Positions 1-64,000 of a stretch of DNA of 64,000 nucleotides are shown here, piece after piece. The DNA is taken from NCBI GenBank assembly GCA_027030245.1, contig JALVFE010000016.1, positions 186,001 through 250,000 on the forward strand, in the 5' to 3' direction. Each line of letters starts with the position of its first letter. Position 1 is the first letter of the stretch. Under the pieces are notes generated by a model. That model was given only the letters and a program-made list of their open reading frames with translations, had not been told where the DNA came from and searched no databases. The position numbers and the translations under genes were made by a program. The DNA comes from Melioribacteraceae bacterium. Lineage in GTDB: Bacteria; Bacteroidota; Ignavibacteria; Ignavibacteriales; Melioribacteraceae.

Positions 1-27
1 TTCAAAAAACATACAAAGAAGTTTAAC

Positions 28-1440
28 CTAAAGTAATAACCACAACTGAGTTACCAAAAAGCAAACCGTAAACCCCATTGCTATGGGTAACAATGCCGAA
101 ATTACAGTCCACTTTAAACTTCCGGTTTCTTTGTAGATTGTAAACAAAGTTGTTGAACACGGATTATGCAAAAGGCTGAAAAGCATAAGATTAATACCCG
201 TAAGCACAGTCCATCCCCCGGCTTCCAGAATTTGTTTTGTTACTTCCATTGAACCGGTTTCGAACATAACTCCGGCTTGAGCACCGCTTATTTGCAACCC
301 GAAATGTGTAACGGTCAACATTAAAATCGTAGGTATAACAATTTCGTTTGCGGGTATGGCAACAACATAAGCAAGAAGAATTATTCCGTTAAGTCCTACG
401 AGCATAGCGAAAGGGTCGGTATAGTTAATAAAATAATCCGCCAGACTAACGCCTTCAATAGTAATGTTGGATATCGACCAGATTACCAAACCCGCGGGGA
501 AAGCAAAAACCACGGCACGCCACAATACAATTAACGTCCTATCGATAAACGATGTGTAAAGCGTTTGCAATATTCTGGGCGGTCTGTAAGGAGGAAGTTC
601 CAAATTGAACGTCGAGGCTTCGCCTTTTAAGATAGTTTTGGAAAGGAACCACGATGTAACAAGACTGAAAACAATTCCCAAAACCGCAATGCCCACAACC
701 GCCCCGGCAGATACCAATCCAGCCAAATGCGCCGGGACTAAACTTCCTATAAAAATTGTGGCAATTAAAATTTGAGTGGGCCACCTTCCGTTGCACAATG
801 AAAAATTATTCGTAATTATTGCGATTAACCTTTCGCGCGGACTATCGATTATTCTGGTAGCAACAACACCGGCGGCATTACATCCGAATCCCATGCTCAT
901 TGTTAACGCTTGCTTACCGTGAGCTCCCACTTTCCGGAATAAACTGTCCATGTTAAAAGCCACGCGCGGTAAATATCCGAAATCTTCCAACAAAGTAAAA
1001 AGCGGGAAAAATATTGCCATCGGCGGAAGCATCACGGAAATGACCCAAGCCATTGCCAAATAACCACCGTCTACAACCAAACCGGTTATCCAGCCGGGAA
1101 TATTAAGAGAAATAAAAGCAGATTTAAGAAAGCCGTAAAGATCGCCGACTAATAAACCGGAGAGAAGTTCGGACGGATAATTTGCCCCTTGCACGGTAAT
1201 CCAAAAAACCAGAGCCAACAGTATAAACATTATGGGAAAACCCGTCCATTTATTTGTAACGATTTTATCGATTTTCCGGTCGAGTGAAAAGGCAAATTCC
1301 CCGCCTTTTTTCCGGACGGTTTTCTTAACTATTTCCGATGCTTCCTTATACAACGATTCCATCAACGAATCGTGAAAATTTCCGCCCACTTCCCAGCGTA
1401 ATCTGTTTGCAAGTGCAATTATTTCGTCGCGTTCGGTCAT
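28..1440 (-). CDS. feoB: FeoB membrane permease half (split ferrous iron transporter)
   Basis: This 470-residue protein is the membrane part of the ferrous iron transporter FeoB, without a GTPase domain. It has about nine hydrophobic segments after a roughly 75-residue cytoplasmic start. The two FeoB gate regions are recognisable: [14 protein letters not shown] followed by SLCNGRWP, and near the C-terminus [10 protein letters not shown] followed by KETGSLKW. Cysteines sit at the gate positions where family members have SCSARLP and PCVAT. The start codon overlaps the stop of the GTPase gene by 4 bp, so the two halves are probably made together and assemble into one Fe(II) importer in the inner membrane. 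FeoB is usually one polypeptide; here it is cleanly divided between domains rather than broken. The stop codon lies just inside the window. Confidence 0.9.
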
Positions 1441-2261
1441 TGCTTGATTTCCCCGGAATAAGATTCACGATTAATGCTTGTTGCAGATGATTGAAGAATC
1501 TTTCCGATTTCACCGGACTTAACGGCTTTAATAATTTCTTGATCGCCTTCCAGCAACCGCAAAGCCACCCATTCCAAATTAGGCAAATCGGGAAAAACTT
1601 TATTCAATTTATATTTCAAAACTTCAATTGCCTGCCGTAGTTTTTTATCCCTTTTTTTAATTCTTCTCGGTTTGCATACATATTTTCCGGTTGCAACTTC
1701 GTCAATGTATTTTAACAATTCCGTAATTCCCTTTTTTTCCCTTGCAACGGTGGGCACAACCGGAACGCCCAATTCTTTCGATAAAGTTCTAACATCTATT
1801 TCGATGCCGTTTCTTTCTGCTTCGTCAATTAAATTCAAGCAAACTACCGCCCGGTCGGTTATTTCAAAAACTTGCAATACGAGATTGAGATTTCTTTCGA
1901 GCCTTGTTGCATCAACAACAATAACGGTTACGTCGGGTTGACCGAACAGAATGAAATTCCTTGCCACTTCTTCGTCTGTGCTGATTGACAGCAAAGAATA
2001 AGTTCCGGGTAAATCAACAATTTTATATTTATGAGAATTAAATTCGAATCCGCCTTCGGCACGTGTGACGGTTTTACCCGGCCAATTACCCGTATGTTGG
2101 TGAAGTCCGGTCAAAGCATTAAAAACAGTACTTTTTCCGGTATTCGGATTTCCGGCAAGAGCAATCACATAATCGTAACTGCTCATGTCTATACCGAGCT
2201 TTATCAGATTATTAACATTGTGAACGGGACAATTTTCGCAATCGGGAACAACTTTATTCAT
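1437..2261 (-). CDS. feoB: FeoB GTPase half (split ferrous iron transporter)
   Basis: This 274-residue soluble protein is the N-terminal G domain of FeoB. It has the P-loop GNPNTGKST at residues 37-45, the DLPG G3 motif and NLID at the G4 position, followed by a helical region like the FeoB guanine-dissociation-inhibitor segment. It would hydrolyse GTP to control the permease encoded immediately downstream (4-bp overlap). It also starts within the end of the DtxR-FeoA gene (8-bp overlap). The N-terminal extension before the P-loop carries a CxxC pair (C8, C11) not found in ordinary FeoB, possibly a redox or metal site (inference). A second in-frame ATG at residue 26 would remove that extension, so the start is not fully certain, although a purine-rich AGAGAAG precedes the first ATG. 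Confidence 0.9.
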
Positions 2262-3285
2262 TATTTGTCTTCTCTACTTTTTTGATATAAATATGATCGG
2301 TCTGATTTTTTCGGAGAGCGATAACCGTATCTTTCACGCGGTAAGCCGTTAAATCCCCGAACGGATTTTCAAGTTCGGCTTTTATTTCCGCACCGGGCAC
2401 AACTCCCAAATCCATTAACCTTCTTCGCTGCTGTCCTCTCAAAGCATTTGAGATTTTTATAACTTCGGCTTTTTCGCCGGGTTTTAAAACAGATAATGTT
2501 TTAAATTCTTCTCTGATTTCTTCCGGTGTAAAAATTTTCTTCACGGTAATGTTTGAAGCAATAACCGGGGCAAGAACCTTTTCGTCACCGTCCGCTTCGA
2601 AAACTATACGCGTCGGCGAATTTTCGAGTATTCTGATTTGCATTCCCGGGGACAATCCAAGCGCTACAATTTGTGCGTAAACCGTTTTCGGTTCGTCTTC
2701 TATATGAGTAATAACCGCAAAATCGTTTTCTTTCAGATTTGTTAGTATTACGCCTTCGCGCCCGGGCAAATCACCATCGACAGAAGGTATCGGATCTCCG
2801 TGCGGGTCAACAACCGGATTACCGATTTTAGCGGCAAGTTCGTCCGCTTGTGCGGGTGTTAATTCATGTTCCATTATTTCCGCTTGCGAATGCCAATCGG
2901 TTTCGGGGACACTCGTTTCATCGGCAAGATATTTTTCCCAAATTCTGTGAACCCGGATTACCCTTAACGCATAAGACCGGCCGCTTTTTGTCAAATGTAA
3001 ATTTCCGTTTTCCGTTGTAATTAATCTGAGCGACTCCAACCTTTCAACCAATTCCGCAGCTTTATCCGAACCGATATCCAAATTTCCGGCAATGCTTTGA
3101 AGCGTGCAATTTACTTGGCGGTATTCGCAATCGTATAAATGTTTAAGTGCATCTTCAATCAACACGCGCTCGGTACTTTGCAAAGCTCTTTTCCAACGGT
3201 AGTATAAACCTTTTTCCGGTAGAAAGAAAACTACCAGTATTAAAGCGCCAACACCGAATAATATTAACGAAGTTAACGGATCCAT
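2254..3285 (-). CDS. Membrane-anchored DtxR-type regulator fused to FeoA domains
   Basis: This 343-residue protein combines modules that are normally separate. Residues 5-22 form a hydrophobic anchor. Residues 40-100 form a DtxR-type winged helix, followed by a dimerisation/metal-binding segment with an [12 protein letters not shown] helix and the DPHGDPIP sequence typical of DtxR/MntR proteins. Residues 180-252 and 265-335 are two SH3-like FeoA domains; the second has the [14 protein letters not shown] signature. FeoA assists FeoB, and DtxR proteins sense Fe(II) or Mn(II). The gene lies 4 bp after a conventional DtxR gene and overlaps the FeoB GTPase gene, so a role in controlling or assembling the Feo transporter is very likely. 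Whether it still binds DNA while tethered to the membrane is unknown. Confidence 0.82.
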
Positions 3286-3289
3286 AAAT

Positions 3290-3970
3290 TCAATTCCGGC
3301 TTAAATTTATAGATGATTCGGAAACAAAAATAGATTCAGCTACTTTTTTGCTTAAATTAATTTGTTTTGATTTTAACATTATAATTACTGAATTATCGAA
3401 TTTTAACTTATCTGCAACTTTAATCTTCTCATATAATTTCAATCCGATCTTTGTTAAATAATTCATCAGCTCGTTGCTGGAATCATCAACTTTAATTACA
3501 AAATATTCTTTCCCGATTTCAGTTTCGGAAAGTTTTATTGTTTTCGGTAAATTGGGCAGTTCACCGTTTTTATCGGGAATCGGTTCGCCGTGCGGATCGA
3601 ATTTCGGGTAATTCAAAAACTCATCAATCTTATCGATTAATTTTTCGGAAGAAATATGTTCCAATTTTTCCGCTTCGTCATGGACTTCCGCCCAATTTAA
3701 TTTCAATACTTTTAACAAAAACAATTCCCATAATCTGTGCCTTCTGATAACGTTAACCGCAATTCTCTCACCTTTCTTTGTTAACCGCAAACCTTTGTAT
3801 TTTTCGTATTTGATTAGACCGGAATCCGCTAATTTCCTTGCCATTTCGCTGGTTGCCGCATTGGAAATTTCCAATCGCGAGGCAATCTCGGTTGTGGTTA
3901 AAGGCTTTTTATCGGCACGGTTCCCGATAAAAATTGCTTTCAAATAATTTTCTTTTGAAATACTTGGCAT
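3290..3970 (-). CDS. DtxR/MntR-family metal-dependent transcriptional regulator
   Basis: This 226-residue regulator is the first gene of the iron operon. Residues 1-60 form a winged helix (SKENYLKAIF, then TTTEIASRLEISNAATSEMARKL). A DtxR dimerisation/metal-binding domain follows with HDEAEKLEH and DPHGEPIPDKNG, and then a C-terminal SH3-like FeoA-type domain. In this family Fe(II) or Mn(II) binding promotes DNA binding and repression of uptake genes. The ATG at 3970 was chosen because MPSISKENYL is the usual family start and a GAAAG sequence lies just upstream; the frame stays open to 4018. The next gene begins 4 bp after its stop. It most likely represses its own feo operon (inference from position). 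Confidence 0.88.
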   Translation of the reverse strand: MPSISKENYLKAIFIGNRADKKPLTTTEIASRLEISNAATSEMARKLADSGLIKYEKYKGLRLTKKGERIAVNVIRRHRLWELFLLKVLKLNWAEVHDEAEKLEHISSEKLIDKIDEFLNYPKFDPHGEPIPDKNGELPNLPKTIKLSETEIGKEYFVIKVDDSSNELMNYLTKIGLKLYEKIKVADKLKFDNSVIIMLKSKQINLSKKVAESIFVSESSINLSRN

Positions 3971-3992
3971 AATCTTTCGTTTTTTTACAAAG

Positions 3993-4006
3993 TTAAGCAC
4001 ACCTAA
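3993..4006. promoter_or_regulatory. Possible DtxR-type operator upstream of the iron operon
   Basis: TTAAG-CACA-CCTAA is an imperfect inverted repeat resembling the TTAGG...CCTAA arms of DtxR/IdeR boxes, with one mismatch between arms. It lies about 23 bp upstream of the DtxR start codon, where autoregulation would be expected. The match is short and no other copy was compared, so this is suggestive only. Confidence 0.28.
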
Positions 4007-4106
4007 AATAATTATCAAGGTATACTTTAGTTTCTTTTACATTTAACATTCCATCCGGTTCCACGGAAATTTGAGATTTCCTTTCATTCGTGCTATTACT
4101 TCTGCA

Positions 4107-4137
4107 TTGTAATCGAAACAGAATCTTGGTAAATTTG
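4107..4137 (+). promoter_or_regulatory. Bacteroidota-type promoter for mrp
   Basis: TTG at 4107-4109 and TAAATTTG at 4130-4137 are separated by 20 bp. This fits the Bacteroidota primary sigma consensus (TTTG, 19-21 bp, TAnnTTTG). The ATG of mrp is 32 bp downstream, preceded by GAAAGGAAAG. Confidence 0.5.
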
Positions 4138-4168
4138 TGTTCAAAAATTTTTCAGAAAGGAAAGAACT

Positions 4169-5275
4169 ATGAGTAATCTAAATGAAAGTCAGATTTTAAA
4201 TTCGTTACGAAGGGTGGAAGACCCGGATCTGCATAAAGATTTAGTAACCCTTAACATGATAAAAAATCTAAAAATAGAAGGAAATAACGTTTCGTTCGAT
4301 ATAGAACTAACCACTCCCGCTTGCCCGTTGAAAGATTTAATGAAAAACAATGCCATAAAGGCAATAAAGGAAGATTTTCCGGAAGTTGGCAACGTTACGG
4401 TAAACATGACATCTAATGTCCGTTCGCATGTCGATAACGTTAAAGACGCAATGCTTCCCGGCGTGAAAAACACGATTGCCGTTGCCAGCGGAAAGGGCGG
4501 CGTTGGGAAAAGCACCGTTGCGGTTAATCTTGCGGTAGCACTTGCAAAAGACGGAGCAAAAGTCGGTTTGCTCGATGCAGATATTTACGGTCCGAGTATT
4601 CCGCTGATGTTAGGCATAGACAGTAAACCACAGATTTATCAAGATGCCGGTTCCACCAAAATGCTGCCTTTGGAAAATTACGGCATTAAACTTATGTCCA
4701 TCGGTTTTCTGGTTGATGAAGACGCACCCGTAATTTGGCGTGGACCTATGGCAAGCGGGGCGATCAAACAATTTATGTCCGATGTAAATTGGGGTGATCT
4801 CGATTATCTCATTTACGATCTTCCGCCCGGAACAGGTGATATTCAACTTACGCTCGTGCAAACAATTCCGCTTACGGGCGCTGTGATTGTTACAACTCCG
4901 CAAGAAGTGGCTTTGATTGACGCGAGAAAAGGATTGAAAATGTTTGAACGCGTAAACGTCCCCGTGCTTGGCATTGTTGAAAACATGAGCTATTTCGTAG
5001 CTCCCGATACCGGAAAGAAATACGATATTTTCGGAATAGGAGGCGGTAAAAAATTAGCCGAAGAAAGCGATGTTCCGTTTTTAGGGGAAATTCCGATAAA
5101 CACCAAAATACGCGAAGGCGGCGATACCGGTAAACCCATTATCACCAGCATGCCCGATTCCGAATATGCAAACCAAATTATGGAAATTGCAAGGAACCTG
5201 GCGGCACAAGTAAGTATTGCTAACAGCGGACAGAAAGAAAAGAAAATCCAAATTTTTCTAAATCCGCAAGGATAA
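4169..5275 (+). CDS. mrp: Mrp/ApbC-type iron-sulfur cluster carrier ATPase
   Basis: This 368-residue P-loop ATPase of the Mrp/Nbp35 family carries and transfers [4Fe-4S] clusters in the cytoplasm. Residues 1-90 form a MIP18/DUF59 domain. The deviant Walker A GKGGVGKST lies at residues 108-116, followed by DADIYGPS, the Walker B-like DLPPGTGD and the ENMSYF segment. The usual CxxC pair after ENMSYF is absent (the sequence continues VAPDTGKKYDIFG), as in a subset of Mrp proteins. A GAAAGGAAAG ribosome site precedes the ATG. An Nfu-type scaffold gene follows after 4 bp, which supports a joint role in Fe-S cluster assembly, and the neighbouring iron uptake operon is divergent. Confidence 0.92.
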   Translation: MSNLNESQILNSLRRVEDPDLHKDLVTLNMIKNLKIEGNNVSFDIELTTPACPLKDLMKNNAIKAIKEDFPEVGNVTVNMTSNVRSHVDNVKDAMLPGVKNTIAVASGKGGVGKSTVAVNLAVALAKDGAKVGLLDADIYGPSIPLMLGIDSKPQIYQDAGSTKMLPLENYGIKLMSIGFLVDEDAPVIWRGPMASGAIKQFMSDVNWGDLDYLIYDLPPGTGDIQLTLVQTIPLTGAVIVTTPQEVALIDARKGLKMFERVNVPVLGIVENMSYFVAPDTGKKYDIFGIGGGKKLAEESDVPFLGEIPINTKIREGGDTGKPIITSMPDSEYANQIMEIARNLAAQVSIANSGQKEKKIQIFLNPQG

Positions 5276-5279
5276 TTTT

Positions 5280-5516
5280 GTGAAGTTGGAAAGACAAAAA
5301 ATTGAAGAAGCGTTGGAAAGTGTGAGACCGTTTCTTAAGGAAGACGGCGGCGACGTCGAACTTTTCGGAATAAACGAAGATACGCAAATTGTGCAAGTAA
5401 AACTTCTGGGTAATTGCCACGATTGCCCGCTTTCCCAAATGACTTTACGAGCCGGGATTGAGCGGATTTTAATGGCTAAAGTCCCCGCAATAAAAAGAGT
5501 TGAAGCTGTTAATTAA
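5280..5516 (+). CDS. NifU C-terminal domain (Nfu-type) iron-sulfur scaffold
   Basis: This 78-residue protein consists almost entirely of an Nfu domain. The sequence VRPFLKEDGGDVEL near the start and GNCHDCPLS, with its CxxC pair, are the family signatures. The two cysteines of a dimer hold a [4Fe-4S] cluster for delivery to apoproteins. The start is a GTG located 4 bp after the mrp stop, and no in-frame ATG would preserve the conserved N-terminus. Translational coupling with mrp and a shared function are likely. Confidence 0.9.
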   Translation: MKLERQKIEEALESVRPFLKEDGGDVELFGINEDTQIVQVKLLGNCHDCPLSQMTLRAGIERILMAKVPAIKRVEAVN

Positions 5517-5542
5517 TCTTAAATAAATTTTCAGAGGAGAAA

Positions 5543-6298
5543 ATGCGTAAAAAAATTATTGCCGGAAACTGGAAGATGAATAAAAACCTTTCTGAATCGA
5601 TCAATCTGGTTTCGGAAATAAAGAAAAACCTTCCGGAAAATTTAAATGCCGATGTGCTTGTATGTCCGCCGTTCACTTCACTGGAAACTGTCCACTCGAT
5701 GATTAAAGATACCCCGGTAAAATTAGGCGCGCAAAATATGTATTTTGAAGACAGCGGTGCTTTCACAGGCGAGATTTCGGCAAATATGCTTAAAAGCGTT
5801 GGTTGCGAATTTGTTATTCTCGGTCATTCGGAAAGAAGACATATTTTCGGCGAGAGCGACGAAATGATAAACAAGAAAATTAAACAAGCTGTGAAAAACG
5901 GACTGAACCCGGTATTTTGTGTTGGTGAAACATTAAACGAACGCGAAAACGGAAGAGCATTCGAGGTAATCGAAGACCAAATAACCAAAGGTCTTACGGG
6001 CATTTCGGAAGATGAATTTTCAAATGTGGTTATTGCTTATGAACCGGTTTGGGCAATAGGCACCGGTAAAACCGCATCTCCGGAGCAGGCGCAAGAAATT
6101 CATAAATTCATCCGTGAATTAATTTCGAAAATGTATTCGACCTCTTCTGCGGAAAACGTTAGAATATTATACGGAGGAAGCGTAAAACCGAATAATGCGG
6201 CATCGCTACTTAACGAAAACGACATTGACGGAGCGCTTGTTGGCGGTGCTTGTCTGCAAGCCGAATCGTTCGTTCAGATTATTGAAGCGGCGGGATAA
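5543..6298 (+). CDS. tpiA: Triosephosphate isomerase
   Basis: This is a full-length 251-residue TIM barrel enzyme that interconverts dihydroxyacetone phosphate and glyceraldehyde 3-phosphate in glycolysis. NWKMN near the start provides the substrate-binding lysine. VILGHSERR carries the electrophilic histidine. AYEPVWAIGTG carries the catalytic glutamate and begins the mobile loop, and ILYGGSVKPNN and GALVGGACL make the phosphate site. An AGAGGAG sequence precedes the ATG. It follows the Nfu gene by 26 bp, so it may be cotranscribed with mrp and nfu. Confidence 0.97.
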   Translation: MRKKIIAGNWKMNKNLSESINLVSEIKKNLPENLNADVLVCPPFTSLETVHSMIKDTPVKLGAQNMYFEDSGAFTGEISANMLKSVGCEFVILGHSERRHIFGESDEMINKKIKQAVKNGLNPVFCVGETLNERENGRAFEVIEDQITKGLTGISEDEFSNVVIAYEPVWAIGTGKTASPEQAQEIHKFIRELISKMYSTSSAENVRILYGGSVKPNNAASLLNENDIDGALVGGACLQAESFVQIIEAAG

Positions 6299-6392
6299 TT
6301 TCATAATTTAATCGTTAAATCATTTTCTTAGCGATCCCTTTATTTCTTTGATATTTTTTTATAGTTTTATAAAAAATCTCAAGTTTTACACC

Positions 6393-7151
6393 ATGATTGA
6401 AAAATATCTAAATAAAATTATCAACGGTGATTGCTTAACCGTTATGAAAGAATTACCTGATGCCAGTATTGATTTGGTAGTTACTTCACCCCCTTATAAT
6501 TTGAAAAATTCCACCGGCAACGGATTAAAAAATGCCAATAAAGGTAAATGGACAAATGCCGAATTAGTGAATGGATATGCTACCTATGACGATAATATCC
6601 CTTACGACGAATATGTTAATTGGCAAAGGGATTGTATTAAAGAAATGCTTAGAGTGTTGAAGGAGAATGGGGCAATATTTTATAATCATAAATGGAGGGT
6701 TCAAAACGGATTACTTCAAGACCGTTATGAGATTGTTTCCGGTTTTCCCGTAAGACAAATTATTATTTGGAAAAGGAAAGGAGGAATAAATTTTAATCCT
6801 GGTTATTTCCTTCCTACTTATGAAGTGATTTATTTGATTGCTAAGAAAAAATTTAAATTAGCTCCCAAAGCAAATCGGTTTGGTGATGTTTGGGAATTCA
6901 AACAAGAAATGAATAATCCACATCCTGCTCCTTTTCCCGTTAGTTTAATCGAGCGAATTATAACTTCCACTACTGCGGAAATTATTCTCGACCCTTTTAT
7001 CGGCTCCGGTACAACAGCAATAGCGGCTCTCAAATACAACCGTAAATACATTGGAATCGAAATAGCAAAAGAATATTGTGAAATGGCCGAAAAAAGGATC
7101 AGGCAATTCGAACAAGAACCGTATTTAAATCTTTCTGTAAGTAATGAATAA
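6393..7151 (+). CDS. Type II DNA methyltransferase (N4-cytosine or N6-adenine)
   Basis: This 252-residue methyltransferase has catalytic motif IV, TSPPY, at residues 31-35 and the AdoMet-binding motif I, DPFIGSGTT, at residues 200-208. Motif IV before motif I is the beta-class order. The S/TSPPY form is common in N4-cytosine enzymes but does not decide between N4-C and N6-A. The ATG at 6393 was chosen because MIEKYLNKIINGDCL is the usual start of such enzymes; the frame is open upstream to a TTG at 6348. It overlaps a nuclease gene by 8 bp and would protect host DNA from it. The recognition sequence cannot be read from the protein. Confidence 0.9.
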   Translation: MIEKYLNKIINGDCLTVMKELPDASIDLVVTSPPYNLKNSTGNGLKNANKGKWTNAELVNGYATYDDNIPYDEYVNWQRDCIKEMLRVLKENGAIFYNHKWRVQNGLLQDRYEIVSGFPVRQIIIWKRKGGINFNPGYFLPTYEVIYLIAKKKFKLAPKANRFGDVWEFKQEMNNPHPAPFPVSLIERIITSTTAEIILDPFIGSGTTAIAALKYNRKYIGIEIAKEYCEMAEKRIRQFEQEPYLNLSVSNE

Positions 7152-8202
7152 CAGTTTCAACATCACGAAAAACAGATGGCAAAAGGTATATTGGTTCGCT
7201 CGGATGCTTATAAATACCGACAAATACGGAGGTATCGGTAAGGAAAATAAATTACTAACAACCGTCGCCAGCTCGCTAAGGTTACTCCAAGAAGAAAACA
7301 TTAAAAAACCCCCCAACTATATTCTCTCGTTACAAAAAAGAGCATTAAAAAACATTTTATATGAACGTTTTAAGAATGCAAAAACAAAGAAGAAAAGAAT
7401 TGAGAAGCTTATAGCAGATTTAGATTCTGAAATTTCCGATTTAAAGGATATGGAAGTTTTTATATTAACTTGCGAAAACGTGATGCTTCCGATTAACCAA
7501 GCTTTGGGAAATATACCGAATGACGACAAAGAATTTACGCTATCTATTGCAAAATCTTTCCTTGATGTTCAGCATGAAAAAGGATTGGCAACTGTAATAA
7601 AATTGTGGGATGATCTTGGGGTAAAAGGTTCTTTAACCGCTGAAAGAGTAGAAATAATAAAAGCTTTTGCAACTTTAAGAGTTTTACTTTCGCAAAAAAA
7701 CGATTTGAGCCAACTTGATAAAGATGTTATTTTATCCGCTTTCGTTCAGGAATTTGAAAGAAGAGCAGCTCAAAAAAGAAAATCGCGGGCTGGCAGCAGT
7801 CTTGAAGATGCTACTTCTTTTATATTGGAGTATTTTAATATTCCAATGTATCATGAACCGGAGCATTTTAGAACCGATATTGAAGTCGATAAATGGATAA
7901 AAACTAAAGACGGATGGTTAATCGGGATTTCTTGTAAAAGAACCATACGGGAAAGATGGAAACAAGTTAGTAGTGCGGAAAGCCAAATTTTGAGTAATTA
8001 TAAAATTAAACAGCTTTATCACATTTTTGTTTATGATGAAGACCTTTCGGACGAAAAACTGGTACAACTTGGCGGTCAACGGCATGTTTTTTATCTTCCC
8101 GATGAAAGCAGAATATTAGATTATGCTAAAAGTCATTTGGGATTAAAAGAATACGTCAGACCGATGTCTCAATTAATAAAAGATTTACGCAAACAACTTT
8201 AG
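7144..8202 (+). CDS. Probable type II restriction endonuclease
   Basis: This 352-residue protein starts 8 bp before the methyltransferase stop, a typical modification-restriction arrangement. The N-terminal 200 residues are mostly helical and unrecognised. The C-terminal part resembles a PD-(D/E)XK nuclease core: an acidic cluster D245, E247, D249, a short strand, then S263-C264-K265 followed by RTIRERWKQ. The serine two residues before the lysine, with E270 just downstream, recalls the SxK...E variant of the Cfr10I/EcoRII group, where the metal-binding acid is displaced. Nuclease assignment therefore rests on motif spacing plus the neighbouring methyltransferase. The short intergenic space and AT-rich sequence are consistent with a horizontally acquired cassette. 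Confidence 0.72.
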   Translation: MNNSFNITKNRWQKVYWFARMLINTDKYGGIGKENKLLTTVASSLRLLQEENIKKPPNYILSLQKRALKNILYERFKNAKTKKKRIEKLIADLDSEISDLKDMEVFILTCENVMLPINQALGNIPNDDKEFTLSIAKSFLDVQHEKGLATVIKLWDDLGVKGSLTAERVEIIKAFATLRVLLSQKNDLSQLDKDVILSAFVQEFERRAAQKRKSRAGSSLEDATSFILEYFNIPMYHEPEHFRTDIEVDKWIKTKDGWLIGISCKRTIRERWKQVSSAESQILSNYKIKQLYHIFVYDEDLSDEKLVQLGGQRHVFYLPDESRILDYAKSHLGLKEYVRPMSQLIKDLRKQL

Positions 8203-8249
8203 TTTGAAAATATTTCGTAAAACAGTTTAATATCGGAAATTCATTCAAA

Positions 8250-8280
8250 TTGATATGCCTTCCCTTTTTTAGTATATTTG
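8250..8280 (+). promoter_or_regulatory. Bacteroidota-type promoter for the GH2-like gene
   Basis: TTG at 8250-8252 and TATATTTG at 8273-8280 are separated by exactly 20 bp, the same layout as upstream of mrp. The start codon lies 27 bp downstream. The combination matches the TAnnTTTG consensus of the Bacteroidota primary sigma factor. Confidence 0.52.
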
Positions 8281-8307
8281 GTGTTTATTATTTTAGAATA
8301 ATTATAA

Positions 8308-10863
8308 ATGCTTAAGAATACAAAATTATTCATACTCACAATTTTATTTTCTTTTTCAGTAAGCTTCGCTCAAATTAAAATTATCGAATTTCCCGTACCG
8401 GATTACGAGGATGCCGATTCCCTTTTTTTCGACATTACTTCAACGAGAAACATTATTTCTCTTAATAAAAACTGGCAGCTTTATTTACCCGAAAATCCGA
8501 CAAACAAAATAAACGTGACAATTCCTTCGATTTTCACCAATGAAAATGCGGTAGTTTACAAGCGTGAATTCAACTTTTCACCGGAACAAATATTAAACTA
8601 CAAATTCGAATTGGTTTCTTTCGGTACAAATTACTCGAGTGAAATTTTTATAAATAATGTTTCGCTCTATAAACATGCCGACGGAACATATCCTTTTAAC
8701 GTTGAAATTCCCAAAGGCATATTGAATTATGATGTGCCGAACGTGATTCAAATTAAAGTTTATCATAAACTAGACGCTAAAAATACGATTCCCCTGAGAC
8801 AAAGATTTTTATTTCCCGATTCCAAAGGCGGAGTTTTGGGCGATGTTTTCATCAAACTGATTCCCCTTAAAAGATTTGAAAATATTAACTATTCGTTTTC
8901 TACTACCAAACGTAAAAAACAAACAAAAGTAAAACTTAACTTGAAGTTTAATATTGTAAACGAATCCAACACAACGGAAAATGAACCGGTTAATTACAAA
9001 TGTTACCTTCAATTTTACGAACCGGCAAGGGAAACGATTATATACTCAAAAGATTTCAATATTAAGTTCAAGAATTCCCGGCAAATTTCAAAAAGCGTAA
9101 ACATTAAATTATCTTCACCGGAATTTTGGGATTTGCAAAACAGAAAGAATTATTTTCTCAGATTAGTTCTTTCCGACGGCGAAAATGTTATCGACGAATA
9201 CAAGCAAAACATACCTATCCGGAAAATTCAGTTTAATAATAACGGTATAAAAATTAACGACAAAAAAATTGCGCTGAAAGGTGTGACATACATTTTATCC
9301 GGCGATATATTTTTTACCAACGATATGTATGAAGTCTTCAAGCGCGACATGAACTTAATAAAAAACGCCGGTTTCAATGCCGTTAGATTTGCTAAAGCAA
9401 CACCACATCCTTATTTGTTAAAACTTTGCGAAGATTTAGGCTTACTGGCATTTGTGGAAATTCCGTTAAATTCAATACCCGAACAATTTCTAAGCAGTGA
9501 AGATTTTTTTACTCGTGCCGAAGCGTATATTGATCAATTGACGAATTATTACAAACGTTTTCCGATGGTAGCCGGAATAGGCGTCGGGAGCTCTTTTCTG
9601 CCGGATAACAAGAACAATGAAAATTTTATTACTAAACTTGCAACTCAAGTTAAACATAATTCGGATTTATTAACTTATGCGTCGTTCGTCGGAATTCAAC
9701 AAAACAAAATCAATAATTTGGATTTGTACGGAATTGAACTTTATGCAAAAAAACTCCCGGATGATTTTAAGCCGACCGGCGAATTAAATTATTTTATCAG
9801 CGAAGCAACATATCCTACGTATAACGGCGAAACAAACGGATACTTGAACGATTTTTCTTTCGAAGCACAAGCAAAATATTTTAACGATATCATAACCCAA
9901 ACAAAAAGACTTGGTTTGAAAGGATATTTCTTTAATTCAATGTTTGATTACAAAGGCGATTATGCCCCTATGTTTTCAGGTTACGATAACCAAAACATTT
10001 ACAAAATCGGGCTTTTGGGAAAAGACAGAAAATCGGATAGAGCGTCATTCAACATCATAAAAGCAAGAGTAAAAGACGGAAAAAGAATTAATATCCCGCT
10101 CGGCGATAAATCGGATGACTCGCCTTTGTTTTTTATTATTGCCAGTCTTGTTTTGTCTCTTTTGCTCGGGATTTTAATTAACTCAAACAAAAAGTTCCGC
10201 GAAGACGCTATAAGAGCTTTATTGCGACCCTATAATTTTTACGCTGACATAAGAGACCAAAGAATACTTTCCGGATTTAACACCAATTTTTTGATGATTT
10301 TACTTTCCGGTTCGCATGCATTGTTTCTCACTAACTTATTGTTCTTTCTGAAGAATAACATATTAATTGAAAAATCGTTAATATCATTTGGTTCACCGGA
10401 TTATATTTCATTCGTCGCTTCACTGGCATGGGACCCCATTGACGCTTTCATTATGTTTTTCGTGCTTTCAATATTAGGATTTTGGATACTTGCGATAATT
10501 TTCAAAATTTCTTCCTTCTTTATAAAAACGAAAGTGATTTTTTCAAGTATTTATTACGTTGTTATTTGGGCATTTCTTCCGTTAACCATTCTTCTGCCGA
10601 TAGAACTTGTCCTTTACAGAATTTTAATGGCAGATATCATAAATTGGTATTTATATTTTTTCACAATAATTTTCGGTATCTGGTTATTGCAAAGGCTATT
10701 GAAAGGGATTTATGTTATTTTTGACGTTAGACCTTTCGTAGTTTATTTTTACGGTTTTTTATTAACTGTCTTTGTATTGGGTTCCGTCATTCTTTATTTC
10801 CAATTAAAAGAATTTACATTATTTTACATCCTGAATTCGATTAAACAATATCAATTTTTATAA
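8308..10863 (+). CDS. GH2-like glycosidase ectodomain fused to a multi-pass membrane domain
   Basis: This 851-residue protein begins with a signal peptide ending near SFAQ. Residues 40-315 look like the sugar-binding and Ig-like domains of glycoside hydrolase family 2, and residues 320-600 like its TIM barrel (KGVTYILSG, then GFNAVRFAKATPHPYLLKLCEDLGLLAFVEIPL). The family's LGNE acid/base motif is replaced by V426-G-S-S429, although E499 in ISEATYP could be the nucleophile. From about residue 609 there are about six hydrophobic segments, similar in layout to Yip1-type membrane domains. The barrel would therefore sit in the periplasm on a membrane base. It may be a non-catalytic sugar-binding protein or an altered enzyme. 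It lies 10 bp before smc, probably without functional connection. Confidence 0.66.
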   Translation: MLKNTKLFILTILFSFSVSFAQIKIIEFPVPDYEDADSLFFDITSTRNIISLNKNWQLYLPENPTNKINVTIPSIFTNENAVVYKREFNFSPEQILNYKFELVSFGTNYSSEIFINNVSLYKHADGTYPFNVEIPKGILNYDVPNVIQIKVYHKLDAKNTIPLRQRFLFPDSKGGVLGDVFIKLIPLKRFENINYSFSTTKRKKQTKVKLNLKFNIVNESNTTENEPVNYKCYLQFYEPARETIIYSKDFNIKFKNSRQISKSVNIKLSSPEFWDLQNRKNYFLRLVLSDGENVIDEYKQNIPIRKIQFNNNGIKINDKKIALKGVTYILSGDIFFTNDMYEVFKRDMNLIKNAGFNAVRFAKATPHPYLLKLCEDLGLLAFVEIPLNSIPEQFLSSEDFFTRAEAYIDQLTNYYKRFPMVAGIGVGSSFLPDNKNNENFITKLATQVKHNSDLLTYASFVGIQQNKINNLDLYGIELYAKKLPDDFKPTGELNYFISEATYPTYNGETNGYLNDFSFEAQAKYFNDIITQTKRLGLKGYFFNSMFDYKGDYAPMFSGYDNQNIYKIGLLGKDRKSDRASFNIIKARVKDGKRINIPLGDKSDDSPLFFIIASLVLSLLLGILINSNKKFREDAIRALLRPYNFYADIRDQRILSGFNTNFLMILLSGSHALFLTNLLFFLKNNILIEKSLISFGSPDYISFVASLAWDPIDAFIMFFVLSILGFWILAIIFKISSFFIKTKVIFSSIYYVVIWAFLPLTILLPIELVLYRILMADIINWYLYFFTIIFGIWLLQRLLKGIYVIFDVRPFVVYFYGFLLTVFVLGSVILYFQLKEFTLFYILNSIKQYQFL

Positions 10864-10873
10864 AGGTTAAAAT

Positions 10874-13800
10874 TTGTTTTTATCAAAATTAGAAATATTC
10901 GGATTTAAATCGTTTGCCGATAAAACAACCTTGAATTTCTCGCGGGAAATTACGGGCGTTGTAGGTCCTAACGGTTCGGGTAAAACAAATATTGTAGATG
11001 CAATCCGCTGGTGTTTGGGCGAACAAAAAAGCAGTACGCTCAGAAGCGATAAAATGGAAAATGTAATTTTTAACGGTACCCGTAACCGTAAGCCGATGGG
11101 AATGGCGGAAGTTTCGATGACATTTATAAATGATAAAGGCGTTTTACCTTCCGAATATTCCGAAGTTACAATTACCCGGCGAATCTTTCGTTCCGGTGAA
11201 AGCGAATATTTATTAAACAAAAATGTTTGCCGGCTTAAAGACATTACCAACCTTTTTATGGATACCGGAATGGGAACAAATGCTTATTCCGTTATCGAGC
11301 TCAAAATGGTTGAAAACATTCTGAGCAACAGAACCGACGAACGAAGGAAAATGTTCGAGGAAGCCGCCGGCGTAAACAAATACAAACTCCGCCGCAGATT
11401 GTCGTTAAAGAAACTCGATGAAGTTAAATCGGATTTAACCCGTGTGAACGACATAATTTCGGAAATTGAAAAAACCGTCCGCTCCCTTGAACGACAAACA
11501 AAAAAAGCCGAGAAATACAACAGGCTTCAAGCTGAGTTAAGGGAAAACGAACTGCAACTTGCGGAACGGGAATTTGCATTATATACAAATCAACGCAATC
11601 AATTTGCGGAAGAAAAGAATCAACTAATTGAAAAGAAAAATGAGATTGACGAAAAAATAAAAAGTCTCGAAGATAAATTAATTGAGTACCGGAATAAGAT
11701 TTCGGAAAAGGAAGAACTTCTGCGTACCAAGTTTAGCGAGATTTCGGCTGTTTCCGAAAAAATACACACCAACAGAAAAAATATTTCCGTTGCGGAAGAA
11801 AGAATCAAATCGCTTACGGAAAATATTGAAAGTTATAAATCTGAAATTACGGAGTTAACAAAACAAAGCGAGGAAACGGAAGAAAAGGTTAACCAATATC
11901 TCCGCATGCGCGAAGAAAACGAGCGCTTGATTGACGAACTTTCCCAAGCTATCGAACAGCAGAATGAAATTGTTGAGAAAAAGAAACAAGAACTCGAAAA
12001 CATTAAAAATACTCTTAAAACCAAAACCGAATCGTCGCTTGAATTACTGAAAAACTACAACGAGATTGAAACGCAAATAAGTTCTCTCAAAAAATACAAG
12101 GATAATGCTAACATCAAAATATCAGAGCTAAACGAAAGGATACAAAGTCTAACATCCGATATAGCAAAAAGCGTAGGATATCTTGAAAACCTTGAAAACG
12201 AAAAAGCAAAAGCAACAGAGGAATTAAAACAATCGGAAACCTTGTATTCCAAACGCTTAAACGAAAAAGAACGTTTGGAAAGAGAGTTGAAAAGCCTGAA
12301 GGAAAAAGAACTTGAAGAAAAAGGAAATCTGACAAACCTTAAAAACAAAATTGCATTTTACCAATCACTCATTACAAACTTAGAAGGAATAACGGGCGGT
12401 TCCAAAATACTTTTGGAAAGCGAAGGCTGGACGGACAAAGAGAAAACATTATTCGCCGATGTGGGAAACGCCGACGAAAAATACCGGCTTGCTTTGGAAG
12501 TTGCGCTCAAAAATGTTCTGAACAATTTGTTGATTGCCGATCTTGACGATCTAAAGAAAGCGGTTGAATACTTGAAGAAAAACGATTTGGGGAAAGCATC
12601 TTTCTTCTTACTTAGCAACGGAATTAATAAGAAAGGAATTGTCAAAAGGATTTTAAATTTCGCCGAAAAAAGAACGGCTTCCAAAATCGAAAAGATGAAC
12701 GGCTTTGCGGGTTGGGCGTATTCCCTTGTTAAAGCAAGCGATAATTGGCTCCCATATTTCCGTAAGGTACTTTATAAAACCGCTGTAGTTGAATCTTTGG
12801 ATCACGCAATTGAGTTTCATAAAAAATTTCCGGATTTTAATTTTGCTACTCTGGAAGGCGATATAATTGCCAATAACGGAATAGTTGAGGCGGGCTCGAA
12901 AGCCAAATTGGACGAAACTTTATTCGGAAGAAAAAAATTACTCGAACAACTCAAAGAAGAATATCCGAAACTCGAAGAGAATTTACGATATCTTCAAAAT
13001 ATGATTTCCGATAAAGAGCGGGAACTTTCCCAAATCGACCTTAAAGTTTTATCCGATCAAGGAAACATTATTCTTAACGATATTAACAATATCGAAAAGC
13101 AAATTGCAAAGTTCGAATTTGAGAAATCAAAGTCTTCCGAAGAGATTGAAAAAATCCAAAACGAAATTCAAGATTACATAAACCAGATTGGGCAATACGA
13201 ATTCGAAATAACAAATCTCTCGGAAAAAATTAATTCCATTACCGAAGAAAAAAATCGTACGGAAGAGGAACTGCGAAATCTGGAAGCCGAAGTTAAAAGA
13301 ATCGAAAACGATTACGAAGAAACAGTTGCCGGCTTTAATGCAAAACGTTTGCAACTGGAAAGACTGCGGGGCGAACTTCAAAACATAATTACGAATATAA
13401 ACCGTTCGGAAGAAACAAAAAGAACCATTGCCGAAACAATTCAAAGAAGAAAGAAGGAAATAGGTATCGCTTACGAAGAAATCGGTCGCCTTAAAGAAAA
13501 CATTTCCGTAAGCACCGAAATGTTCGATGAACTCGAGAACTCCAAATTAGAACTCGAGAAGGTTAAACTGCAATTGGATTCCGAAGTTTCCGGTATTAAA
13601 AATGAAACGGCGGAGCTTGAAACAAATCTAAGTGAATTACGAAAAGAACGTCAGGAAATCTCGGATAAAATTCACGACATTGACCTAAAAAACAATGAAA
13701 TAGGCATCCGGCTGGAAAATCTGATTGACACAATCCGCGAAGAATATTCAATTGAACTCGAATATAAACACTTTGAAGATTTGGATGAATTTGATTTCGA

Positions 13801-14464
13801 TTCCGTTTCCAATGAAGTCCACCGGTTAAAAGAAAGCATTAAGAATTTAGGGCAAATAAACTTGCTTGCTTTTGAAGAATATGAAACGGAAAAAGAGCGG
13901 CTGGAATTTTTATTGCGACAACGTAACGATTTAATCGAATCGGAAAAAGATTTGGTTAATACCATCAATGAAATTAACGAAACAGCCCAACAAATATTTC
14001 TGGATACGTTTGAAAAGATAAGGCAAAACTTTATAAAGATTTTCCGTACGCTTTTCAACCCTGGCGACGAAGCCGATTTACGTTTGGAAGAAGGTGTCGA
14101 TCCGCTAGAAGCTAAAATAGAAATAATTGCCAAACCTAAAGGTAAACGTCCGACATCTATCGAATTACTTTCCGGAGGAGAAAAAACACTTACCGCAACA
14201 GCTTTGCTGTTTGCCATTTATCTGGTAAAACCAAGTCCGTTTTGTATTATGGACGAAGTCGACGCGCCCTTAGACGATGCAAATATCGACCGGTTTACAA
14301 ACTTGTTAAAAGAATTTAGTAAAAACACTCAGTTTATTATCGTTACGCATAATAAACGCACCATGGAAGCTACCGAAACCATGTACGGAGTAACAATGCA
14401 AGAAGAAGGCGTTTCCAAACTTGTTGGCGTAAGATTTAACGAAGACATGAAAGTTTCGGCTTAA
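10874..14464 (+). CDS. smc: Chromosome segregation protein SMC
   Basis: This full-length 1196-residue SMC ATPase compacts and segregates the chromosome with ScpA and ScpB. The head starts with FLSKLEIFGFKSFADKT and Walker A GPNGSGKTN at 31-39. Long coiled coils run from about 170 to 500 and from 680 to 1010. Between them lies the hinge domain, which has a glycine-rich GITGGSKIL at its start. The C-terminal head has the signature LSGGE at 1099-1103 and Walker B CIMDEVDAPLDD. The start is a TTG preceded by AAAGG at suitable distance; the protein begins exactly where SMC family members do. The long coiled-coil stretches produce many antisense open frames that are not genes. Confidence 0.97.
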   Translation: MFLSKLEIFGFKSFADKTTLNFSREITGVVGPNGSGKTNIVDAIRWCLGEQKSSTLRSDKMENVIFNGTRNRKPMGMAEVSMTFINDKGVLPSEYSEVTITRRIFRSGESEYLLNKNVCRLKDITNLFMDTGMGTNAYSVIELKMVENILSNRTDERRKMFEEAAGVNKYKLRRRLSLKKLDEVKSDLTRVNDIISEIEKTVRSLERQTKKAEKYNRLQAELRENELQLAEREFALYTNQRNQFAEEKNQLIEKKNEIDEKIKSLEDKLIEYRNKISEKEELLRTKFSEISAVSEKIHTNRKNISVAEERIKSLTENIESYKSEITELTKQSEETEEKVNQYLRMREENERLIDELSQAIEQQNEIVEKKKQELENIKNTLKTKTESSLELLKNYNEIETQISSLKKYKDNANIKISELNERIQSLTSDIAKSVGYLENLENEKAKATEELKQSETLYSKRLNEKERLERELKSLKEKELEEKGNLTNLKNKIAFYQSLITNLEGITGGSKILLESEGWTDKEKTLFADVGNADEKYRLALEVALKNVLNNLLIADLDDLKKAVEYLKKNDLGKASFFLLSNGINKKGIVKRILNFAEKRTASKIEKMNGFAGWAYSLVKASDNWLPYFRKVLYKTAVVESLDHAIEFHKKFPDFNFATLEGDIIANNGIVEAGSKAKLDETLFGRKKLLEQLKEEYPKLEENLRYLQNMISDKERELSQIDLKVLSDQGNIILNDINNIEKQIAKFEFEKSKSSEEIEKIQNEIQDYINQIGQYEFEITNLSEKINSITEEKNRTEEELRNLEAEVKRIENDYEETVAGFNAKRLQLERLRGELQNIITNINRSEETKRTIAETIQRRKKEIGIAYEEIGRLKENISVSTEMFDELENSKLELEKVKLQLDSEVSGIKNETAELETNLSELRKERQEISDKIHDIDLKNNEIGIRLENLIDTIREEYSIELEYKHFEDLDEFDFDSVSNEVHRLKESIKNLGQINLLAFEEYETEKERLEFLLRQRNDLIESEKDLVNTINEINETAQQIFLDTFEKIRQNFIKIFRTLFNPGDEADLRLEEGVDPLEAKIEIIAKPKGKRPTSIELLSGGEKTLTATALLFAIYLVKPSPFCIMDEVDAPLDDANIDRFTNLLKEFSKNTQFIIVTHNKRTMEATETMYGVTMQEEGVSKLVGVRFNEDMKVSA

Positions 14465-14469
14465 TTTAT

Positions 14470-15198
14470 ATGAAAATAAATAATAATGGATTTAAAATAT
14501 TTGTTGACTTCGACGGAACCATAACCCGGCAAGACATAGGCGAGGAAATGTTCCTTACCTTTGGCGACCCCGAAAAAGCCCACTCGATTATTAAACAATG
14601 GTTAAACAAAGAAATAACTTCTATTCAAACTTGGGAATATCTTTGCGATACGGTCGTTGATCTCGATTTGAAAAAATTTGACGCGTTTATAGACAACATG
14701 GAAATAGACCCGTATTTTTTGGAGTTTGTGGAATTCGCAAAAAGCAATGGGCATGAAATCCGTATTTTAAGCGACGGTTTGGATTATTACATAGAACGGA
14801 TTTTGAAAAAATATAATTTACAACACATTGAACATTACACAAACAAAGTAAGCTTCGGAAAAAGGAACAAATTAATTTGTGAATTTCCTTACACCGACGA
14901 AGAATGCAATTTGTGTGCGAACTGTAAACGTAACCATATTATCAATAACAGCGCAGACGATGACTTTACGGTCTATATCGGTGACGGTTGGTCGGATACG
15001 TGTGCAGCACAACACTGCGACGTTATTTTCGCGAAACGTTCTCTGCTTAAATTTTGCGAAAAAAACCGTATCTCTTATTTTCCTTTTTCCACATTTAACG
15101 ATGTTATTAAAAGACTGGAAGATTTAGGGAAAAAGAAAAGACTTAAAAAAAGACATCAGGCATTTTTGAAAAGAAGAGAAGTTTACATGCAAGGTTAG
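14470..15198 (+). CDS. HAD-superfamily phosphatase, MtnX-like
   Basis: This 242-residue HAD-IB hydrolase has FVDFDGTIT (nucleophile aspartate and acid/base) near residue 12, LSDGLDYYI (motif II) and GDGWSDTCAA (motif IV). The overall pattern, including ITRQDIGEEM and SIQTWEYL, resembles MtnX, the phosphatase of the methionine salvage pathway, and related phosphoserine-phosphatase-like proteins. A cysteine cluster (ECNLCANCKRNH) around residue 145 is notable and also occurs in some MtnX-like proteins. No other methionine salvage gene is nearby, so the substrate is uncertain. It follows smc by 5 bp and ends in a basic tail. Confidence 0.78.
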   Translation: MKINNNGFKIFVDFDGTITRQDIGEEMFLTFGDPEKAHSIIKQWLNKEITSIQTWEYLCDTVVDLDLKKFDAFIDNMEIDPYFLEFVEFAKSNGHEIRILSDGLDYYIERILKKYNLQHIEHYTNKVSFGKRNKLICEFPYTDEECNLCANCKRNHIINNSADDDFTVYIGDGWSDTCAAQHCDVIFAKRSLLKFCEKNRISYFPFSTFNDVIKRLEDLGKKKRLKKRHQAFLKRREVYMQG

Positions 15199-15209
15199 GA
15201 GAATATTTA

Positions 15210-15800
15210 TTGATTAATTTAGAGAAAATATCCAAAACCGTTTTTAAGTACAGAAGCTACACTCCTATTCCATTTTTAATTGTAATGCTGATTTTCCAGC
15301 AAACCACATTACAAAGTTTAATAATTGGTTTTGTAGTTGCCTTAACCGGCGAAGCATTCAGACTGTGGGGTGTTTCTTATGCCGGGAGCGAGACAAGAAC
15401 TACCGGCGATGTGGGTGGAACTTATTTGGTTATCAGCGGCGCTTTTGGTCATGTTAGAAACCCGCTTTACCTTGGGAATATCTTGCTATATCTTGGAATC
15501 GGAATAATGTCCAATGCTTTATTTCCCTATTTACAAATTGTAGCGCTCGTGTTTTTTTATATTCAGTACAGATTGATTATTATCGCGGAAGAAAAATATT
15601 TGAAAAGCGCTTTCGGTAAATCGTACGAAAAATATTATAATTCCGTACCCCGTTTAATTCCGCGTCCTACAAAATATGTGGATAAATCCGTTCCGCAACC
15701 CCCGCTTAACGTTAAAGCCGGTTTGCGTTCGGAAAAAAGAAGTTTACAAGCATTTACGATAATTACTGCAATTTTAATAATACAATACTTGATGAATTGA
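15210..15800 (+). CDS. Isoprenylcysteine carboxyl methyltransferase-like membrane protein
   Basis: This 196-residue integral membrane protein belongs to the ICMT/phospholipid methyltransferase-like family. It has four to five hydrophobic segments and the signature GHVRNPLYLGN followed by a hydrophobic stretch and EEKYLKSAFGKSYEKYYNSVPR. These C-terminal residues form the AdoMet and substrate site in the family. The bacterial substrate is unknown; prenylated proteins are not expected, so lipid or small-molecule methylation is more likely. The start is TTG, preceded by TAGGAGAAT. It sits between the HAD phosphatase and lpxB in a compact plus-strand run. Confidence 0.82.
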   Translation: MINLEKISKTVFKYRSYTPIPFLIVMLIFQQTTLQSLIIGFVVALTGEAFRLWGVSYAGSETRTTGDVGGTYLVISGAFGHVRNPLYLGNILLYLGIGIMSNALFPYLQIVALVFFYIQYRLIIIAEEKYLKSAFGKSYEKYYNSVPRLIPRPTKYVDKSVPQPPLNVKAGLRSEKRSLQAFTIITAILIIQYLMN

Positions 15801-15801
15801 A

Positions 15802-16938
15802 TTGGAAAAATCGATTATGATAATTGCCGGTGAAGATTCCGGTGACTTGCACGGTTCCGCTTTGATAAAGGAATTAACGAAAATAGATTCTGCTCTTAAG
15901 ATTTACGGAATAGGCGGGCAAAGAATGATTAATGCCGGAATGAAAGCGCAGTATCACATTAAAGATATGGCATTCTTGGGATTTGCGGAAGTTGTTAAGC
16001 ATATTCCGTTTATTAAAAAAGTACAAAGAAAATTATTCGAGACTGTAAAAAACAAAAATATACAAGAAGTCGTTTTAATCGATTATCCCGGTTTCAACTT
16101 AAACTTTGCGAAAAAACTGAAAACCCTTAACACAAAAATCATTTACTACATTTCCCCGCAAGTTTGGGCTTGGGGGAAAAACCGGATAAAAAAAATCAAA
16201 CGGTTGGTCGATCTTATGATTGTCGTCTTCCCATTCGAGAAAGAATTTTACGAGAAAGCCGGAGTAAAAGTTGAGTATGTCGGTCACCCGTTAATCGAAC
16301 TTTTAAGCTCATACAATTATCTGCCCAAAAATGAACTGTATTCCAAATTTGATCTCGATCCGGAAAAAGAAATTTTAATTCTTATGCCGGGCAGCAGAAA
16401 ACAAGAAATCAAAAAAATATTTCCCGAATCGATAAAAGCCGCATTAAAAATTTCTAAGGAGTTTAATTTGCAAACTATAGTGGCTTGTTCGGATAATTTG
16501 GAAGAATCGGTTTTCAGAAATCTTTCTTCCGGAAATAATTTTACAATCGTAAAAGGTTATACTTACGACATACTCAAACACGCAAAGTTTGGTATTATAA
16601 AATCCGGCACATCAACATTGGAAGCGGCTTTGTTCGGTTTCCCTTTTGTTGTAGTTTACTCAACAAGTCCGGTTACATATCTAATCGGGAAATCATTAAT
16701 TAAAATCGATTCCATTTCGATGGCGAACATAGTTATGGCTGAAAAAGTAATACCGGAATTAATTCAAAAAGATCTTAACCAAGAAAAGATTTATTCGGTA
16801 TCGAGAAATATTTTGAGCAACCCGGAAAAATATAAGGGGATAAAATCTAAACTGAATAAAATTAAAGAGAAATTAGGTGCGTCCGGCGCTTCTAGAAAAG
16901 CGGCGGAATTAATCTACAAAGAATTGAATGTCAATTAA
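15802..16938 (+). CDS. lpxB: Lipid-A-disaccharide synthase
   Basis: This 378-residue GT19 glycosyltransferase condenses UDP-2,3-diacylglucosamine with lipid X to form the lipid A disaccharide at the inner membrane. Recognisable segments are IIAGEDSGDLHGS at the N-terminus, IDYPGFNLN, YYISPQVWAWGKNR, YVGHPL, LMPGSRKQEI and KSGTSTLEAAL. The given start is a TTG; an ATG at 15817 (residue 6) is an alternative and would be preceded by GGAAAA. The end overlaps the DUF374 acyltransferase by 11 bp, and lpxK follows, so this is a lipid A assembly cluster. Confidence 0.95.
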   Translation: MEKSIMIIAGEDSGDLHGSALIKELTKIDSALKIYGIGGQRMINAGMKAQYHIKDMAFLGFAEVVKHIPFIKKVQRKLFETVKNKNIQEVVLIDYPGFNLNFAKKLKTLNTKIIYYISPQVWAWGKNRIKKIKRLVDLMIVVFPFEKEFYEKAGVKVEYVGHPLIELLSSYNYLPKNELYSKFDLDPEKEILILMPGSRKQEIKKIFPESIKAALKISKEFNLQTIVACSDNLEESVFRNLSSGNNFTIVKGYTYDILKHAKFGIIKSGTSTLEAALFGFPFVVVYSTSPVTYLIGKSLIKIDSISMANIVMAEKVIPELIQKDLNQEKIYSVSRNILSNPEKYKGIKSKLNKIKEKLGASGASRKAAELIYKELNVN

Positions 16939-17593
16939 AACAGTAAAACAAAATTTGCTTAGAAAAGGCGGTAATTTTTTTTTGTTCGGAGCAGTTGACC
17001 TTCTTTGTAAATCACTGCGTATAAATGTTGAAGCTCCGGAAAAAACAAAAAAAATACTTACGTCGAACCAACAAATAGTAATTGCTTTTTGGCACGGCGT
17101 AATGCTTGTACCTTGGTACTTACACGGCGGTAAAAACTTCGGTGCATTGGTAAGCAAAAGTAAAGATGGTGAGTTATTGACTAAAGTACTGACAAAATGG
17201 AATTACAAAGTTATACGCGGCTCAAGCCATAAAGGCGGAAAAGAAGCACTGGAGAATATTTTAAATCTAATTAACGAAAAATATTCGGTTGCAATTACTC
17301 CGGACGGACCAACCGGACCGCCAAACAAAATGAAAGCGGGAGCGGTTGTTGCCGCAAAGAAAACCGGAATTCCCTTAATTTTATTGGGTGTGCATTACAA
17401 CAATGCAAAAAAATTAAACAGTTGGGATTCTTTTCGTATTCCCAAACCGTTTTCGAAAGTTTGCGTTGTATATTCCGAACCCGTTTACATCGACGCAGGA
17501 TTGACGTACGACGAAACTTCTACTGTCATGCAAGAAACCGAAACTAAATTAAACCGGTTACAATTGGAGGCGGAAAAACTTTGCTTAAACTGA
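16928..17593 (+). CDS. DUF374 lysophospholipid acyltransferase family protein
   Basis: This 221-residue protein is a DUF374 acyltransferase. It has the HG motif in FWHGVMLVPWY, the downstream S-K-DGE segment (VSKSKDGELLTK), and TPDGPTGPPNKMKAG, all typical of the family. Such proteins are often encoded among lipid A genes and are thought to acylate lipid A or related glycolipids in bacteria that lack a standard LpxL at this place; the precise reaction here is inferred. It starts inside the end of lpxB (11-bp overlap) and its end overlaps the start of lpxK by 13 bp. Confidence 0.88.
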   Translation: MSIKTVKQNLLRKGGNFFLFGAVDLLCKSLRINVEAPEKTKKILTSNQQIVIAFWHGVMLVPWYLHGGKNFGALVSKSKDGELLTKVLTKWNYKVIRGSSHKGGKEALENILNLINEKYSVAITPDGPTGPPNKMKAGAVVAAKKTGIPLILLGVHYNNAKKLNSWDSFRIPKPFSKVCVVYSEPVYIDAGLTYDETSTVMQETETKLNRLQLEAEKLCLN

Positions 17594-18633
17594 CAAGAAT
17601 TATTTTATCTCCGTTTACTCTTTTGTACGGGTTGGTTGTTAAACTTAGAAACTTTTTCTTCGACAAGGAGATTTTTAAGGCTAAAGAAGTTCCGGCAAAA
17701 GTAATATCAATCGGCAACTTAACGGTTGGCGGTTCAGGGAAAACTCCTACTACAGATTTGGTTACGGAAATTTTAACCAAAAACCAAATACGCGCCGGTG
17801 TTCTTAGTCGGGGTTACAAAAGAAAATCAAAAGGTTACCGATTGGTTTGCGACGGCGAAAATATTTTTACGTCCGTTGAAGAAGCCGGCGATGAAATTAT
17901 GATGATAGCAATGGAAAAGAAAATTCCCGCCGCTGTTGCCGAACGAAGGGTTGAAGGAGCAATTAAGTTTTTGAACGATGTCAATATTGATGTAATCGTT
18001 TTGGATGACGGATTCCAACACCGTTGGATTAAAAGGGATTTGGATATTTTGGTAATAGATCAAAGGTTCTTGCAAAAGGTGAATCAACGCGAACAATATC
18101 TTCTGCCGTTCGGAGATATGCGCGAACCGTTTTCTTCCATAGAACGGGCAGATATTATTTTGATTAACCGGAAGTTCAATAGTTCCGAACCCATTCCGCC
18201 AAAATTCCAAAAATATTTTAACGGGAAAAAAGTTTTCTTTGCCGAGTATAAACCCGTCGGCTTTTATGATGTTAAAAACAACCAGCACTTCCCTATCAAA
18301 GAATTTGAGGGACAAAAAAGTTTGGTTGTATGTGGAATAGCCCGTCCCTATTCGTTTTTGAGCATTTTGGAAAATAACAGTATTGACATCGGGAATAAAC
18401 TTTTATTCAAAGATCATAAAGATTACAACTTGAAAGAAGTTCAATTGATAAGGAAAAAATTTTACGATACAAATTCCCATTCGGTTTTAACAACGGAAAA
18501 AGATGCAATTAAGCTTACAAACTTTGCAATAGAGCTAGATGATATCGATATTTACTATTTGAAAATAAAAATGTTTGTAAAAAACGCAGATGAGTTTGAG
18601 AAAAGCATTTTGGAAATTATAAATAAGTCATAA
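17581..18633 (+). CDS. lpxK: Tetraacyldisaccharide 4'-kinase
   Basis: This 350-residue kinase phosphorylates the 4' position of the lipid A disaccharide. The Walker A segment is NLTVGGSGKTPTTDLV near residue 47, followed by SRGYKRKSKGYR, a GDE motif (EAGDEIMMIA), VLDDGFQHRW and the C-terminal FKDHKDYN and LTTEKDAIKL signatures. The start is TTG with a GGAGG ribosome site 10 bases upstream, placed inside the end of the previous gene. Together with lpxB and the DUF374 gene this makes a translationally coupled lipid A operon. Confidence 0.95.
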   Translation: MLKLTRIILSPFTLLYGLVVKLRNFFFDKEIFKAKEVPAKVISIGNLTVGGSGKTPTTDLVTEILTKNQIRAGVLSRGYKRKSKGYRLVCDGENIFTSVEEAGDEIMMIAMEKKIPAAVAERRVEGAIKFLNDVNIDVIVLDDGFQHRWIKRDLDILVIDQRFLQKVNQREQYLLPFGDMREPFSSIERADIILINRKFNSSEPIPPKFQKYFNGKKVFFAEYKPVGFYDVKNNQHFPIKEFEGQKSLVVCGIARPYSFLSILENNSIDIGNKLLFKDHKDYNLKEVQLIRKKFYDTNSHSVLTTEKDAIKLTNFAIELDDIDIYYLKIKMFVKNADEFEKSILEIINKS

Positions 18634-18667
18634 AATATATATTCAACGAAAAAAAATGAGGTAAGTA

Positions 18668-21439
18668 ATGGCTACGAAAAAAACTAAAAAGTATGTCTAT
18701 TTCTTCGGTGGCAAAAAAGCGGAAGGTAACGCAAAGATGAAAAATCTCCTCGGAGGAAAAGGTGCAAATTTAGCGGAGATGGTTAATATCGGTTTACCGG
18801 TTCCCGCCGGATTTACAATAACCACGGAAGTTTGTACTTATTATTACAAGCATAACAAAAAATACCCGAAAGAATTAAAGAAACAAGTTTTGGACTCTTT
18901 GAAAAAAGTAGAAAAAATTATGGGCGCCAAATTCGGAGATAAAAAAAATCCGCTTTTGGTTTCCGTAAGATCGGGCGCAAGAATTTCCATGCCCGGTATG
19001 ATGGACACGATATTGAATTTAGGTTTGAACGACACAACGGTTCAAGGCTTAATTGAAAAAACAAATAACCCGCGTTTTGCATACGACTCTTACAGAAGAT
19101 TTGTGCAAATGTACGGCGACGTGGTTTTGGGCTTACAACCACAAGACAAAAGAGAACTTGATCCGTTCGAAGTAATTATCGACAAAAAGAAAAAAGCAAG
19201 AAAAGTTGAACACGATACCGAATTAACAGCCGAAGATTTGAAGGAACTTGTGGCTGAATTCAAAGCGGAAATTAAAAAGAAAACCGGACACGAATTTCCC
19301 GATGACCCTATGGAACAACTCTGGGGCGCAATCGGGGCCGTCTTCGGTTCTTGGATGAACGAGAGAGCTATTGTTTACCGCAAAATAAACGAAATACCTT
19401 CCGAATGGGGAACGGCGGTTAACGTTCAATCCATGGTTTTTGGAAATATGGGCGAAGATTCCGGAACGGGCGTTGCATTTACAAGAGATCCCGCAACCGG
19501 TGAAAATGTATTTTACGGCGAATATCTTTTCAACGCTCAAGGCGAAGACGTCGTTGCCGGTGTTCGAACTCCGCACAAAATTGAAGAACTCAAAAAAGAC
19601 AATCCGCGGATTTATAAGGAATTGAACAACATCCGCAAAATCCTAGAAAAACATTACAAAGATATGATGGATATCGAGTTTACCATTCAGCAAGGTAAAC
19701 TTTGGATGCTTCAAGCCCGCGTTGGAAAACGCACCGGTTTTGCCGCTATTAGAATCGCGGTCGATATGGTACGCGAAAAACTGATTTCCAAGGAAGAAGC
19801 ACTGTTGAGAATCGAACCGGATCAATTAAATCAATTGCTTCGTCCTATTTTCGATCCGGACGAAAAACGAAAGGCAATAGATGAAGGCAAGCTTTTGGCA
19901 AAAGGTCTAAACGCCGGACCGGGAGCTGCTTCGGGTAAAGTTGCGTTTACCGCTCAAGATGCCGAAAAAATGGCCGCCAACGGCGACCGTGTAATTTTGG
20001 TTAGAATAGAAACTTCGCCCGAAGATATTAAAGGTATGAGCGTTGCCGATGGAATATTAACCGCTAAAGGCGGTATGACTTCCCACGCTGCGCTGGTTGC
20101 CCGGCAAATGGGTAAGGTTTGCGTTGCCGGTTGCGGCGCTTTGAATATCGATTACAAAAAAGGAACAATAAAAGTCGAAGGCAGCAAACATGTAATCAAA
20201 GAAGGCGATTATATTTCCATCGACGGAACTACCGGCGAAGTGCTTGTTGGCGAAATTCACACCAAACCTTCGGAAGTAATTCAGGTACTCATTACTAAGG
20301 AGCTTGATCCTAAAAAATCGAAGATCTACCGAACTTATCGCGACTTGATGTCTTGGGCGGATAAATACAGAAGACTCGGAGTCCGTACAAATGCCGACCA
20401 ACCCGATCAATCCAGAAACGCCATTGCATTTGGCGCAGAAGGTATCGGATTGTGCCGCACCGAGCATATGTTCTTCGGCGGAGATAGAATCCTTGCCGTC
20501 CGGGAAATGATTCTTGCCGATAACGAAGAAGGAAGAAAGAAAGCGCTTGCCAAACTGCTTCCGCTTCAAAGAAAAGACTTCGCCGGAATCTTTGAAGTAA
20601 TGGACGGAAAACCGGTAACAATCAGAACCCTTGATCCGCCTTTACATGAATTTTTACCTCACACAGCGAAAGAACAAAAAGAATTAGCCAACGATTTGAA
20701 AATTCCGGTTTCCAAAGTTAAAGAAAAAATCGAATCCATGGCTGAATTCAATCCCATGTTAGGATTTCGCGGATGCCGTTTGGGCGTTAGTTATCCAGAA
20801 ATTACCGAGATGCAAGCGCGGGCGATATTCGAAGCGGCAATCGAAATGAAAAAGAAAGGGGTTAAAGTAAAACCCGAAATTATGATTCCGCTTGTAAGCG
20901 TTAAGAAAGAGCTCGATATGCAAAAAGAAATTGTCGACCGGGTTGCAAAAGAAGTATTCAAAGAAAAAGGCATGAAAGTAAATTATCTGGTTGGCACAAT
21001 GATCGAACTTCCCCGTGCCGCGGTTACCGCAGATAAAATTGCCGAAACAGCAGAGTTCTTCAGCTTCGGAACTAATGACTTAACCCAAACTACATTCGGG
21101 CTTTCGCGGGACGATGCCGGTAAATTCTTACCTCTTTACGTGGAAAATGAAATTCTGCCGCGCGATCCGTTTGAAAGTCTCGATCAAGAAGGCGTCGGTC
21201 AATTGGTTGAAATGGGAACTCAAAAAGGCCGCTCCACAAGACCTAATCTTAAAGTGGGAATTTGCGGTGAACACGGCGGGGAACCCGACTCGGTGGAATT
21301 CTGCCATAGAACCGGTTTGGATTACGTAAGCTGTTCTCCTTTCCGCGTACCGATTGCAAGACTTGCAGCAGCCAGAGCGGCATTGAGAGACGTAAAATCC
21401 AAATCAAAAAAAGGAACTAAAAAAAAGAAAAATAACTAG
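18668..21439 (+). CDS. ppdK: Pyruvate, phosphate dikinase
   Basis: This 923-residue enzyme interconverts pyruvate + ATP + Pi with phosphoenolpyruvate + AMP + PPi. The N-terminal ATP-grasp domain begins with [10 protein letters not shown] and contains [17 protein letters not shown]. The phosphohistidine domain has [15 protein letters not shown] with catalytic H473. The C-terminal PEP/pyruvate TIM barrel contains [34 protein letters not shown] and the CGEHGG cysteine. A short lysine-rich tail follows. The ATG is preceded by ATGAGG. A strong hairpin after the stop separates it from queA. The enzyme lets the cell use PPi-linked glycolysis or make PEP from pyruvate. Confidence 0.97.
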
Positions 21440-21448
21440 TTTAATTAC

Positions 21449-21506
21449 GGGAGTGCAACATTTAACCGCTTAAGTTGTTAAATCGTTTGCACTTCCCTAT
21501 TTTTCA
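21449..21506 (+). terminator. Hairpin terminator after ppdK
   Basis: Nested complementary arms GGGA/TCCC, GTGCAA/TTGCAC and TTTAAC/GTTAAA form a long hairpin with small internal bulges between 21449 and 21497, followed by TATTTTT. It lies 10 bp after the ppdK stop and before the queA ribosome site. The stem is not GC-rich, but the length and T-run support intrinsic termination. Confidence 0.65.
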
Positions 21507-21537
21507 AATGGTTTTTAAGAATATGTAGAGGAGTTAT

Positions 21538-22575
21538 ATGAAATTATCGGATTTTAGATATAATTTACCTAAAAATGCCATTGCAAAATTCCCGGTTCAT
21601 CCGCGTGATAAAGCAAAATTAATGGTTTTAGACAGAAATACGGGTGAAATCGAACACAGAATTTTCTCTGACATTATCGAGTATCTGCACCGTGGCGATG
21701 TTCTCGTAATTAATGAAACAAAAGTGATGCAGGCAAGATTGTTCGGTCATAAAGAAAGAACAAACGCCAAAATTGAAGTGTTTGTTTTGAGAGAATTGAA
21801 CAAAGAGGAAAATATTTGGGATGTGATAGTCGATCCGGCGAGAAAAGTAAGAATCGGGAACAGAATTTACTTTAACGATAAACTCTGGTGCGAAGTAATA
21901 GACAATACGACTTCGCGCGGCAGAACCGTAAGATTTAATTACGAAGGGAACGATATTTACAAAGCAATTGAAAAAATGGGTCGTACGCCTTTACCGCCCT
22001 ACATTAAACGCGATCCCGTTCCCGAAGACCGTGAGGATTATCAAACGGTATTTGCAAAATACGACGGCTCGGTTGCCGCACCAACCGCGGGTCTTCATTT
22101 TACAAAGGAACTTTTACGTAAAATCAAAAAGAAAGGCGTTAAAGTAACTTCGGTATTGTTGCACATCGGTTTGGGTACGTTCCGGCCCGTGGAAGTTGAA
22201 GATCTTACCAAACACAAAATGGATTCCGAATATTTTGAAATATCCGAAAAAGCTGCCGAAACGATAAACGAAGCAATCCGTAACAAAAAAAGTGTTGTGG
22301 TAGTGGGAACCAGTGCAACACGTGCGCTAGAAAGCAGTGTGACATCTGAAGGATTCGTTAAGCCGAATCTAGGGTGGACGGATAAATTTATCTTCCCGCC
22401 CTATGAATTTAAGATTGTTAGAAAGTTAATTACAAATTTCCATCAACCCGAATCCACTTTGCTAATGCTCGCTTCGGCTTTCGGCGGATACGATAACATT
22501 AGAAAAGCATACCGGAAAGCTTTAAAAGAAGGTTACAGATTTTTAAGCTACGGCGATGCTATGCTTATCAAATAA
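21538..22575 (+). CDS. queA: tRNA preQ1(34) S-adenosylmethionine ribosyltransferase-isomerase QueA
   Basis: This full-length 345-residue QueA transfers and isomerises the ribosyl part of AdoMet onto preQ1 in tRNA to form epoxyqueuosine. Clear signatures are LPKNAIAKFPVHPRDKAKLM near the start, NETKVMQARL, DGSVAAPTAGLHFT, HIGLGTFRPV and TNFHQPESTLLMLASAF near the end. A GAGGAG ribosome site precedes the ATG. It stands between two hairpin terminators, so it is probably transcribed alone. Confidence 0.97.
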   Translation: MKLSDFRYNLPKNAIAKFPVHPRDKAKLMVLDRNTGEIEHRIFSDIIEYLHRGDVLVINETKVMQARLFGHKERTNAKIEVFVLRELNKEENIWDVIVDPARKVRIGNRIYFNDKLWCEVIDNTTSRGRTVRFNYEGNDIYKAIEKMGRTPLPPYIKRDPVPEDREDYQTVFAKYDGSVAAPTAGLHFTKELLRKIKKKGVKVTSVLLHIGLGTFRPVEVEDLTKHKMDSEYFEISEKAAETINEAIRNKKSVVVVGTSATRALESSVTSEGFVKPNLGWTDKFIFPPYEFKIVRKLITNFHQPESTLLMLASAFGGYDNIRKAYRKALKEGYRFLSYGDAMLIK

Positions 22576-22584
22576 CAATTTAAC

Positions 22585-22618
22585 GGGACCGGAGATATAT
22601 CCGGTCTCTTTTTATTTT
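22585..22618 (+). terminator. Intrinsic terminator after queA
   Basis: GGGACCGGA and TCCGGTCTC pair around a six-base loop (22585-22608), followed by TTTTTATTTT. This is a classical Rho-independent terminator 9 bp after the queA stop. Its T-run ends 2 bp before the ispD start codon. Confidence 0.85.
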
Positions 22619-22620
22619 GT

Positions 22621-23301
22621 ATGAGAACAATTGCAATCATACCGGCTGCCGGAATGGGGAAAAGGATTAATTCCCCGCTACCCAAACAATTCGTTAGAGT
22701 TAACGGCAAAGAAATTATTGCTCATACACTTTCCATTTTCCAAAACAACAAAGAAATTTCGGAAATAATCGTTTCCACGAGACCGGAATTTTTCGATTTG
22801 CTGGAAGATATAAAAAAGAACTACGGTTTTAACAAATTAACAAGAATCGTAAAAGGCGGAAAGGAACGGCAAGATTCGGTATTTGCTGCGCTATCTGCTT
22901 CCGGTGCAAATAATGATAATTTAATAGCCGTTCACGATGCGGCAAGACCGCTTTTATCCCAAAATTTACTATCGGAAACAATCGCCGCGGCTAAAAAATA
23001 CGGTGCTGTGGTAACCGCAATTAAAGCTAAAGATACTTTGATAGAAGGAAATGACGAAGTCGAAAATTATTTGGACAGGAATAAAGTTTATTACGCTCAA
23101 ACACCGCAAATTTTTAAATATGAAATTTTGTTTAATTCAATGAAAAAAGCCTACGAGGAAAAGTTTACAGGCACAGACGAATCGATGCTGGTAAAAAAAT
23201 ATTCGGGTTACGTTAAAATTGTAGAAGGTGAAACGGTTAATTTCAAAATTACCACCAATTCCGACCTGAAACTTTTTGAGAAAATAATCCAATCCGATTA
23301 A
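22621..23301 (+). CDS. ispD: 2-C-methyl-D-erythritol 4-phosphate cytidylyltransferase
   Basis: This 226-residue enzyme makes CDP-methylerythritol in the non-mevalonate isoprenoid pathway. The CTP-binding start is AIIPAAGMGKRINSPLPKQF; VKGGKERQDSVFAAL, VHDAARPLL, AIKAKDTL and TPQIFKYE follow, as in other IspD proteins. The start is the expected family start, yet no Shine-Dalgarno sequence can fit because the T-run of the queA terminator ends 2 bp upstream. Transcription must therefore come from readthrough or from a start site very close to the ATG, possibly giving a leaderless message. Confidence 0.95.
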   Translation: MRTIAIIPAAGMGKRINSPLPKQFVRVNGKEIIAHTLSIFQNNKEISEIIVSTRPEFFDLLEDIKKNYGFNKLTRIVKGGKERQDSVFAALSASGANNDNLIAVHDAARPLLSQNLLSETIAAAKKYGAVVTAIKAKDTLIEGNDEVENYLDRNKVYYAQTPQIFKYEILFNSMKKAYEEKFTGTDESMLVKKYSGYVKIVEGETVNFKITTNSDLKLFEKIIQSD

Positions 23302-23342
23302 CCAAATCAAATTAACTGCTTATTCCATATTAACATTTAAAT

Positions 23343-24446
23343 TCAGTAGAAAATCACCAAAACCGTTATAAAAGTTACGATAAAATAAATACCCGAATAT
23401 TTATGATAATCTATCCAATACTTTTTACTGTTTATCATTCGTAAAGCAATAATGTTTGCAAGGGAACCAATTACTAATCCGTTACCGCCTATATTCACGC
23501 CAAATGCAATTGCTTGCCAATTGTTGCTAAACTTCGACATCATAACTGCAGCCGGAACATTACTGATTATTTGTGAAATTAATCCAGATAGCCAAAATAC
23601 ATTAGCCGGTTTAGTCGGATTTAAAGCTTTAATATTTTCGGATATGAAGCTGATATTTGAGATTAGATGAAATTCAATAAAAATTATAACGAATAAAATT
23701 ATCAATAACCAATCGACTTTTTTCATAATCTCTCGATATGCAACCAGATAGAAGATTAAAATAAAGGGCAGAACATATTCGGTAATTTTCAATTCAAGCG
23801 TTATTATAAATAAAATCAATATTAATAAAGACATATTAAACATCAATTTCTTATAATTTCCCCTTTTTTCAAAACTTCCTGATAATTGTAAATCGTTTGC
23901 TCGGAAAACAAAAAATATAAAGATCAAGAGAAAACCAAGTTGAATTAAACCGACCGGTAACATTTCCCAAACATAACCGGTGAATGAAATATTCCATTTA
24001 TGCCATAAAAAAATATTTTGAGGATTACCGATTGGTGAAAATGTTGATCCGACGTTTACGGCAATCGCTTCAAAAATTACTAACTTGGAAATATTGTTTT
24101 TAACTCGCTTTTGAACGGCAAGTGTAACCGGAATAACAATAAAAAGCGCAATGTCATTCGTAAGAAACGTAGAAAGAACAACAGAAAGTAAAACGAGTAA
24201 AAAAGAAACTCCCCGCTCACTATTAACTTTTTTAAGCATCCGGATAGTAATTATTTCGAAGTAACCGCTTTCTTTCATACCGGTTGTTATAATAATCAAA
24301 CCGCCCAATGCCCAAATGGTTTTCCACTCCACAAATTCCGAAAAATTTTTAATTTCGGTAGGGAAAATTGCAGATAGTACAAGCAGAATTGAGAAAAAAA
24401 TAAAAAAAATAAATTCTTCTTGAACAAAACGAATAATTTTATGCAT
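23343..24446 (-). CDS. ArsB/NhaD-type ion transporter
   Basis: This is a 367-residue polytopic membrane protein with about ten hydrophobic segments. Segments such as GGLIIITTGMKESGYFE, STFLTNDIALFIVIPVTLA, NVGSTFSPIGNPQNIFLW and QIISNVPAAVMMSKFS followed by GGNGLVIGSLANIIAL are the duplicated signatures of the ion transporter superfamily that includes NhaD, ArsB and CitM. The TNDIA and SNVPAA repeats belong to its two inverted halves. The substrate (Na+/H+, arsenite or an organic anion) cannot be decided. The ATG at 24446 was chosen; a TTG 12 bp upstream is also in frame. It is shorter than typical NhaD. Confidence 0.8.
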   Translation of the reverse strand: MHKIIRFVQEEFIFFIFFSILLVLSAIFPTEIKNFSEFVEWKTIWALGGLIIITTGMKESGYFEIITIRMLKKVNSERGVSFLLVLLSVVLSTFLTNDIALFIVIPVTLAVQKRVKNNISKLVIFEAIAVNVGSTFSPIGNPQNIFLWHKWNISFTGYVWEMLPVGLIQLGFLLIFIFFVFRANDLQLSGSFEKRGNYKKLMFNMSLLILILFIITLELKITEYVLPFILIFYLVAYREIMKKVDWLLIILFVIIFIEFHLISNISFISENIKALNPTKPANVFWLSGLISQIISNVPAAVMMSKFSNNWQAIAFGVNIGGNGLVIGSLANIIALRMINSKKYWIDYHKYSGIYFIVTFITVLVIFY

Positions 24447-24710
24447 CCCTGTCGGCAAAATATTTTTTTTATTTTTAAAAGTACGAATAAATTTTGCGTT
24501 TTTTATTTTAGATTGTAAATTATTTGTCGGACTTGTAATATTATTTTTATGAAGTATAAGAAATAATTCGCTATTAAATTATTGTTAAGATTATTCGAAA
24601 CTAATAAGTATATACAAAAATATGGTACTGTAACAGAAAATAACCGTTAAATTCTAAGGTGGCGATTAAACAATACTAAGATTCAATTAGTAAGTGCGAC
24701 AAAATAATGT

Positions 24711-24744
24711 TTAATTATCTGGGGGTTAACCCCCAGATAATTAA
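24711..24744. repeat. 34-bp perfect palindrome upstream of the IS30 transposase
   Basis: Two exactly complementary 17-base arms meet at GGGGGTT-AACCCCC with no loop bases. Outside it, CGACAAAATA (24698-24707) and TATTTTTGTCG (24751-24761) are also complementary, so a transcript entering from upstream could fold almost the whole leader up to the transposase ATG at 24763. Such folding would hide the start site from readthrough messages, as known for other insertion sequences. Confidence 0.8.
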
Positions 24745-24762
24745 AAAAAATATTTTTGTCGT

Positions 24763-25734
24763 ATGGGAAATAAAAAATACAAACACGTAAGCAAAGAACA
24801 AAGATATCAAATATCGGTTCTACTAAAAACTGGACACAAAGTTAGTTTTATATCAGAACAATTAAATTTGCATCGTTCAACTGTTTATAGGGAGATAAAA
24901 AGAAACTCAAAACCGCGAGGCAGCTACGATGCTAATTATGCTAACTGGTGTGCAGAAATAAGAAAAGAAAGATTTGCCAAAAACAGAAAATTAAATCAAG
25001 CAATGATTAGCTTTATTAGAGATAAACTGGAAAACGAACAATGGTCTCCCGAACAGATTATGGGTTATTGTAAAATGAAAAATATCCCAATGGTATCTCA
25101 CGAAAGAATATACCAATTTATTTATGAAGACAAGGCCCAAGGAGGTTCGTTATACAAACATCTAAGAACCGGTAATAAGAAATACAAGAAAAGATACGGA
25201 AAACATAAAAACAGAAGAGAAATTATAAAAAACAAAGTTTCAATTAATCAAAGACCGGAAATTATCAACAAAAAAGGACGTTTTGGTGATTGGGAAATTG
25301 ATACAATCATCGGTAAAAACCATAAAGGGGTTATTGTTACTGCTGTTGAAAGAAAATCCAATTTTCTTCTATTGAGAAAACTCAAATCAAAAAATGCTAA
25401 AGAATTAGCTAAGCAAACTATTCGTATGCTTGCTCCTTATAAAGATTTAGTCCACTCTATTACTTCCGACAATGGTTTGGAGTTTGCCGAACATGAATAT
25501 ATCGCTAAGAAGTTAAATGCTTCTTTCTATTTCGCTGATCCTTATTCTTCTTGGCAAAGAGGATTAAATGAATATTCTAATAAACTCATTAGACAATATA
25601 TCCCGAAAAATTCTGATTTTGACTCTTTTTCTGATAAGTATATTTTTGAAATTAATCTTAAACTAAATAACAGACCTAGAAAATTATTGAACTTTTCTAA
25701 TCCTAATGACATTTTCTTCAATAATTTTCCTTAA
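24763..25734 (+). CDS. IS30-family transposase
   Basis: This intact 323-residue transposase has an N-terminal helix-turn-helix (SKEQRYQISVLLKTGHKVSFISE, then LHRSTVYREIKRN). The catalytic DDE core has D180 in GDWEIDTIIG, D236 in SDNGLEF and E270 in RGLNEYSNKLIRQYIPK. The last two are spaced 33 residues apart, the DD(33)E pattern of IS30. All catalytic residues are present and the gene is bounded by matching terminal repeats, so the element may be active. No ribosome site is evident; the start lies just after a large self-complementary region that could limit translation. Confidence 0.93.
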   Translation: MGNKKYKHVSKEQRYQISVLLKTGHKVSFISEQLNLHRSTVYREIKRNSKPRGSYDANYANWCAEIRKERFAKNRKLNQAMISFIRDKLENEQWSPEQIMGYCKMKNIPMVSHERIYQFIYEDKAQGGSLYKHLRTGNKKYKKRYGKHKNRREIIKNKVSINQRPEIINKKGRFGDWEIDTIIGKNHKGVIVTAVERKSNFLLLRKLKSKNAKELAKQTIRMLAPYKDLVHSITSDNGLEFAEHEYIAKKLNASFYFADPYSSWQRGLNEYSNKLIRQYIPKNSDFDSFSDKYIFEINLKLNNRPRKLLNFSNPNDIFFNNFP

Positions 25735-25844
25735 CTTTGTCGCACTTGGGGGTTGAATCTACGATAGAAACAAATTGAAATTTCGGTTGTATATTGGCAA
25801 GATTTTCAATAAATTTAAAAAATTAGTAAGTAGAGAGAGAAAAA

Positions 25845-26516
25845 ATGTTAAACCTTTTGTTCATAATCTTATTGTCATATTTAGTCGGTTCCATTCCAAA
25901 CAGTATCATAGTTGCAAAACTTGTTAAAGGAATCGACATAAGGCAGCACGGCAGCGGAAATGCCGGAGGGACAAATGTATCCAGAGTGCTGGGTAAACGT
26001 TATGGCTTGCTTGTAATTGTTTTGGATGCACTCAAGGGTGCTTTTGCGGTTGTTGTTATTGCCAGATTGTATTTCGGCAACTTCCCTTTTCCGAATCAAA
26101 CTCCGTTCGATGATTTTACATTGGTTCAAATAATTGCCGGAATTTCGGCTGTATTAGGTCATGTTTGGACCGTCTTTGCGGGATTCAAAGGTGGAAAAGG
26201 TATTGCAACCGGTCTGGGCGTTCTAATTACCATTATAACTCTCGATATGCTTTTAGCGGTGGCGATATTTATCTTTGTGGTTTCCATTTCCCGGTATGTC
26301 TCTCTCGGTTCAATTTCGGCGGCTTTATCTATTCCAATTATAATGATTATCCGGGAAAATATTTTTGGTGTAGATATTCCGGGGTACCATACTATTTTAC
26401 CTTTTGTTATTTTATTATCGCTCTTTGTGGTGTACACGCACAGAGCAAATATTGTAAGATTATTAAACGGACAAGAAAGCAGATTCAAGTTTTCCAAAAA
26501 ACAACAAAATAAATAA
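25845..26516 (+). CDS. plsY: Glycerol-3-phosphate acyltransferase PlsY
   Basis: This 223-residue membrane protein with five to six segments transfers acyl groups from acyl-phosphate to glycerol 3-phosphate, the first step of phospholipid synthesis. Motifs are YLVGSIPNSIIVAKLVKGIDIRQHGSGNAGGTNVSRVLGK-like text split as GSIPNSI, GSGNAGGTN and VLGHVWTVFAGFKGGKG, covering the glycerol-phosphate and acyl-phosphate loops, plus YTHRANI near the end. A GAGAGAG ribosome site precedes the ATG. The stop overlaps the gpsA start by 1 bp, linking acyltransferase and glycerol-3-phosphate supply. Confidence 0.95.
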   Translation: MLNLLFIILLSYLVGSIPNSIIVAKLVKGIDIRQHGSGNAGGTNVSRVLGKRYGLLVIVLDALKGAFAVVVIARLYFGNFPFPNQTPFDDFTLVQIIAGISAVLGHVWTVFAGFKGGKGIATGLGVLITIITLDMLLAVAIFIFVVSISRYVSLGSISAALSIPIIMIIRENIFGVDIPGYHTILPFVILLSLFVVYTHRANIVRLLNGQESRFKFSKKQQNK

Positions 26517-27514
26517 TGAACGTATCCGTTCTCGGTGCAGGCAGTTTCGGAACTGCCTTGTCTATTATTTTATCATTAAACGGTCATCAAGTTACGCTGT
26601 GGGAACATAAACGTAATTACGCAAGAACACTTAGAAAAACCCGCGAAAATAAAATTTACTTACCCAAAATTCCTATTCCGAAAGAGATAAATATTACTTC
26701 TTCACTGGAAGAAGCGGTTGAAAATCAACACATGATTGTGCTTGCTATTCCTTCACAATATATCAGAAGCGTAATTCAAAAGTTTAAGAAATATAATTTT
26801 AAGAATGCAACTTTGGTCAGCGTTGCAAAAGGAATTGAAAAGGAAACTCATTTTACGGTTACGCAAATTATCAAAGATGAAATTCCGGACATATCAGCTT
26901 CTAACATTGGAGTTTTGTCCGGACCGAGTCACGCAGAAGAAGTTGCGAGAAAAATTCCTACTGCAATTGTTGCTGCTTCGGAAGACGAAGCAACGGCTCA
27001 AGAAATTCAAGCCGCTTTTATAACTTCATATTTACGGGTTTACTATTCGACAGATGTAATCGGCGCGGAATTGGGCGGTGCGCTTAAAAACGTAATTGCC
27101 ATCGGCGCGGGAATAATAGATGGTGCGAAATTCGGCGACAACACAAAAGCGGCAATAATGACCCGCGGAATTGCGGAAATCTCCCGCCTTGGCATTGCAA
27201 TGGGCGCACGACCCGAAACATTTGCCGGATTAACGGGAATAGGTGATTTAATTGTAACTTGTATGAGTAAACATAGTAGAAACCGTTATGTAGGTGAACA
27301 AATCGGTAAAGGCAAAAAGTTAAAATCGATTATTAAATCCATGTCCATGGTTGCCGAGGGCGTTGTTACCGCACGCTCTGCCTACGAACTTGCACAAAAA
27401 TACGAAATAGAAACCCCGATTATTAATGCCGTTTACGGCGCCCTTTATCTTGAGAAAGATCCGATTAAAGTTACTTACGAATTAATGTCCCGCGAGATGA
27501 AACCGGAAAACTAG
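26516..27514 (+). CDS. gpsA: NAD(P)-dependent glycerol-3-phosphate dehydrogenase
   Basis: This 332-residue enzyme reduces dihydroxyacetone phosphate to glycerol 3-phosphate for phospholipid synthesis. The dinucleotide-binding loop GAGSFGTALS is at the N-terminus. VSVAKGIEKET and SGPSHAEEVA form the substrate region, and GGALKNVIAIGAGIIDG with the catalytic lysine, GLTGIGDLIVTC and RNRYVGEQIG complete the C-terminal domain. It overlaps plsY by one base (TAATG), which supports translational coupling and a shared pathway. The gene ends at the border of the 2.4-kb repeat region. Confidence 0.96.
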   Translation: MNVSVLGAGSFGTALSIILSLNGHQVTLWEHKRNYARTLRKTRENKIYLPKIPIPKEINITSSLEEAVENQHMIVLAIPSQYIRSVIQKFKKYNFKNATLVSVAKGIEKETHFTVTQIIKDEIPDISASNIGVLSGPSHAEEVARKIPTAIVAASEDEATAQEIQAAFITSYLRVYYSTDVIGAELGGALKNVIAIGAGIIDGAKFGDNTKAAIMTRGIAEISRLGIAMGARPETFAGLTGIGDLIVTCMSKHSRNRYVGEQIGKGKKLKSIIKSMSMVAEGVVTARSAYELAQKYEIETPIINAVYGALYLEKDPIKVTYELMSREMKPEN

Positions 27515-27547
27515 CGATTTGTTTTGTGGCAACAATAGTGAAGAAAT

Positions 27548-27651
27548 GGGCATTTGTCAACGGTCATTGGTCAATCGTCAATGGTCATTTGTCAATCGTC
27601 ATTTGTCATTGGGAAATTGTCAATGGTCATTGGGATTTTGGAATTTGTTGT
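27548..27651. repeat. Degenerate short tandem repeats after gpsA
   Basis: A chain of roughly seven-base units of the form GTCAATG, GTCATTG, GTCATTT and GTCAATC continues for about 85 bp from 27555, followed by GGAATTTG repeats to about 27667. The units are imperfect and not a CRISPR. They look like an eroded microsatellite at the edge of the repeat hub. Confidence 0.6.
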
Positions 27652-27881
27652 TTGGAATTTGGAATTTATGTATTGTCATCCCGTCCGCCTGCGGCGAACA
27701 GCATGACATGTTATTCTAATGTTTTGGGACAGGATAATACAGAATAGAACTTGTCATCCCGAATTAATTTCGGGATCTAAAATAGACTCTCCATTTCACC
27801 TCATAACGCTGTATGGCGTAACATATTTAATAGAACATGCATTAAACCAAAAAACAAAACTCCGTTAGAAATGGTATAAAA

Positions 27882-28487
27882 TGTTCATTTCTTTTGTCTT
27901 GATACAAAAGAAACGAACCAAAGAAAAAATCAAGGCTGAAAACAATTTGCTAAAATTCTTAGCTACGTAGCTAAAAATAATGAACTCGTCCCGCTATATC
28001 TGCCGATATACCGGGACTCAGACAACATTATTTTTTTAACGCTACTCCGCACGAATTTTTTAACGCAAATTGTTTTAGGCCGTTTTGGTTCTAATACTTT
28101 CGGAACTGATGCGCTTTATTGGGATTTAGAACTTGGAATTTATGACTTGTCATTCTGTCCATCTTCGTCGGATTGAAGAGAACTCGTCATCCCGAACTGG
28201 TTTCGGGATCTAAAAAGAACTCATAATTTGAAATAGATGCTGATCCCGAGGGCATTCGGGATAGCATGACAGTATGATGAGCCTGTTCTAAAGAGAACTC
28301 TCTATTACATCCAGCAAACGCCGTAGGCGTGAAATGTTTATAGAACAAGCATTCTAACCTAAAACCAAAACTCCAAAGGAGTGACACATTTTATTATTTG
28401 GAACTTGGAATTTGTCATTTGGATTTTCTTTATTGTCTTCCGTCCGCTAACGAAACTGTCATCCCGAATTCATTTCGGGATCTAAAA
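27882..28487. repeat. Long direct repeat, copy A (606 bp)
   Basis: This segment matches copy B (28677-29317) almost base for base, with about a dozen substitutions. It lacks two 21-bp hairpin pieces that copy B has (junctions after 27935 and 28286) and has 7 extra bases at 28128-28134. The 35-bp length difference is exactly explained by 21+21-7. It contains the palindrome TTTCTTTTGT...ACAAAAGAAA at 27888-27913 and a large nested hairpin. Confidence 0.88.
27915..28091. other. Long nested hairpin in repeat copy A (structured element)
   Basis: Complementary arms nest inside one another: GAACCAAA (27915) with TTTGGTTC (28084); AAAACAATTTGC (27939) with GCAAATTGTTTT (28065); and a central GTCCCG-C-TATATC / GATATA-C-CGGGAC stem with a TGCC loop (27988-28017). 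A side hairpin TTAGCT-ACGT-AGCTAA lies at 27959-27974. This could be a structured RNA or a cruciform-forming mobile repeat; neither strand codes for a recognisable protein. Confidence 0.6.
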
Positions 28488-28676
28488 TGAATCAGTACTT
28501 TAACCCCCAAATAAACCCAAAAGGAATATCCGTTTTTTTGTTTGTATTTATTAATTCCACCACTTCGTGGGCGTTGGTAGCAATAAATTAGATGCTGAAA
28601 CAATTCGCCTGCGGCGAACAGCATGACAACTGAGGTGAAATGAAATGAATCTTTTATTACATATATTTAAACTATC

Positions 28677-29317
28677 TGTTCATTTCTTTTGTCTTGATAC
28701 AAAAGAAACGAACCAAAGAAAAAATCAAGGCCCCACTTCGTTGGGGGTAAACTGAAAACAATTTGCTAAAATTCTTAGCTTCGTAGCTAAAAATAATGAA
28801 CTCGTCCCGCTATATCTGCCGATATACCGGGACTCAAACAGCATTATTTTTTTAATGCTACTCCGCACGAATTTTTTAACGCAAATTGTTTTAGGCCGTT
28901 TTGGTTCTAATACTTTCGGAACTGCTGCGCTTTATTGGGATTTGGAATTTATGACTTGTCATTCTGTCCATCTTCGTCGGATTGAAGAGAACCCGTCATC
29001 CCGAACTGGTTTCGGGATCTAAAATGAACTCGTAATTTGAAATAGATGCTGATCCCGAGGGCATTCGGGATAGCATGACAGTATGATAAGCCTGTCATCC
29101 CGAATTCATTTCGGGATCTAAAGAGAACTCTCTATTACATCCAGCAAACGCCGTAGGCGTGAAATGTTTATAGAACAAGCATTCTAACCTAAAACCAAAA
29201 CTCCAAAGGAGTGACACATTTTATTATTTGGAACTTGGAATTTGTCATTTGGATTTTCTTTATTGTCTTCCGTCTGCTAACGAAACTGTCATCCCGAACT
29301 CGTTTCGGGATCTAAAA
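28677..29317. repeat. Long direct repeat, copy B (641 bp)
   Basis: This is the second copy of the long repeat, starting 795 bp after copy A in the same orientation. It includes a CCCCAC...GTTGGGG hairpin at 28731-28751 and a CATCCCGA...TCGGGA hairpin at 29096-29116, each 21 bp and each cleanly absent from copy A. The rest is about 97-98% identical by eye. Confidence 0.88.
28710..28907. other. Long nested hairpin in repeat copy B (structured element)
   Basis: The same nested arms as in copy A are kept: GAACCAAA (28710) with TTTGGTTC (28900), the AAAACAATTTGC/GCAAATTGTTTT pair, and the central GTCCCG...CGGGAC stem. The small side hairpin at 28775-28790 differs from copy A only in its loop (TCGT instead of ACGT). 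The extra 21-bp hairpin sits near the outer stem. Confidence 0.6.
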
Positions 29318-29932
29318 AGAACCCGCAATTTGAATTAGATGCTGAAATGAATTCAGCATGACATGTTTTTAGAACGGCATAAAAGTTAAAAAGACTCGTC
29401 ATCCCGAATTTATTTCGGGATCTAAAAAAACAATATTCAAATATCAAAAGAAACATCAACGGAATTGTTATCCTTTTTGATTTGTTTTTATTCCAATATT
29501 ATTCTGAAAAAATTCAGAATATAAATTTAGATGCTGATCCCGAAAGCTTTCGGGACAGCATGACAACAAGGAAGACTTGTCATCCCGAACTGGTTTGGGA
29601 TCTAAAAAGAACTCCGCGAGATGCTGAAATAATTCGCCTGCGGCGAACAGCATTACACGCATTCACGACAGCATGACATTATAAAGGAATTGGGATTTGA
29701 TTTTTTCCCTTTGTGTCCTTCGTGATTTTCCTTTGCGTTTTTTGTGGTTAAAAAGAAACCACAGATACCCACAGATTTAACACAGATTTTCACAGAATAA
29801 TTGAAATTTGGGATTTGTTAAAATTGAGTTTTGCCACTGCATGGTCGTGGTTACAGTGAAATTTCCCGCCACTTTCAAAACACTTTCAAATAAGAATTTC
29901 TTATATTTCAACCGAATAATTGGTTTTGTAAT

Positions 29933-32107
29933 ATGACATCCCTTTCCGATTCTATTCAATATATTAAATCGGTCGGACCTAAAAGAGCCGAATCGTTTAA
30001 GAAAATCGGGCTTGAAACGGTTAAGGATTTGTTGTTTTATTTCCCCACAAGATATTTGGACAGAACAAATCTTTTAACATCAGCCAAGGTAATGCAATAC
30101 GTGATTAACGGTTACGAGGGAGAAGTTACGGTAATCGGCGAAGTTGTAGATAAAGAACTGATGCGGTTCGGCAAAAAGCAAGTGCTAAAAGTTAAAATGC
30201 GGGATTCGGCAGGATTTTTCGAATGTGTTTGGTTCCAAGGAATAAAATATTTCAAAAACTATTTTAACACTCACGAAGTTTATGCAATATCCGCAAAACC
30301 TGTAATTACCCGTTACGGTCATTTACAGTTTGCTCATCCTGATTTTGACAGACTTGCCGACGCCGAATCAACGGAATTCCGTAATACAGGTAAAATCATT
30401 CCGTTTTACAGGTTACCAAAGGAATTAAAGTCCAAAAATATTGGCGAGTTGAGTCTAAGAAAAATTATTAACCTTGCCGTAGAGAATTACGCGCATCTAG
30501 CAAAAGAAACGCTCCCGCTAAGCTTGGTCAGAAAACATAAACTTCTCTCAATCGTCGAAGCGCTTAAAAACATTCACGACCCGGAAAACAAAAACAAATT
30601 ACGCTCCGCTATTAAAAGATTTAAATTCGAAGAATTGTTTTACCTTGAAATTTTAATCGCTTTACGCCGGACAACCCTAAAACGGAAGCTAAAAGGTTAT
30701 TCTTTCAAAATTCACACCAAACCGATTAAAAAATTTCTGGATTCCCTTCCGTTCGAATTAACCAAAGCACAATTGAAAGTTCTTTCCGAAATTAAAAAAG
30801 ACATGATGAGCGAACAACCGATGAACCGTTTGCTGCAAGGTGATGTTGGAAGCGGGAAAACAATTGTTGCCGTTATTGCTATGCTAATGGCAATAAGCGA
30901 CGGCGCGCAAGCGGCAATTATGGCGCCGACCGAAATTTTGGCTAACCAGCATTTTATTAACATCAACAGATTGCTAAAAGATTTAGGTATAAAAACCGGT
31001 TTGGTAATCGGCGGGCAAAAAAAATCGGAACGCAAACAAGTTTTAGATGATATTGCTTCGGGGGAAATTCAACTGATTGTAGGGACGCACGCTCTTTTCG
31101 AAGAATCGATAAAGTTTAAGAACTTAAGATTGGTGGTAATTGATGAGCAACACCGATTCGGTGTAATCCAACGCTCCAAATTGATTGAAAAAGGAATTGT
31201 TCCGGACGTGCTTGTAATGAGCGCCACGCCCATTCCCCGCACTTTAACGATGACAATTTACGGCGATCTCGATGTTTCGGTTATCGACGAAATGCCAGCT
31301 AACAGAAAAGAAATTAAAACCGTTTTAACCGGCGAGAAAAAACTTCCGGACATTTATAAATTCATTGTGGATAAAGCAAAAGAAGGTTACCAAACATTTA
31401 TTGTTTATCCTTTGGTTGAAGACTCCGAAAAACTTACGCTTAAAGCCGCTACAAGTCACTTTGAAGATTTACGGAAAACTTATCTGAGAGAAGTAAGAGT
31501 AGGAATGATTCACGGTAAAATGAATTGGCGCGATAAAGAAGAAGTAATGAAAAAATTTGCCGCAAAAGAATTCGACGTACTCATCTCAACAACAGTGATT
31601 GAAGTCGGCATCGATATTCCGGACGCCAACATATTGGTGATAAACGATGCATTTCAATTCGGACTTGCACAGCTCCATCAACTGCGCGGAAGAGTCGGCA
31701 GAAGCGGAAAACAAGCTTATTGCATTCTCGTTGCCAAAGATGAAATGGCAACCAGAATCAACAAATTTAATTTCAATTTCGAATACATGTCCAAATCGGA
31801 AATAGAAAAATATAAAACTTTAATAAGATTAAATTCAATGGTTAAATATTCAAACGGATTTGACATTGCCGAAGTCGATTTGAAATTGCGCGGACCGGGC
31901 GATATATTCGGATTGCAGCAAAGCGGCTTCCCCGATTTGAAATACGCCGATATAATTCAAGATTCGGAAATTTTGTATTCGGCAAAAGACGAAGCATTTA
32001 ACATTATCAAAAACGATCCGGATTTAATAAAAGCTGAAAATCAAATGATTAAAAACCACTTGCTTACCAACTACCGGCAAAATCTGAAATATTCTCAAGT
32101 GCCTTGA
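29933..32107 (+). CDS. recG: ATP-dependent DNA helicase RecG
   Basis: This 724-residue superfamily 2 helicase remodels stalled replication forks and Holliday junctions. The N-terminal wedge/OB domain (residues 1-240) contains YIKSVGPKRAESFKKIG and the FFECVWFQG strand. The helicase core has Walker A QGDVGSGKTIVA, then APTEILANQHF, VIDEQHRFGV (DEQH box), MSATPIPRTL, TVIEVGIDIPDA and QLRGRVGRS. The C-terminal RecG segment includes LKLRGPGDIFGLQQSG. The start at 29933 gives the family's usual N-terminus; no ribosome site is visible. It ends directly against a convergent gene, with the two stop codons adjacent and no space for a terminator. Confidence 0.96.
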   Translation: MTSLSDSIQYIKSVGPKRAESFKKIGLETVKDLLFYFPTRYLDRTNLLTSAKVMQYVINGYEGEVTVIGEVVDKELMRFGKKQVLKVKMRDSAGFFECVWFQGIKYFKNYFNTHEVYAISAKPVITRYGHLQFAHPDFDRLADAESTEFRNTGKIIPFYRLPKELKSKNIGELSLRKIINLAVENYAHLAKETLPLSLVRKHKLLSIVEALKNIHDPENKNKLRSAIKRFKFEELFYLEILIALRRTTLKRKLKGYSFKIHTKPIKKFLDSLPFELTKAQLKVLSEIKKDMMSEQPMNRLLQGDVGSGKTIVAVIAMLMAISDGAQAAIMAPTEILANQHFININRLLKDLGIKTGLVIGGQKKSERKQVLDDIASGEIQLIVGTHALFEESIKFKNLRLVVIDEQHRFGVIQRSKLIEKGIVPDVLVMSATPIPRTLTMTIYGDLDVSVIDEMPANRKEIKTVLTGEKKLPDIYKFIVDKAKEGYQTFIVYPLVEDSEKLTLKAATSHFEDLRKTYLREVRVGMIHGKMNWRDKEEVMKKFAAKEFDVLISTTVIEVGIDIPDANILVINDAFQFGLAQLHQLRGRVGRSGKQAYCILVAKDEMATRINKFNFNFEYMSKSEIEKYKTLIRLNSMVKYSNGFDIAEVDLKLRGPGDIFGLQQSGFPDLKYADIIQDSEILYSAKDEAFNIIKNDPDLIKAENQMIKNHLLTNYRQNLKYSQVP

Positions 32108-32620
32108 TTATTCTTCTTTCTTTTTAAGAATATTCACCAAGTCAACTTCCAAAGTTTCTACCGGAGTTTCTATTATTCTTCCCAATTCTTTTCCGTTTTC
32201 GTAAACGATAATTGTCGGGACGTATTCAATTTTAAGCGAATCGGGATCGAAGCCGGGCGCTTTGCGTTTTCTGTCAACCGTAATAATTTTCAAATCCGAT
32301 TCCGGAAATTTAGCTTCATCTAAAATTTTAATCACTCTCGGCACTTCCCTTCTGCTGTCGCTGCACCATGTGCCCATCACGATTAGAATCTTTTTACCTT
32401 TTAAATTTTCGCTAAGGAATTTAACTGCGGAGCTGTCAGGTTTGTAATCCGTGTATTGCGAATTAAACCATTGATAAAAATTCGAATCTTGAAAATCGAC
32501 CGTTTTGGTTATACCGATTAACATCGGTTTGCCAGTTTTTTGATCAACCGTTAACTCACATTTATCTTGCGCATAAAGAGAGACGGAAACGAAAAGTAAT
32601 ATCAAAAAGAAAAATCTCAT
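32108..32620 (-). CDS. Secreted thioredoxin-like protein with a monothiol CxxS site
   Basis: This 170-residue protein has a signal peptide (MRFFFLILLFVSVSLYAQ) and a thioredoxin fold: ILIVMGTWCSDSRREVPRV, then strand LKIITVDR, then the cis-proline segment EYVPTIIVYENGKELGRI. Related proteins have WCGDCRR or another CxxC; here the site is C86-S-D-S89, with only the first cysteine. It probably acts in the periplasm, perhaps on mixed disulfides or as a binding protein rather than as an oxidoreductase of the classical kind (inference). It is the last gene of a long minus-strand run, 1 bp after nadK. Confidence 0.8.
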   Translation of the reverse strand: MRFFFLILLFVSVSLYAQDKCELTVDQKTGKPMLIGITKTVDFQDSNFYQWFNSQYTDYKPDSSAVKFLSENLKGKKILIVMGTWCSDSRREVPRVIKILDEAKFPESDLKIITVDRKRKAPGFDPDSLKIEYVPTIIVYENGKELGRIIETPVETLEVDLVNILKKKEE

Positions 32621-32621
32621 T

Positions 32622-33518
32622 TTATTCTCCGTTATTATTGGAATTTGCCCTGATATCGAGCCCCCAAAATAATTTTTTTCTCAGAATTTCGAAATAATTT
32701 TTTTCGCTCGTATGAACGAGCTTTAACATTTTATCGCTTTTATAAACGTGAACCGTGGCGGGTGATTTGAAAAAATTAACGCGTTGACCGTCGCAAATAA
32801 CTTGAATGTTTTTATGGGGCGAACGCGCCGTTACCGTAATTTTTTGATAGCCCGCAAGCACAAGCGGACGCATTGTAAGAGTATGGGGTGAAACCGGACT
32901 AAGAGTAATCACATCGGTTTTGGGGCTCACAATCGGTCCGCCGGTTGAAAGTGAATATCCGGTAGAACCCGTTGGCGTTGCAATCACAATTCCGTCTGCG
33001 GAAAACGTTGACACGTATTCACCGTCGGCTTTCACCGTAAGTTCAATCATTTTGGGCCAACGTCCCCGATCTATCACAATATCGTTAATTGCGTAAAGTT
33101 CATTGTCTGCGTCGTCTTCGCAGTATCCTTCCAAAGCCATTCGTTCTTCGATGTAATATTTTTTATTCTTTATTCCGGTTATCAAATCATCGATGCTGTT
33201 AATATCGAACTCGGCTAAAAATCCGAGTTTTCCGTAATTAATTCCGATAAGCGGCGTTTGTGTTAACCGTGCGGAATAAGCGGTTGTAAGCATCGTTCCG
33301 TCTCCGCCTATCGATACAACAAAGTCGCTTACTTCGAATAGTTTTTCGTTATCTAAAAATTTTTCGTCCGGAAATTCTTTTGTATGCTTTGATCCACCAC
33401 CTTTTATTTTTTTCCCGATAAAATACTCGATTTGTTCTTCTTCCAATTTTTTAATTAACGTTCGAACCACATCCCATATTTTGGGTTTGGAGATATTGGG
33501 AATAATTCCGATTACCAT
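32622..33518 (-). CDS. nadK: NAD kinase
   Basis: This 298-residue enzyme phosphorylates NAD to NADP with ATP or polyphosphate. The GGDGT motif is at residues 71-75, followed by GINYGKLGFLAEF, the conserved NDIVIDRG near residue 145 (NE/ND loop) and TPTGSTGYSLSTGGPIV, which binds the nucleotide. The start ATG lies 6 bp after the upstream glycosyltransferase stop, so the gene belongs to the same transcription unit. Confidence 0.96.
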   Translation of the reverse strand: MVIGIIPNISKPKIWDVVRTLIKKLEEEQIEYFIGKKIKGGGSKHTKEFPDEKFLDNEKLFEVSDFVVSIGGDGTMLTTAYSARLTQTPLIGINYGKLGFLAEFDINSIDDLITGIKNKKYYIEERMALEGYCEDDADNELYAINDIVIDRGRWPKMIELTVKADGEYVSTFSADGIVIATPTGSTGYSLSTGGPIVSPKTDVITLSPVSPHTLTMRPLVLAGYQKITVTARSPHKNIQVICDGQRVNFFKSPATVHVYKSDKMLKLVHTSEKNYFEILRKKLFWGLDIRANSNNNGE

Positions 33519-33524
33519 AATTTT

Positions 33525-34286
33525 TTATCCATTGTTTTTATTAATTTCCCAAAGCTTTGCATACTTTGTAAAAACATAAAGCGACGAAAAAACAGCTAAA
33601 ATAAAACCGTGTAAGCCGTCGAGAAACCCCAATTTAATAATATACATTTTAATAAAAATAAAAACGGGACGAAATAGCAAATCGCTCAACGAAAATGTTT
33701 TGTTCCCTTTTGCCAATTCCGCAGCCGCCAGCGAAGTGTAACGGTTGAATTTTTCGAAATAATGCTTAATGTCGGGATCGGTGTAATGTTCCAAATCGCC
33801 TTTTAATATTCCGGTTCGACCTTTAACAATCAAGCCTTCGTGGACTTCGTTCATATTAAATCCGGCGGAATTCTTATTAAACAATCTTGTTACATAACCC
33901 GGATACCAACCGCTGTGCTTTATCCATTTTCCCAAAAAATATGCTTTGCGGGCTACTTTGTAAGCTTCGAAAGAAGGATTGGATTTTTTGAATCCGAGTA
34001 ATTCCCTTTCCAATTCCGGGGTTATAACTTCGTCGGCGTCAATCCAGAATATCCAATCGTTTGTTGCTTTCCCGACGCCGTATTGTTTTGTTTTTCCGTA
34101 TCCTTGCCATTTAACCGTTTCGTATTTAACGCCCGGAAAAGATTTAACAATCTCCAAAGTTTTATCTTCCGAATTTTCATCAACCAAAACAATAATTTCG
34201 TCGATGCAATTCAACTGGCTTTCGATGCACCGCGCAATATTGTTCTCTTCGTTCTTCGCTAAAACTACCGATGATATTTTAATCAT
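33525..34286 (-). CDS. Glycosyltransferase family 2, WaaE/KdtX-like
   Basis: This 253-residue GT-A glycosyltransferase has SSVVLAKNEENNIARCIESQL at the N-terminus, DENSEDKTLEIV, and the WIFWIDADEVITPELERELL segment with the DxD nucleotide-sugar/metal site. The RKAYFLGKWIKHSGWYPGY region and the hydrophobic C-terminal helix resemble lipopolysaccharide core beta-1,4-glucosyltransferases. The ATG at 34286 was chosen because it gives the standard start; a TTG 9 bp upstream is in frame. It overlaps the O-antigen-ligase-like gene by 8 bp, consistent with surface-glycan assembly. Confidence 0.88.
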   Translation of the reverse strand: MIKISSVVLAKNEENNIARCIESQLNCIDEIIVLVDENSEDKTLEIVKSFPGVKYETVKWQGYGKTKQYGVGKATNDWIFWIDADEVITPELERELLGFKKSNPSFEAYKVARKAYFLGKWIKHSGWYPGYVTRLFNKNSAGFNMNEVHEGLIVKGRTGILKGDLEHYTDPDIKHYFEKFNRYTSLAAAELAKGNKTFSLSDLLFRPVFIFIKMYIIKLGFLDGLHGFILAVFSSLYVFTKYAKLWEINKNNG

Positions 34287-36339
34287 GTTTCCCAATTTTC
34301 ACCGATGTTTTGTAAAGTGCAATATTCAAACCGAGCGTAAACCAAATCATTGTAATTATTTCATGATCACCGAAATTCCATTCAGCCAAACCCGAAACGA
34401 GAAAAGCCGTAAACGCTCCGATGGTTCCCAAGGCAAACGCCGATTCGATTGTTCCCTTCTGCACCGCCCGGTAAACCCCGAAATCTTTGCCGAAAATTTT
34501 TGCGAGTAAAATCACAAAAACCACGAAACCAAACACACCCAATATTACTAAAATGTGTACATAATTGTTGTGTAAATGCCCGAAATTTTCTTTAAGGTAA
34601 TACGGTTTATATTCCGAAAATATTTTTTGCAAATCTATATCGCCAACGCCGAAGAGCGGATGATCGCGCAGAATTTTCATTCCGGTTTCCCACTGAATCA
34701 GCCTTTGAATATTCGTTGTGTGATACATGTCGATTACAGATAAAAATCTGTTGCGCTTGTATGAAGTAACAGCAATACGTTTTCCTTCAATATCAAACGA
34801 TGCCGGCTTAATTTCTAATGGATAAGTTTTATAAACGGAAATTCTGTCTGTTCCGGGTTTTATAAAGTTAATTTTACCATCCGCAGTAAGTATTGCAGCC
34901 GTGCCGTTAAGTTTAAGAAGCGTAATAACGCCGCCAATTCCTTCAACGGTTTTATGTTTTTTATTTTTTTCCTTTAAATCAAATGCGTATAAACCGTCTT
35001 CGTTATCGGCAAATAAATAATTTTTCCATAAAAACAGATTTACAAAATTTTTCTCCAATTTAACTGTTTGGGGAATTCCCGCAGGCAAAAAGAGAGAATC
35101 CAGTTTGTATATTTTGATAAGCTTATTTTTCAAATTATATATTGCGAGAAATTTTTCGTTAACGGTAATTATCCTTGCGCCGTTAATTTCCGGGAATCTT
35201 TTATACGCCTTAATATCATTGCTGTTTGTGTAAACTGTAACGCCGCTGTCCAAATCGTTAACGTAAAGATTATCGTTCACCAACGCGAAACTTCTCGTAT
35301 CGCCCGGAGAAACAAACTCTGTTTTTTGTTCATACCGGTTTTCCCCTTTCTTTTCCCATAAAACAAATCTTCCGTCAACAAGTTTTGCAAACAGATTACC
35401 GTCCCAAAAAGAAATTTCAGTAACCGGAAAAGGAGCACGGATTGTGTGAGTTGAGTAAGCGCTGTCAATTATTAGAATTCCGTTTTCATAATCGGCAACA
35501 AAAGTTTTCCCGTTTTTAATCTTAACTCCGTAAGCTCTGCCTGGCGTATCCATCACTTTTTCCAAAACCGGTTTGTTCGGTTCGTCCTTGTAAAACAACA
35601 CTTTACTTTCATTGGGAATTAAAAGAACGATAAGGAGTAACAACAACGCGCTGATTCCAATAAGCAAATATTTGCGCTTAAGCAACAACATGATTCCAAT
35701 TCCCGCAATAGCGCCGAGCCATGCCGCACGCGTATAACTTGCGAGTAAAGCAAGCAAGGAAATTAAAAATCCGGCAAGATATATCAGTTTAATTTTGTAT
35801 GTGCTCTTATTCTCAAGAAAAAATGCCAAGTAATAAATCGAGACTATACTTATCAATCCGCCTGCGGTCATTACATATTGGAACGGCGAAGGTCCTTTCG
35901 ATTCAACGCGGTATAATTGCTGGATGAAATGTTCGTACGCAAAAATTATGTATGCAAGAATGGTTAACAACCCGGCACCCAAAAATATCTTTACAAACAA
36001 AACCGCTTTCTTATAATCGTCTGCTGCGACCACCATCGTATAAACAACGGGGATTAACAAAAACCTTTTCAATAAATTATGAAAGGCTTGCGCTTGATTA
36101 ACGGAAACCGTTGTGGAAATAATTTCAGCGATTATAAAAAATAAAAACGGCAGTTCCAGACCGGTTTTACTAAACGGGTTTTTGCGGGTAACGGCAAACC
36201 GGATTAAAATAAAAAGCAAAGCCCCGAAATAACCGATTTGATTAAGGAATATTGAATTTGTAAGAGTGAGTAAAAATATTACGGTAAATACAAAAATTAA
36301 TTTATCGAGAAAAGAAGTTATTTTGGCGGAACTGTTCAT
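34279..36339 (-). CDS. O-antigen ligase/polymerase-like protein with an inserted propeller-like domain
   Basis: This 686-residue inner-membrane protein is built like a WaaL/Wzy_C-family ligase, with about eight segments before residue 242 and three after residue 590. SYTRAAWLGA (R204) and the family segment HPLFGVGD (H560) with HLHNNYVHILVILG are present. The long periplasmic loop, which normally carries only the active-site helices, has about 270 extra residues (262-535). They form repeated short strands such as KTFVADYENGILIID, NLYVNDLDSGVTVY and YLFADNEDGLYAFDL, like a beta-propeller of the LVIVD/NHL type. The gene lies between an MsbA-like exporter and a GT2 gene, a setting for lipid-linked glycan export and ligation. 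The ligase call is family-based; the loop's partner is unknown. Confidence 0.76.
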   Translation of the reverse strand: MNSSAKITSFLDKLIFVFTVIFLLTLTNSIFLNQIGYFGALLFILIRFAVTRKNPFSKTGLELPFLFFIIAEIISTTVSVNQAQAFHNLLKRFLLIPVVYTMVVAADDYKKAVLFVKIFLGAGLLTILAYIIFAYEHFIQQLYRVESKGPSPFQYVMTAGGLISIVSIYYLAFFLENKSTYKIKLIYLAGFLISLLALLASYTRAAWLGAIAGIGIMLLLKRKYLLIGISALLLLLIVLLIPNESKVLFYKDEPNKPVLEKVMDTPGRAYGVKIKNGKTFVADYENGILIIDSAYSTHTIRAPFPVTEISFWDGNLFAKLVDGRFVLWEKKGENRYEQKTEFVSPGDTRSFALVNDNLYVNDLDSGVTVYTNSNDIKAYKRFPEINGARIITVNEKFLAIYNLKNKLIKIYKLDSLFLPAGIPQTVKLEKNFVNLFLWKNYLFADNEDGLYAFDLKEKNKKHKTVEGIGGVITLLKLNGTAAILTADGKINFIKPGTDRISVYKTYPLEIKPASFDIEGKRIAVTSYKRNRFLSVIDMYHTTNIQRLIQWETGMKILRDHPLFGVGDIDLQKIFSEYKPYYLKENFGHLHNNYVHILVILGVFGFVVFVILLAKIFGKDFGVYRAVQKGTIESAFALGTIGAFTAFLVSGLAEWNFGDHEIITMIWFTLGLNIALYKTSVKIGKHD

Positions 36340-38213
36340 TATTGCTGGTCGCGAAATTGTAATTCGTATAAACGTTTATATATTCCGTTCACATCGGAAA
36401 TTAATTCATCGTGTTTTCCGTCTTGAACAATTTTCCCGTTCTCCAAAACCAGAATCCTATCGGCATTACGTATTGTGCTCAATCTGTGGGCAATTACAAA
36501 TGTGGTTCTATCAACCATTAAATTTTCTATCGCTTCTTGAACTAACACTTCTGATTCATTATCAAGAGCGGATGTGGCTTCGTCGAAAATCATAATCGGC
36601 GGATTTTTAAGCAATGCGCGGGCAATGGATATTCTCTGCCTTTGTCCGCCTGAAAGTTTCGAACCCCTTTCACCGATTACCGTATCGTAACTATTGGGTA
36701 ATTTGACGATGAATTCGTGAGCATTAGCCGCTTTTGCCGCTTCCACAATTTTATCCATCGGATAATCGTCCAAACCGTATGCGATATTATTTCTAACGCT
36801 CTCGTTAAACAATATTGTTTCTTGAGTTACGATACCCATTAACCGGCGTAAACTTCTGATTTTAATATCCCGCAGATCAATTCCGTCCAAATAGATTGCG
36901 CCCTTGTATGGATCATAGAACCGTGGCACCAAATCGCACAAAGTTGATTTACCGGCGCCGCTGCTTCCGACAAGGGCAATAACTTCGCCTTTGTTAACTT
37001 TAAAGTTTATGTTTTCTAAAATGAGTTCGTCCGAATCGTCATATTTGAAAAAAACATTTTTAAATTCTATGCTTTCTTTAAATTCCTTAATTTCTTTTGC
37101 ATCCGGGCGGTCAATAATGTTCGGTTTTGTATCAAGAATTTCAAAAATTCTTTCGCCCGCAGCGCTTGATTCTTGTATTCTGTTATTGATGCTTCCCAAT
37201 TCTTTAATCGGCGGCATCAACTGAAAAATGGCAAGCAAAAAGCCCATAAACTCGCTTGCTTTTATTGTGTGGTCGATCAGCACAAGTTTTCCGCCGTAAT
37301 AAACTATTACCACTCCGACTATCACACTGAGAAATTCCGTAACCGGACTGGCGGCGTTACGGATTCGCACCATTTTCAGAAACATCCTGAAAAACTTTTC
37401 GGTCTGCGAACGGAATTTTTTATTTTCGTATTCTTCCATTCCGAACGCTTTTACAATTTTTACTCCGCTTATCGTTTCGTGGAGAACCGAAGTAATATCG
37501 GCAAGCTTTTCTTGAATAACCGTGCTCTGCTTACGTAATTTCAATCCAATCCAAACAATAATCAATACCGATACGGGAACAATAATCAACGAAAATAAAG
37601 TCAATTTAGGACTAATCGATATTGCAATACCGAGAAACACCAATATCGTTAACGGTTCGCGAATAAGATTGAGAAATACAACCGATATACTTTGCTGAAC
37701 AACATTAACATCATTTGTAATTCTGGAAATGAGATCGCCGGTTTTTTCTTTCTTAAAGAAGCTCATCGGTAATTTATGAAGATGCGAATACGCATCGTTG
37801 CGTATATCTTTTATAACGCCTTGTTCAACATAAGCGAGAAAATATGCTTGTAAATATGCAAAAACATTTTTACCGAAATAAGCCAACAGAATAAGAACAA
37901 CAATTTTCAATAATATTTCTTCAACGCTTCCGTGAAAAATAAAATTATTGAATGAATCGGATAGATTTTGGAAAAAATTGCTTATCGAATCCGGGATAAT
38001 ACCGCCGTTTGTACTTTGAGTTTCGGTTATATTTTTTTCAACTCCGGAATTAGCTTGAATACCGTTTTCCTGGAATAAGGTACTGAGCAAAGGAATGGTA
38101 AGATACACCGAAGCGCCGTTCAGCAAAGCAAAAACTATTGTGCTTGCAATAGAAAGCGCAACATATTTTTTGTAAGGCTTAATATACGATATGATTCTTA
38201 AGTATGTACTCAA
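36339..38213 (-). CDS. MsbA-like ABC exporter (lipid A/multidrug type)
   Basis: This 624-residue half-transporter has six membrane segments (residues 20-340) with an unusually long first periplasmic loop of about 60 residues rich in N, S and G. The ATPase domain has Walker A VALVGSSGAGKSTLCDLVPRF split at GSSGAGKST, the Q-loop IVTQETILFN, signature KLSGGQRQR, Walker B IMIFDEATSALD and switch histidine IAHRLST. It forms a homodimer in the inner membrane. Neighbouring LPS-type genes make lipid A-core flipping the best guess, although other lipids or drugs are possible. Its stop overlaps the ligase-like gene start by one base. Confidence 0.9.
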   Translation of the reverse strand: MSTYLRIISYIKPYKKYVALSIASTIVFALLNGASVYLTIPLLSTLFQENGIQANSGVEKNITETQSTNGGIIPDSISNFFQNLSDSFNNFIFHGSVEEILLKIVVLILLAYFGKNVFAYLQAYFLAYVEQGVIKDIRNDAYSHLHKLPMSFFKKEKTGDLISRITNDVNVVQQSISVVFLNLIREPLTILVFLGIAISISPKLTLFSLIIVPVSVLIIVWIGLKLRKQSTVIQEKLADITSVLHETISGVKIVKAFGMEEYENKKFRSQTEKFFRMFLKMVRIRNAASPVTEFLSVIVGVVIVYYGGKLVLIDHTIKASEFMGFLLAIFQLMPPIKELGSINNRIQESSAAGERIFEILDTKPNIIDRPDAKEIKEFKESIEFKNVFFKYDDSDELILENINFKVNKGEVIALVGSSGAGKSTLCDLVPRFYDPYKGAIYLDGIDLRDIKIRSLRRLMGIVTQETILFNESVRNNIAYGLDDYPMDKIVEAAKAANAHEFIVKLPNSYDTVIGERGSKLSGGQRQRISIARALLKNPPIMIFDEATSALDNESEVLVQEAIENLMVDRTTFVIAHRLSTIRNADRILVLENGKIVQDGKHDELISDVNGIYKRLYELQFRDQQ

Positions 38214-38232
38214 GTATTAAATATTTATAATG

Positions 38233-38871
38233 TTAAGTAAAAAACAATTCTATCAAAAAAGAAACCAAATTCATAAACATATTCCACAAGGGGCTGTAAA
38301 TAAATGCAAACAATAATAATGTTCCGTACAAACCCAAATTTAAGTATTTAGCCGTAAGTTTTCCCGGGAACAAATCGTAAACAATGTGCGAACCATCGAG
38401 CGGCGGGATGGGCAGCAAATTAAAAGCGAAAAGGAAAACGTTAAAATAAACTCCCAACCATGTAACTTTTTTAATTAAATGTAAACCTTCAGGATTGATT
38501 CCGTTCAATGCGGTTAAAATAAAATAAAACACAAACGCCAAAACAAAATTTGAAACGGGTCCGGCAACCGTTACAATCAGATCGTTTTTCAAAGGGTTGC
38601 GAAAATTGTTCCGGTTTACGGGTACCGGCTTTGCCCATCCGATAATTAAATAGCCGGAGCTGAAAGCCAAGAGCGGCATTAAGATGCTTCCCACCAAATC
38701 GATATGTTTGATTGGATTTAAAGTTAATCTTCCCAGCTTCTTAGCCGTATCATCGCCGAACTTATTGGCAAAAAACGCATGCGCAAATTCGTGAACGGAA
38801 AGCGATATAAAAAACAAAGGTAAGAATATTAAAAAACTGATTAATTTTTCACTTACTTGGATTACGCCCAC
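38233..38871 (-). CDS. Site-2 protease family (M50) membrane metalloprotease
   Basis: This 212-residue polytopic protein has the zinc-binding HEFAH at residues 27-31 in the second hydrophobic segment and the distal NLLPIPPLDGSHIVYDLFPG motif that supplies the third ligand. This is the short YwhC/SpoIVFB-like type of intramembrane protease without a PDZ domain. The substrate is unknown. The start is a GTG 3 bp after the xerD stop, and the MsbA-like gene follows after 19 bp. Family membership is clear; a role in regulated proteolysis is inference. Confidence 0.9.
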   Translation of the reverse strand: MGVIQVSEKLISFLIFLPLFFISLSVHEFAHAFFANKFGDDTAKKLGRLTLNPIKHIDLVGSILMPLLAFSSGYLIIGWAKPVPVNRNNFRNPLKNDLIVTVAGPVSNFVLAFVFYFILTALNGINPEGLHLIKKVTWLGVYFNVFLFAFNLLPIPPLDGSHIVYDLFPGKLTAKYLNLGLYGTLLLFAFIYSPLWNMFMNLVSFLIELFFT

Positions 38872-38874
38872 AAT

Positions 38875-39774
38875 TTAACCCCGCGGATGGTAATCTTTGT
38901 GAACTTGACTTACATAATCTCGGTTTACATGCGTGTAAATCTGCGTGGTTGAAATATCGACGTGCCCCAACATTTCTTGCACGGCTCTAAGGTCTGCCCC
39001 GCCTTCCAATAAATGTGTGGCAAAAGAATGCCTGAAAGTGTGCGGATGAACTTCCTTTTTTATTCCGGCTTTTTCAACATATTTATTTACGATTTTCCAT
39101 ACAGCCATACGCGATAATTTTGTACCGCGCTTGCCTAAAAACAAATAATTACCGCTTTTATTTCTTTTAACAAGGAAAGGTCTTGAATGCTTTAAATATT
39201 TTCCAATCCACTCGAGCGCGCTGCTCCCCACGGGAACAATTCTCTGTTTGTCTCCTTTTCCCGTAACTCTAACAATCTCTTCGGAAAAATAAACATCGCT
39301 GACTTTTAAATTAATTAATTCGGAAACGCGTAAACCTGAAGAATAAAGCATTTCCAACAACGCTTTATCGCGGAGACCAAGTTTTTCGTTATCTCCGGTA
39401 CCGGGTAAATTCAAAATTTTTTCCATTTCATCGAAGGAAAGAACAACGGGTAAAGAACGCGACGTATGTGTACGGGCTGCCTTTACAAACGGATTTTCTT
39501 CAAGATAATTATTTCTATCCAAATAATCGAAGAAACTTTTTAACGCTGACATATATCTGGCGGAAGTGGAATTTTTCAACCCTATTTTCTTTTGGTGTTC
39601 GAAAAACTTAGTTATCAGTTCTATTGTCACTTCGCTTAAATCGTTAATGTGATGCTTACTTAAAAAATCAATAAATTTATTGATATCCTTTTCATAAGAC
39701 CGGATAGTGTTATCCGACTTGTTTTGCTCTATCTTCAGATTAACCAAATATTCTTGAACGAATTCGTTCATCAA
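38875..39774 (-). CDS. xerD: Tyrosine site-specific recombinase XerD/XerC type
   Basis: This 299-residue recombinase has the SAM-like core-binding N-terminal domain (residues 3-90) and a complete catalytic set: R149 in SGLRVSELINL, K173, H245 and R248 in HPHTFRHSFATHLLEGGADL, H271 in LGHVDISTTQIYTH, and nucleophile Y280. It would resolve chromosome dimers at dif, working with FtsK, part of which is encoded at the end of this window. Whether it is XerC or XerD is not decided. It overlaps the PgpH-like gene by 4 bp. Confidence 0.92.
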   Translation of the reverse strand: MMNEFVQEYLVNLKIEQNKSDNTIRSYEKDINKFIDFLSKHHINDLSEVTIELITKFFEHQKKIGLKNSTSARYMSALKSFFDYLDRNNYLEENPFVKAARTHTSRSLPVVLSFDEMEKILNLPGTGDNEKLGLRDKALLEMLYSSGLRVSELINLKVSDVYFSEEIVRVTGKGDKQRIVPVGSSALEWIGKYLKHSRPFLVKRNKSGNYLFLGKRGTKLSRMAVWKIVNKYVEKAGIKKEVHPHTFRHSFATHLLEGGADLRAVQEMLGHVDISTTQIYTHVNRDYVSQVHKDYHPRG

Positions 39775-41984
39775 GTTTCACTTTCGTTGTTGTTATCGTT
39801 TTCCATTTCGTCTTGTTTGGGGTAACGGATGCGCTTGTGATGCTGGCTTATTAAAATTTTAATAAATGTTTCTTTAATCTTCGATATATCGGAAATTGTG
39901 ATTGGCGAATCGTCAAGTTGACCGTCGTTAACTCTCGACTTAATCAAATTTGTAACCATATTCTCAATCTTTTCTTCGTCAGCTTCATCCATCGAACGCA
40001 CCGCCGATTCGCATGCATCCGCCAACATTAATAATGCGGTTTCTTTCGAGTTTGGTTTTGGTCCGGGATAACGGAAATTGTTTATATCGACTTTGTCTTC
40101 ACCGTAAAGTTGCTTTGCTTTTTCGTAAAAATAGGTGACTACCATTGTTCCGTGGTGCATCGGGATGAAATCAATTATCTCTTTCGGCAAACGATGCTCT
40201 TCCGCTAATTTTATTCCGTTTCTCACGTGATCGATAATTATTCTGGCGCTCTCGCGGGGATCGAGTTTATCGTGAATATTTTCGTTATGCGTTTGATTCT
40301 CAATAAACGCTTCCGGATTTAAAGTCTTTCCGATATCATGATAATATGCGCCGACCCTTGCCAAAATCGGGTTTGCGCCGATTTCTTCCGCAGCGGCTTC
40401 AACCATATTCCCGATTGTCATGGAATGTGTAAAAGTACCGGGCGTGCTTTTTGCCAATTCGCGCAATAACGGACTGTTAAAATCCGTTAACTCAAGTAAT
40501 GTAATTTCCGTTGTTATTTTGAAAATCCGTTCGAAGAAAATAATCAATCCATAAGTTAATGCCGGGCTCATAAGCGCGTTCGATGCCGCAAAGCCGCTTT
40601 GTATCAATATTTGCTCCGCCGAAGCAAACCTTTCCAAACCGAATGCTATAATTCCAACGAGATAACCGACCAAAATGTAAAGGAACGAACGGAAAATTTG
40701 ACTTCTGTTTTTTATATCCCGAACAGTATAAGCCGAAAGTCCGCCGGCAAAAATATTCATTAAAGTAAAAACGTAATCGTTCCCGCGCAAACCGCCGGCT
40801 ACAAATGCGGCAACTACAGTTCCGTAAAATCCCACCCTCGAATCGAAAATAATTGTAAGAAGCATTGAAGCAACCGGAATCAATACCAGAAGTTCAACGG
40901 GAGCTTTTACATTCATTTGATAGATTAGGTAAGTAAGAAAACTAATAAACAAAAGAATAATTGATATAATTAAAATCTTGGAATTATCGTGAAAAATCTT
41001 TTTCCTGAAGAGATAAATGTAAATGCTGAATAAACCAAAGATAATCAATACATGTAAAAACTTACCCAAAGCTTGGAAATAAACGAGTCCGGAATCTTTT
41101 TCTTCCCCTTTTGCAATACGGTAAGAATCGATTTTCAGTTTTATTTCAGGAGTAATCCTATCGTGTTTTGCAACGATGCGCTCGTTTTCCTCAACTATTC
41201 CGATATTTCTGGAAACTTTATCTTGAGCGATTTTTTTTGCTTTTTCGGTAAGCGACTCGCTGTATATCAAATTTGGGGAAAGGAAATGATTTAAATAATC
41301 GTAAACAGCATCTGCGAGTTCTTTATCCTTACCGAACCGCTTATCGATTTCCGTTCTCAATAATTTTTTAGCGGATTCAAAATCGTAAAAACTTGTTTTG
41401 GGAACTACCTTTTCGAATTTACCTTCACGAACCGCAATACTGTCTTTCTTTATATCCGCATAATTTCTATCGAGAAATTTATGTTTGTAAATCTTTGCAA
41501 TTACTTTAACCGATCCGTTTAATATTCCGTTTAAAGATTTATTGAAGTTAATCGATAAAACATTTTCGTATTTTCGAATTAATTTGAATTTATCGTAAGA
41601 AGGCTTCGATAGAATCGTTTTACTTGCTCCCGCATCGGAATTTGCGGATAAATCCTCATCAATGGTTTTAATTAAAAATTTATTATAAGATTTAAGCGAA
41701 TCTATGATTTTTTTTTCTATGTTTTTATCATATACGAATACCGGCGGTACTTTTTGTGCGGCTTGTATTAACTCGCGTTTATAAGTTTCGGGGTCTTTTA
41801 AAATTTCGAAAGGCATCGAAGCAATAAGATCGTCTTGAGTCCAAATGGAACCTACGGTAACCTCAGATTCCAGCGATTCCCCGCGCGGAAACATCAGCAC
41901 AATCAAAACGACCGTAATAAATACAATCAGAAACTTAATTTTCGGATCGCTTTTGATTTTATTTTTCGTGTTTTCCGAAAACAT
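39771..41984 (-). CDS. PgpH-like 7TM-HD domain phosphodiesterase
   Basis: This 737-residue protein has an N-terminal anchor (residues 18-36), an extracytoplasmic 7TMR-HDED domain of about 250 residues, seven membrane segments (about 305-490) and a cytoplasmic HD domain. The HD domain contains HSMTIGNMVEAA and YYHDIGK with H549-D550, followed by HHGTM and DACESAVRS. This is the architecture of PgpH, which hydrolyses the second messenger c-di-AMP; the sensing domain responds to an unknown ligand. No c-di-AMP cyclase lies in this window. The start overlaps the previous HAD gene by one base. Confidence 0.9.
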   Translation of the reverse strand: MFSENTKNKIKSDPKIKFLIVFITVVLIVLMFPRGESLESEVTVGSIWTQDDLIASMPFEILKDPETYKRELIQAAQKVPPVFVYDKNIEKKIIDSLKSYNKFLIKTIDEDLSANSDAGASKTILSKPSYDKFKLIRKYENVLSINFNKSLNGILNGSVKVIAKIYKHKFLDRNYADIKKDSIAVREGKFEKVVPKTSFYDFESAKKLLRTEIDKRFGKDKELADAVYDYLNHFLSPNLIYSESLTEKAKKIAQDKVSRNIGIVEENERIVAKHDRITPEIKLKIDSYRIAKGEEKDSGLVYFQALGKFLHVLIIFGLFSIYIYLFRKKIFHDNSKILIISIILLFISFLTYLIYQMNVKAPVELLVLIPVASMLLTIIFDSRVGFYGTVVAAFVAGGLRGNDYVFTLMNIFAGGLSAYTVRDIKNRSQIFRSFLYILVGYLVGIIAFGLERFASAEQILIQSGFAASNALMSPALTYGLIIFFERIFKITTEITLLELTDFNSPLLRELAKSTPGTFTHSMTIGNMVEAAAEEIGANPILARVGAYYHDIGKTLNPEAFIENQTHNENIHDKLDPRESARIIIDHVRNGIKLAEEHRLPKEIIDFIPMHHGTMVVTYFYEKAKQLYGEDKVDINNFRYPGPKPNSKETALLMLADACESAVRSMDEADEEKIENMVTNLIKSRVNDGQLDDSPITISDISKIKETFIKILISQHHKRIRYPKQDEMENDNNNESET

Positions 41985-42832
41985 CAGTTTTTCTTAGCCT
42001 CTAAAACCATTTCCAAAAATTCTGCGGCGCCGCCTTCGTCGTTTGTTCTTTTTGTTACGTAGTCTGCCATTTCTTTAATTTCATCAACGGCATTGGCAAC
42101 GGCAATTTTCAGAGCTTTTGTTTCGAACAAAGATCTGTCGTTATACCAATCTCCCAAAACGGCGGTTCTTTTAACTTTTGTTTTTAAATGTTTTACAAGC
42201 CTTTTAAGACCTTTCCCTTTGGAATTGCCATGTTTTCTAATTTCCAAGTAGTAAACATTATCGTGATAATGCGATTTATAAAATGATGTAGCCAATCCGA
42301 AACTGTAAGGAAATTGCATCTGTTTGTAAAAAGTTTTCATAATTTTTTTGTTCTCGCCGGTTACCACAATTTCCAAGGTATGACGCAAATAATTTGCATA
42401 ACTGTTAACTTCTTCATATTTCGCATCAACTTTTTCTATCAACTGCGGAATAAGAGAGTTCGATTCGGTATAATAAATCGCATCACCATGACAAAGAGCT
42501 ATTTTAACAAGAAGCTCGTTAGCTAAATTTAACGCTTTCAGAACATATTTTTCTTTTACGTAAGATTCGTGAATAATTTTACCTTCAGGATAACTTTTAA
42601 TTAACGAACCGTCAAGTGAAATTAAAGGTGATTTTAAGTTCAATCTAGCCGCATGCTTAACGATAGCACTATGCAATCTTCCCGAAGCGATTGAAAACTT
42701 CATCCCGTAATTATTCCGTAATTCGTTAACAAGCTCAACGGTTTCGTCGGATATTCTGTTATATTTATCGAGTAACGTGCCATCTAAATCGAAGACGATT
42801 AAATCAAGTTTTTTAAGTAATTTTTTATCCAT
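41984..42832 (-). CDS. Cof-type HAD-IIB hydrolase
   Basis: This 282-residue HAD phosphatase of the Cof/YidA type has motif I FDLDGTLLD (D15, D17), motif II SIASGR, a cap of about 100 residues between motifs II and III, and motif IV AVLGDWYNDRSLFE with GIAVANAVDEIKE-like text (KIAVANAVDEIK). Such enzymes dephosphorylate sugar phosphates, nucleotides or cofactors; the substrate is not predictable. It stands first in a subgroup after a 95-bp gap from the symporter gene and overlaps the HD-protein gene by one base. Confidence 0.9.
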   Translation of the reverse strand: MDKKLLKKLDLIVFDLDGTLLDKYNRISDETVELVNELRNNYGMKFSIASGRLHSAIVKHAARLNLKSPLISLDGSLIKSYPEGKIIHESYVKEKYVLKALNLANELLVKIALCHGDAIYYTESNSLIPQLIEKVDAKYEEVNSYANYLRHTLEIVVTGENKKIMKTFYKQMQFPYSFGLATSFYKSHYHDNVYYLEIRKHGNSKGKGLKRLVKHLKTKVKRTAVLGDWYNDRSLFETKALKIAVANAVDEIKEMADYVTKRTNDEGGAAEFLEMVLEAKKN

Positions 42833-42927
42833 AAAAATGCCGCAAAGTGAACAATAAAAAATTCGATAAATTAAAATAATGAATTAAAACAATATTACTC
42901 GTTTCTGCCCAACAATTATTCCACAAA

Positions 42928-44370
42928 TTAATTTCTTTTAAATGCTAATCTGCTTATAAACGAACCGACCAAAATAGTTCCCAATACTCCGATAAAAGTA
43001 AACCACGTCCATCCGACTAATTGAAGCGAAATAACAGTAATCATTAAAAATATACCCGAAGTAAAACCCGCCAACGCATCTTCTTGAATTGCTTTCTTTA
43101 TAAACAAACCGAGCATAAAAGTGCCCAACAAACCGCCGTACGTAAAAGATGCGATGCTTAAAGCCAGTTCCACAACCGTTTGGGAAGTATTCATGAAAAA
43201 TATTGCCATGGAAATAAGAAGCACCGTCCAAATTACCGTAACCAGTCTTGAAATTCTCAACTCGAGTTTTTCGTTATTGTTGTGCTTCATAAACGGTTTA
43301 TATAAATCGAGCATTGTTGAAGAGCTGAGCGAGCTTATGGAACCTGCCAGAGTTGACATTGCCGCCGCAAAAAGTCCCGCCACAATTATACCGGAATAAG
43401 GACTAGGTAAATGCTCGATAATGAATTTTGGGAAAATTTCGTCTGCGCGTACATTCAAATCTCCGTAAAACGCATATAATGCAACACCGATAAATAAAAA
43501 TATTGCAAATTGAATAATTACCAGAACGCCGCTTCCGATAATAGCTTTTTGTGCCGCTCTCAAGTTTTTAGTAGTAAGTAAACGTTGAACTATTAACTGG
43601 TCTGTTCCGTGCGAAGCCATCGAAAGGAAAGCCCCGCCGATTATTCCGCCGAGCAATGTATACGGTTGTTTGAAAAATCCGGAAAATCCGCCGTCGAAAC
43701 CGAGATTAAAAACGCTTAACTTTTGAGAAATTTGATCGCTTCCCAGAATCGATTCCATTCCATGCGGAAGGAATTCACTCAATAAAAAGTATCCGGCAAT
43801 TATAGCGCCACCGAGATAAATAAACATTAAGAGAACATCGACCCAAATAACGCCCCTTACTCCGCCGGTGTATGTATAAATCAATGTGAATATCGCAATT
43901 ATAACTATTGCCAAAGGATAACTTATATCCAGCATCAGTTTTAGGGGAATTGCCGTTGCAAACAAACGAACGCCGTCTGCTGCCGTACGGGTAAAAAGAA
44001 AAATAATCGAAGCAAAAGACCTGGTTTTCACCCCGAATCTTCTTTCCAGAAATTCGTATGCCGTACTCAAATCGCCGCGGAAATAAGCCGGCAAAAAGAA
44101 AGTTGCCACAATTATCCTTCCGATTAAATAACCGAAAGTAACTTGCAGAAAATTAAAATTTGTCAGGTATGCCAAACCCGGAATAGAGATAAAAGTAAGC
44201 GTGCTGGTCTCGGCAGCAACAATGGAAAAACACACTGCCCACCAAGGAACCGATTTAGCACCGAGAAAATAATCTTTAGCGGATTTTTGTTTTCCACCCG
44301 AAAGACTCCCCAATAATGCTGTTCCAATAAGGAAAAGAGCTATTACTACATAATCGAAAGTTCTATCCAC
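42928..44370 (-). CDS. Sodium:solute symporter family protein
   Basis: This 480-residue protein with about 13 membrane segments belongs to the SSS family. It has GGKQKSAKDYFLGAKSVPWWAVCFSIVAAETS-type text (here DYFLGAKSVPWW and AAETSTLTFISIPG), YTYTGGVRGVIWVD in the middle and AAAMSTLAGSISSLSSSTMLDLYKPF at the sodium-site helix. These are family signatures for Na+-coupled uptake of sugars, amino acids, vitamins or similar solutes. The substrate is unknown. It follows the STAS gene by 7 bp and is followed by a 95-bp gap. Confidence 0.92.
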   Translation of the reverse strand: MDRTFDYVVIALFLIGTALLGSLSGGKQKSAKDYFLGAKSVPWWAVCFSIVAAETSTLTFISIPGLAYLTNFNFLQVTFGYLIGRIIVATFFLPAYFRGDLSTAYEFLERRFGVKTRSFASIIFLFTRTAADGVRLFATAIPLKLMLDISYPLAIVIIAIFTLIYTYTGGVRGVIWVDVLLMFIYLGGAIIAGYFLLSEFLPHGMESILGSDQISQKLSVFNLGFDGGFSGFFKQPYTLLGGIIGGAFLSMASHGTDQLIVQRLLTTKNLRAAQKAIIGSGVLVIIQFAIFLFIGVALYAFYGDLNVRADEIFPKFIIEHLPSPYSGIIVAGLFAAAMSTLAGSISSLSSSTMLDLYKPFMKHNNNEKLELRISRLVTVIWTVLLISMAIFFMNTSQTVVELALSIASFTYGGLLGTFMLGLFIKKAIQEDALAGFTSGIFLMITVISLQLVGWTWFTFIGVLGTILVGSFISRLAFKRN

Positions 44371-44377
44371 AGATTAC

Positions 44378-44737
44378 CTATATGTTTTTGAGTTCGTTAA
44401 TTGCTTCTTTAACCGTATTTGTTACGGGTAAAACTCTATCGAGTTGCGAAATTTCAATTAATGTTTTTACGCTTTTTGTAGGAGAAGCGATGCGTATATG
44501 ACCTTCTCTTGTTTGTAAAATCCGGAAAGCCAATAAAATTGCGCTTAACCCGGAGCTATCGCAATACTCAACTTCCGAAAGGTCGAAGATTAACTTATTT
44601 ATATCGTCGGCAGTCAGAAGAATCGTCAATTCCCCTTTAACCAAACCGGCAATTTGCGCATCGAAATCTTTTTCCAGAAGTTTGAAAATGGCAATATCGT
44701 CTTCTTTCCTCAATTCAAAATTTACCGTTTCTTTCAT
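44378..44737 (-). CDS. STAS-domain anti-sigma factor antagonist
   Basis: This 119-residue single-domain protein is a SpoIIAA/RsbV-like STAS protein: an N-terminal strand, KLIFDLSEVEYCDSSGLSAIL with the phosphorylatable serine pair S61/S62, and the last helix region. In the partner-switching model it binds an anti-sigma kinase when unphosphorylated. No kinase or PP2C phosphatase gene is adjacent, so the partner lies elsewhere. It sits 17 bp after the GT9-like gene. Confidence 0.88.
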   Translation of the reverse strand: MKETVNFELRKEDDIAIFKLLEKDFDAQIAGLVKGELTILLTADDINKLIFDLSEVEYCDSSGLSAILLAFRILQTREGHIRIASPTKSVKTLIEISQLDRVLPVTNTVKEAINELKNI

Positions 44738-44754
44738 TTTGACGTATTCCTCAG

Positions 44755-45287
44755 TTAATAAAACATCTTTAATGAATTTAATAAATTTCTGTATGTAATT
44801 TCGGCATTGATTTTTTTATTTACAAGTTGAACATTATAATGGGCATTGATATTTTCCCTTAAAAAACCAATCCGGTACTTTGCTTTAACCAAATGAGCAA
44901 CGGCAATAAAAAACAAATTTTCCGATCTGTTTAAATCGACAACAACATCAAATGAAAGTTCTTTCAGGGTATTTATCAAAGATTTACTCGGCAAACCGAG
45001 TTTGTTGATATCTTTAACGCCGTAACCCAAAAATTTATACTTTCTGGAATCTATAATTAAGTTTATTGCATATTCCGGCAAAAATAACGTTACTTCTTTT
45101 TTATGAATTTGAAAATATTTCACAATGTCGAAAGCATATTTGAAATCTTTATCGTTTCCGGGCAGAAGGAAAAGAAAATTATTTGCATCTTCAAGAAAAT
45201 TATTGAAAAGCCGCTTATCGTAAATTCCGGAAATATATTTTTTCTCAAAAATTATTTTCGCAAGATTTTTCTTAGCCTCTTGAATCA

Positions 45288-45288
<1 letters not shown>
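44755..45288 (-). CDS. Uncharacterised protein resembling a GT9 N-terminal half / DUF6913
   Basis: This 177-residue protein alternates strands and helices. The segment FDVVVDLNRSENLFFIAVAHLVKAKYRIGF resembles the nucleotide-independent half of heptosyltransferases and, in length and composition, the DUF6913 proteins of Bacteroidota. It lacks the C-terminal donor-binding half of a glycosyltransferase, so it is not likely to be an active transferase on its own. No signal peptide is present. It overlaps the ligA stop by one base and is followed by a STAS gene. Confidence 0.55.
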
Positions 45289-48204
<2,916 letters not shown>

Positions 48205-48215
48205 ATTTATTTCTA

Positions 48216-49595
48216 TTATTTTTTTCTGATTAATTTTGCGGCAAAAGCGCCGTCCATTTGATGTACATTAGGAAAAGTTTGTAATGTTCCGGTATCTTCA
48301 ACCAAATCATCGGGTAAAGTTCCCTTCAACGAAACCATCTCAAATTCGTCATGTTTTTCCAAAAACGCTCTTACTATTTCAATATTTTCTTCCGGTTCAA
48401 GCGTACAAGTGCTGTATACAATATAACCACCGGGTTTTAACAGACTTGCACCTTTTTCGAGTAACGCCAGTTGTGTATCCGTTAATTTTCGAATATCGAG
48501 TAAATCTTTTTTCCATTTTATATCCGGTTTTTTGGTTAAAGTACCTAAACCCGAACAAGGAGCATCAACCAAAATTCTATCGAAAAGGTGTTCGTCTTCG
48601 TATTCCAAAGCATCTACAGCAATTGTTTTACTGTTTTCAACACCAAGACGTTTCAGATTTTTATTGAGAATTTTCAATCTGCTTTCAAACTTATCTAGTG
48701 CAACTAATTCACCGGTATTATTCATTAACTCAGCCAAATAAGCCGTTTTACCTCCGGGTGCTGCACATAAATCCAACACTCTCATTTCAGGTTCTATATC
48801 CAAAATATTGCATGCAAATGCCGTACTTTCATCTTGAATTGTAAAATAACCTTTCCCGAAATATTCCCAGTCTTGAATATTTGTAAGTTTTGACAACTTG
48901 AAAAAATTAGGCAAATATTCCGAGACTTGATACTCGAGTTCTACGTTATGAAGCAGTTCGCCCATTTCTTCCGTTGTTGTTTTAAGCCGGTTCACCCTTA
49001 ACGTCATTGAAGGTTTTCTATTGTTTGCAATTAACAATTCCCGAGTAAATTTTTCGCCGTATCTATTCAGCCATCTTTTTACAAGCCAAGTGGGATGTGA
49101 ATAATAAACCGATAAATAAGAAATCAAATCTTCTTCGGGATCGGGATAGCGAATGTTTTCTTTATTTCTGATTATGTTTCTCAAAACTGCATTTGTTAAA
49201 TCGGCTGATTTCTGTCCTTGGATTTTCTTTACAAATTCCACGGCTTCGTTAACCGCCGCATAATCGGGAATTTTATCCAAAAACAAAATTTGATAAAGCG
49301 CCACGCGCATTGCATTTTTAACATTCGGAATACATTTTGAGAATTGACCTTTGTAAAACCCGTTCAGAACCCAATCTATTCTTTTCAACCAACGAATAAC
49401 TCCGTGAACAACTTCGAATAAAAGAGCTTTGTCGATTCCGCTAAGTTCCGAATTTTTAATTTCGATATCCAGAAGTTTATCGAGATATGCGTCTGTCCGG
49501 TCGATGCGGTTCAGCAGCTTGATTGCGGTTCCCCTGACGCCTTCGTAAAGGTTCAGATTTTTATATGCGCCTTCGGAACGTGTTGAATATTTCAT
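48216..49595 (-). CDS. rsmB: 16S rRNA (cytosine(967)-C(5))-methyltransferase
   Basis: This 459-residue RNA methyltransferase has an N-terminal NusB-like RNA-binding domain (residues 20-160) and a Rossmann-type catalytic domain. It contains VLDLCAAPGGKTAYLAELM for AdoMet binding, DAPCSGLGTL with the motif IV cysteine and YSTCTLEPEEN with the catalytic motif VI cysteine. It would form m5C967 in 16S rRNA. It is the first gene of the long minus-strand run that ends at 32108. A TTATATTTC sequence upstream resembles a -7 box. Confidence 0.93.
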   Translation of the reverse strand: MKYSTRSEGAYKNLNLYEGVRGTAIKLLNRIDRTDAYLDKLLDIEIKNSELSGIDKALLFEVVHGVIRWLKRIDWVLNGFYKGQFSKCIPNVKNAMRVALYQILFLDKIPDYAAVNEAVEFVKKIQGQKSADLTNAVLRNIIRNKENIRYPDPEEDLISYLSVYYSHPTWLVKRWLNRYGEKFTRELLIANNRKPSMTLRVNRLKTTTEEMGELLHNVELEYQVSEYLPNFFKLSKLTNIQDWEYFGKGYFTIQDESTAFACNILDIEPEMRVLDLCAAPGGKTAYLAELMNNTGELVALDKFESRLKILNKNLKRLGVENSKTIAVDALEYEDEHLFDRILVDAPCSGLGTLTKKPDIKWKKDLLDIRKLTDTQLALLEKGASLLKPGGYIVYSTCTLEPEENIEIVRAFLEKHDEFEMVSLKGTLPDDLVEDTGTLQTFPNVHQMDGAFAAKLIRKK

Positions 49596-49776
49596 AGGTT
49601 TCCTAATTTCGATACTTAAAAAAATTAGAAATATAAGATAAAAAAATATTAATAATTAGTTTAAAGCGCATCCATAAATCAATGCGAAAACACCATACCG
49701 AAGCATGACAATATTCTTCCTGGTTAACAATTACCGGAGTTAGGATTGAGAATTTTAATGGGTTCGATTTATTCAT

Positions 49777-49784
49777 TATATTTG
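49777..49784 (+). promoter_or_regulatory. Possible -7 box for the 207-residue hypothetical gene
   Basis: TATATTTG matches the TAnnTTTG element and lies 35 bp before the start codon at 49820. A good -33 TTG at the expected distance is missing (TTT instead), so it is weaker than the two promoters upstream of mrp and the GH2-like gene. Confidence 0.35.
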
Positions 49785-49819
49785 ATAAGTCTTAAAAACA
49801 ATCTTTTCGGTAAACGGAT

Positions 49820-50443
49820 ATGCAAGAAAACAACCAAACGGAGAAAATTAAAAATTTTTGGAAATGGTTTGCGGAAAACGAAGACAGATTATACAATTTT
49901 CAAGAAGACCAGATGAAAATATTCAACGAAACCGCAAAGGAATTGAATAAAATCAACAAATATTTGGTTTTCGAATTTGGTATTAAAGAAGGTGAAAAAC
50001 GGGAATTTGTAATCAGCGCTAACGGAATGAAAGAAGCTTTTCCTTTAGTGGAAGCACTTTATTATTCGGCTCCCAAACTTGAAAGATGGAACTTCGTTAA
50101 ATTCCGTCCGAGAAGAGAAGATATAATCGATATTCAAATTGCAGACGTAAAAATAAACGCCGACGAAGTATACTTCCGGCTTTTCCCCAATTACGAAACG
50201 CACAAGATAGACATTGTTTTATTTTTACCCGGTTTTAACGAAAAGAAAAAAATGATTTACGATAATATCGCGTTATTGTTTTTGGACGAAGCTTTGGGCG
50301 AATATGATGTTGAAACAAAAATCGGCACGATAGAAATCGATAGTATTAACGCTTGGGACTTCAAAAAAGCGGAGCCGTTGAAAAAATTACCCGCTGTATT
50401 CGATGAGCTGGTAAACGAATTTTTCATTCCGGAAGAAAATTAA
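49820..50443 (+). CDS. Conserved hypothetical protein
   Basis: This 207-residue soluble, acidic protein is not assigned to a known function. It has an N-terminal helical part (ENEDRLYNFQEDQMKIFNETAKELNKINKYL) and then a mixed alpha/beta part with FVISANGMKEAFPLVEALYYSAPKLERWNFVKFRPRRED, a pattern recalled from uncharacterised proteins of Bacteroidota. No signal peptide, membrane segment or enzyme motif is seen. It is a lone plus-strand gene between two minus-strand runs, with a possible promoter box upstream and a bidirectional hairpin downstream. It has normal codon use. Confidence 0.75.
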   Translation: MQENNQTEKIKNFWKWFAENEDRLYNFQEDQMKIFNETAKELNKINKYLVFEFGIKEGEKREFVISANGMKEAFPLVEALYYSAPKLERWNFVKFRPRREDIIDIQIADVKINADEVYFRLFPNYETHKIDIVLFLPGFNEKKKMIYDNIALLFLDEALGEYDVETKIGTIEIDSINAWDFKKAEPLKKLPAVFDELVNEFFIPEEN

Positions 50444-50461
50444 TAATTTTCCGCGAAGGCA

Positions 50462-50491
50462 ATAAAAAAACCGCATCTGTTAAATGCGGTT
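50462..50491 (-). terminator. Intrinsic terminator after rpmE (may act in both directions)
   Basis: AACCGCAT (50469-50476) and ATGCGGTT (50484-50491) form a stem. On the minus strand it is followed by TTTTTTTATT, a good Rho-independent terminator for rpmE. On the plus strand it is followed by AAAATTTTT and could also end the hypothetical gene. Confidence 0.8.
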
Positions 50492-50523
50492 AAAATTTTT
50501 ATAAAATATTAGTCTTAATTAAA

Positions 50524-50727
50524 TTACGATTTAATACCGTATTTCTTATTGAATCTATCAACTCTACCGGCGGAATCGACCATTTTTTGTTTACCGGTAA
50601 AGAACGGATGGCATTCCGAACAAATTTCCAATTTGATGGAGCTTACGGTTGCACGTGTTACAAAAGTATTGCCGCACACACACGTAACCACGCATTTTTG
50701 ATATGTCGGGTGAATTCCTTTTTTCAT
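50524..50727 (-). CDS. rpmE: 50S ribosomal protein L31
   Basis: This 67-residue ribosomal protein has the L31 pattern [12 protein letters not shown], then [42 protein letters not shown]. The zinc ligands C16, C18, C36 and C39 are all present, so this is the zinc-containing form. A run of purines (GGATTAGGAAG) precedes the ATG, and a TATACTTG sequence at 50755-50762 (minus) may be its -7 box. A strong terminator follows. Confidence 0.97.
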
Positions 50728-50831
50728 CTTCCTAATCCTTTAAAATTTAGTCTACAAGTATAAAAACTTTTCCGGAAATATTCAAATTTACCCGAAAATT
50801 TATTCTCTCCGGTTCATCTTGAAATTTGTTT

Positions 50832-51503
50832 TTACTTCATCAGCAACATTTTCTTCCGTTGTATTTTTATTTTGCCGTTGCCGTCTTTTGTAATTAATTG
50901 ATAAATATACATTCCGCTTGCGTAATTACCCGCGTTCCATGCCACTCTGTAAAAGCCGGGTTTTTGGTGTTGGTTTACTAATGTGGTTACTTCTCTGCCG
51001 AGAATGTCGTATATTTTCAGAGTAACTAACCCCTCCTCGGTCCTCCCCTTTGTTAAAGGGGAGGAAGTATTAGAAGGAATTGTGTATTCTATCGTTGTGC
51101 TCGGGTTGAACGGATTCGGGTAATTCTGGTATAGCTTGAATTCGGTCGGCGGACTTACTTCTATCGCTATTTCTTTTTCCCAGCTTTCTCCTTTGTCGTC
51201 GGTTATCTCGAATTTCAGTATCGTCTGTTCGCCTACCGGCGCTGTTTTATCTACGGAGAACTTGAATTCCACAGGCTTTTCTTCGCTTCCTTCCAAAACC
51301 TCCAAGCTTTTGATTTCTTCGTCGAATTTAACCCATGCGGGTTTATCCGTTATTTTTACGTTTATATCTTTTGTCTTTATTGCAGAACCGTTCCTTATCG
51401 TTAATTCTATGCTGTTGTCTTTTGACGAGAACGGTATTTTATATGCGTTCTGGGAATATGACAAACTTGTAATTAAAAATATAATTGCAAATATTAATCT
51501 CAT
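50832..51503 (-). CDS. Type IX secretion substrate with a C-terminal sorting domain
   Basis: This 223-residue secreted protein has a signal peptide (MRLIFAIIFLITSLSYSQ), an Ig-like beta domain of about 100 residues, and a type IX sorting domain starting FKLYQNYPNPFNPSTTIEYTIP and ending KKMLLMK. Such domains direct export across the outer membrane and anchoring at the surface. The start was set at 51503 because upstream codons (to 51584) lie in repeat DNA and lack hydrophobic character. Within the sorting domain (about residues 143-157) the extra sequence SSPLTKGRTEEG is encoded by a palindromic repeat. The protein is short, with no catalytic domain visible. Confidence 0.83.
   Translation of the reverse strand: MRLIFAIIFLITSLSYSQNAYKIPFSSKDNSIELTIRNGSAIKTKDINVKITDKPAWVKFDEEIKSLEVLEGSEEKPVEFKFSVDKTAPVGEQTILKFEITDDKGESWEKEIAIEVSPPTEFKLYQNYPNPFNPSTTIEYTIPSNTSSPLTKGRTEEGLVTLKIYDILGREVTTLVNQHQKPGFYRVAWNAGNYASGMYIYQLITKDGNGKIKIQRKKMLLMK
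51041..51065. repeat. Palindromic repeat inside the type IX sorting domain
   Basis: TCCTCCCCTTT and AAAGGGGAGGA are perfect complements around GTT. The element is in frame within the secreted protein gene and adds about a dozen residues between two strands that are normally joined by a short turn. GAGGAGGGG-type sequence next to it probably belongs to the same unit. Confidence 0.78.
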
Positions 51504-51552
51504 TTCTTTATCTCCTTTTTTTCTTTGTGTTTCTTTGTGCCTTCTCCGGGAT

Positions 51553-51586
51553 CTTTGTGGTAAAGACAAAAGCCCTAACCACAAAG
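51553..51586. repeat. Inverted repeat upstream of the type IX substrate gene
   Basis: CTTTGTGGT and ACCACAAAG pair around a 16-base loop within a stretch rich in CTTTGTG and CACAAAG between 51510 and 51620. Similar CCTTTGTG/CCACAGAT sequence is found at about 29700-29800, so both belong to one dispersed repeat family. Confidence 0.6.
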
Positions 51587-51622
51587 AATCACAAAGACTG
51601 CACAGAGTTCACAAAGTTTTAT

Positions 51623-54181
51623 TTATAAATTTCTTTTTATGTAATTTGCGTTTTGTCTTAACAAGATACGCGCTTCTTTCGTAATCTTGTCTTCGTCGTA
51701 TTTATCTTGAACGTAATCCACAAAGTCTTGCAGTTTATCTTTTGCAGCATTCGTTTTTCCGTTCTCTATTTTCTTTCTTATCGTATTTACTTTGTCGAGC
51801 AATTTGTCATATACGTTTTCTTTCTTTATCCATCCCAAATCGTTTGCTTCTTCAACGTATTCGTATAAATTATCCGTTTGCTCCAAGCCGTCGAATTCTT
51901 CCGGTAAAGATTCGGCTCCAAGCGTAAATCCGGTTATCGAACCGTATAATATCGTATCGGTTTCCGTTGGTTGATCTTCTGTTAATATGTAATACGGCAT
52001 TACAACCGGAAGCGATTCGCTATGATATTCATATCCGCCTTTCTTTTTATCCGGTTTTACCATTGCGGAACTTACCGTTGTAACAAAACCCGTCAAGTTT
52101 AACGAATCGATTGTTTCGGATGTCCAATCGCCGGGAGTTATAACACTAAAATTACCGGTTTCTTCTTCAACGTAGAATGCTTTGAGTTTCTTCGTATTAT
52201 TCACATTGTTATGCAGTTTGTATTTATACTTTCTTGTTTCGCCGGATGTTCTTTCCACGCCTTTCAAACTTACCGCCGCAAGACTTTCTTCCGTATCCGG
52301 CGGTCCGATATGCCTTATTAAATATTGTGCGTTGAATTTAAGCAGCGCGAGTCCTTCGCTTGTTATTTTTCTTTTGCACCATTTTCTTCTTGTCAATTTT
52401 ACATAGTTGCGTAATATTGTTTTCGCTTTTCTCTCTCTGCCGGCTTCGAGCTGCGACTTGGCTTTGTTCAGTTTATTTATCAAACGGTTGTAGATTTGCT
52501 CTTTCTTTATCCAGCCTAAATCGTAGGCTTTGGTTGTATAGCTTTTCAGAGTGTCTATAAATTCCGAAGCGTAAAACGGTGAAGGTGCAAGAGCCGGACT
52601 TAAAGTTACGCCCGTTGCCGAATTTCCGTAAACATCGTTTGTATCGATTGACTCGCGGAAAGATTGAATATAGTAATTAGCAATATACGGTAGTTCTTTT
52701 GCTTTTACGGTAAACCATTTCAGGTTTTCGCCGGGTTTTATTTCCGCACCGGTAGAATCTGCGCGGAAATACAGCATGTTGCTTGTTGCAATTTCCCCGC
52801 TGTTCCATCCTTCCGGTGCGTTTAGGGAAAGAGTATCGGAGCGTTCTTTCAAGTAGAAGCGGTTTATGTTTTGTCCGCTGCCGGATTTGTTTTTAAGTTT
52901 GTATTTATACTTCAGTTTACCGTCTTTTTTCTTTATTACTTTCGCTTTCACCTTCGCGTCTATGTCGTTTGGCGGGAAGGTTTCTTCAGGTAATCTATCC
53001 AAAATATAACCGGCGTAATAGTAAAGAAATTTATATCCTTCTTCGCTTACATACTTCGGGTAGCTTCCGGCGGAGTCCTGGTAAACTTGGTTTACGCTGT
53101 TTTGAAATGCTTCCACTTCCCTTCTGCAACCGAGCGAATCTCCGGCGGTTAAATTGTCTTTTGCGTTTGTAAGTTTGTTAAGTAATTCGTTTTTATAAGT
53201 TTCGTCTTTTAGCCATTCGTAACCGTAGCATTGGTTTGTGTAGGATGTTAGGGTGTCGAGCATAGTTAAAGGCGGGGTTTTTGTATCAGGTTCAAGATCA
53301 TATGTTTTTACATCATATGGCATCAAACTTTCATAGAGTGGGTCGCCGCTATAAGAGTAAACATAATTTTTTATAAACATATAATTTTCTGGTGAAGGAA
53401 AACGACTTAGTATTATACGCATTGCTGAATATTTTATGGTACCGCTGGGTTCGTTTACCAATATATCTTTTAACACATCTAACGAAGCCTTATTAACTAA
53501 TAAGTGATTCAACATTATCGATCTGTTATTCGCGTCTTTTTCAGCCCAATATCGCTCGATTACGTATGGCAGCATCTCGTCACCGTAATATTCATAAAGT
53601 TTTTCCACTGCATAATATCTTTCATTAGAATACAACTCCTTCTCAGTTTCTGCAATTCTCATTAGTTCTTCTTTTGCTCGTGTTCTATATTCAGGCACAT
53701 TTTCCATTATTTTTGCCAGTAAAATTACAGCAGTCGGATCAATCATTTTATTCTGATATTCTATGTAATCAAAAACATAGTTCACTGTTGAATAATCACC
53801 TAAATTTATAAGAATTTCCGTAATATCAAATTTTGCATTAATAGTATCGAAAACAGTATTCTTAAATGGATTAGGATTATTATGAAGTGTGTCTAAAAAA
53901 TCCAAAGCATATTGATGTGCATCTTCCGATCCTAATACCTGTAAAGCTTTAATAAATCTTACTTGTGTGTTTCTGTTTTTTTGTAACCATATTCGTTCTT
54001 TTATCTTTGGAATCGCTTCGTATATTTTATAATCCATTATTGCCCATATTGTACCAATAGCGTCACTGCTGTCTAATCTTGAAATTATAATTTCTTTCTG
54101 CTCTTGAGTAAAATTCTGAGAAAAGAAAGCTGTATTAGTCAGAACCAAAAGTAAAAGTAAAATTGATTTGAATTTATACAT
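51623..54181 (-). CDS. Secreted protein with HEAT-like and three FIMAH-like modules
   Basis: This 852-residue protein has a signal peptide (to about residue 21). Residues 25-290 are helical with HEAT-like repeat spacing. Three helical modules of about 85 residues follow at 304-397, 541-626 and 767-852. The second and third share DLGWIKKE, a KL...A core, and A-x-LL-x-NA-x-Y-I, as in FIMAH domains. Two beta-rich modules with KYKYKL strands (403-535 and 632-765) separate them. The repeat period is about 226-237 residues. The protein lacks a type IX sorting signal. It lies 2 bp after the frameshifted secreted gene and is probably cotranscribed. Function is unknown; adhesion or surface assembly is a guess. 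Confidence 0.72.
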   Translation of the reverse strand: MYKFKSILLLLLVLTNTAFFSQNFTQEQKEIIISRLDSSDAIGTIWAIMDYKIYEAIPKIKERIWLQKNRNTQVRFIKALQVLGSEDAHQYALDFLDTLHNNPNPFKNTVFDTINAKFDITEILINLGDYSTVNYVFDYIEYQNKMIDPTAVILLAKIMENVPEYRTRAKEELMRIAETEKELYSNERYYAVEKLYEYYGDEMLPYVIERYWAEKDANNRSIMLNHLLVNKASLDVLKDILVNEPSGTIKYSAMRIILSRFPSPENYMFIKNYVYSYSGDPLYESLMPYDVKTYDLEPDTKTPPLTMLDTLTSYTNQCYGYEWLKDETYKNELLNKLTNAKDNLTAGDSLGCRREVEAFQNSVNQVYQDSAGSYPKYVSEEGYKFLYYYAGYILDRLPEETFPPNDIDAKVKAKVIKKKDGKLKYKYKLKNKSGSGQNINRFYLKERSDTLSLNAPEGWNSGEIATSNMLYFRADSTGAEIKPGENLKWFTVKAKELPYIANYYIQSFRESIDTNDVYGNSATGVTLSPALAPSPFYASEFIDTLKSYTTKAYDLGWIKKEQIYNRLINKLNKAKSQLEAGRERKAKTILRNYVKLTRRKWCKRKITSEGLALLKFNAQYLIRHIGPPDTEESLAAVSLKGVERTSGETRKYKYKLHNNVNNTKKLKAFYVEEETGNFSVITPGDWTSETIDSLNLTGFVTTVSSAMVKPDKKKGGYEYHSESLPVVMPYYILTEDQPTETDTILYGSITGFTLGAESLPEEFDGLEQTDNLYEYVEEANDLGWIKKENVYDKLLDKVNTIRKKIENGKTNAAKDKLQDFVDYVQDKYDEDKITKEARILLRQNANYIKRNL

Positions 54182-54183
54182 TT

Positions 54184-56817
54184 TTATTTATCCCCTTCAT
54201 TATTAGTGTAATCTATTTCTCTAATTGAACACTGTTTTTCAAATTTATGTTTTAGATAATCTCTGTATTGGTCAATTACTCTTTGGACATCTTCATTTTT
54301 TTGAACCTTTATTTCGTTTCTTAGTTTTTTTTCTTTTTCGAAAGTATTCTTCACTAAGTCTAAAAAATCTCGCATTTTAGATTTATATAGATTTTCTGCT
54401 TTTTTTCTTGCTTTTTCTTCTGTTAATGCATCTTCACATTTAATTTTGGGATTTAAAAGAAATGCGCGAGTTGTTCTACCATTAATTTCTTGATCCAACA
54501 TTTTATTTACTAATCTCTCAAAATCCTTTTGATGAACATCTTCATGAGCTTTTACTACATCCAGAATAAAGTAAAATTTTGATTCATATTGCATGTATTG
54601 ATTAAATTCTGTTGAGTATTGAGGATCGTCTCGATACGGTCTATTATATTCAAAATCTTGAAGCGTTTTACAGACTTCATTTTCCGGAATATTATCCAGA
54701 TGTATTTCACGCTCATCATTTAAAGACTCGCTATTGTTTTTAATAACAATTGTTTTTTCATCGCTTTTGATATTATCCATGCAAATTGATTTTATTGCCT
54801 TTAAATAAAATGCATCCCAACGACTATAAATAGTAGATTCTTCACCCTGAGAGATAATTGAAAATTTCCATGTTTTATCTTTTGCATCATAACATCCATT
54901 GTGTAATTTAAAAGGGACTAACAATGTCTTTAACAAATCATCTACGAATTTTCTATTATTATTTTCATCAAAATATGAGGTTATAGGCATAAAAATGCCA
55001 GCAGGAAGAGGTTCTCGATTAGAACATCCATCTATTCCTGAATATCCATTAGGTTTTATGTCCAAATTAAAATCAGGGAATTTTTTTTCTTCCATACAAA
55101 AGTAATCTTCACATCCACTTTTAATATCAACACTCCCCGTTCCATACTCATCATAAACAAAAGCATTAATGCTGCAATACGAAGCTGTTATGCCGTTAGC
55201 TTTTTTGTTTTTACTTTTTTGTTTTACGCTTGTTCCGGCTGCTGGAATTATTCCCACTCTCAATGACACTTTTGCGCTATCGGTTCCAACGCTATCGGCG
55301 GCAACGTATTTTATTGGTGCTGTTACATCGGTAAAATATACATCCAACGTATCGTTTACCAATAAATCCCCATACTCACAGCCTTCCATAATTCCTATCT
55401 CGTATTTTTGTCCGGCGGGAAATTCAACCAAATTTCCGTCGATGTCTTTTTTATATATTTTAACCAGAGCCGTGTCGCCAGGGCTTAACTCCGCCGGTTC
55501 AAATTGAACCACTATTTGTTTCCCTACCGCCGCTTTGCCTATTCCGAATATTTCTTTGCCCGTTGGAACCCCTATAAATGTAAGCGAATATTTATTTTTC
55601 TTTTTCTTTCGAGCACCGGAGGTTACTTTTTTACCGTTCGCTTTTTGTTTTCCCGTATTATTATTTACATCTGCAGATTGAAATTGATTTTCAATTATCT
55701 TTGTATCGACTCTTAAATGTATCTCTGCGTATGATGTATCTATATTATCGTTAATTTTCAATTTAAATCCTTCTTCTATTTGCGTGAATGAATCCCCGCT
55801 TCTACCGTCGCCGGGTAAATAAATATCGGCATATTCCGCTCCTTTTGTTATGCTTACGTCAAATAATTGACCGGAAGGAAAATCATCGTATGTAACCGGA
55901 TCCATTCCATATTCACTGGTTTTTTGTTTAAGTATCACATTTGCCGTATCGCCAGGATTTAATTCGGCCGGTTCCACCGTTACTTGTATGGGATAATTAT
56001 CATTCTTTACAATTTTAACAACTTTTTCCAGAGGATTTATGTTACTTTCTGTAGCGGAAAATCTGATTGTAACGGTTGCAAAACTATCGGGTTCGGCTCC
56101 GTTCATCCATAAATATACCGGATCGTTCGTATTTGTAAATGAAGTTCCGGTTTCTCTTATATTTGCAAAATTTTCTTCATCGAAATGTTCTTTAATTAAT
56201 GTCGCATAATTACTACCTTGAACAATTTCATAATTATATGCTCCGTAATACCCGCCGCCGTTGTAGATTTCATCCCAACTGGGGCATTGGTCTCTGTTTG
56301 CCGCCAAATATATATTCTCTTGTTCTCCATGAGGGATTTCAGATGAGAGACTTTCACTTAACGTATAACTGTCCGGCTTTACTATTATTGTATGAAAATA
56401 ATATATCTCGCTACTGCCGGTTTCGTTTATTGTAAATGTTACAGTTCCCACAGAATCGTAGTATAAAGTATATTTTTGAAAACCTCCTCTTACTCTATAA
56501 CCGTCAGTATCATATGGTGCTAATTCACCGAGAAGATCCAAACCTTTTATATTTAATAATTCATATCCGGCATCTTTTGCTGCTTCCGCGTCTTCCGATC
56601 CATCGGGTTTTTTAAAATGTTCTATAATATGACATTTATCTCTCCCTTCAGTAACAATGAAATCATAATGTTTGGTCGAATCGATAAACCATAAATAAAC
56701 CATTATATTTTTTTGATAGCTGAACGGTTGCTGACCCGGATCCAAATGATATGCCGAATGAAACCAAACTACCTGCCACGGATTATAAGGATCATCACTT
56801 TTTTCCACGGACCGCAA
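54184..56817 (-). CDS. Secreted Ig-like repeat protein with a C-terminal HExxH motif (downstream part of a frameshifted gene)
   Basis: This 877-codon frame has no natural start; its first codons follow a frameshift and the N-terminal part is encoded by the overlapping frame 56769-57122. It contains repeated beta modules, two of them beginning VTVEPAELNPGDTA (near 279) and VQFEPAELSPGDTA (near 438), with low-complexity lysine/asparagine linkers at about 380-410 and 530-545. The C-terminal 200 residues are helical and carry AHEDVHQ (H758-E-D-V-H762), a possible zinc peptidase motif. Inserting one A into the A6 run at 56799-56804 (minus strand) would restore one frame of about 980 residues. The FIMAH-like gene follows after 2 bp. 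Confidence 0.68.
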   Translation of the reverse strand: MRSVEKSDDPYNPWQVVWFHSAYHLDPGQQPFSYQKNIMVYLWFIDSTKHYDFIVTEGRDKCHIIEHFKKPDGSEDAEAAKDAGYELLNIKGLDLLGELAPYDTDGYRVRGGFQKYTLYYDSVGTVTFTINETGSSEIYYFHTIIVKPDSYTLSESLSSEIPHGEQENIYLAANRDQCPSWDEIYNGGGYYGAYNYEIVQGSNYATLIKEHFDEENFANIRETGTSFTNTNDPVYLWMNGAEPDSFATVTIRFSATESNINPLEKVVKIVKNDNYPIQVTVEPAELNPGDTANVILKQKTSEYGMDPVTYDDFPSGQLFDVSITKGAEYADIYLPGDGRSGDSFTQIEEGFKLKINDNIDTSYAEIHLRVDTKIIENQFQSADVNNNTGKQKANGKKVTSGARKKKKNKYSLTFIGVPTGKEIFGIGKAAVGKQIVVQFEPAELSPGDTALVKIYKKDIDGNLVEFPAGQKYEIGIMEGCEYGDLLVNDTLDVYFTDVTAPIKYVAADSVGTDSAKVSLRVGIIPAAGTSVKQKSKNKKANGITASYCSINAFVYDEYGTGSVDIKSGCEDYFCMEEKKFPDFNLDIKPNGYSGIDGCSNREPLPAGIFMPITSYFDENNNRKFVDDLLKTLLVPFKLHNGCYDAKDKTWKFSIISQGEESTIYSRWDAFYLKAIKSICMDNIKSDEKTIVIKNNSESLNDEREIHLDNIPENEVCKTLQDFEYNRPYRDDPQYSTEFNQYMQYESKFYFILDVVKAHEDVHQKDFERLVNKMLDQEINGRTTRAFLLNPKIKCEDALTEEKARKKAENLYKSKMRDFLDLVKNTFEKEKKLRNEIKVQKNEDVQRVIDQYRDYLKHKFEKQCSIREIDYTNNEGDK

Positions 56818-57122
56818 GGTAAATAATCGTTTGTGGCAGTAGAATTTTTAGTTCCTTTACCCTTGGTGAAATTTAATTTCGGTTTTATCTCCACTTTTTC
56901 CTTTATTTTTACTTGGGCATAAAGGTTTAAATTATTAAATATAAAAAAAGTGAAAACTAACAAAAAAGCAAATAACGGATAGAAGGATTGAGCTTCAAAT
57001 CCTTTTCTTTTTAAAAGATGATTTTGCGTTGCGTTAAATTTTGTTTTTGGGCTGCATGGGTTTTGTTTAGCGGTAATCAGCGTTTGGCATTTAATTTGCT
57101 GGGGGGGGGTATTTTTCACCAT
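56769..57122 (-). CDS. 5' part of the frameshifted secreted gene: signal peptide after a poly-C tract
   Basis: This 117-residue frame provides the missing start of the large secreted gene. AGGAG lies 7 bases before the ATG at 57122. Codons 5-8 lie in a run of nine C (57101-57109). About 40 polar residues precede a signal peptide (FYPLFAFLLVFTFFIFNNLNLYAQ at about 47-70), then VKIKEKVEIKPKLNF. The last 15 residues, from PWKKVMIL, are out of frame with the downstream ORF because of the A6 run. The poly-C tract is typical of slipped-strand switching sites; whether the gene is on, off or simply broken cannot be told from one sequence. Confidence 0.62.
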   Translation of the reverse strand: MVKNTPPQQIKCQTLITAKQNPCSPKTKFNATQNHLLKRKGFEAQSFYPLFAFLLVFTFFIFNNLNLYAQVKIKEKVEIKPKLNFTKGKGTKNSTATNDYLPCGPWKKVMILIIRGR

Positions 57123-57530
57123 AGATTGACTCCTGCTGTTACTAAATTTTATATGATTTAACTATCAGTATTGCGTTGATTATAAATTTAGTAAAATAGG
57201 TTTATTTTTGTCAAGTATAAAACTTATTAAATTTTTGTAACCGATTCCTTTACTTTATGAATGAATAAATTAAATTATTGAGACTGTTAACAAGGTTTCT
57301 TTTCAGGTATTTTTGTGGACAATGCGGGGAACATTGTGTAAAAAATAACTTTGTATATTAGTAAATCACATAAGGATGAAGTGAATAATACATGGGGTTA
57401 TTACCGGAAGGCAATTTTTAAAAACCAGCCCCGGTTTTTAAAAAATTTCATAATCGCATTCGATTAAAATGGGGATTTTCCCCTAACAAAACATTCTACC
57501 GTTAATGATTAAATAGACGGTAAAGCTTAT
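57123..57530. other. 408-bp intergenic region between the anti-sigma gene and the secreted locus
   Basis: No gene or RNA is recognised. Three hairpins lie on the anti-sigma side: TACCGT/ACGGTA (57497-57522), GGGGA/TCCCC (57471-57484) and a long AATTTTTAAAAACC/GGTTTTTAAAAAATT stem (57413-57447) that, with its T-rich arms, may terminate the anti-sigma transcript. Nearer the secreted gene the sequence is AT-rich; a TTGACA on the minus strand at about 57211-57216 with TAAATT 18 bp further on may be its promoter. Confidence 0.45.
57413..57447 (-). terminator. Possible terminator downstream of the sigma/anti-sigma pair
   Basis: A 14-base arm (57413-57426) pairs with 57433-57447 with a single bulged base around an AGCCCC loop. 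On the minus strand the second arm reads GGTTTTTAAAAATT, providing a T-run. It lies 84 bp after the anti-sigma stop. Confidence 0.4.
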
Positions 57531-58229
57531 TTATTTCGTTTGATAATGCGCCCTTCTCGCGCGTTTAATCGAATCCAATTTTGCTTTCCAAGCTTGCAAA
57601 TACTTCCGGTCGATTTTTTCACGGATATAAAATCCGTCGAACCCGAATCCGTTTGAAGTTCCACCGACAAGTTCGCTTCTTATGTTCGTGGAAGTGCGGT
57701 GCGATTTTTCTAATATTTTTTCATCAACGGATATGGATTTACTCGGATCAATCGGTAGTTCAACAACTTCCTTGGATATAACATCGTTAGGCTTAACGAC
57801 TACGCGCAAAGCTTTTTTCTTCACCGTTTTTCTATTTTCAGCAATGGTTGGATTTTTGCGCTTACCGGTTGAAGGAACCGATTTTTGTGCTATAATAACG
57901 TCATTAACTATTTTGGGAGAACTTGCCGTTGCCACACTTAATTCATTTAATACAGGCGGTTCTTTAAGAAATGGATTTACTTCATCGGAATCAGGTTCGT
58001 AAAATACGAAAAACAAAACTACAAGCGTTACTGCAAGTCCGGTTGCAGGCAACAAATATTTTGAAAGAAAAAATCCGGAAGTTTGTGTATTCAAACCAAA
58101 ATTTCCGTTATTAATTTTGGTCATTAAATTAAATTCAAAATTTTCCGGAGTGTCTACTTTAGGTAATCCTTTCAGCAGATCAATAATTTCGCGGTATTTT
58201 GATTCGTCATTGTAGAGATTTTCGTCCAT
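57531..58229 (-). CDS. Probable membrane-bound anti-sigma factor
   Basis: This 232-residue protein has a cytoplasmic N-terminus of about 50 residues (KYREIIDLLKGLPKVDTPENFEFNLMTKI), one membrane segment (about 55-75) and a polar, lysine-rich extracytoplasmic part without recognised domains. It starts 4 bp after the ECF sigma gene, the usual place of the cognate anti-sigma factor, and the LPKVDTPENFEFNLM motif resembles N-terminal segments of anti-sigma proteins in Bacteroidota. It lacks the HxxxCxxC zinc motif of ZAS proteins. The assignment rests mainly on context and topology. Confidence 0.68.
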   Translation of the reverse strand: MDENLYNDESKYREIIDLLKGLPKVDTPENFEFNLMTKINNGNFGLNTQTSGFFLSKYLLPATGLAVTLVVLFFVFYEPDSDEVNPFLKEPPVLNELSVATASSPKIVNDVIIAQKSVPSTGKRKNPTIAENRKTVKKKALRVVVKPNDVISKEVVELPIDPSKSISVDEKILEKSHRTSTNIRSELVGGTSNGFGFDGFYIREKIDRKYLQAWKAKLDSIKRARRAHYQTK

Positions 58230-58233
58230 AGGC

Positions 58234-58821
58234 TTACCCTTTGTATATGTCCTTTAATAATTTTTGAAGTTGTTTTCTTCCTCTGTTAATTCTCGATTTA
58301 ACGGTACCGATTGACAAACCGGTAACTTCAGCAATTTCTTCGTACGATAAACCTTGAATATCCCGTAAAACAACCACCTCTCTGTAAACCGGTTTCACTT
58401 TTTGCAGAGCTTTCTGTATAATTTCGTGACTTATAGCGCTATCCGTTGCTCTGTCGGGCGACAAAAACGACTTATCTTCAATTTGAATACTTTGCTCGTC
58501 GTCGTTGTTATTATTGAGCGAAAAAATTTTACGCCGTTTTCGCCTTTTTAATTCGTTCCTTGCCAAATTTCCGGCAATGGTGTAAATCCATGTTGAGAAC
58601 TTCGCAAACGATTTGTAGGAATCTTTATTCAAATAGAATTTAATCATCGTATCTTGAACAATATCACTCGAAACGTCCTTATTTCCTACAAATCTATAAA
58701 CATAATTCATCAACGGGTCTTTGAACCGTTTTACAAGAATTTCGTATGCTTCTATAGTATTGTTTTTTTGAAATTCCTCAATCAGTTCTTCGTCCGTTAA
58801 GTCTTTTAATTCCTTTTTCAA
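58234..58821 (-). CDS. ECF-type RNA polymerase sigma factor
   Basis: This 195-residue sigma factor has region 2 (YEILVKRFKDPLMNYVYRFVGNKDVSSDIVQDTMIKFYLN, then FSTWIYTIAGNLARNELKRRKR) and region 4 (VYREVVVLRDIQGLSYEEIAEVTGLSIGTVKSRINRGRKQL). There is no region 1 or 3. An acidic linker (NNNDDEQSIQIED) joins the two. The anti-sigma gene follows after 4 bp. Regulated genes are unknown; the secreted locus just downstream is one candidate, as is envelope stress. Confidence 0.94.
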   Translation of the reverse strand: MKKELKDLTDEELIEEFQKNNTIEAYEILVKRFKDPLMNYVYRFVGNKDVSSDIVQDTMIKFYLNKDSYKSFAKFSTWIYTIAGNLARNELKRRKRRKIFSLNNNNDDEQSIQIEDKSFLSPDRATDSAISHEIIQKALQKVKPVYREVVVLRDIQGLSYEEIAEVTGLSIGTVKSRINRGRKQLQKLLKDIYKG

Positions 58822-58940
58822 TGTTTTTTATACCTATTGTATCGGATATTTGTTTCAAAAATTAATTTTACTTTTACAATTTAACAAAGTATCGGCTTTT
58901 ATACATAAAAAGAAACCTTGGATTTTCCGTTTTCTTAAAA

Positions 58941-59942
58941 TTATTCCATCATCTCGGCAATTAACGCGGTTGCTATCGATTTCTGATCCGTTGAAGTTGT
59001 TTTGATTTTTAAATCCGCATTTAACAAAGCTTCCCCGGCTTTAAATAACCTTTTTTTGTTAAGAAAAAACCTCGCATTGCTGCATTTTGTATAGTAAAAA
59101 CTTGAAAGTCCCAATGACTTTGCCGCATTTTGCGGCGGAACGCCTTTTTTTTTCAATTCCAACGAATGTGCAATAGTAGTGATATATTTAGTTAACATTG
59201 CAACTATGTATGTCATTTCGTTTCCGTGCTCAAGCAAATTGTAAATTATCTCTAATGCTTTGGATTTCTCCCCGGCGCTTAACGCATCTTGCAGATTGAA
59301 AATATTATACTCTTTTGTTGCCGCCGAAAGTTTCTTAATGGTTTCCAAAGTTAATTCTTCCCCGTCGTTAAGGAAATTAATAAATTTCTCCAATTGCATT
59401 TCCAAAAGGGATTTATCTTCGCCGACAATATCAATTAACGCATAAGCGTTTTCGGAGCTTAATTTGATTTTATTGGAATGCGCTTTTTTGATTAACCATT
59501 TTACCAAATCCGCGCCCTTCAGTTCTTTTGCTTCGAATAAAAATCCCCTTTCAAGCAATTGTTTATAGGGAATAGATTTCAAATTTGAGATTTTATTTTT
59601 GTGAACCAATATTAAAATTGTTGTTTCGGCGGGATTTTTTACATAATCGGAAAGTTGTTTTTTATCGGTAACTCTTTCAAAATTTTTAACGATTAAAATT
59701 TTTTTGCCTTCCCCGAACGGGAAAGCGTAAGCCAGATCGAGAATATCGGAGATTTTTTGTTTTTTTTCCGCCGTTATTATTTCTTTATCGAAATCGGATG
59801 AAATAAATCTCGACGTGGCTTTTTCCAAAACCTTTACGGTTTCATCCAATGCGAACGAATCGGAGCCGAACAAGTAATAAACCGGTAAAATTTTACCTTC
59901 GGATAAATAATCGTCAATCAAATATATCGATGGAGCTTTCAT
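58941..59942 (-). CDS. holA: DNA polymerase III delta subunit
   Basis: This 333-residue clamp-loader subunit has the HolA pattern: YYLFGSDSFALDETVKVL near the start, FPFGEGKKILIVKNFERV, a helical lid with LVKWLIKKA, DIVGEDKSLLEMQLEKF and the C-terminal domain with YNIFNLQDALSAGEKSKALEIIYNLLEHG and LLNADLKIKTTSTD. It opens the beta clamp together with DnaX and delta prime. It lies 33 bp after the cyclophilin gene. Confidence 0.93.
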   Translation of the reverse strand: MKAPSIYLIDDYLSEGKILPVYYLFGSDSFALDETVKVLEKATSRFISSDFDKEIITAEKKQKISDILDLAYAFPFGEGKKILIVKNFERVTDKKQLSDYVKNPAETTILILVHKNKISNLKSIPYKQLLERGFLFEAKELKGADLVKWLIKKAHSNKIKLSSENAYALIDIVGEDKSLLEMQLEKFINFLNDGEELTLETIKKLSAATKEYNIFNLQDALSAGEKSKALEIIYNLLEHGNEMTYIVAMLTKYITTIAHSLELKKKGVPPQNAAKSLGLSSFYYTKCSNARFFLNKKRLFKAGEALLNADLKIKTTSTDQKSIATALIAEMME

Positions 59943-59975
59943 ACAAATGGTACGAATGAAATTACAGACGTAATT

Positions 59976-60611
59976 TTATTTTCTCTTTTCCACTACGATC
60001 GATTCAATTATAACATCATTAATTGGTTTATCGTATGGTTTAATTGTTTTAACTTTACCGATTTTTTTTACAACATCCATTCCTTCTATTACTTTGCCGA
60101 ATACCGAATGTTTCCCGTCGAGCCAAGGCGTTGGAACCAGCGTAATAAAAAATTGGCTGCCGTTTGTGTTGGGTCCCGCATTAGCCATAGAAAGAATTCC
60201 GGGAGAATCGTGTTTCAGTTCCGGATTAAATTCATCGGGGAAAGTACCGCCCCAATAACTTTCGCCACCGCTTCCGGTTCCCGTGGGGTCTCCGCCTTGA
60301 ATCATAAAATCATCTATTACTCTGTGAAATGTAACCCCGTTGTAATATCCGGTGGTAGCCAGACCGACAAAATTCTCAACCGTTTTCGGAGCTTTACGGG
60401 GAAAAAGTTCCACTTCAAAATTTCCGAAGTTGGTTGTAAATTTTGCTACCAGTTTTTCACCTTCTTCGAGATTTAATAATTCTTTCACTTTTGCCTCATT
60501 TTTTGGTGGTTGCATATTTGTTTTTACGTCCTTACTAATTTTTTGATCGGTTGAACCGGTACAAGAAAATAAGAGCGTAATAATAAGTAAAATAGTTAAA
60601 TATTTTACCAT
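59976..60611 (-). CDS. Cyclophilin-type peptidyl-prolyl isomerase, lipoprotein
   Basis: This 211-residue protein has a lipoprotein signal with LLFSC (acylated C17) and a short linker, then a bacterial cyclophilin domain: [77 protein letters not shown]. The catalytic arginine (FHRV), FMIQGGDP and NGSQFFI residues are all present. It probably assists folding in the periplasm. It lies 9 bp after uppP. Confidence 0.94.
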
Positions 60612-60620
60612 ATTTCCCTC

Positions 60621-61469
60621 CTAAGCCTTGATAATGTTATTGTATAACAAGAACAGAATTCCGAGCCCTATCAGAATTCTGTAGAATACGAAAACGTACG
60701 TTGTATTGGTTTTTAAAAATCTTAATAAAAATCCGATTGCGAAATAACCGCTTACCGCTGAAGTTAAAGTTGCAACCATAAGGTTAATCATTCCCGAACC
60801 ATCAATATAATCGAGCGCTTCGTAAAATTGCAGTAATCCGCTGCCAAGAATTGCCGGAACGCTAAGCAAAAAAGAAAATCTTGCTGCGGTTTCCCTTTTG
60901 AGACCCAGAAACAATCCGCCGGTAATTGTCGTACCTGAACGGGAAGAACCGGGAATTAAAGCAAAAGACTGAAAAACGCCGATGATTAACGCATCTTTCC
61001 AAGTAATGTCTTTCATTTCCTTTTTGAACTTTCCAACTTTTTCTGCGATTGCAAGAATGACTCCCAAAACAATCAAGCTTAAACTTATGACGTACAAGTT
61101 TTTGGTCAGAGTTCCTTCTATTATATCCTTGAAACCCAAACCAATAATTACAACCGGAATGGAGCCGATAATTATATACCAACCCATTTTCGAATTATAA
61201 TTTTGCTCCGGAAATTTTTTCCGCTCAGTTAAATTCTCTTTGATAAAATCTATGAGAATGTTCCACAAATCTTTCCAGAAGTAAATAAAAATTGCCAAAA
61301 GCGTTCCCAGTTGAATTACCGCAATGAACGAAGTCCACCTTTCCGGATTTTCTGCGGAAATTAAATTCATAAGTTTTCCCGCAACCGTAAGATGTCCTGT
61401 ACTTGATATCGGTAAAAATTCAGTTAGTCCTTGAATAATTCCAAGAAAAATCGCTTCAAAAATTGACAA
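60621..61469 (-). CDS. uppP: Undecaprenyl-diphosphate phosphatase
   Basis: This 282-residue BacA-family membrane enzyme recycles undecaprenyl diphosphate for peptidoglycan and glycan synthesis. It has the two catalytic regions, GLTEFLPISSTGHL near the N-terminus and FALIPGSSRSGTTITGGLFLGLKRETAARFSFLL in the middle, along with about eight membrane segments. It follows the outer-membrane protein gene by 17 bp. Confidence 0.96.
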   Translation of the reverse strand: MSIFEAIFLGIIQGLTEFLPISSTGHLTVAGKLMNLISAENPERWTSFIAVIQLGTLLAIFIYFWKDLWNILIDFIKENLTERKKFPEQNYNSKMGWYIIIGSIPVVIIGLGFKDIIEGTLTKNLYVISLSLIVLGVILAIAEKVGKFKKEMKDITWKDALIIGVFQSFALIPGSSRSGTTITGGLFLGLKRETAARFSFLLSVPAILGSGLLQFYEALDYIDGSGMINLMVATLTSAVSGYFAIGFLLRFLKTNTTYVFVFYRILIGLGILFLLYNNIIKA

Positions 61470-61486
61470 ATGAACCTCGTAAAAAT

Positions 61487-62095
61487 TTAGAATAAATAAG
61501 AAACACCCAGTTTTACACCGAATGCGATGGAGTTAAGTTTAATATTATCCGTTTTATCCCTAGTTATCTCCGCCGGAAAATCCAATCTCATATCGCCGCC
61601 GATATACGCGTAAAGATTACCGCTGAGCAAAGTCAATCCTTTAGCCCGCAGCAACATTCCGAAACCCGTAGTGGAATAGGAAACGGATTTGATAATTTTT
61701 TCTTCCAACGATACGTACCGGAAACCAGCACCGCCGCCGAATTTGATTTTATATCCTTCGCCCTTAATTACGTAATACAATACTGCAGACGGCATATGTT
61801 GATTATATGAAATCTCGTAAATTCCCGTGCCAAAAATAGGCGTATTATAAGAAAAAATATTAACGGCATACTCGATTCCCAAATCCCAATTATTATTCAA
61901 CGGAATATCGGTTTCCCCGAAAAATTCGACAACGCTGTTAAACGTGGCTAATTGGTTTCCTTGACCGAAATTATAATTTATATAATCACGTAAATCCGGC
62001 GCACTTACAAAACTTATTCCCATACCTGCGGAAACATCGAGTTGCGCAAAATTTATGGTTAAAGGCAACAAAATAATAAGTAATAATTTTTTCAT
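61487..62095 (-). CDS. Predicted outer-membrane beta-barrel protein
   Basis: This 202-residue protein has a signal peptide (MKKLLLIILLPLTINFAQ) and alternating amphipathic strands with many aromatic and glycine residues (GMGISFVSAPDLRDYINYNFGQ, YKIKFGGGAGFRYVSLEEK, LYAYIGGDMRLDF), ending in aromatic YLF as in barrels inserted by the BAM complex. The specific function is unknown. It overlaps the flippase-like gene by 4 bp. Confidence 0.72.
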   Translation of the reverse strand: MKKLLLIILLPLTINFAQLDVSAGMGISFVSAPDLRDYINYNFGQGNQLATFNSVVEFFGETDIPLNNNWDLGIEYAVNIFSYNTPIFGTGIYEISYNQHMPSAVLYYVIKGEGYKIKFGGGAGFRYVSLEEKIIKSVSYSTTGFGMLLRAKGLTLLSGNLYAYIGGDMRLDFPAEITRDKTDNIKLNSIAFGVKLGVSYLF

Positions 62096-63168
62096 TCTTT
62101 AATCTCTTTCATTTTAAATGCGCTTAAAAAATTTGTTGTAGGCATACCGTTTCTAATTTGCCTTTTATTAATAATCGTGCTGAGTATAACCGTAACAACA
62201 ACAAACATAACAGAATTAACCAAATGCGTTACAATTGCAAATGCACTGCTAATATCATTATCGAAACCAAAGAGAACCGTCAACACGGAAATTGTAATCA
62301 AGTGATAAGAGCCGATTGAGCCGGGAGTGGGAATAATTATTCCGAAAGCGCTTATTGACATTACAATCCACGCCATTGCAAAAGTTACTTCTTGGATTTC
62401 ATTCATTCTCATCATATAAAATGCAAAATACGATGTTGAAGCATACAGCAACATTATTACAACGCTCAGTATCATTGTTAAAGCGAAATCTTTCGGCGTT
62501 TTCAGGGTTGAAAATCCTTCGGTAAGTAAATCGAAAATCCTTGTTAATTTGGCGGCTAGCCCTTTTGAAAATTTACCCACAAGTTTCAGAATAACATCGT
62601 AAAATTTATGTTTTAATTTTACTAATAAAATCAGAAAGAAAATTATAGCGAAAATGCCTGCAAAACCGAGAACTATTGTAGTTTTCAACCATTCAAACTC
62701 TTCAAGCAAATTTCCCGGATAGATAACAACGCTGATCAAAACGGAAATCCCCAATACCAAAACATCGATAACTCTTTCCACAATGATGGTTCCAATCATG
62801 GAAGAGCGGGAAATATCTTCCCATCTTCCTAAAAAAAGCGGGCGGTACAACTCACCAAGCCGGGGAACAACGAGATTCACCGTATACCCTACAAATGTTG
62901 CTCCGAGCAGATTAATCAAAGAAGTGTCCGGTTTTACCGAATGAATCAGCACTTTCCAACGGTAAGCCCTAAAAACATGGGATAAAAACCAAATTACAAT
63001 AAAAACAAACAACCAGAAAACCGAGATATGTTTAATTATCTTTAATACTTCGTTGAAATCAGTGTTTCTAAACGCAAAGTAAAGAAGCAAAAACATTAAA
63101 ATAACCGGGAATAAAAATCCGAATATTTTCTTTAGCTTCGATTGTCCTTGACTATCTGAGATCGACAA
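62092..63168 (-). CDS. Lysylphosphatidylglycerol synthase-type (UPF0104) membrane protein
   Basis: This 358-residue protein with eight to nine membrane segments belongs to the YbhN/AglD/MprF-flippase family. Characteristic segments are HVFRAYRWKVLIHSVKP, ATFVGYTVNLVVPRLGELYRPLFLGR, IGTIIVERVIDVLVLG and IIPTPGSIGSYH. Family members flip or help transport lipids; the soluble aminoacyl-transferase domain of MprF is absent. The gene overlaps the lolA-like gene by 17 bp and the barrel gene by 4 bp. Confidence 0.88.
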   Translation of the reverse strand: MSISDSQGQSKLKKIFGFLFPVILMFLLLYFAFRNTDFNEVLKIIKHISVFWLFVFIVIWFLSHVFRAYRWKVLIHSVKPDTSLINLLGATFVGYTVNLVVPRLGELYRPLFLGRWEDISRSSMIGTIIVERVIDVLVLGISVLISVVIYPGNLLEEFEWLKTTIVLGFAGIFAIIFFLILLVKLKHKFYDVILKLVGKFSKGLAAKLTRIFDLLTEGFSTLKTPKDFALTMILSVVIMLLYASTSYFAFYMMRMNEIQEVTFAMAWIVMSISAFGIIIPTPGSIGSYHLITISVLTVLFGFDNDISSAFAIVTHLVNSVMFVVVTVILSTIINKRQIRNGMPTTNFLSAFKMKEIKE

Positions 63169-63751
63169 TTTTCACACCTTTTTTAGGTTCGAAAGTAAAT
63201 TTATTTTTTGGGATATTTTGATTTATCTTGATATTTGTTAAATCCACATTGAATTTATTTCCGGAATAATCCGCTATTTGTATTTTCTTAATCAGTGAAT
63301 CGGGTGTGATGGTAACCTTAGCCCAGTCAAATCCCAAATCATCATCCAACGGGATGAATTTAACTTCATAATTATTGTGTGACTTCCCGGTAATTTCCAT
63401 CTTGCATTTGCCGGGAAAATCAAAAATAAATTTTTCGAATGAAAAAGCATCGGGGTTATCCGACAAATTTGTAATAACAACGCGATTAATTTTCTTATTA
63501 AAATTCCATATTGAATTTCCGTCGCTGACGATTAACATATTTTTAAATTCAATACGGTATTTATTTCCTTTTGCATAATAAAATTTTCCCGCATAATGTT
63601 TCCCATCCAGTTTGGTTTGGGCAATTCCGGCGGAAAAGTTTTCTATGGTATTAAACTTAGCTTGTACATTGTGTATAAGCTCTTGCGCCGATTGAGCCGA
63701 AACAACGTATCCCCACATTAAAAACAAACCGATTAATAATTTATTCATCAA
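63152..63751 (-). CDS. lolA: LolA-like outer-membrane lipoprotein carrier
   Basis: This 199-residue periplasmic protein has a signal peptide (to about residue 20, VVSAQ) and the LolA fold: AKFNTIENFSAGIAQTKLDGKHYAGKFYYAKGNKYRIEFKNMLIVSDGNSIWNFNKKINRV. It would carry lipoproteins from the inner to the outer membrane. The ATG overlaps the ftsK stop by 4 bp, an arrangement common in Bacteroidota and other phyla. Confidence 0.85.
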   Translation of the reverse strand: MMNKLLIGLFLMWGYVVSAQSAQELIHNVQAKFNTIENFSAGIAQTKLDGKHYAGKFYYAKGNKYRIEFKNMLIVSDGNSIWNFNKKINRVVITNLSDNPDAFSFEKFIFDFPGKCKMEITGKSHNNYEVKFIPLDDDLGFDWAKVTITPDSLIKKIQIADYSGNKFNVDLTNIKINQNIPKNKFTFEPKKGVKIVDLR

Positions 63752-64000
63752 AGCGACCTCAAAATGGTTTCGAGTTGTTCTTCATTTTCAACAAGTACTT
63801 CACGGGCTTTACTGCCATCGGGAGGTCCTACTATACCGGCTTCTTCCAGTTGATCCATAATTCTGGCTGCTCTCGAGTATCCAAGTTTCAGCCTTCTTTG
63901 TAATAGAGAAACCGAACCTTGTTGGTGCTGAACAATAACACGCGCAGCATCTTCGAACATCGGATCGAACTCCGCCAAAACTTTTTCTTTTGCGGTTTGT
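63748..64000 (-). CDS. ftsK: DNA translocase FtsK, C-terminal gamma domain (partial)
   Basis: Only the last 83 codons are in the window; the gene continues past position 64000. They encode the winged-helix gamma domain: PMFEDAARVIVQHQQGSVSLLQRRLKLGYSRAARIMDQLEEAGIVGPPDGSKAREVLV, seen here as FEDAARVIV, SVSLLQRRLKLGYSRA and GIVGPPDGSK. This domain reads KOPS sequences and stimulates XerD at dif during division. The stop overlaps the lolA-like start by 4 bp. Confidence 0.94.
   Translation of the reverse strand, partial: QTAKEKVLAEFDPMFEDAARVIVQHQQGSVSLLQRRLKLGYSRAARIMDQLEEAGIVGPPDGSKAREVLVENEEQLETILRSL

Follow-up and report, generated by a model that had tools for sequence, protein, structure and literature searches.

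The palindromes that most closely resemble those of this locus are the CGTC-tagged REPs (Di Nocera et al. 2013, PMC3733652). The available part of that paper describes an unpaired end tag CGTC (often TGTC or CCTC), a stem of 8-9 bp starting from AT, a loop of 4-5 nt and tails which mostly, but not always, fit CCA. These REPs are present in many copies in Chlorobi, Bacteroidetes and other phyla and, as far as that part goes, are not flanked to transposase genes. The same part also covers the Rickettsia palindromic elements, small palindromes which are inserted as units (PMC3733652). As for enzymes acting on such sequences, TnpA-REP cleaves at a CT located 5' or 3' of the REP hairpin, according to the accessible sections of PMC8266576. 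In P. fluorescens, excision of REPIN doublets was reported from three reads and a fixed loss of such a doublet once, with no single-REP excision in the accessible sections of that study (PMC3116915).

The window analysed here is a stretch of 64,000 nucleotides (contig C16, positions 186001-250000) from a Melioribacteraceae genome (GCA_027030245.1; 3.8 Mb, 40 contigs, 97.7% complete). Two long repeats, A (27882-28487) and B (28677-29317), are located within the intergenic gap between gpsA, which ends at 27514, and recG, which starts at 29933. This island of ~2.4 kb is rich in repeats. The gpsA-recG gap of the same-genus genomes G003 and G002 is ~220-240 bp long and the island repeats were not seen in its printed sequence, so that among the three genomes compared the 2.4-kb island is found only here. 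A transposase-like gene at 24763-25734, with an HTH_38 and an rve domain just under threshold, resembles IS30 family members.

The global alignment of A and B showed 587 identical columns out of 599 (98.0%), 12 mismatches and exactly three gaps, which bears out the near-identity of 97-98% given in the earlier note. Its explanation of the 35-bp length difference was also correct: two 21-bp pieces present only in B, 28731-28751 (CCCCACTTCGTTGGGGGTAAA) and 29096-29116 (CATCCCGAATTCATTTCGGGA), and a 7-bp piece present only in A account for it wholly. The position 28128-28134 given there for the A-only piece is equivalent to the placement 28126-28132 in our alignment. The features of A and B that concern the first B-only piece and the A-only piece are the following.

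27882-28092, plus strand: copy A of the foldback repeat LE, with hairpin P1, a pseudoknot and the long stem P2; sites 1 and 2 empty (covariance match, paralogue alignment, fold).
27888-27913, plus strand: hairpin P1 of LE A, TTTCTTTTGT-CTTGAT-ACAAAAGAAA, whose apical loop is site 2.
27929-27934, plus strand: ATCAAG, the pseudoknot partner of the P1 loop CTTGAT (pair-column covariation).
27935-27936, plus strand: empty site 1 in A, AAGG^CTGAAAAC, at the joint between P1 and P2 (A/B alignment).
28126-28132, plus strand: 7-bp step present only in A, in a heptad-like tract 3' of LE (A/B alignment).
28677-28908, plus strand: LE copy B, holding the site-1 hairpin module (covariance match 28684-28899, 111.2 bits; fold z -6.40).
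28731-28751, plus strand: site-1 hairpin module in B, CCCCACTTCGTTGGGG + GTAAA, then C (A/B alignment, paralogues).

The A-only 7 bp resemble one step in a heptad tract of the TTGGAATT type. Another heptad-like tract is seen at 27540-27660 (GTCATTTGTCAAT..., TTGGAATT). Both 21-bp pieces had been described as hairpins, and both are unusually stable: among 5000 random 21-mers of the same stretches, 0.5% were as stable as 28731-28751 and 0.14% as stable as 29096-29116. The former is, however, not a bare hairpin but a 16-bp hairpin with a GTAAA tail. The two pieces are different kinds of thing, a module in a joint of LE and the core of a REP, and their equal length is partly a coincidence since the modules in relatives have other lengths. 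The comparison showed that A and B are two copies of one composite repeat, consisting of LE and several REP-type palindromes. SNPs within LE also separate A and B, so they are not simply one copy with and without two hairpins.

LE is a foldback repeat of ~200 nt. LE A matched the covariance model R1 at 27889-28083 with 155.5 bits, being itself one of the 17 model-building sequences. Its left edge, TGTTCATTT, was set by paralogue alignment and its fold as ssDNA has z = -7.97. In the structural alignment of 17 sequences (the present one plus 16 that came from 10 relatives), 92.5% of the cells pair in the 53-pair structure including the pseudoknot, in comparison with 41-56% if the structure is slid by 1-3 columns. 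Two-sided changes were found in 32 pairs, as against 6-13 in the slid controls, and are the stronger point because the structure was derived from one aligned sequence and is somewhat favoured by this. The one variable pair of the pseudoknot (columns 16:42) is UA in 9 sequences, AU in 5 and CG in 3, and the other four pairs are invariant. Among 109 copies from 75 loci of relatives, both simple loop motifs are present in 57, a Watson-Crick pseudoknot pair being formed in 55 of them; this count covers those 57 copies, the other 52 having no simple loop motif and many of them another P1 type. The covariance model (E <= 0.001) detected LE in 47 of the 146 genomes searched, including this one with 18 matches. 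LE was thereby shown to be a strongly covarying, pseudoknotted foldback element widespread in the order Ignavibacteriales. Its arms co-vary almost solely through Watson-Crick changes: the non-Watson-Crick arm cells are 8 G.T and 14 A.C with two pairs left out (20 G.T if the pair 50:255 is included).

The possibility that LE is a known RNA was rejected since Rfam returned nothing near the gathering score, and no convincing match, for the window positions 27400-30000 and the loci L163, L118, L127 and L167. PLSDB searched in the distant mode gave no match on plasmids. The core motif CTTGATACAAAAG was absent from the literature searched and we recognised no published description of LE there. A sequence match in Erysipelotrichaceae was discarded as due to chance, no LE being visible in the part of that sequence inspected. 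Several LE copies lie within a few kb in some relatives, e.g. G069 and G105. At L163, L167 and L168, which represent three genera, LE copies are located near ORFs starting with MAI(L/V)(N/K)G(N/S)VIGN.

The 17 near-full LE copies of this genome have cores 95.5-100% identical outside the hairpins. At site 1, a hairpin with the same boundaries is present in five of them and cleanly absent from the other 12, and the LE copy of G002 has the same empty junction. We interpret the filling of site 1 as a probable gain because 12 of the 17 own copies and this one outgroup copy are empty, which is a majority-state argument. In line with this, just 3 of the 109 copies of relatives have an enlarged P1-P2 joint and 10 an enlarged P1 loop. 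Site 2, in the loop of P1, holds a different 21-bp hairpin (TCCCGATAAATCGGGACAAGC) in two of the 17 copies. The site-1 pattern has four matches in the whole genome, all at site 1 of LE (the slightly different hairpin of L024 falls outside the pattern). The site-2 core CCCGATAAATCGGG was found four times, each time in an LE copy, two of these copies being partial. Two other palindromes that fit the site-2 pattern, on C1 and C26, have another sequence and no such tail. The copies L016 and L024 have identical cores, as have L015b and L028, yet within each pair the filling of site 1 differs, which means that the filling is independent of the LE background. Four-gamete combinations were found among LE SNPs and between SNPs and hairpins; either the LE copies recombine or the sites mutate repeatedly. 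As SNPs are shuffled among the copies, recombination can spread the filled and empty states without fresh insertion.

Similar filled and empty sites were found in the LE copies of relatives. Loops or joints enlarged by at least 10 nt over the median were counted in the 109 copies at the P1 loop (10), the P1-P2 joint (3), the 3' joints (3 and 4) and the tip (34), and most of them hold hairpins; these counts are underestimates because some modules fall just outside the model matches. The indels between copies were filtered to 127 entries (score of at least 17, at least 3 partners, 14-60 bp), from which the events named here were picked by eye; 41 tip entries were set aside and many of the other 86 were alignment artefacts without a hairpin. 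Clean pairs of filled and empty sites were seen at the position in the P1 loop equivalent to site 2 (G020, G084, G143), at a 3' joint (G097 with two copies, G105), at another joint (G069, G035), at the tip (G069, G084) and at the P1-P2 joint (G024, G069). The module of G035, TCCCGATGAATCGGGACAAGC, differs by one base from the site-2 hairpin of our genome, yet it is located at another joint. In G057, four LE contexts share one 19-nt hairpin (CCCCGATGAGGACATCGGG), which lies in or just past P1 and accompanies two P1 types. Filled and empty sites such as the earlier note proposed to look for in related strains were found, although in paralogous copies and other species rather than in strains of the host species.

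The modules usually begin with CCC or TCCC and end with CAGG, CAAG or TAAA right before a C, their placement often being ambiguous by 1 bp; exceptions to the tail rule are L172 of G113 and L225:120 of G084. An automatic rule (a stem of at least 5 pairs directly upstream of the tail tetramer) found distinct tagged modules in 12 of 36 genomes (CAGG 12, TAAA 6, CAAG 3). Other tetramers also ranked high after hairpins, namely CAAA (29) and CAGA (10), both of which are the LE tip's own, and TTAA (7), and CAAG alone, with its three distinct modules, is no commoner there than several others. A hairpin was present upstream of 18 of the 83 tagged tails and of 124 of the 4523 other tetramers before C, a post hoc comparison in which the tip tetramers CAAA and CAGA were left out and the tails had been picked from these very data. 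Twelve longer stretches with LE contain additional tailed hairpins, mostly beside LE; some lie elsewhere, chiefly in G096. Some modules of relatives have replaced bases of LE, the right flank being CGCCAG or CTCCAG and not CAAAAG, so not every module is a simple insertion. Judged from the alignments, modules are present or absent as units at loops and joints of LE in several genomes, and these stem-loops, with their short tail and the C after it, seem to have been added to LE at a later stage.

The modules might instead be permanent components of ancient LE subtypes that are passed down together with the element and do not move. Similar TAAACTCCAG-tailed hairpins in the P1 region of several LE copies, e.g. 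in G105 and G056, would fit such inheritance. The same tail types are, however, found at different joints, and the pairs of copies with identical cores and different filling already disfavour this explanation, which we consider very unlikely.

The second B-only piece belongs to a different family, and the palindromes around it in the island are listed here.

27675-27707, plus strand: chimeric 'double-foot' palindrome with a left arm of the ATCCCG type and a right arm of the GCTG type, both feet present.
28186-28212, plus strand: TGTC/CGTC-type REP in A; a nested REP comes after it in inverted orientation, and the tails of the two face each other (B counterpart 28995-29021, plus strand).
28234-28270, minus strand: nested REP in A, an ATCCCGA hairpin inside an ATGCT/AGCAT hairpin (in B 29043-29079).
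28286-28287, plus strand: REP without its hairpin in A, GT^TCTAAA, both unit flanks kept.
28319-28334, plus strand: CGCCGTAGGCGTGAAA palindrome (in B 29149-29164), also found beside a Y1_Tnp gene on C10.
28370-28383, plus strand: ACTCCAAAGGAGTG palindrome (in B 29200-29213); the related ACTCCTACGGAGT lies beside the same Y1_Tnp gene.
29094-29120, plus strand: intact REP in B, GTCATCCCGAATTCATTTCGGGATCTA; the piece missing from A is 29096-29116.

The piece 29096-29116 is indeed the core of a recurrent palindrome, as had been proposed: the pattern CATCCCGA(N4-12)TCGGGATCTA has 81 exact matches in the genome and its reversed control has none. The layout of the unit is (C/T)GTC + ATCCCGAA + 5 nt + TTCGGGAT + CTA. 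A wider pattern gave 109 matches here and 12, 0 and 0 in three same-genus genomes, which means that the family is much larger in this genome. The search required GTCAT, and in the 115 units listed GTC is preceded by T (98 units) or by C (17 units). The ATCCCGAA stem is present in 62 of these units, all 62 having a 5-nt loop; the tail is CTA in 55 and CCA in one of the 62, and CTA in 83 and CCA in three of the 115.

The REP without a hairpin in A stands alone. Of the 64 TCTAAA-(A/G)-N-GAAC tails in 35 stretches, 59 follow GGGA or GGAA and four follow slightly changed REP ends, whereas the remaining one, in A, follows CCTGT without a hairpin. The pattern GTYCTAAARNGAAC matches the genome at two places, one of them in A and the other in a degenerate REP on C15; its reversed control matches once. 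Because A keeps both flanks of the unit and a full REP is present ahead of the same TCTAAAGAGAACT at L025, the polarity is that of a loss, and we read the sequence as a clean loss of the REP hairpin from A at the foot of its stem, the only such case found in the 35 stretches and with the genome-wide pattern. LE or REP matches lie at the ends of C5, C8, C12, C13, C16, C23, C29, C30, C32 and C36 or within ~2 kb of them; assembly thus tends to break there, and the repeat copy numbers may be too low. Assembly errors in the repeats may also be a source of differences.

We compared 34 stretches of this genome bearing repeats or Y1_Tnp genes and 4 kb of the window all against all, counting clean indels of at least 8 bp with flanks 85% identical. 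Of 380 pairwise indels 144 were 21 bp long, but after merging by place only 11 of 106 sites were. Eight of these 11 sites come from just three hairpins, namely that of LE site 1 in five copies, that of LE site 2 in two and that of the REP in one. The other 95 sites range from 8 to 102 bp, 15 of them being multiples of 7 bp, and some indels alter merely a REP loop or spacer. The exact junction homology is 0-1 bp at 76 of the 106 sites, 0-2 bp at 85 and at least 3 bp at 21, so that the 0-1 bp found at the junctions of the three hairpins is not special. The suggestion that small palindromes are inserted or removed as units is partly borne out, well for the LE modules and through a single event for the REPs, while most other nearby indels vary in length. 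Varied lengths and ends, which the earlier note would take as a sign of ordinary slippage, are found in much of the island, although the ends of the three hairpins recur exactly.

The same data could be taken to mean that ordinary slippage and unequal recombination explain everything, the hairpins being old LE alleles which recombination has spread and the absence of the REP hairpin a chance deletion. The 95 sites of other lengths, the 15 multiples of 7 among them, the 21 sites with at least 3 bp of homology, the hairpin junctions resembling the majority and the recombination apparent from SNP shuffling all agree with this. Slippage, however, explains neither the origin of the modules, nor their positions in unpaired joints with recurrent tails in several genomes, nor the occurrence of one hairpin at different LE positions in G057. 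It is disfavoured as the sole cause by the module tails and joint positions alone, not by junction homology, and we regard it as quite improbable.

The explanation we favour, with a probability of about 0.45, is structure-driven template switching or hairpin skipping on a single strand, combined with recombination among copies. The change would take place in the single-stranded state, for which replication is the likeliest occasion. A hairpin would be lost if it were skipped in its folded form and gained if the polymerase switched templates at a structured joint and copied a hairpin from another LE copy or joint; recombination among copies may then shuffle the filled and empty states. We count in its favour the exact boundaries, identical cores both filled and empty, the shuffling, the modules located in joints, their tails, the hairpin of G057, and the restriction of the site-1 pattern to LE in this genome. 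All this evidence comes from comparing copies. The arms of LE would be expected to change almost only in a Watson-Crick manner if they corrected each other by templated copying, and the near absence of non-Watson-Crick arm cells, together with the chimeric REP at 27675-27707, is a supporting hint for template copying. The data do not call for a dedicated enzyme, although one may take part. On the other hand, the recurrence of certain tails hints at units with a specific sequence, something that would not follow from template switching by itself, and we count against it the unremarkable frequency of CAAG after hairpins, the tail exceptions, the base-replacing modules and the TTTA-tagged hairpins at L239 in G035.

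The latter hairpins were found in a survey of Y1_Tnp genes, which bears on a further possibility, namely that a RAYT/TnpA-REP-like Y1 (HUH) transposase moves LE modules as a single-stranded tag and hairpin. The genome contains five Y1_Tnp genes. The one on C10 (L045, C10:2548-2892) has CGCCGTAGGCGTGAAA, ACTCCTACGGAGT and CCCCGGAGGGGTGAAAC palindromes in its flanks. Of these, the CGCCGTAGGCGTGAAA and ACTCCTACGGAGT types recur in islands, A and B included; this gene thus has tagged palindromes of its own which are also found in islands. The module layout of tag and hairpin, with a recurrent tail before C, would also suit such an enzyme: read on the opposite strand it becomes G|CCTG-, G|CTTG- or G|TTTA-hairpin, comparable to GTAG-tagged REPs. 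Moreover, GTCCCGATAGGGAC+TAAAC occurs twice in the 400 nt upstream of the Y1_Tnp gene at L239 (G035:C1:738450, minus strand), and G035 also has a module in its LE. The cleavage by TnpA-REP (PMC8266576) and the excision of REPIN doublets (PMC3116915), as described in the available parts of these papers, provide published precedents. Against this, L239 is the only one of 30 Y1_Tnp loci of relatives with LE-module tails within 400 nt, the rest having other palindromes or none (30 loci fetched of 37 matches, from 10 relatives; the gene was not properly located in L243 and L245), and hairpins with such tails were found in the printed 400-nt flanks of none of the five own genes. The site-1 pattern matches LE alone in this genome, and the Pseudomonas study, in its available part, has no single-REP excision (PMC3116915). 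We find transposition of this kind possible but somewhat unlikely. No transposase or autonomous partner of LE was identified in this analysis. As side observations, the hairpin tail at L239 is the same as that of the LE site-1 module, and at L044 two near-identical Y1_Tnp genes (C32:106542 and 110114) lie ~3.6 kb apart with AACCGTTTCAACGGTT hairpins upstream.

A bolder proposal is that the Ignavibacteriales possess in LE a mobile single-strand element with a pseudoknot, and that tail-tagged modules dock in its loops and joints and are moved between joints and copies by a dedicated process. We hold this to be unlikely. If our reading of the hairpins is right, small palindromes would be seen to enter and leave set positions in folded DNA, their ends being exact, and the spread of REP-like hairpins without an obvious transposase would become directly testable.

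A comparison with known systems separates the two parts of the composite repeat. The REPs of this genome share with the CGTC-tagged REPs, as described in the available part of PMC3733652, a TGTC/CGTC tag, an 8-bp stem starting with AT, a 5-nt loop and many copies, but their tail is CTA instead of CCA. In addition, the unit in A and B is paired, tails facing, with a nested REP of the ATGCT type, and one hairpin has been cleanly lost, by our reading. As in CGTC-tagged REPs, no GTCAT REP was found in the printed 400-nt flanks of the five own Y1_Tnp genes; three lie 0.6-1.2 kb from the C10 gene. The REP part is a known kind of palindrome with one neat loss. The modules resemble REPINs and TnpA-REP (RAYT) systems in being tagged hairpins in a genome with Y1_Tnp genes, one of which is flanked by island palindromes, but differ from them in that LE-module tails lie near just one of the 30 loci of relatives. 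They are analogous to the Rickettsia palindromic elements as small palindromes behaving as units (PMC3733652, available part), whereas the LE modules are located within a structured repeat and the site-1 pattern is found nowhere else in the genome. LE itself is short, multi-copy and foldback, like MITEs and other foldback intergenic repeats, but unlike these it has a conserved pseudoknot, order-wide compensatory changes and hairpin modules in its joints. The LE part, whose pseudoknot covaries and which 47 of the 146 genomes contain, looks new, the stretches compared with Rfam having given no convincing match.
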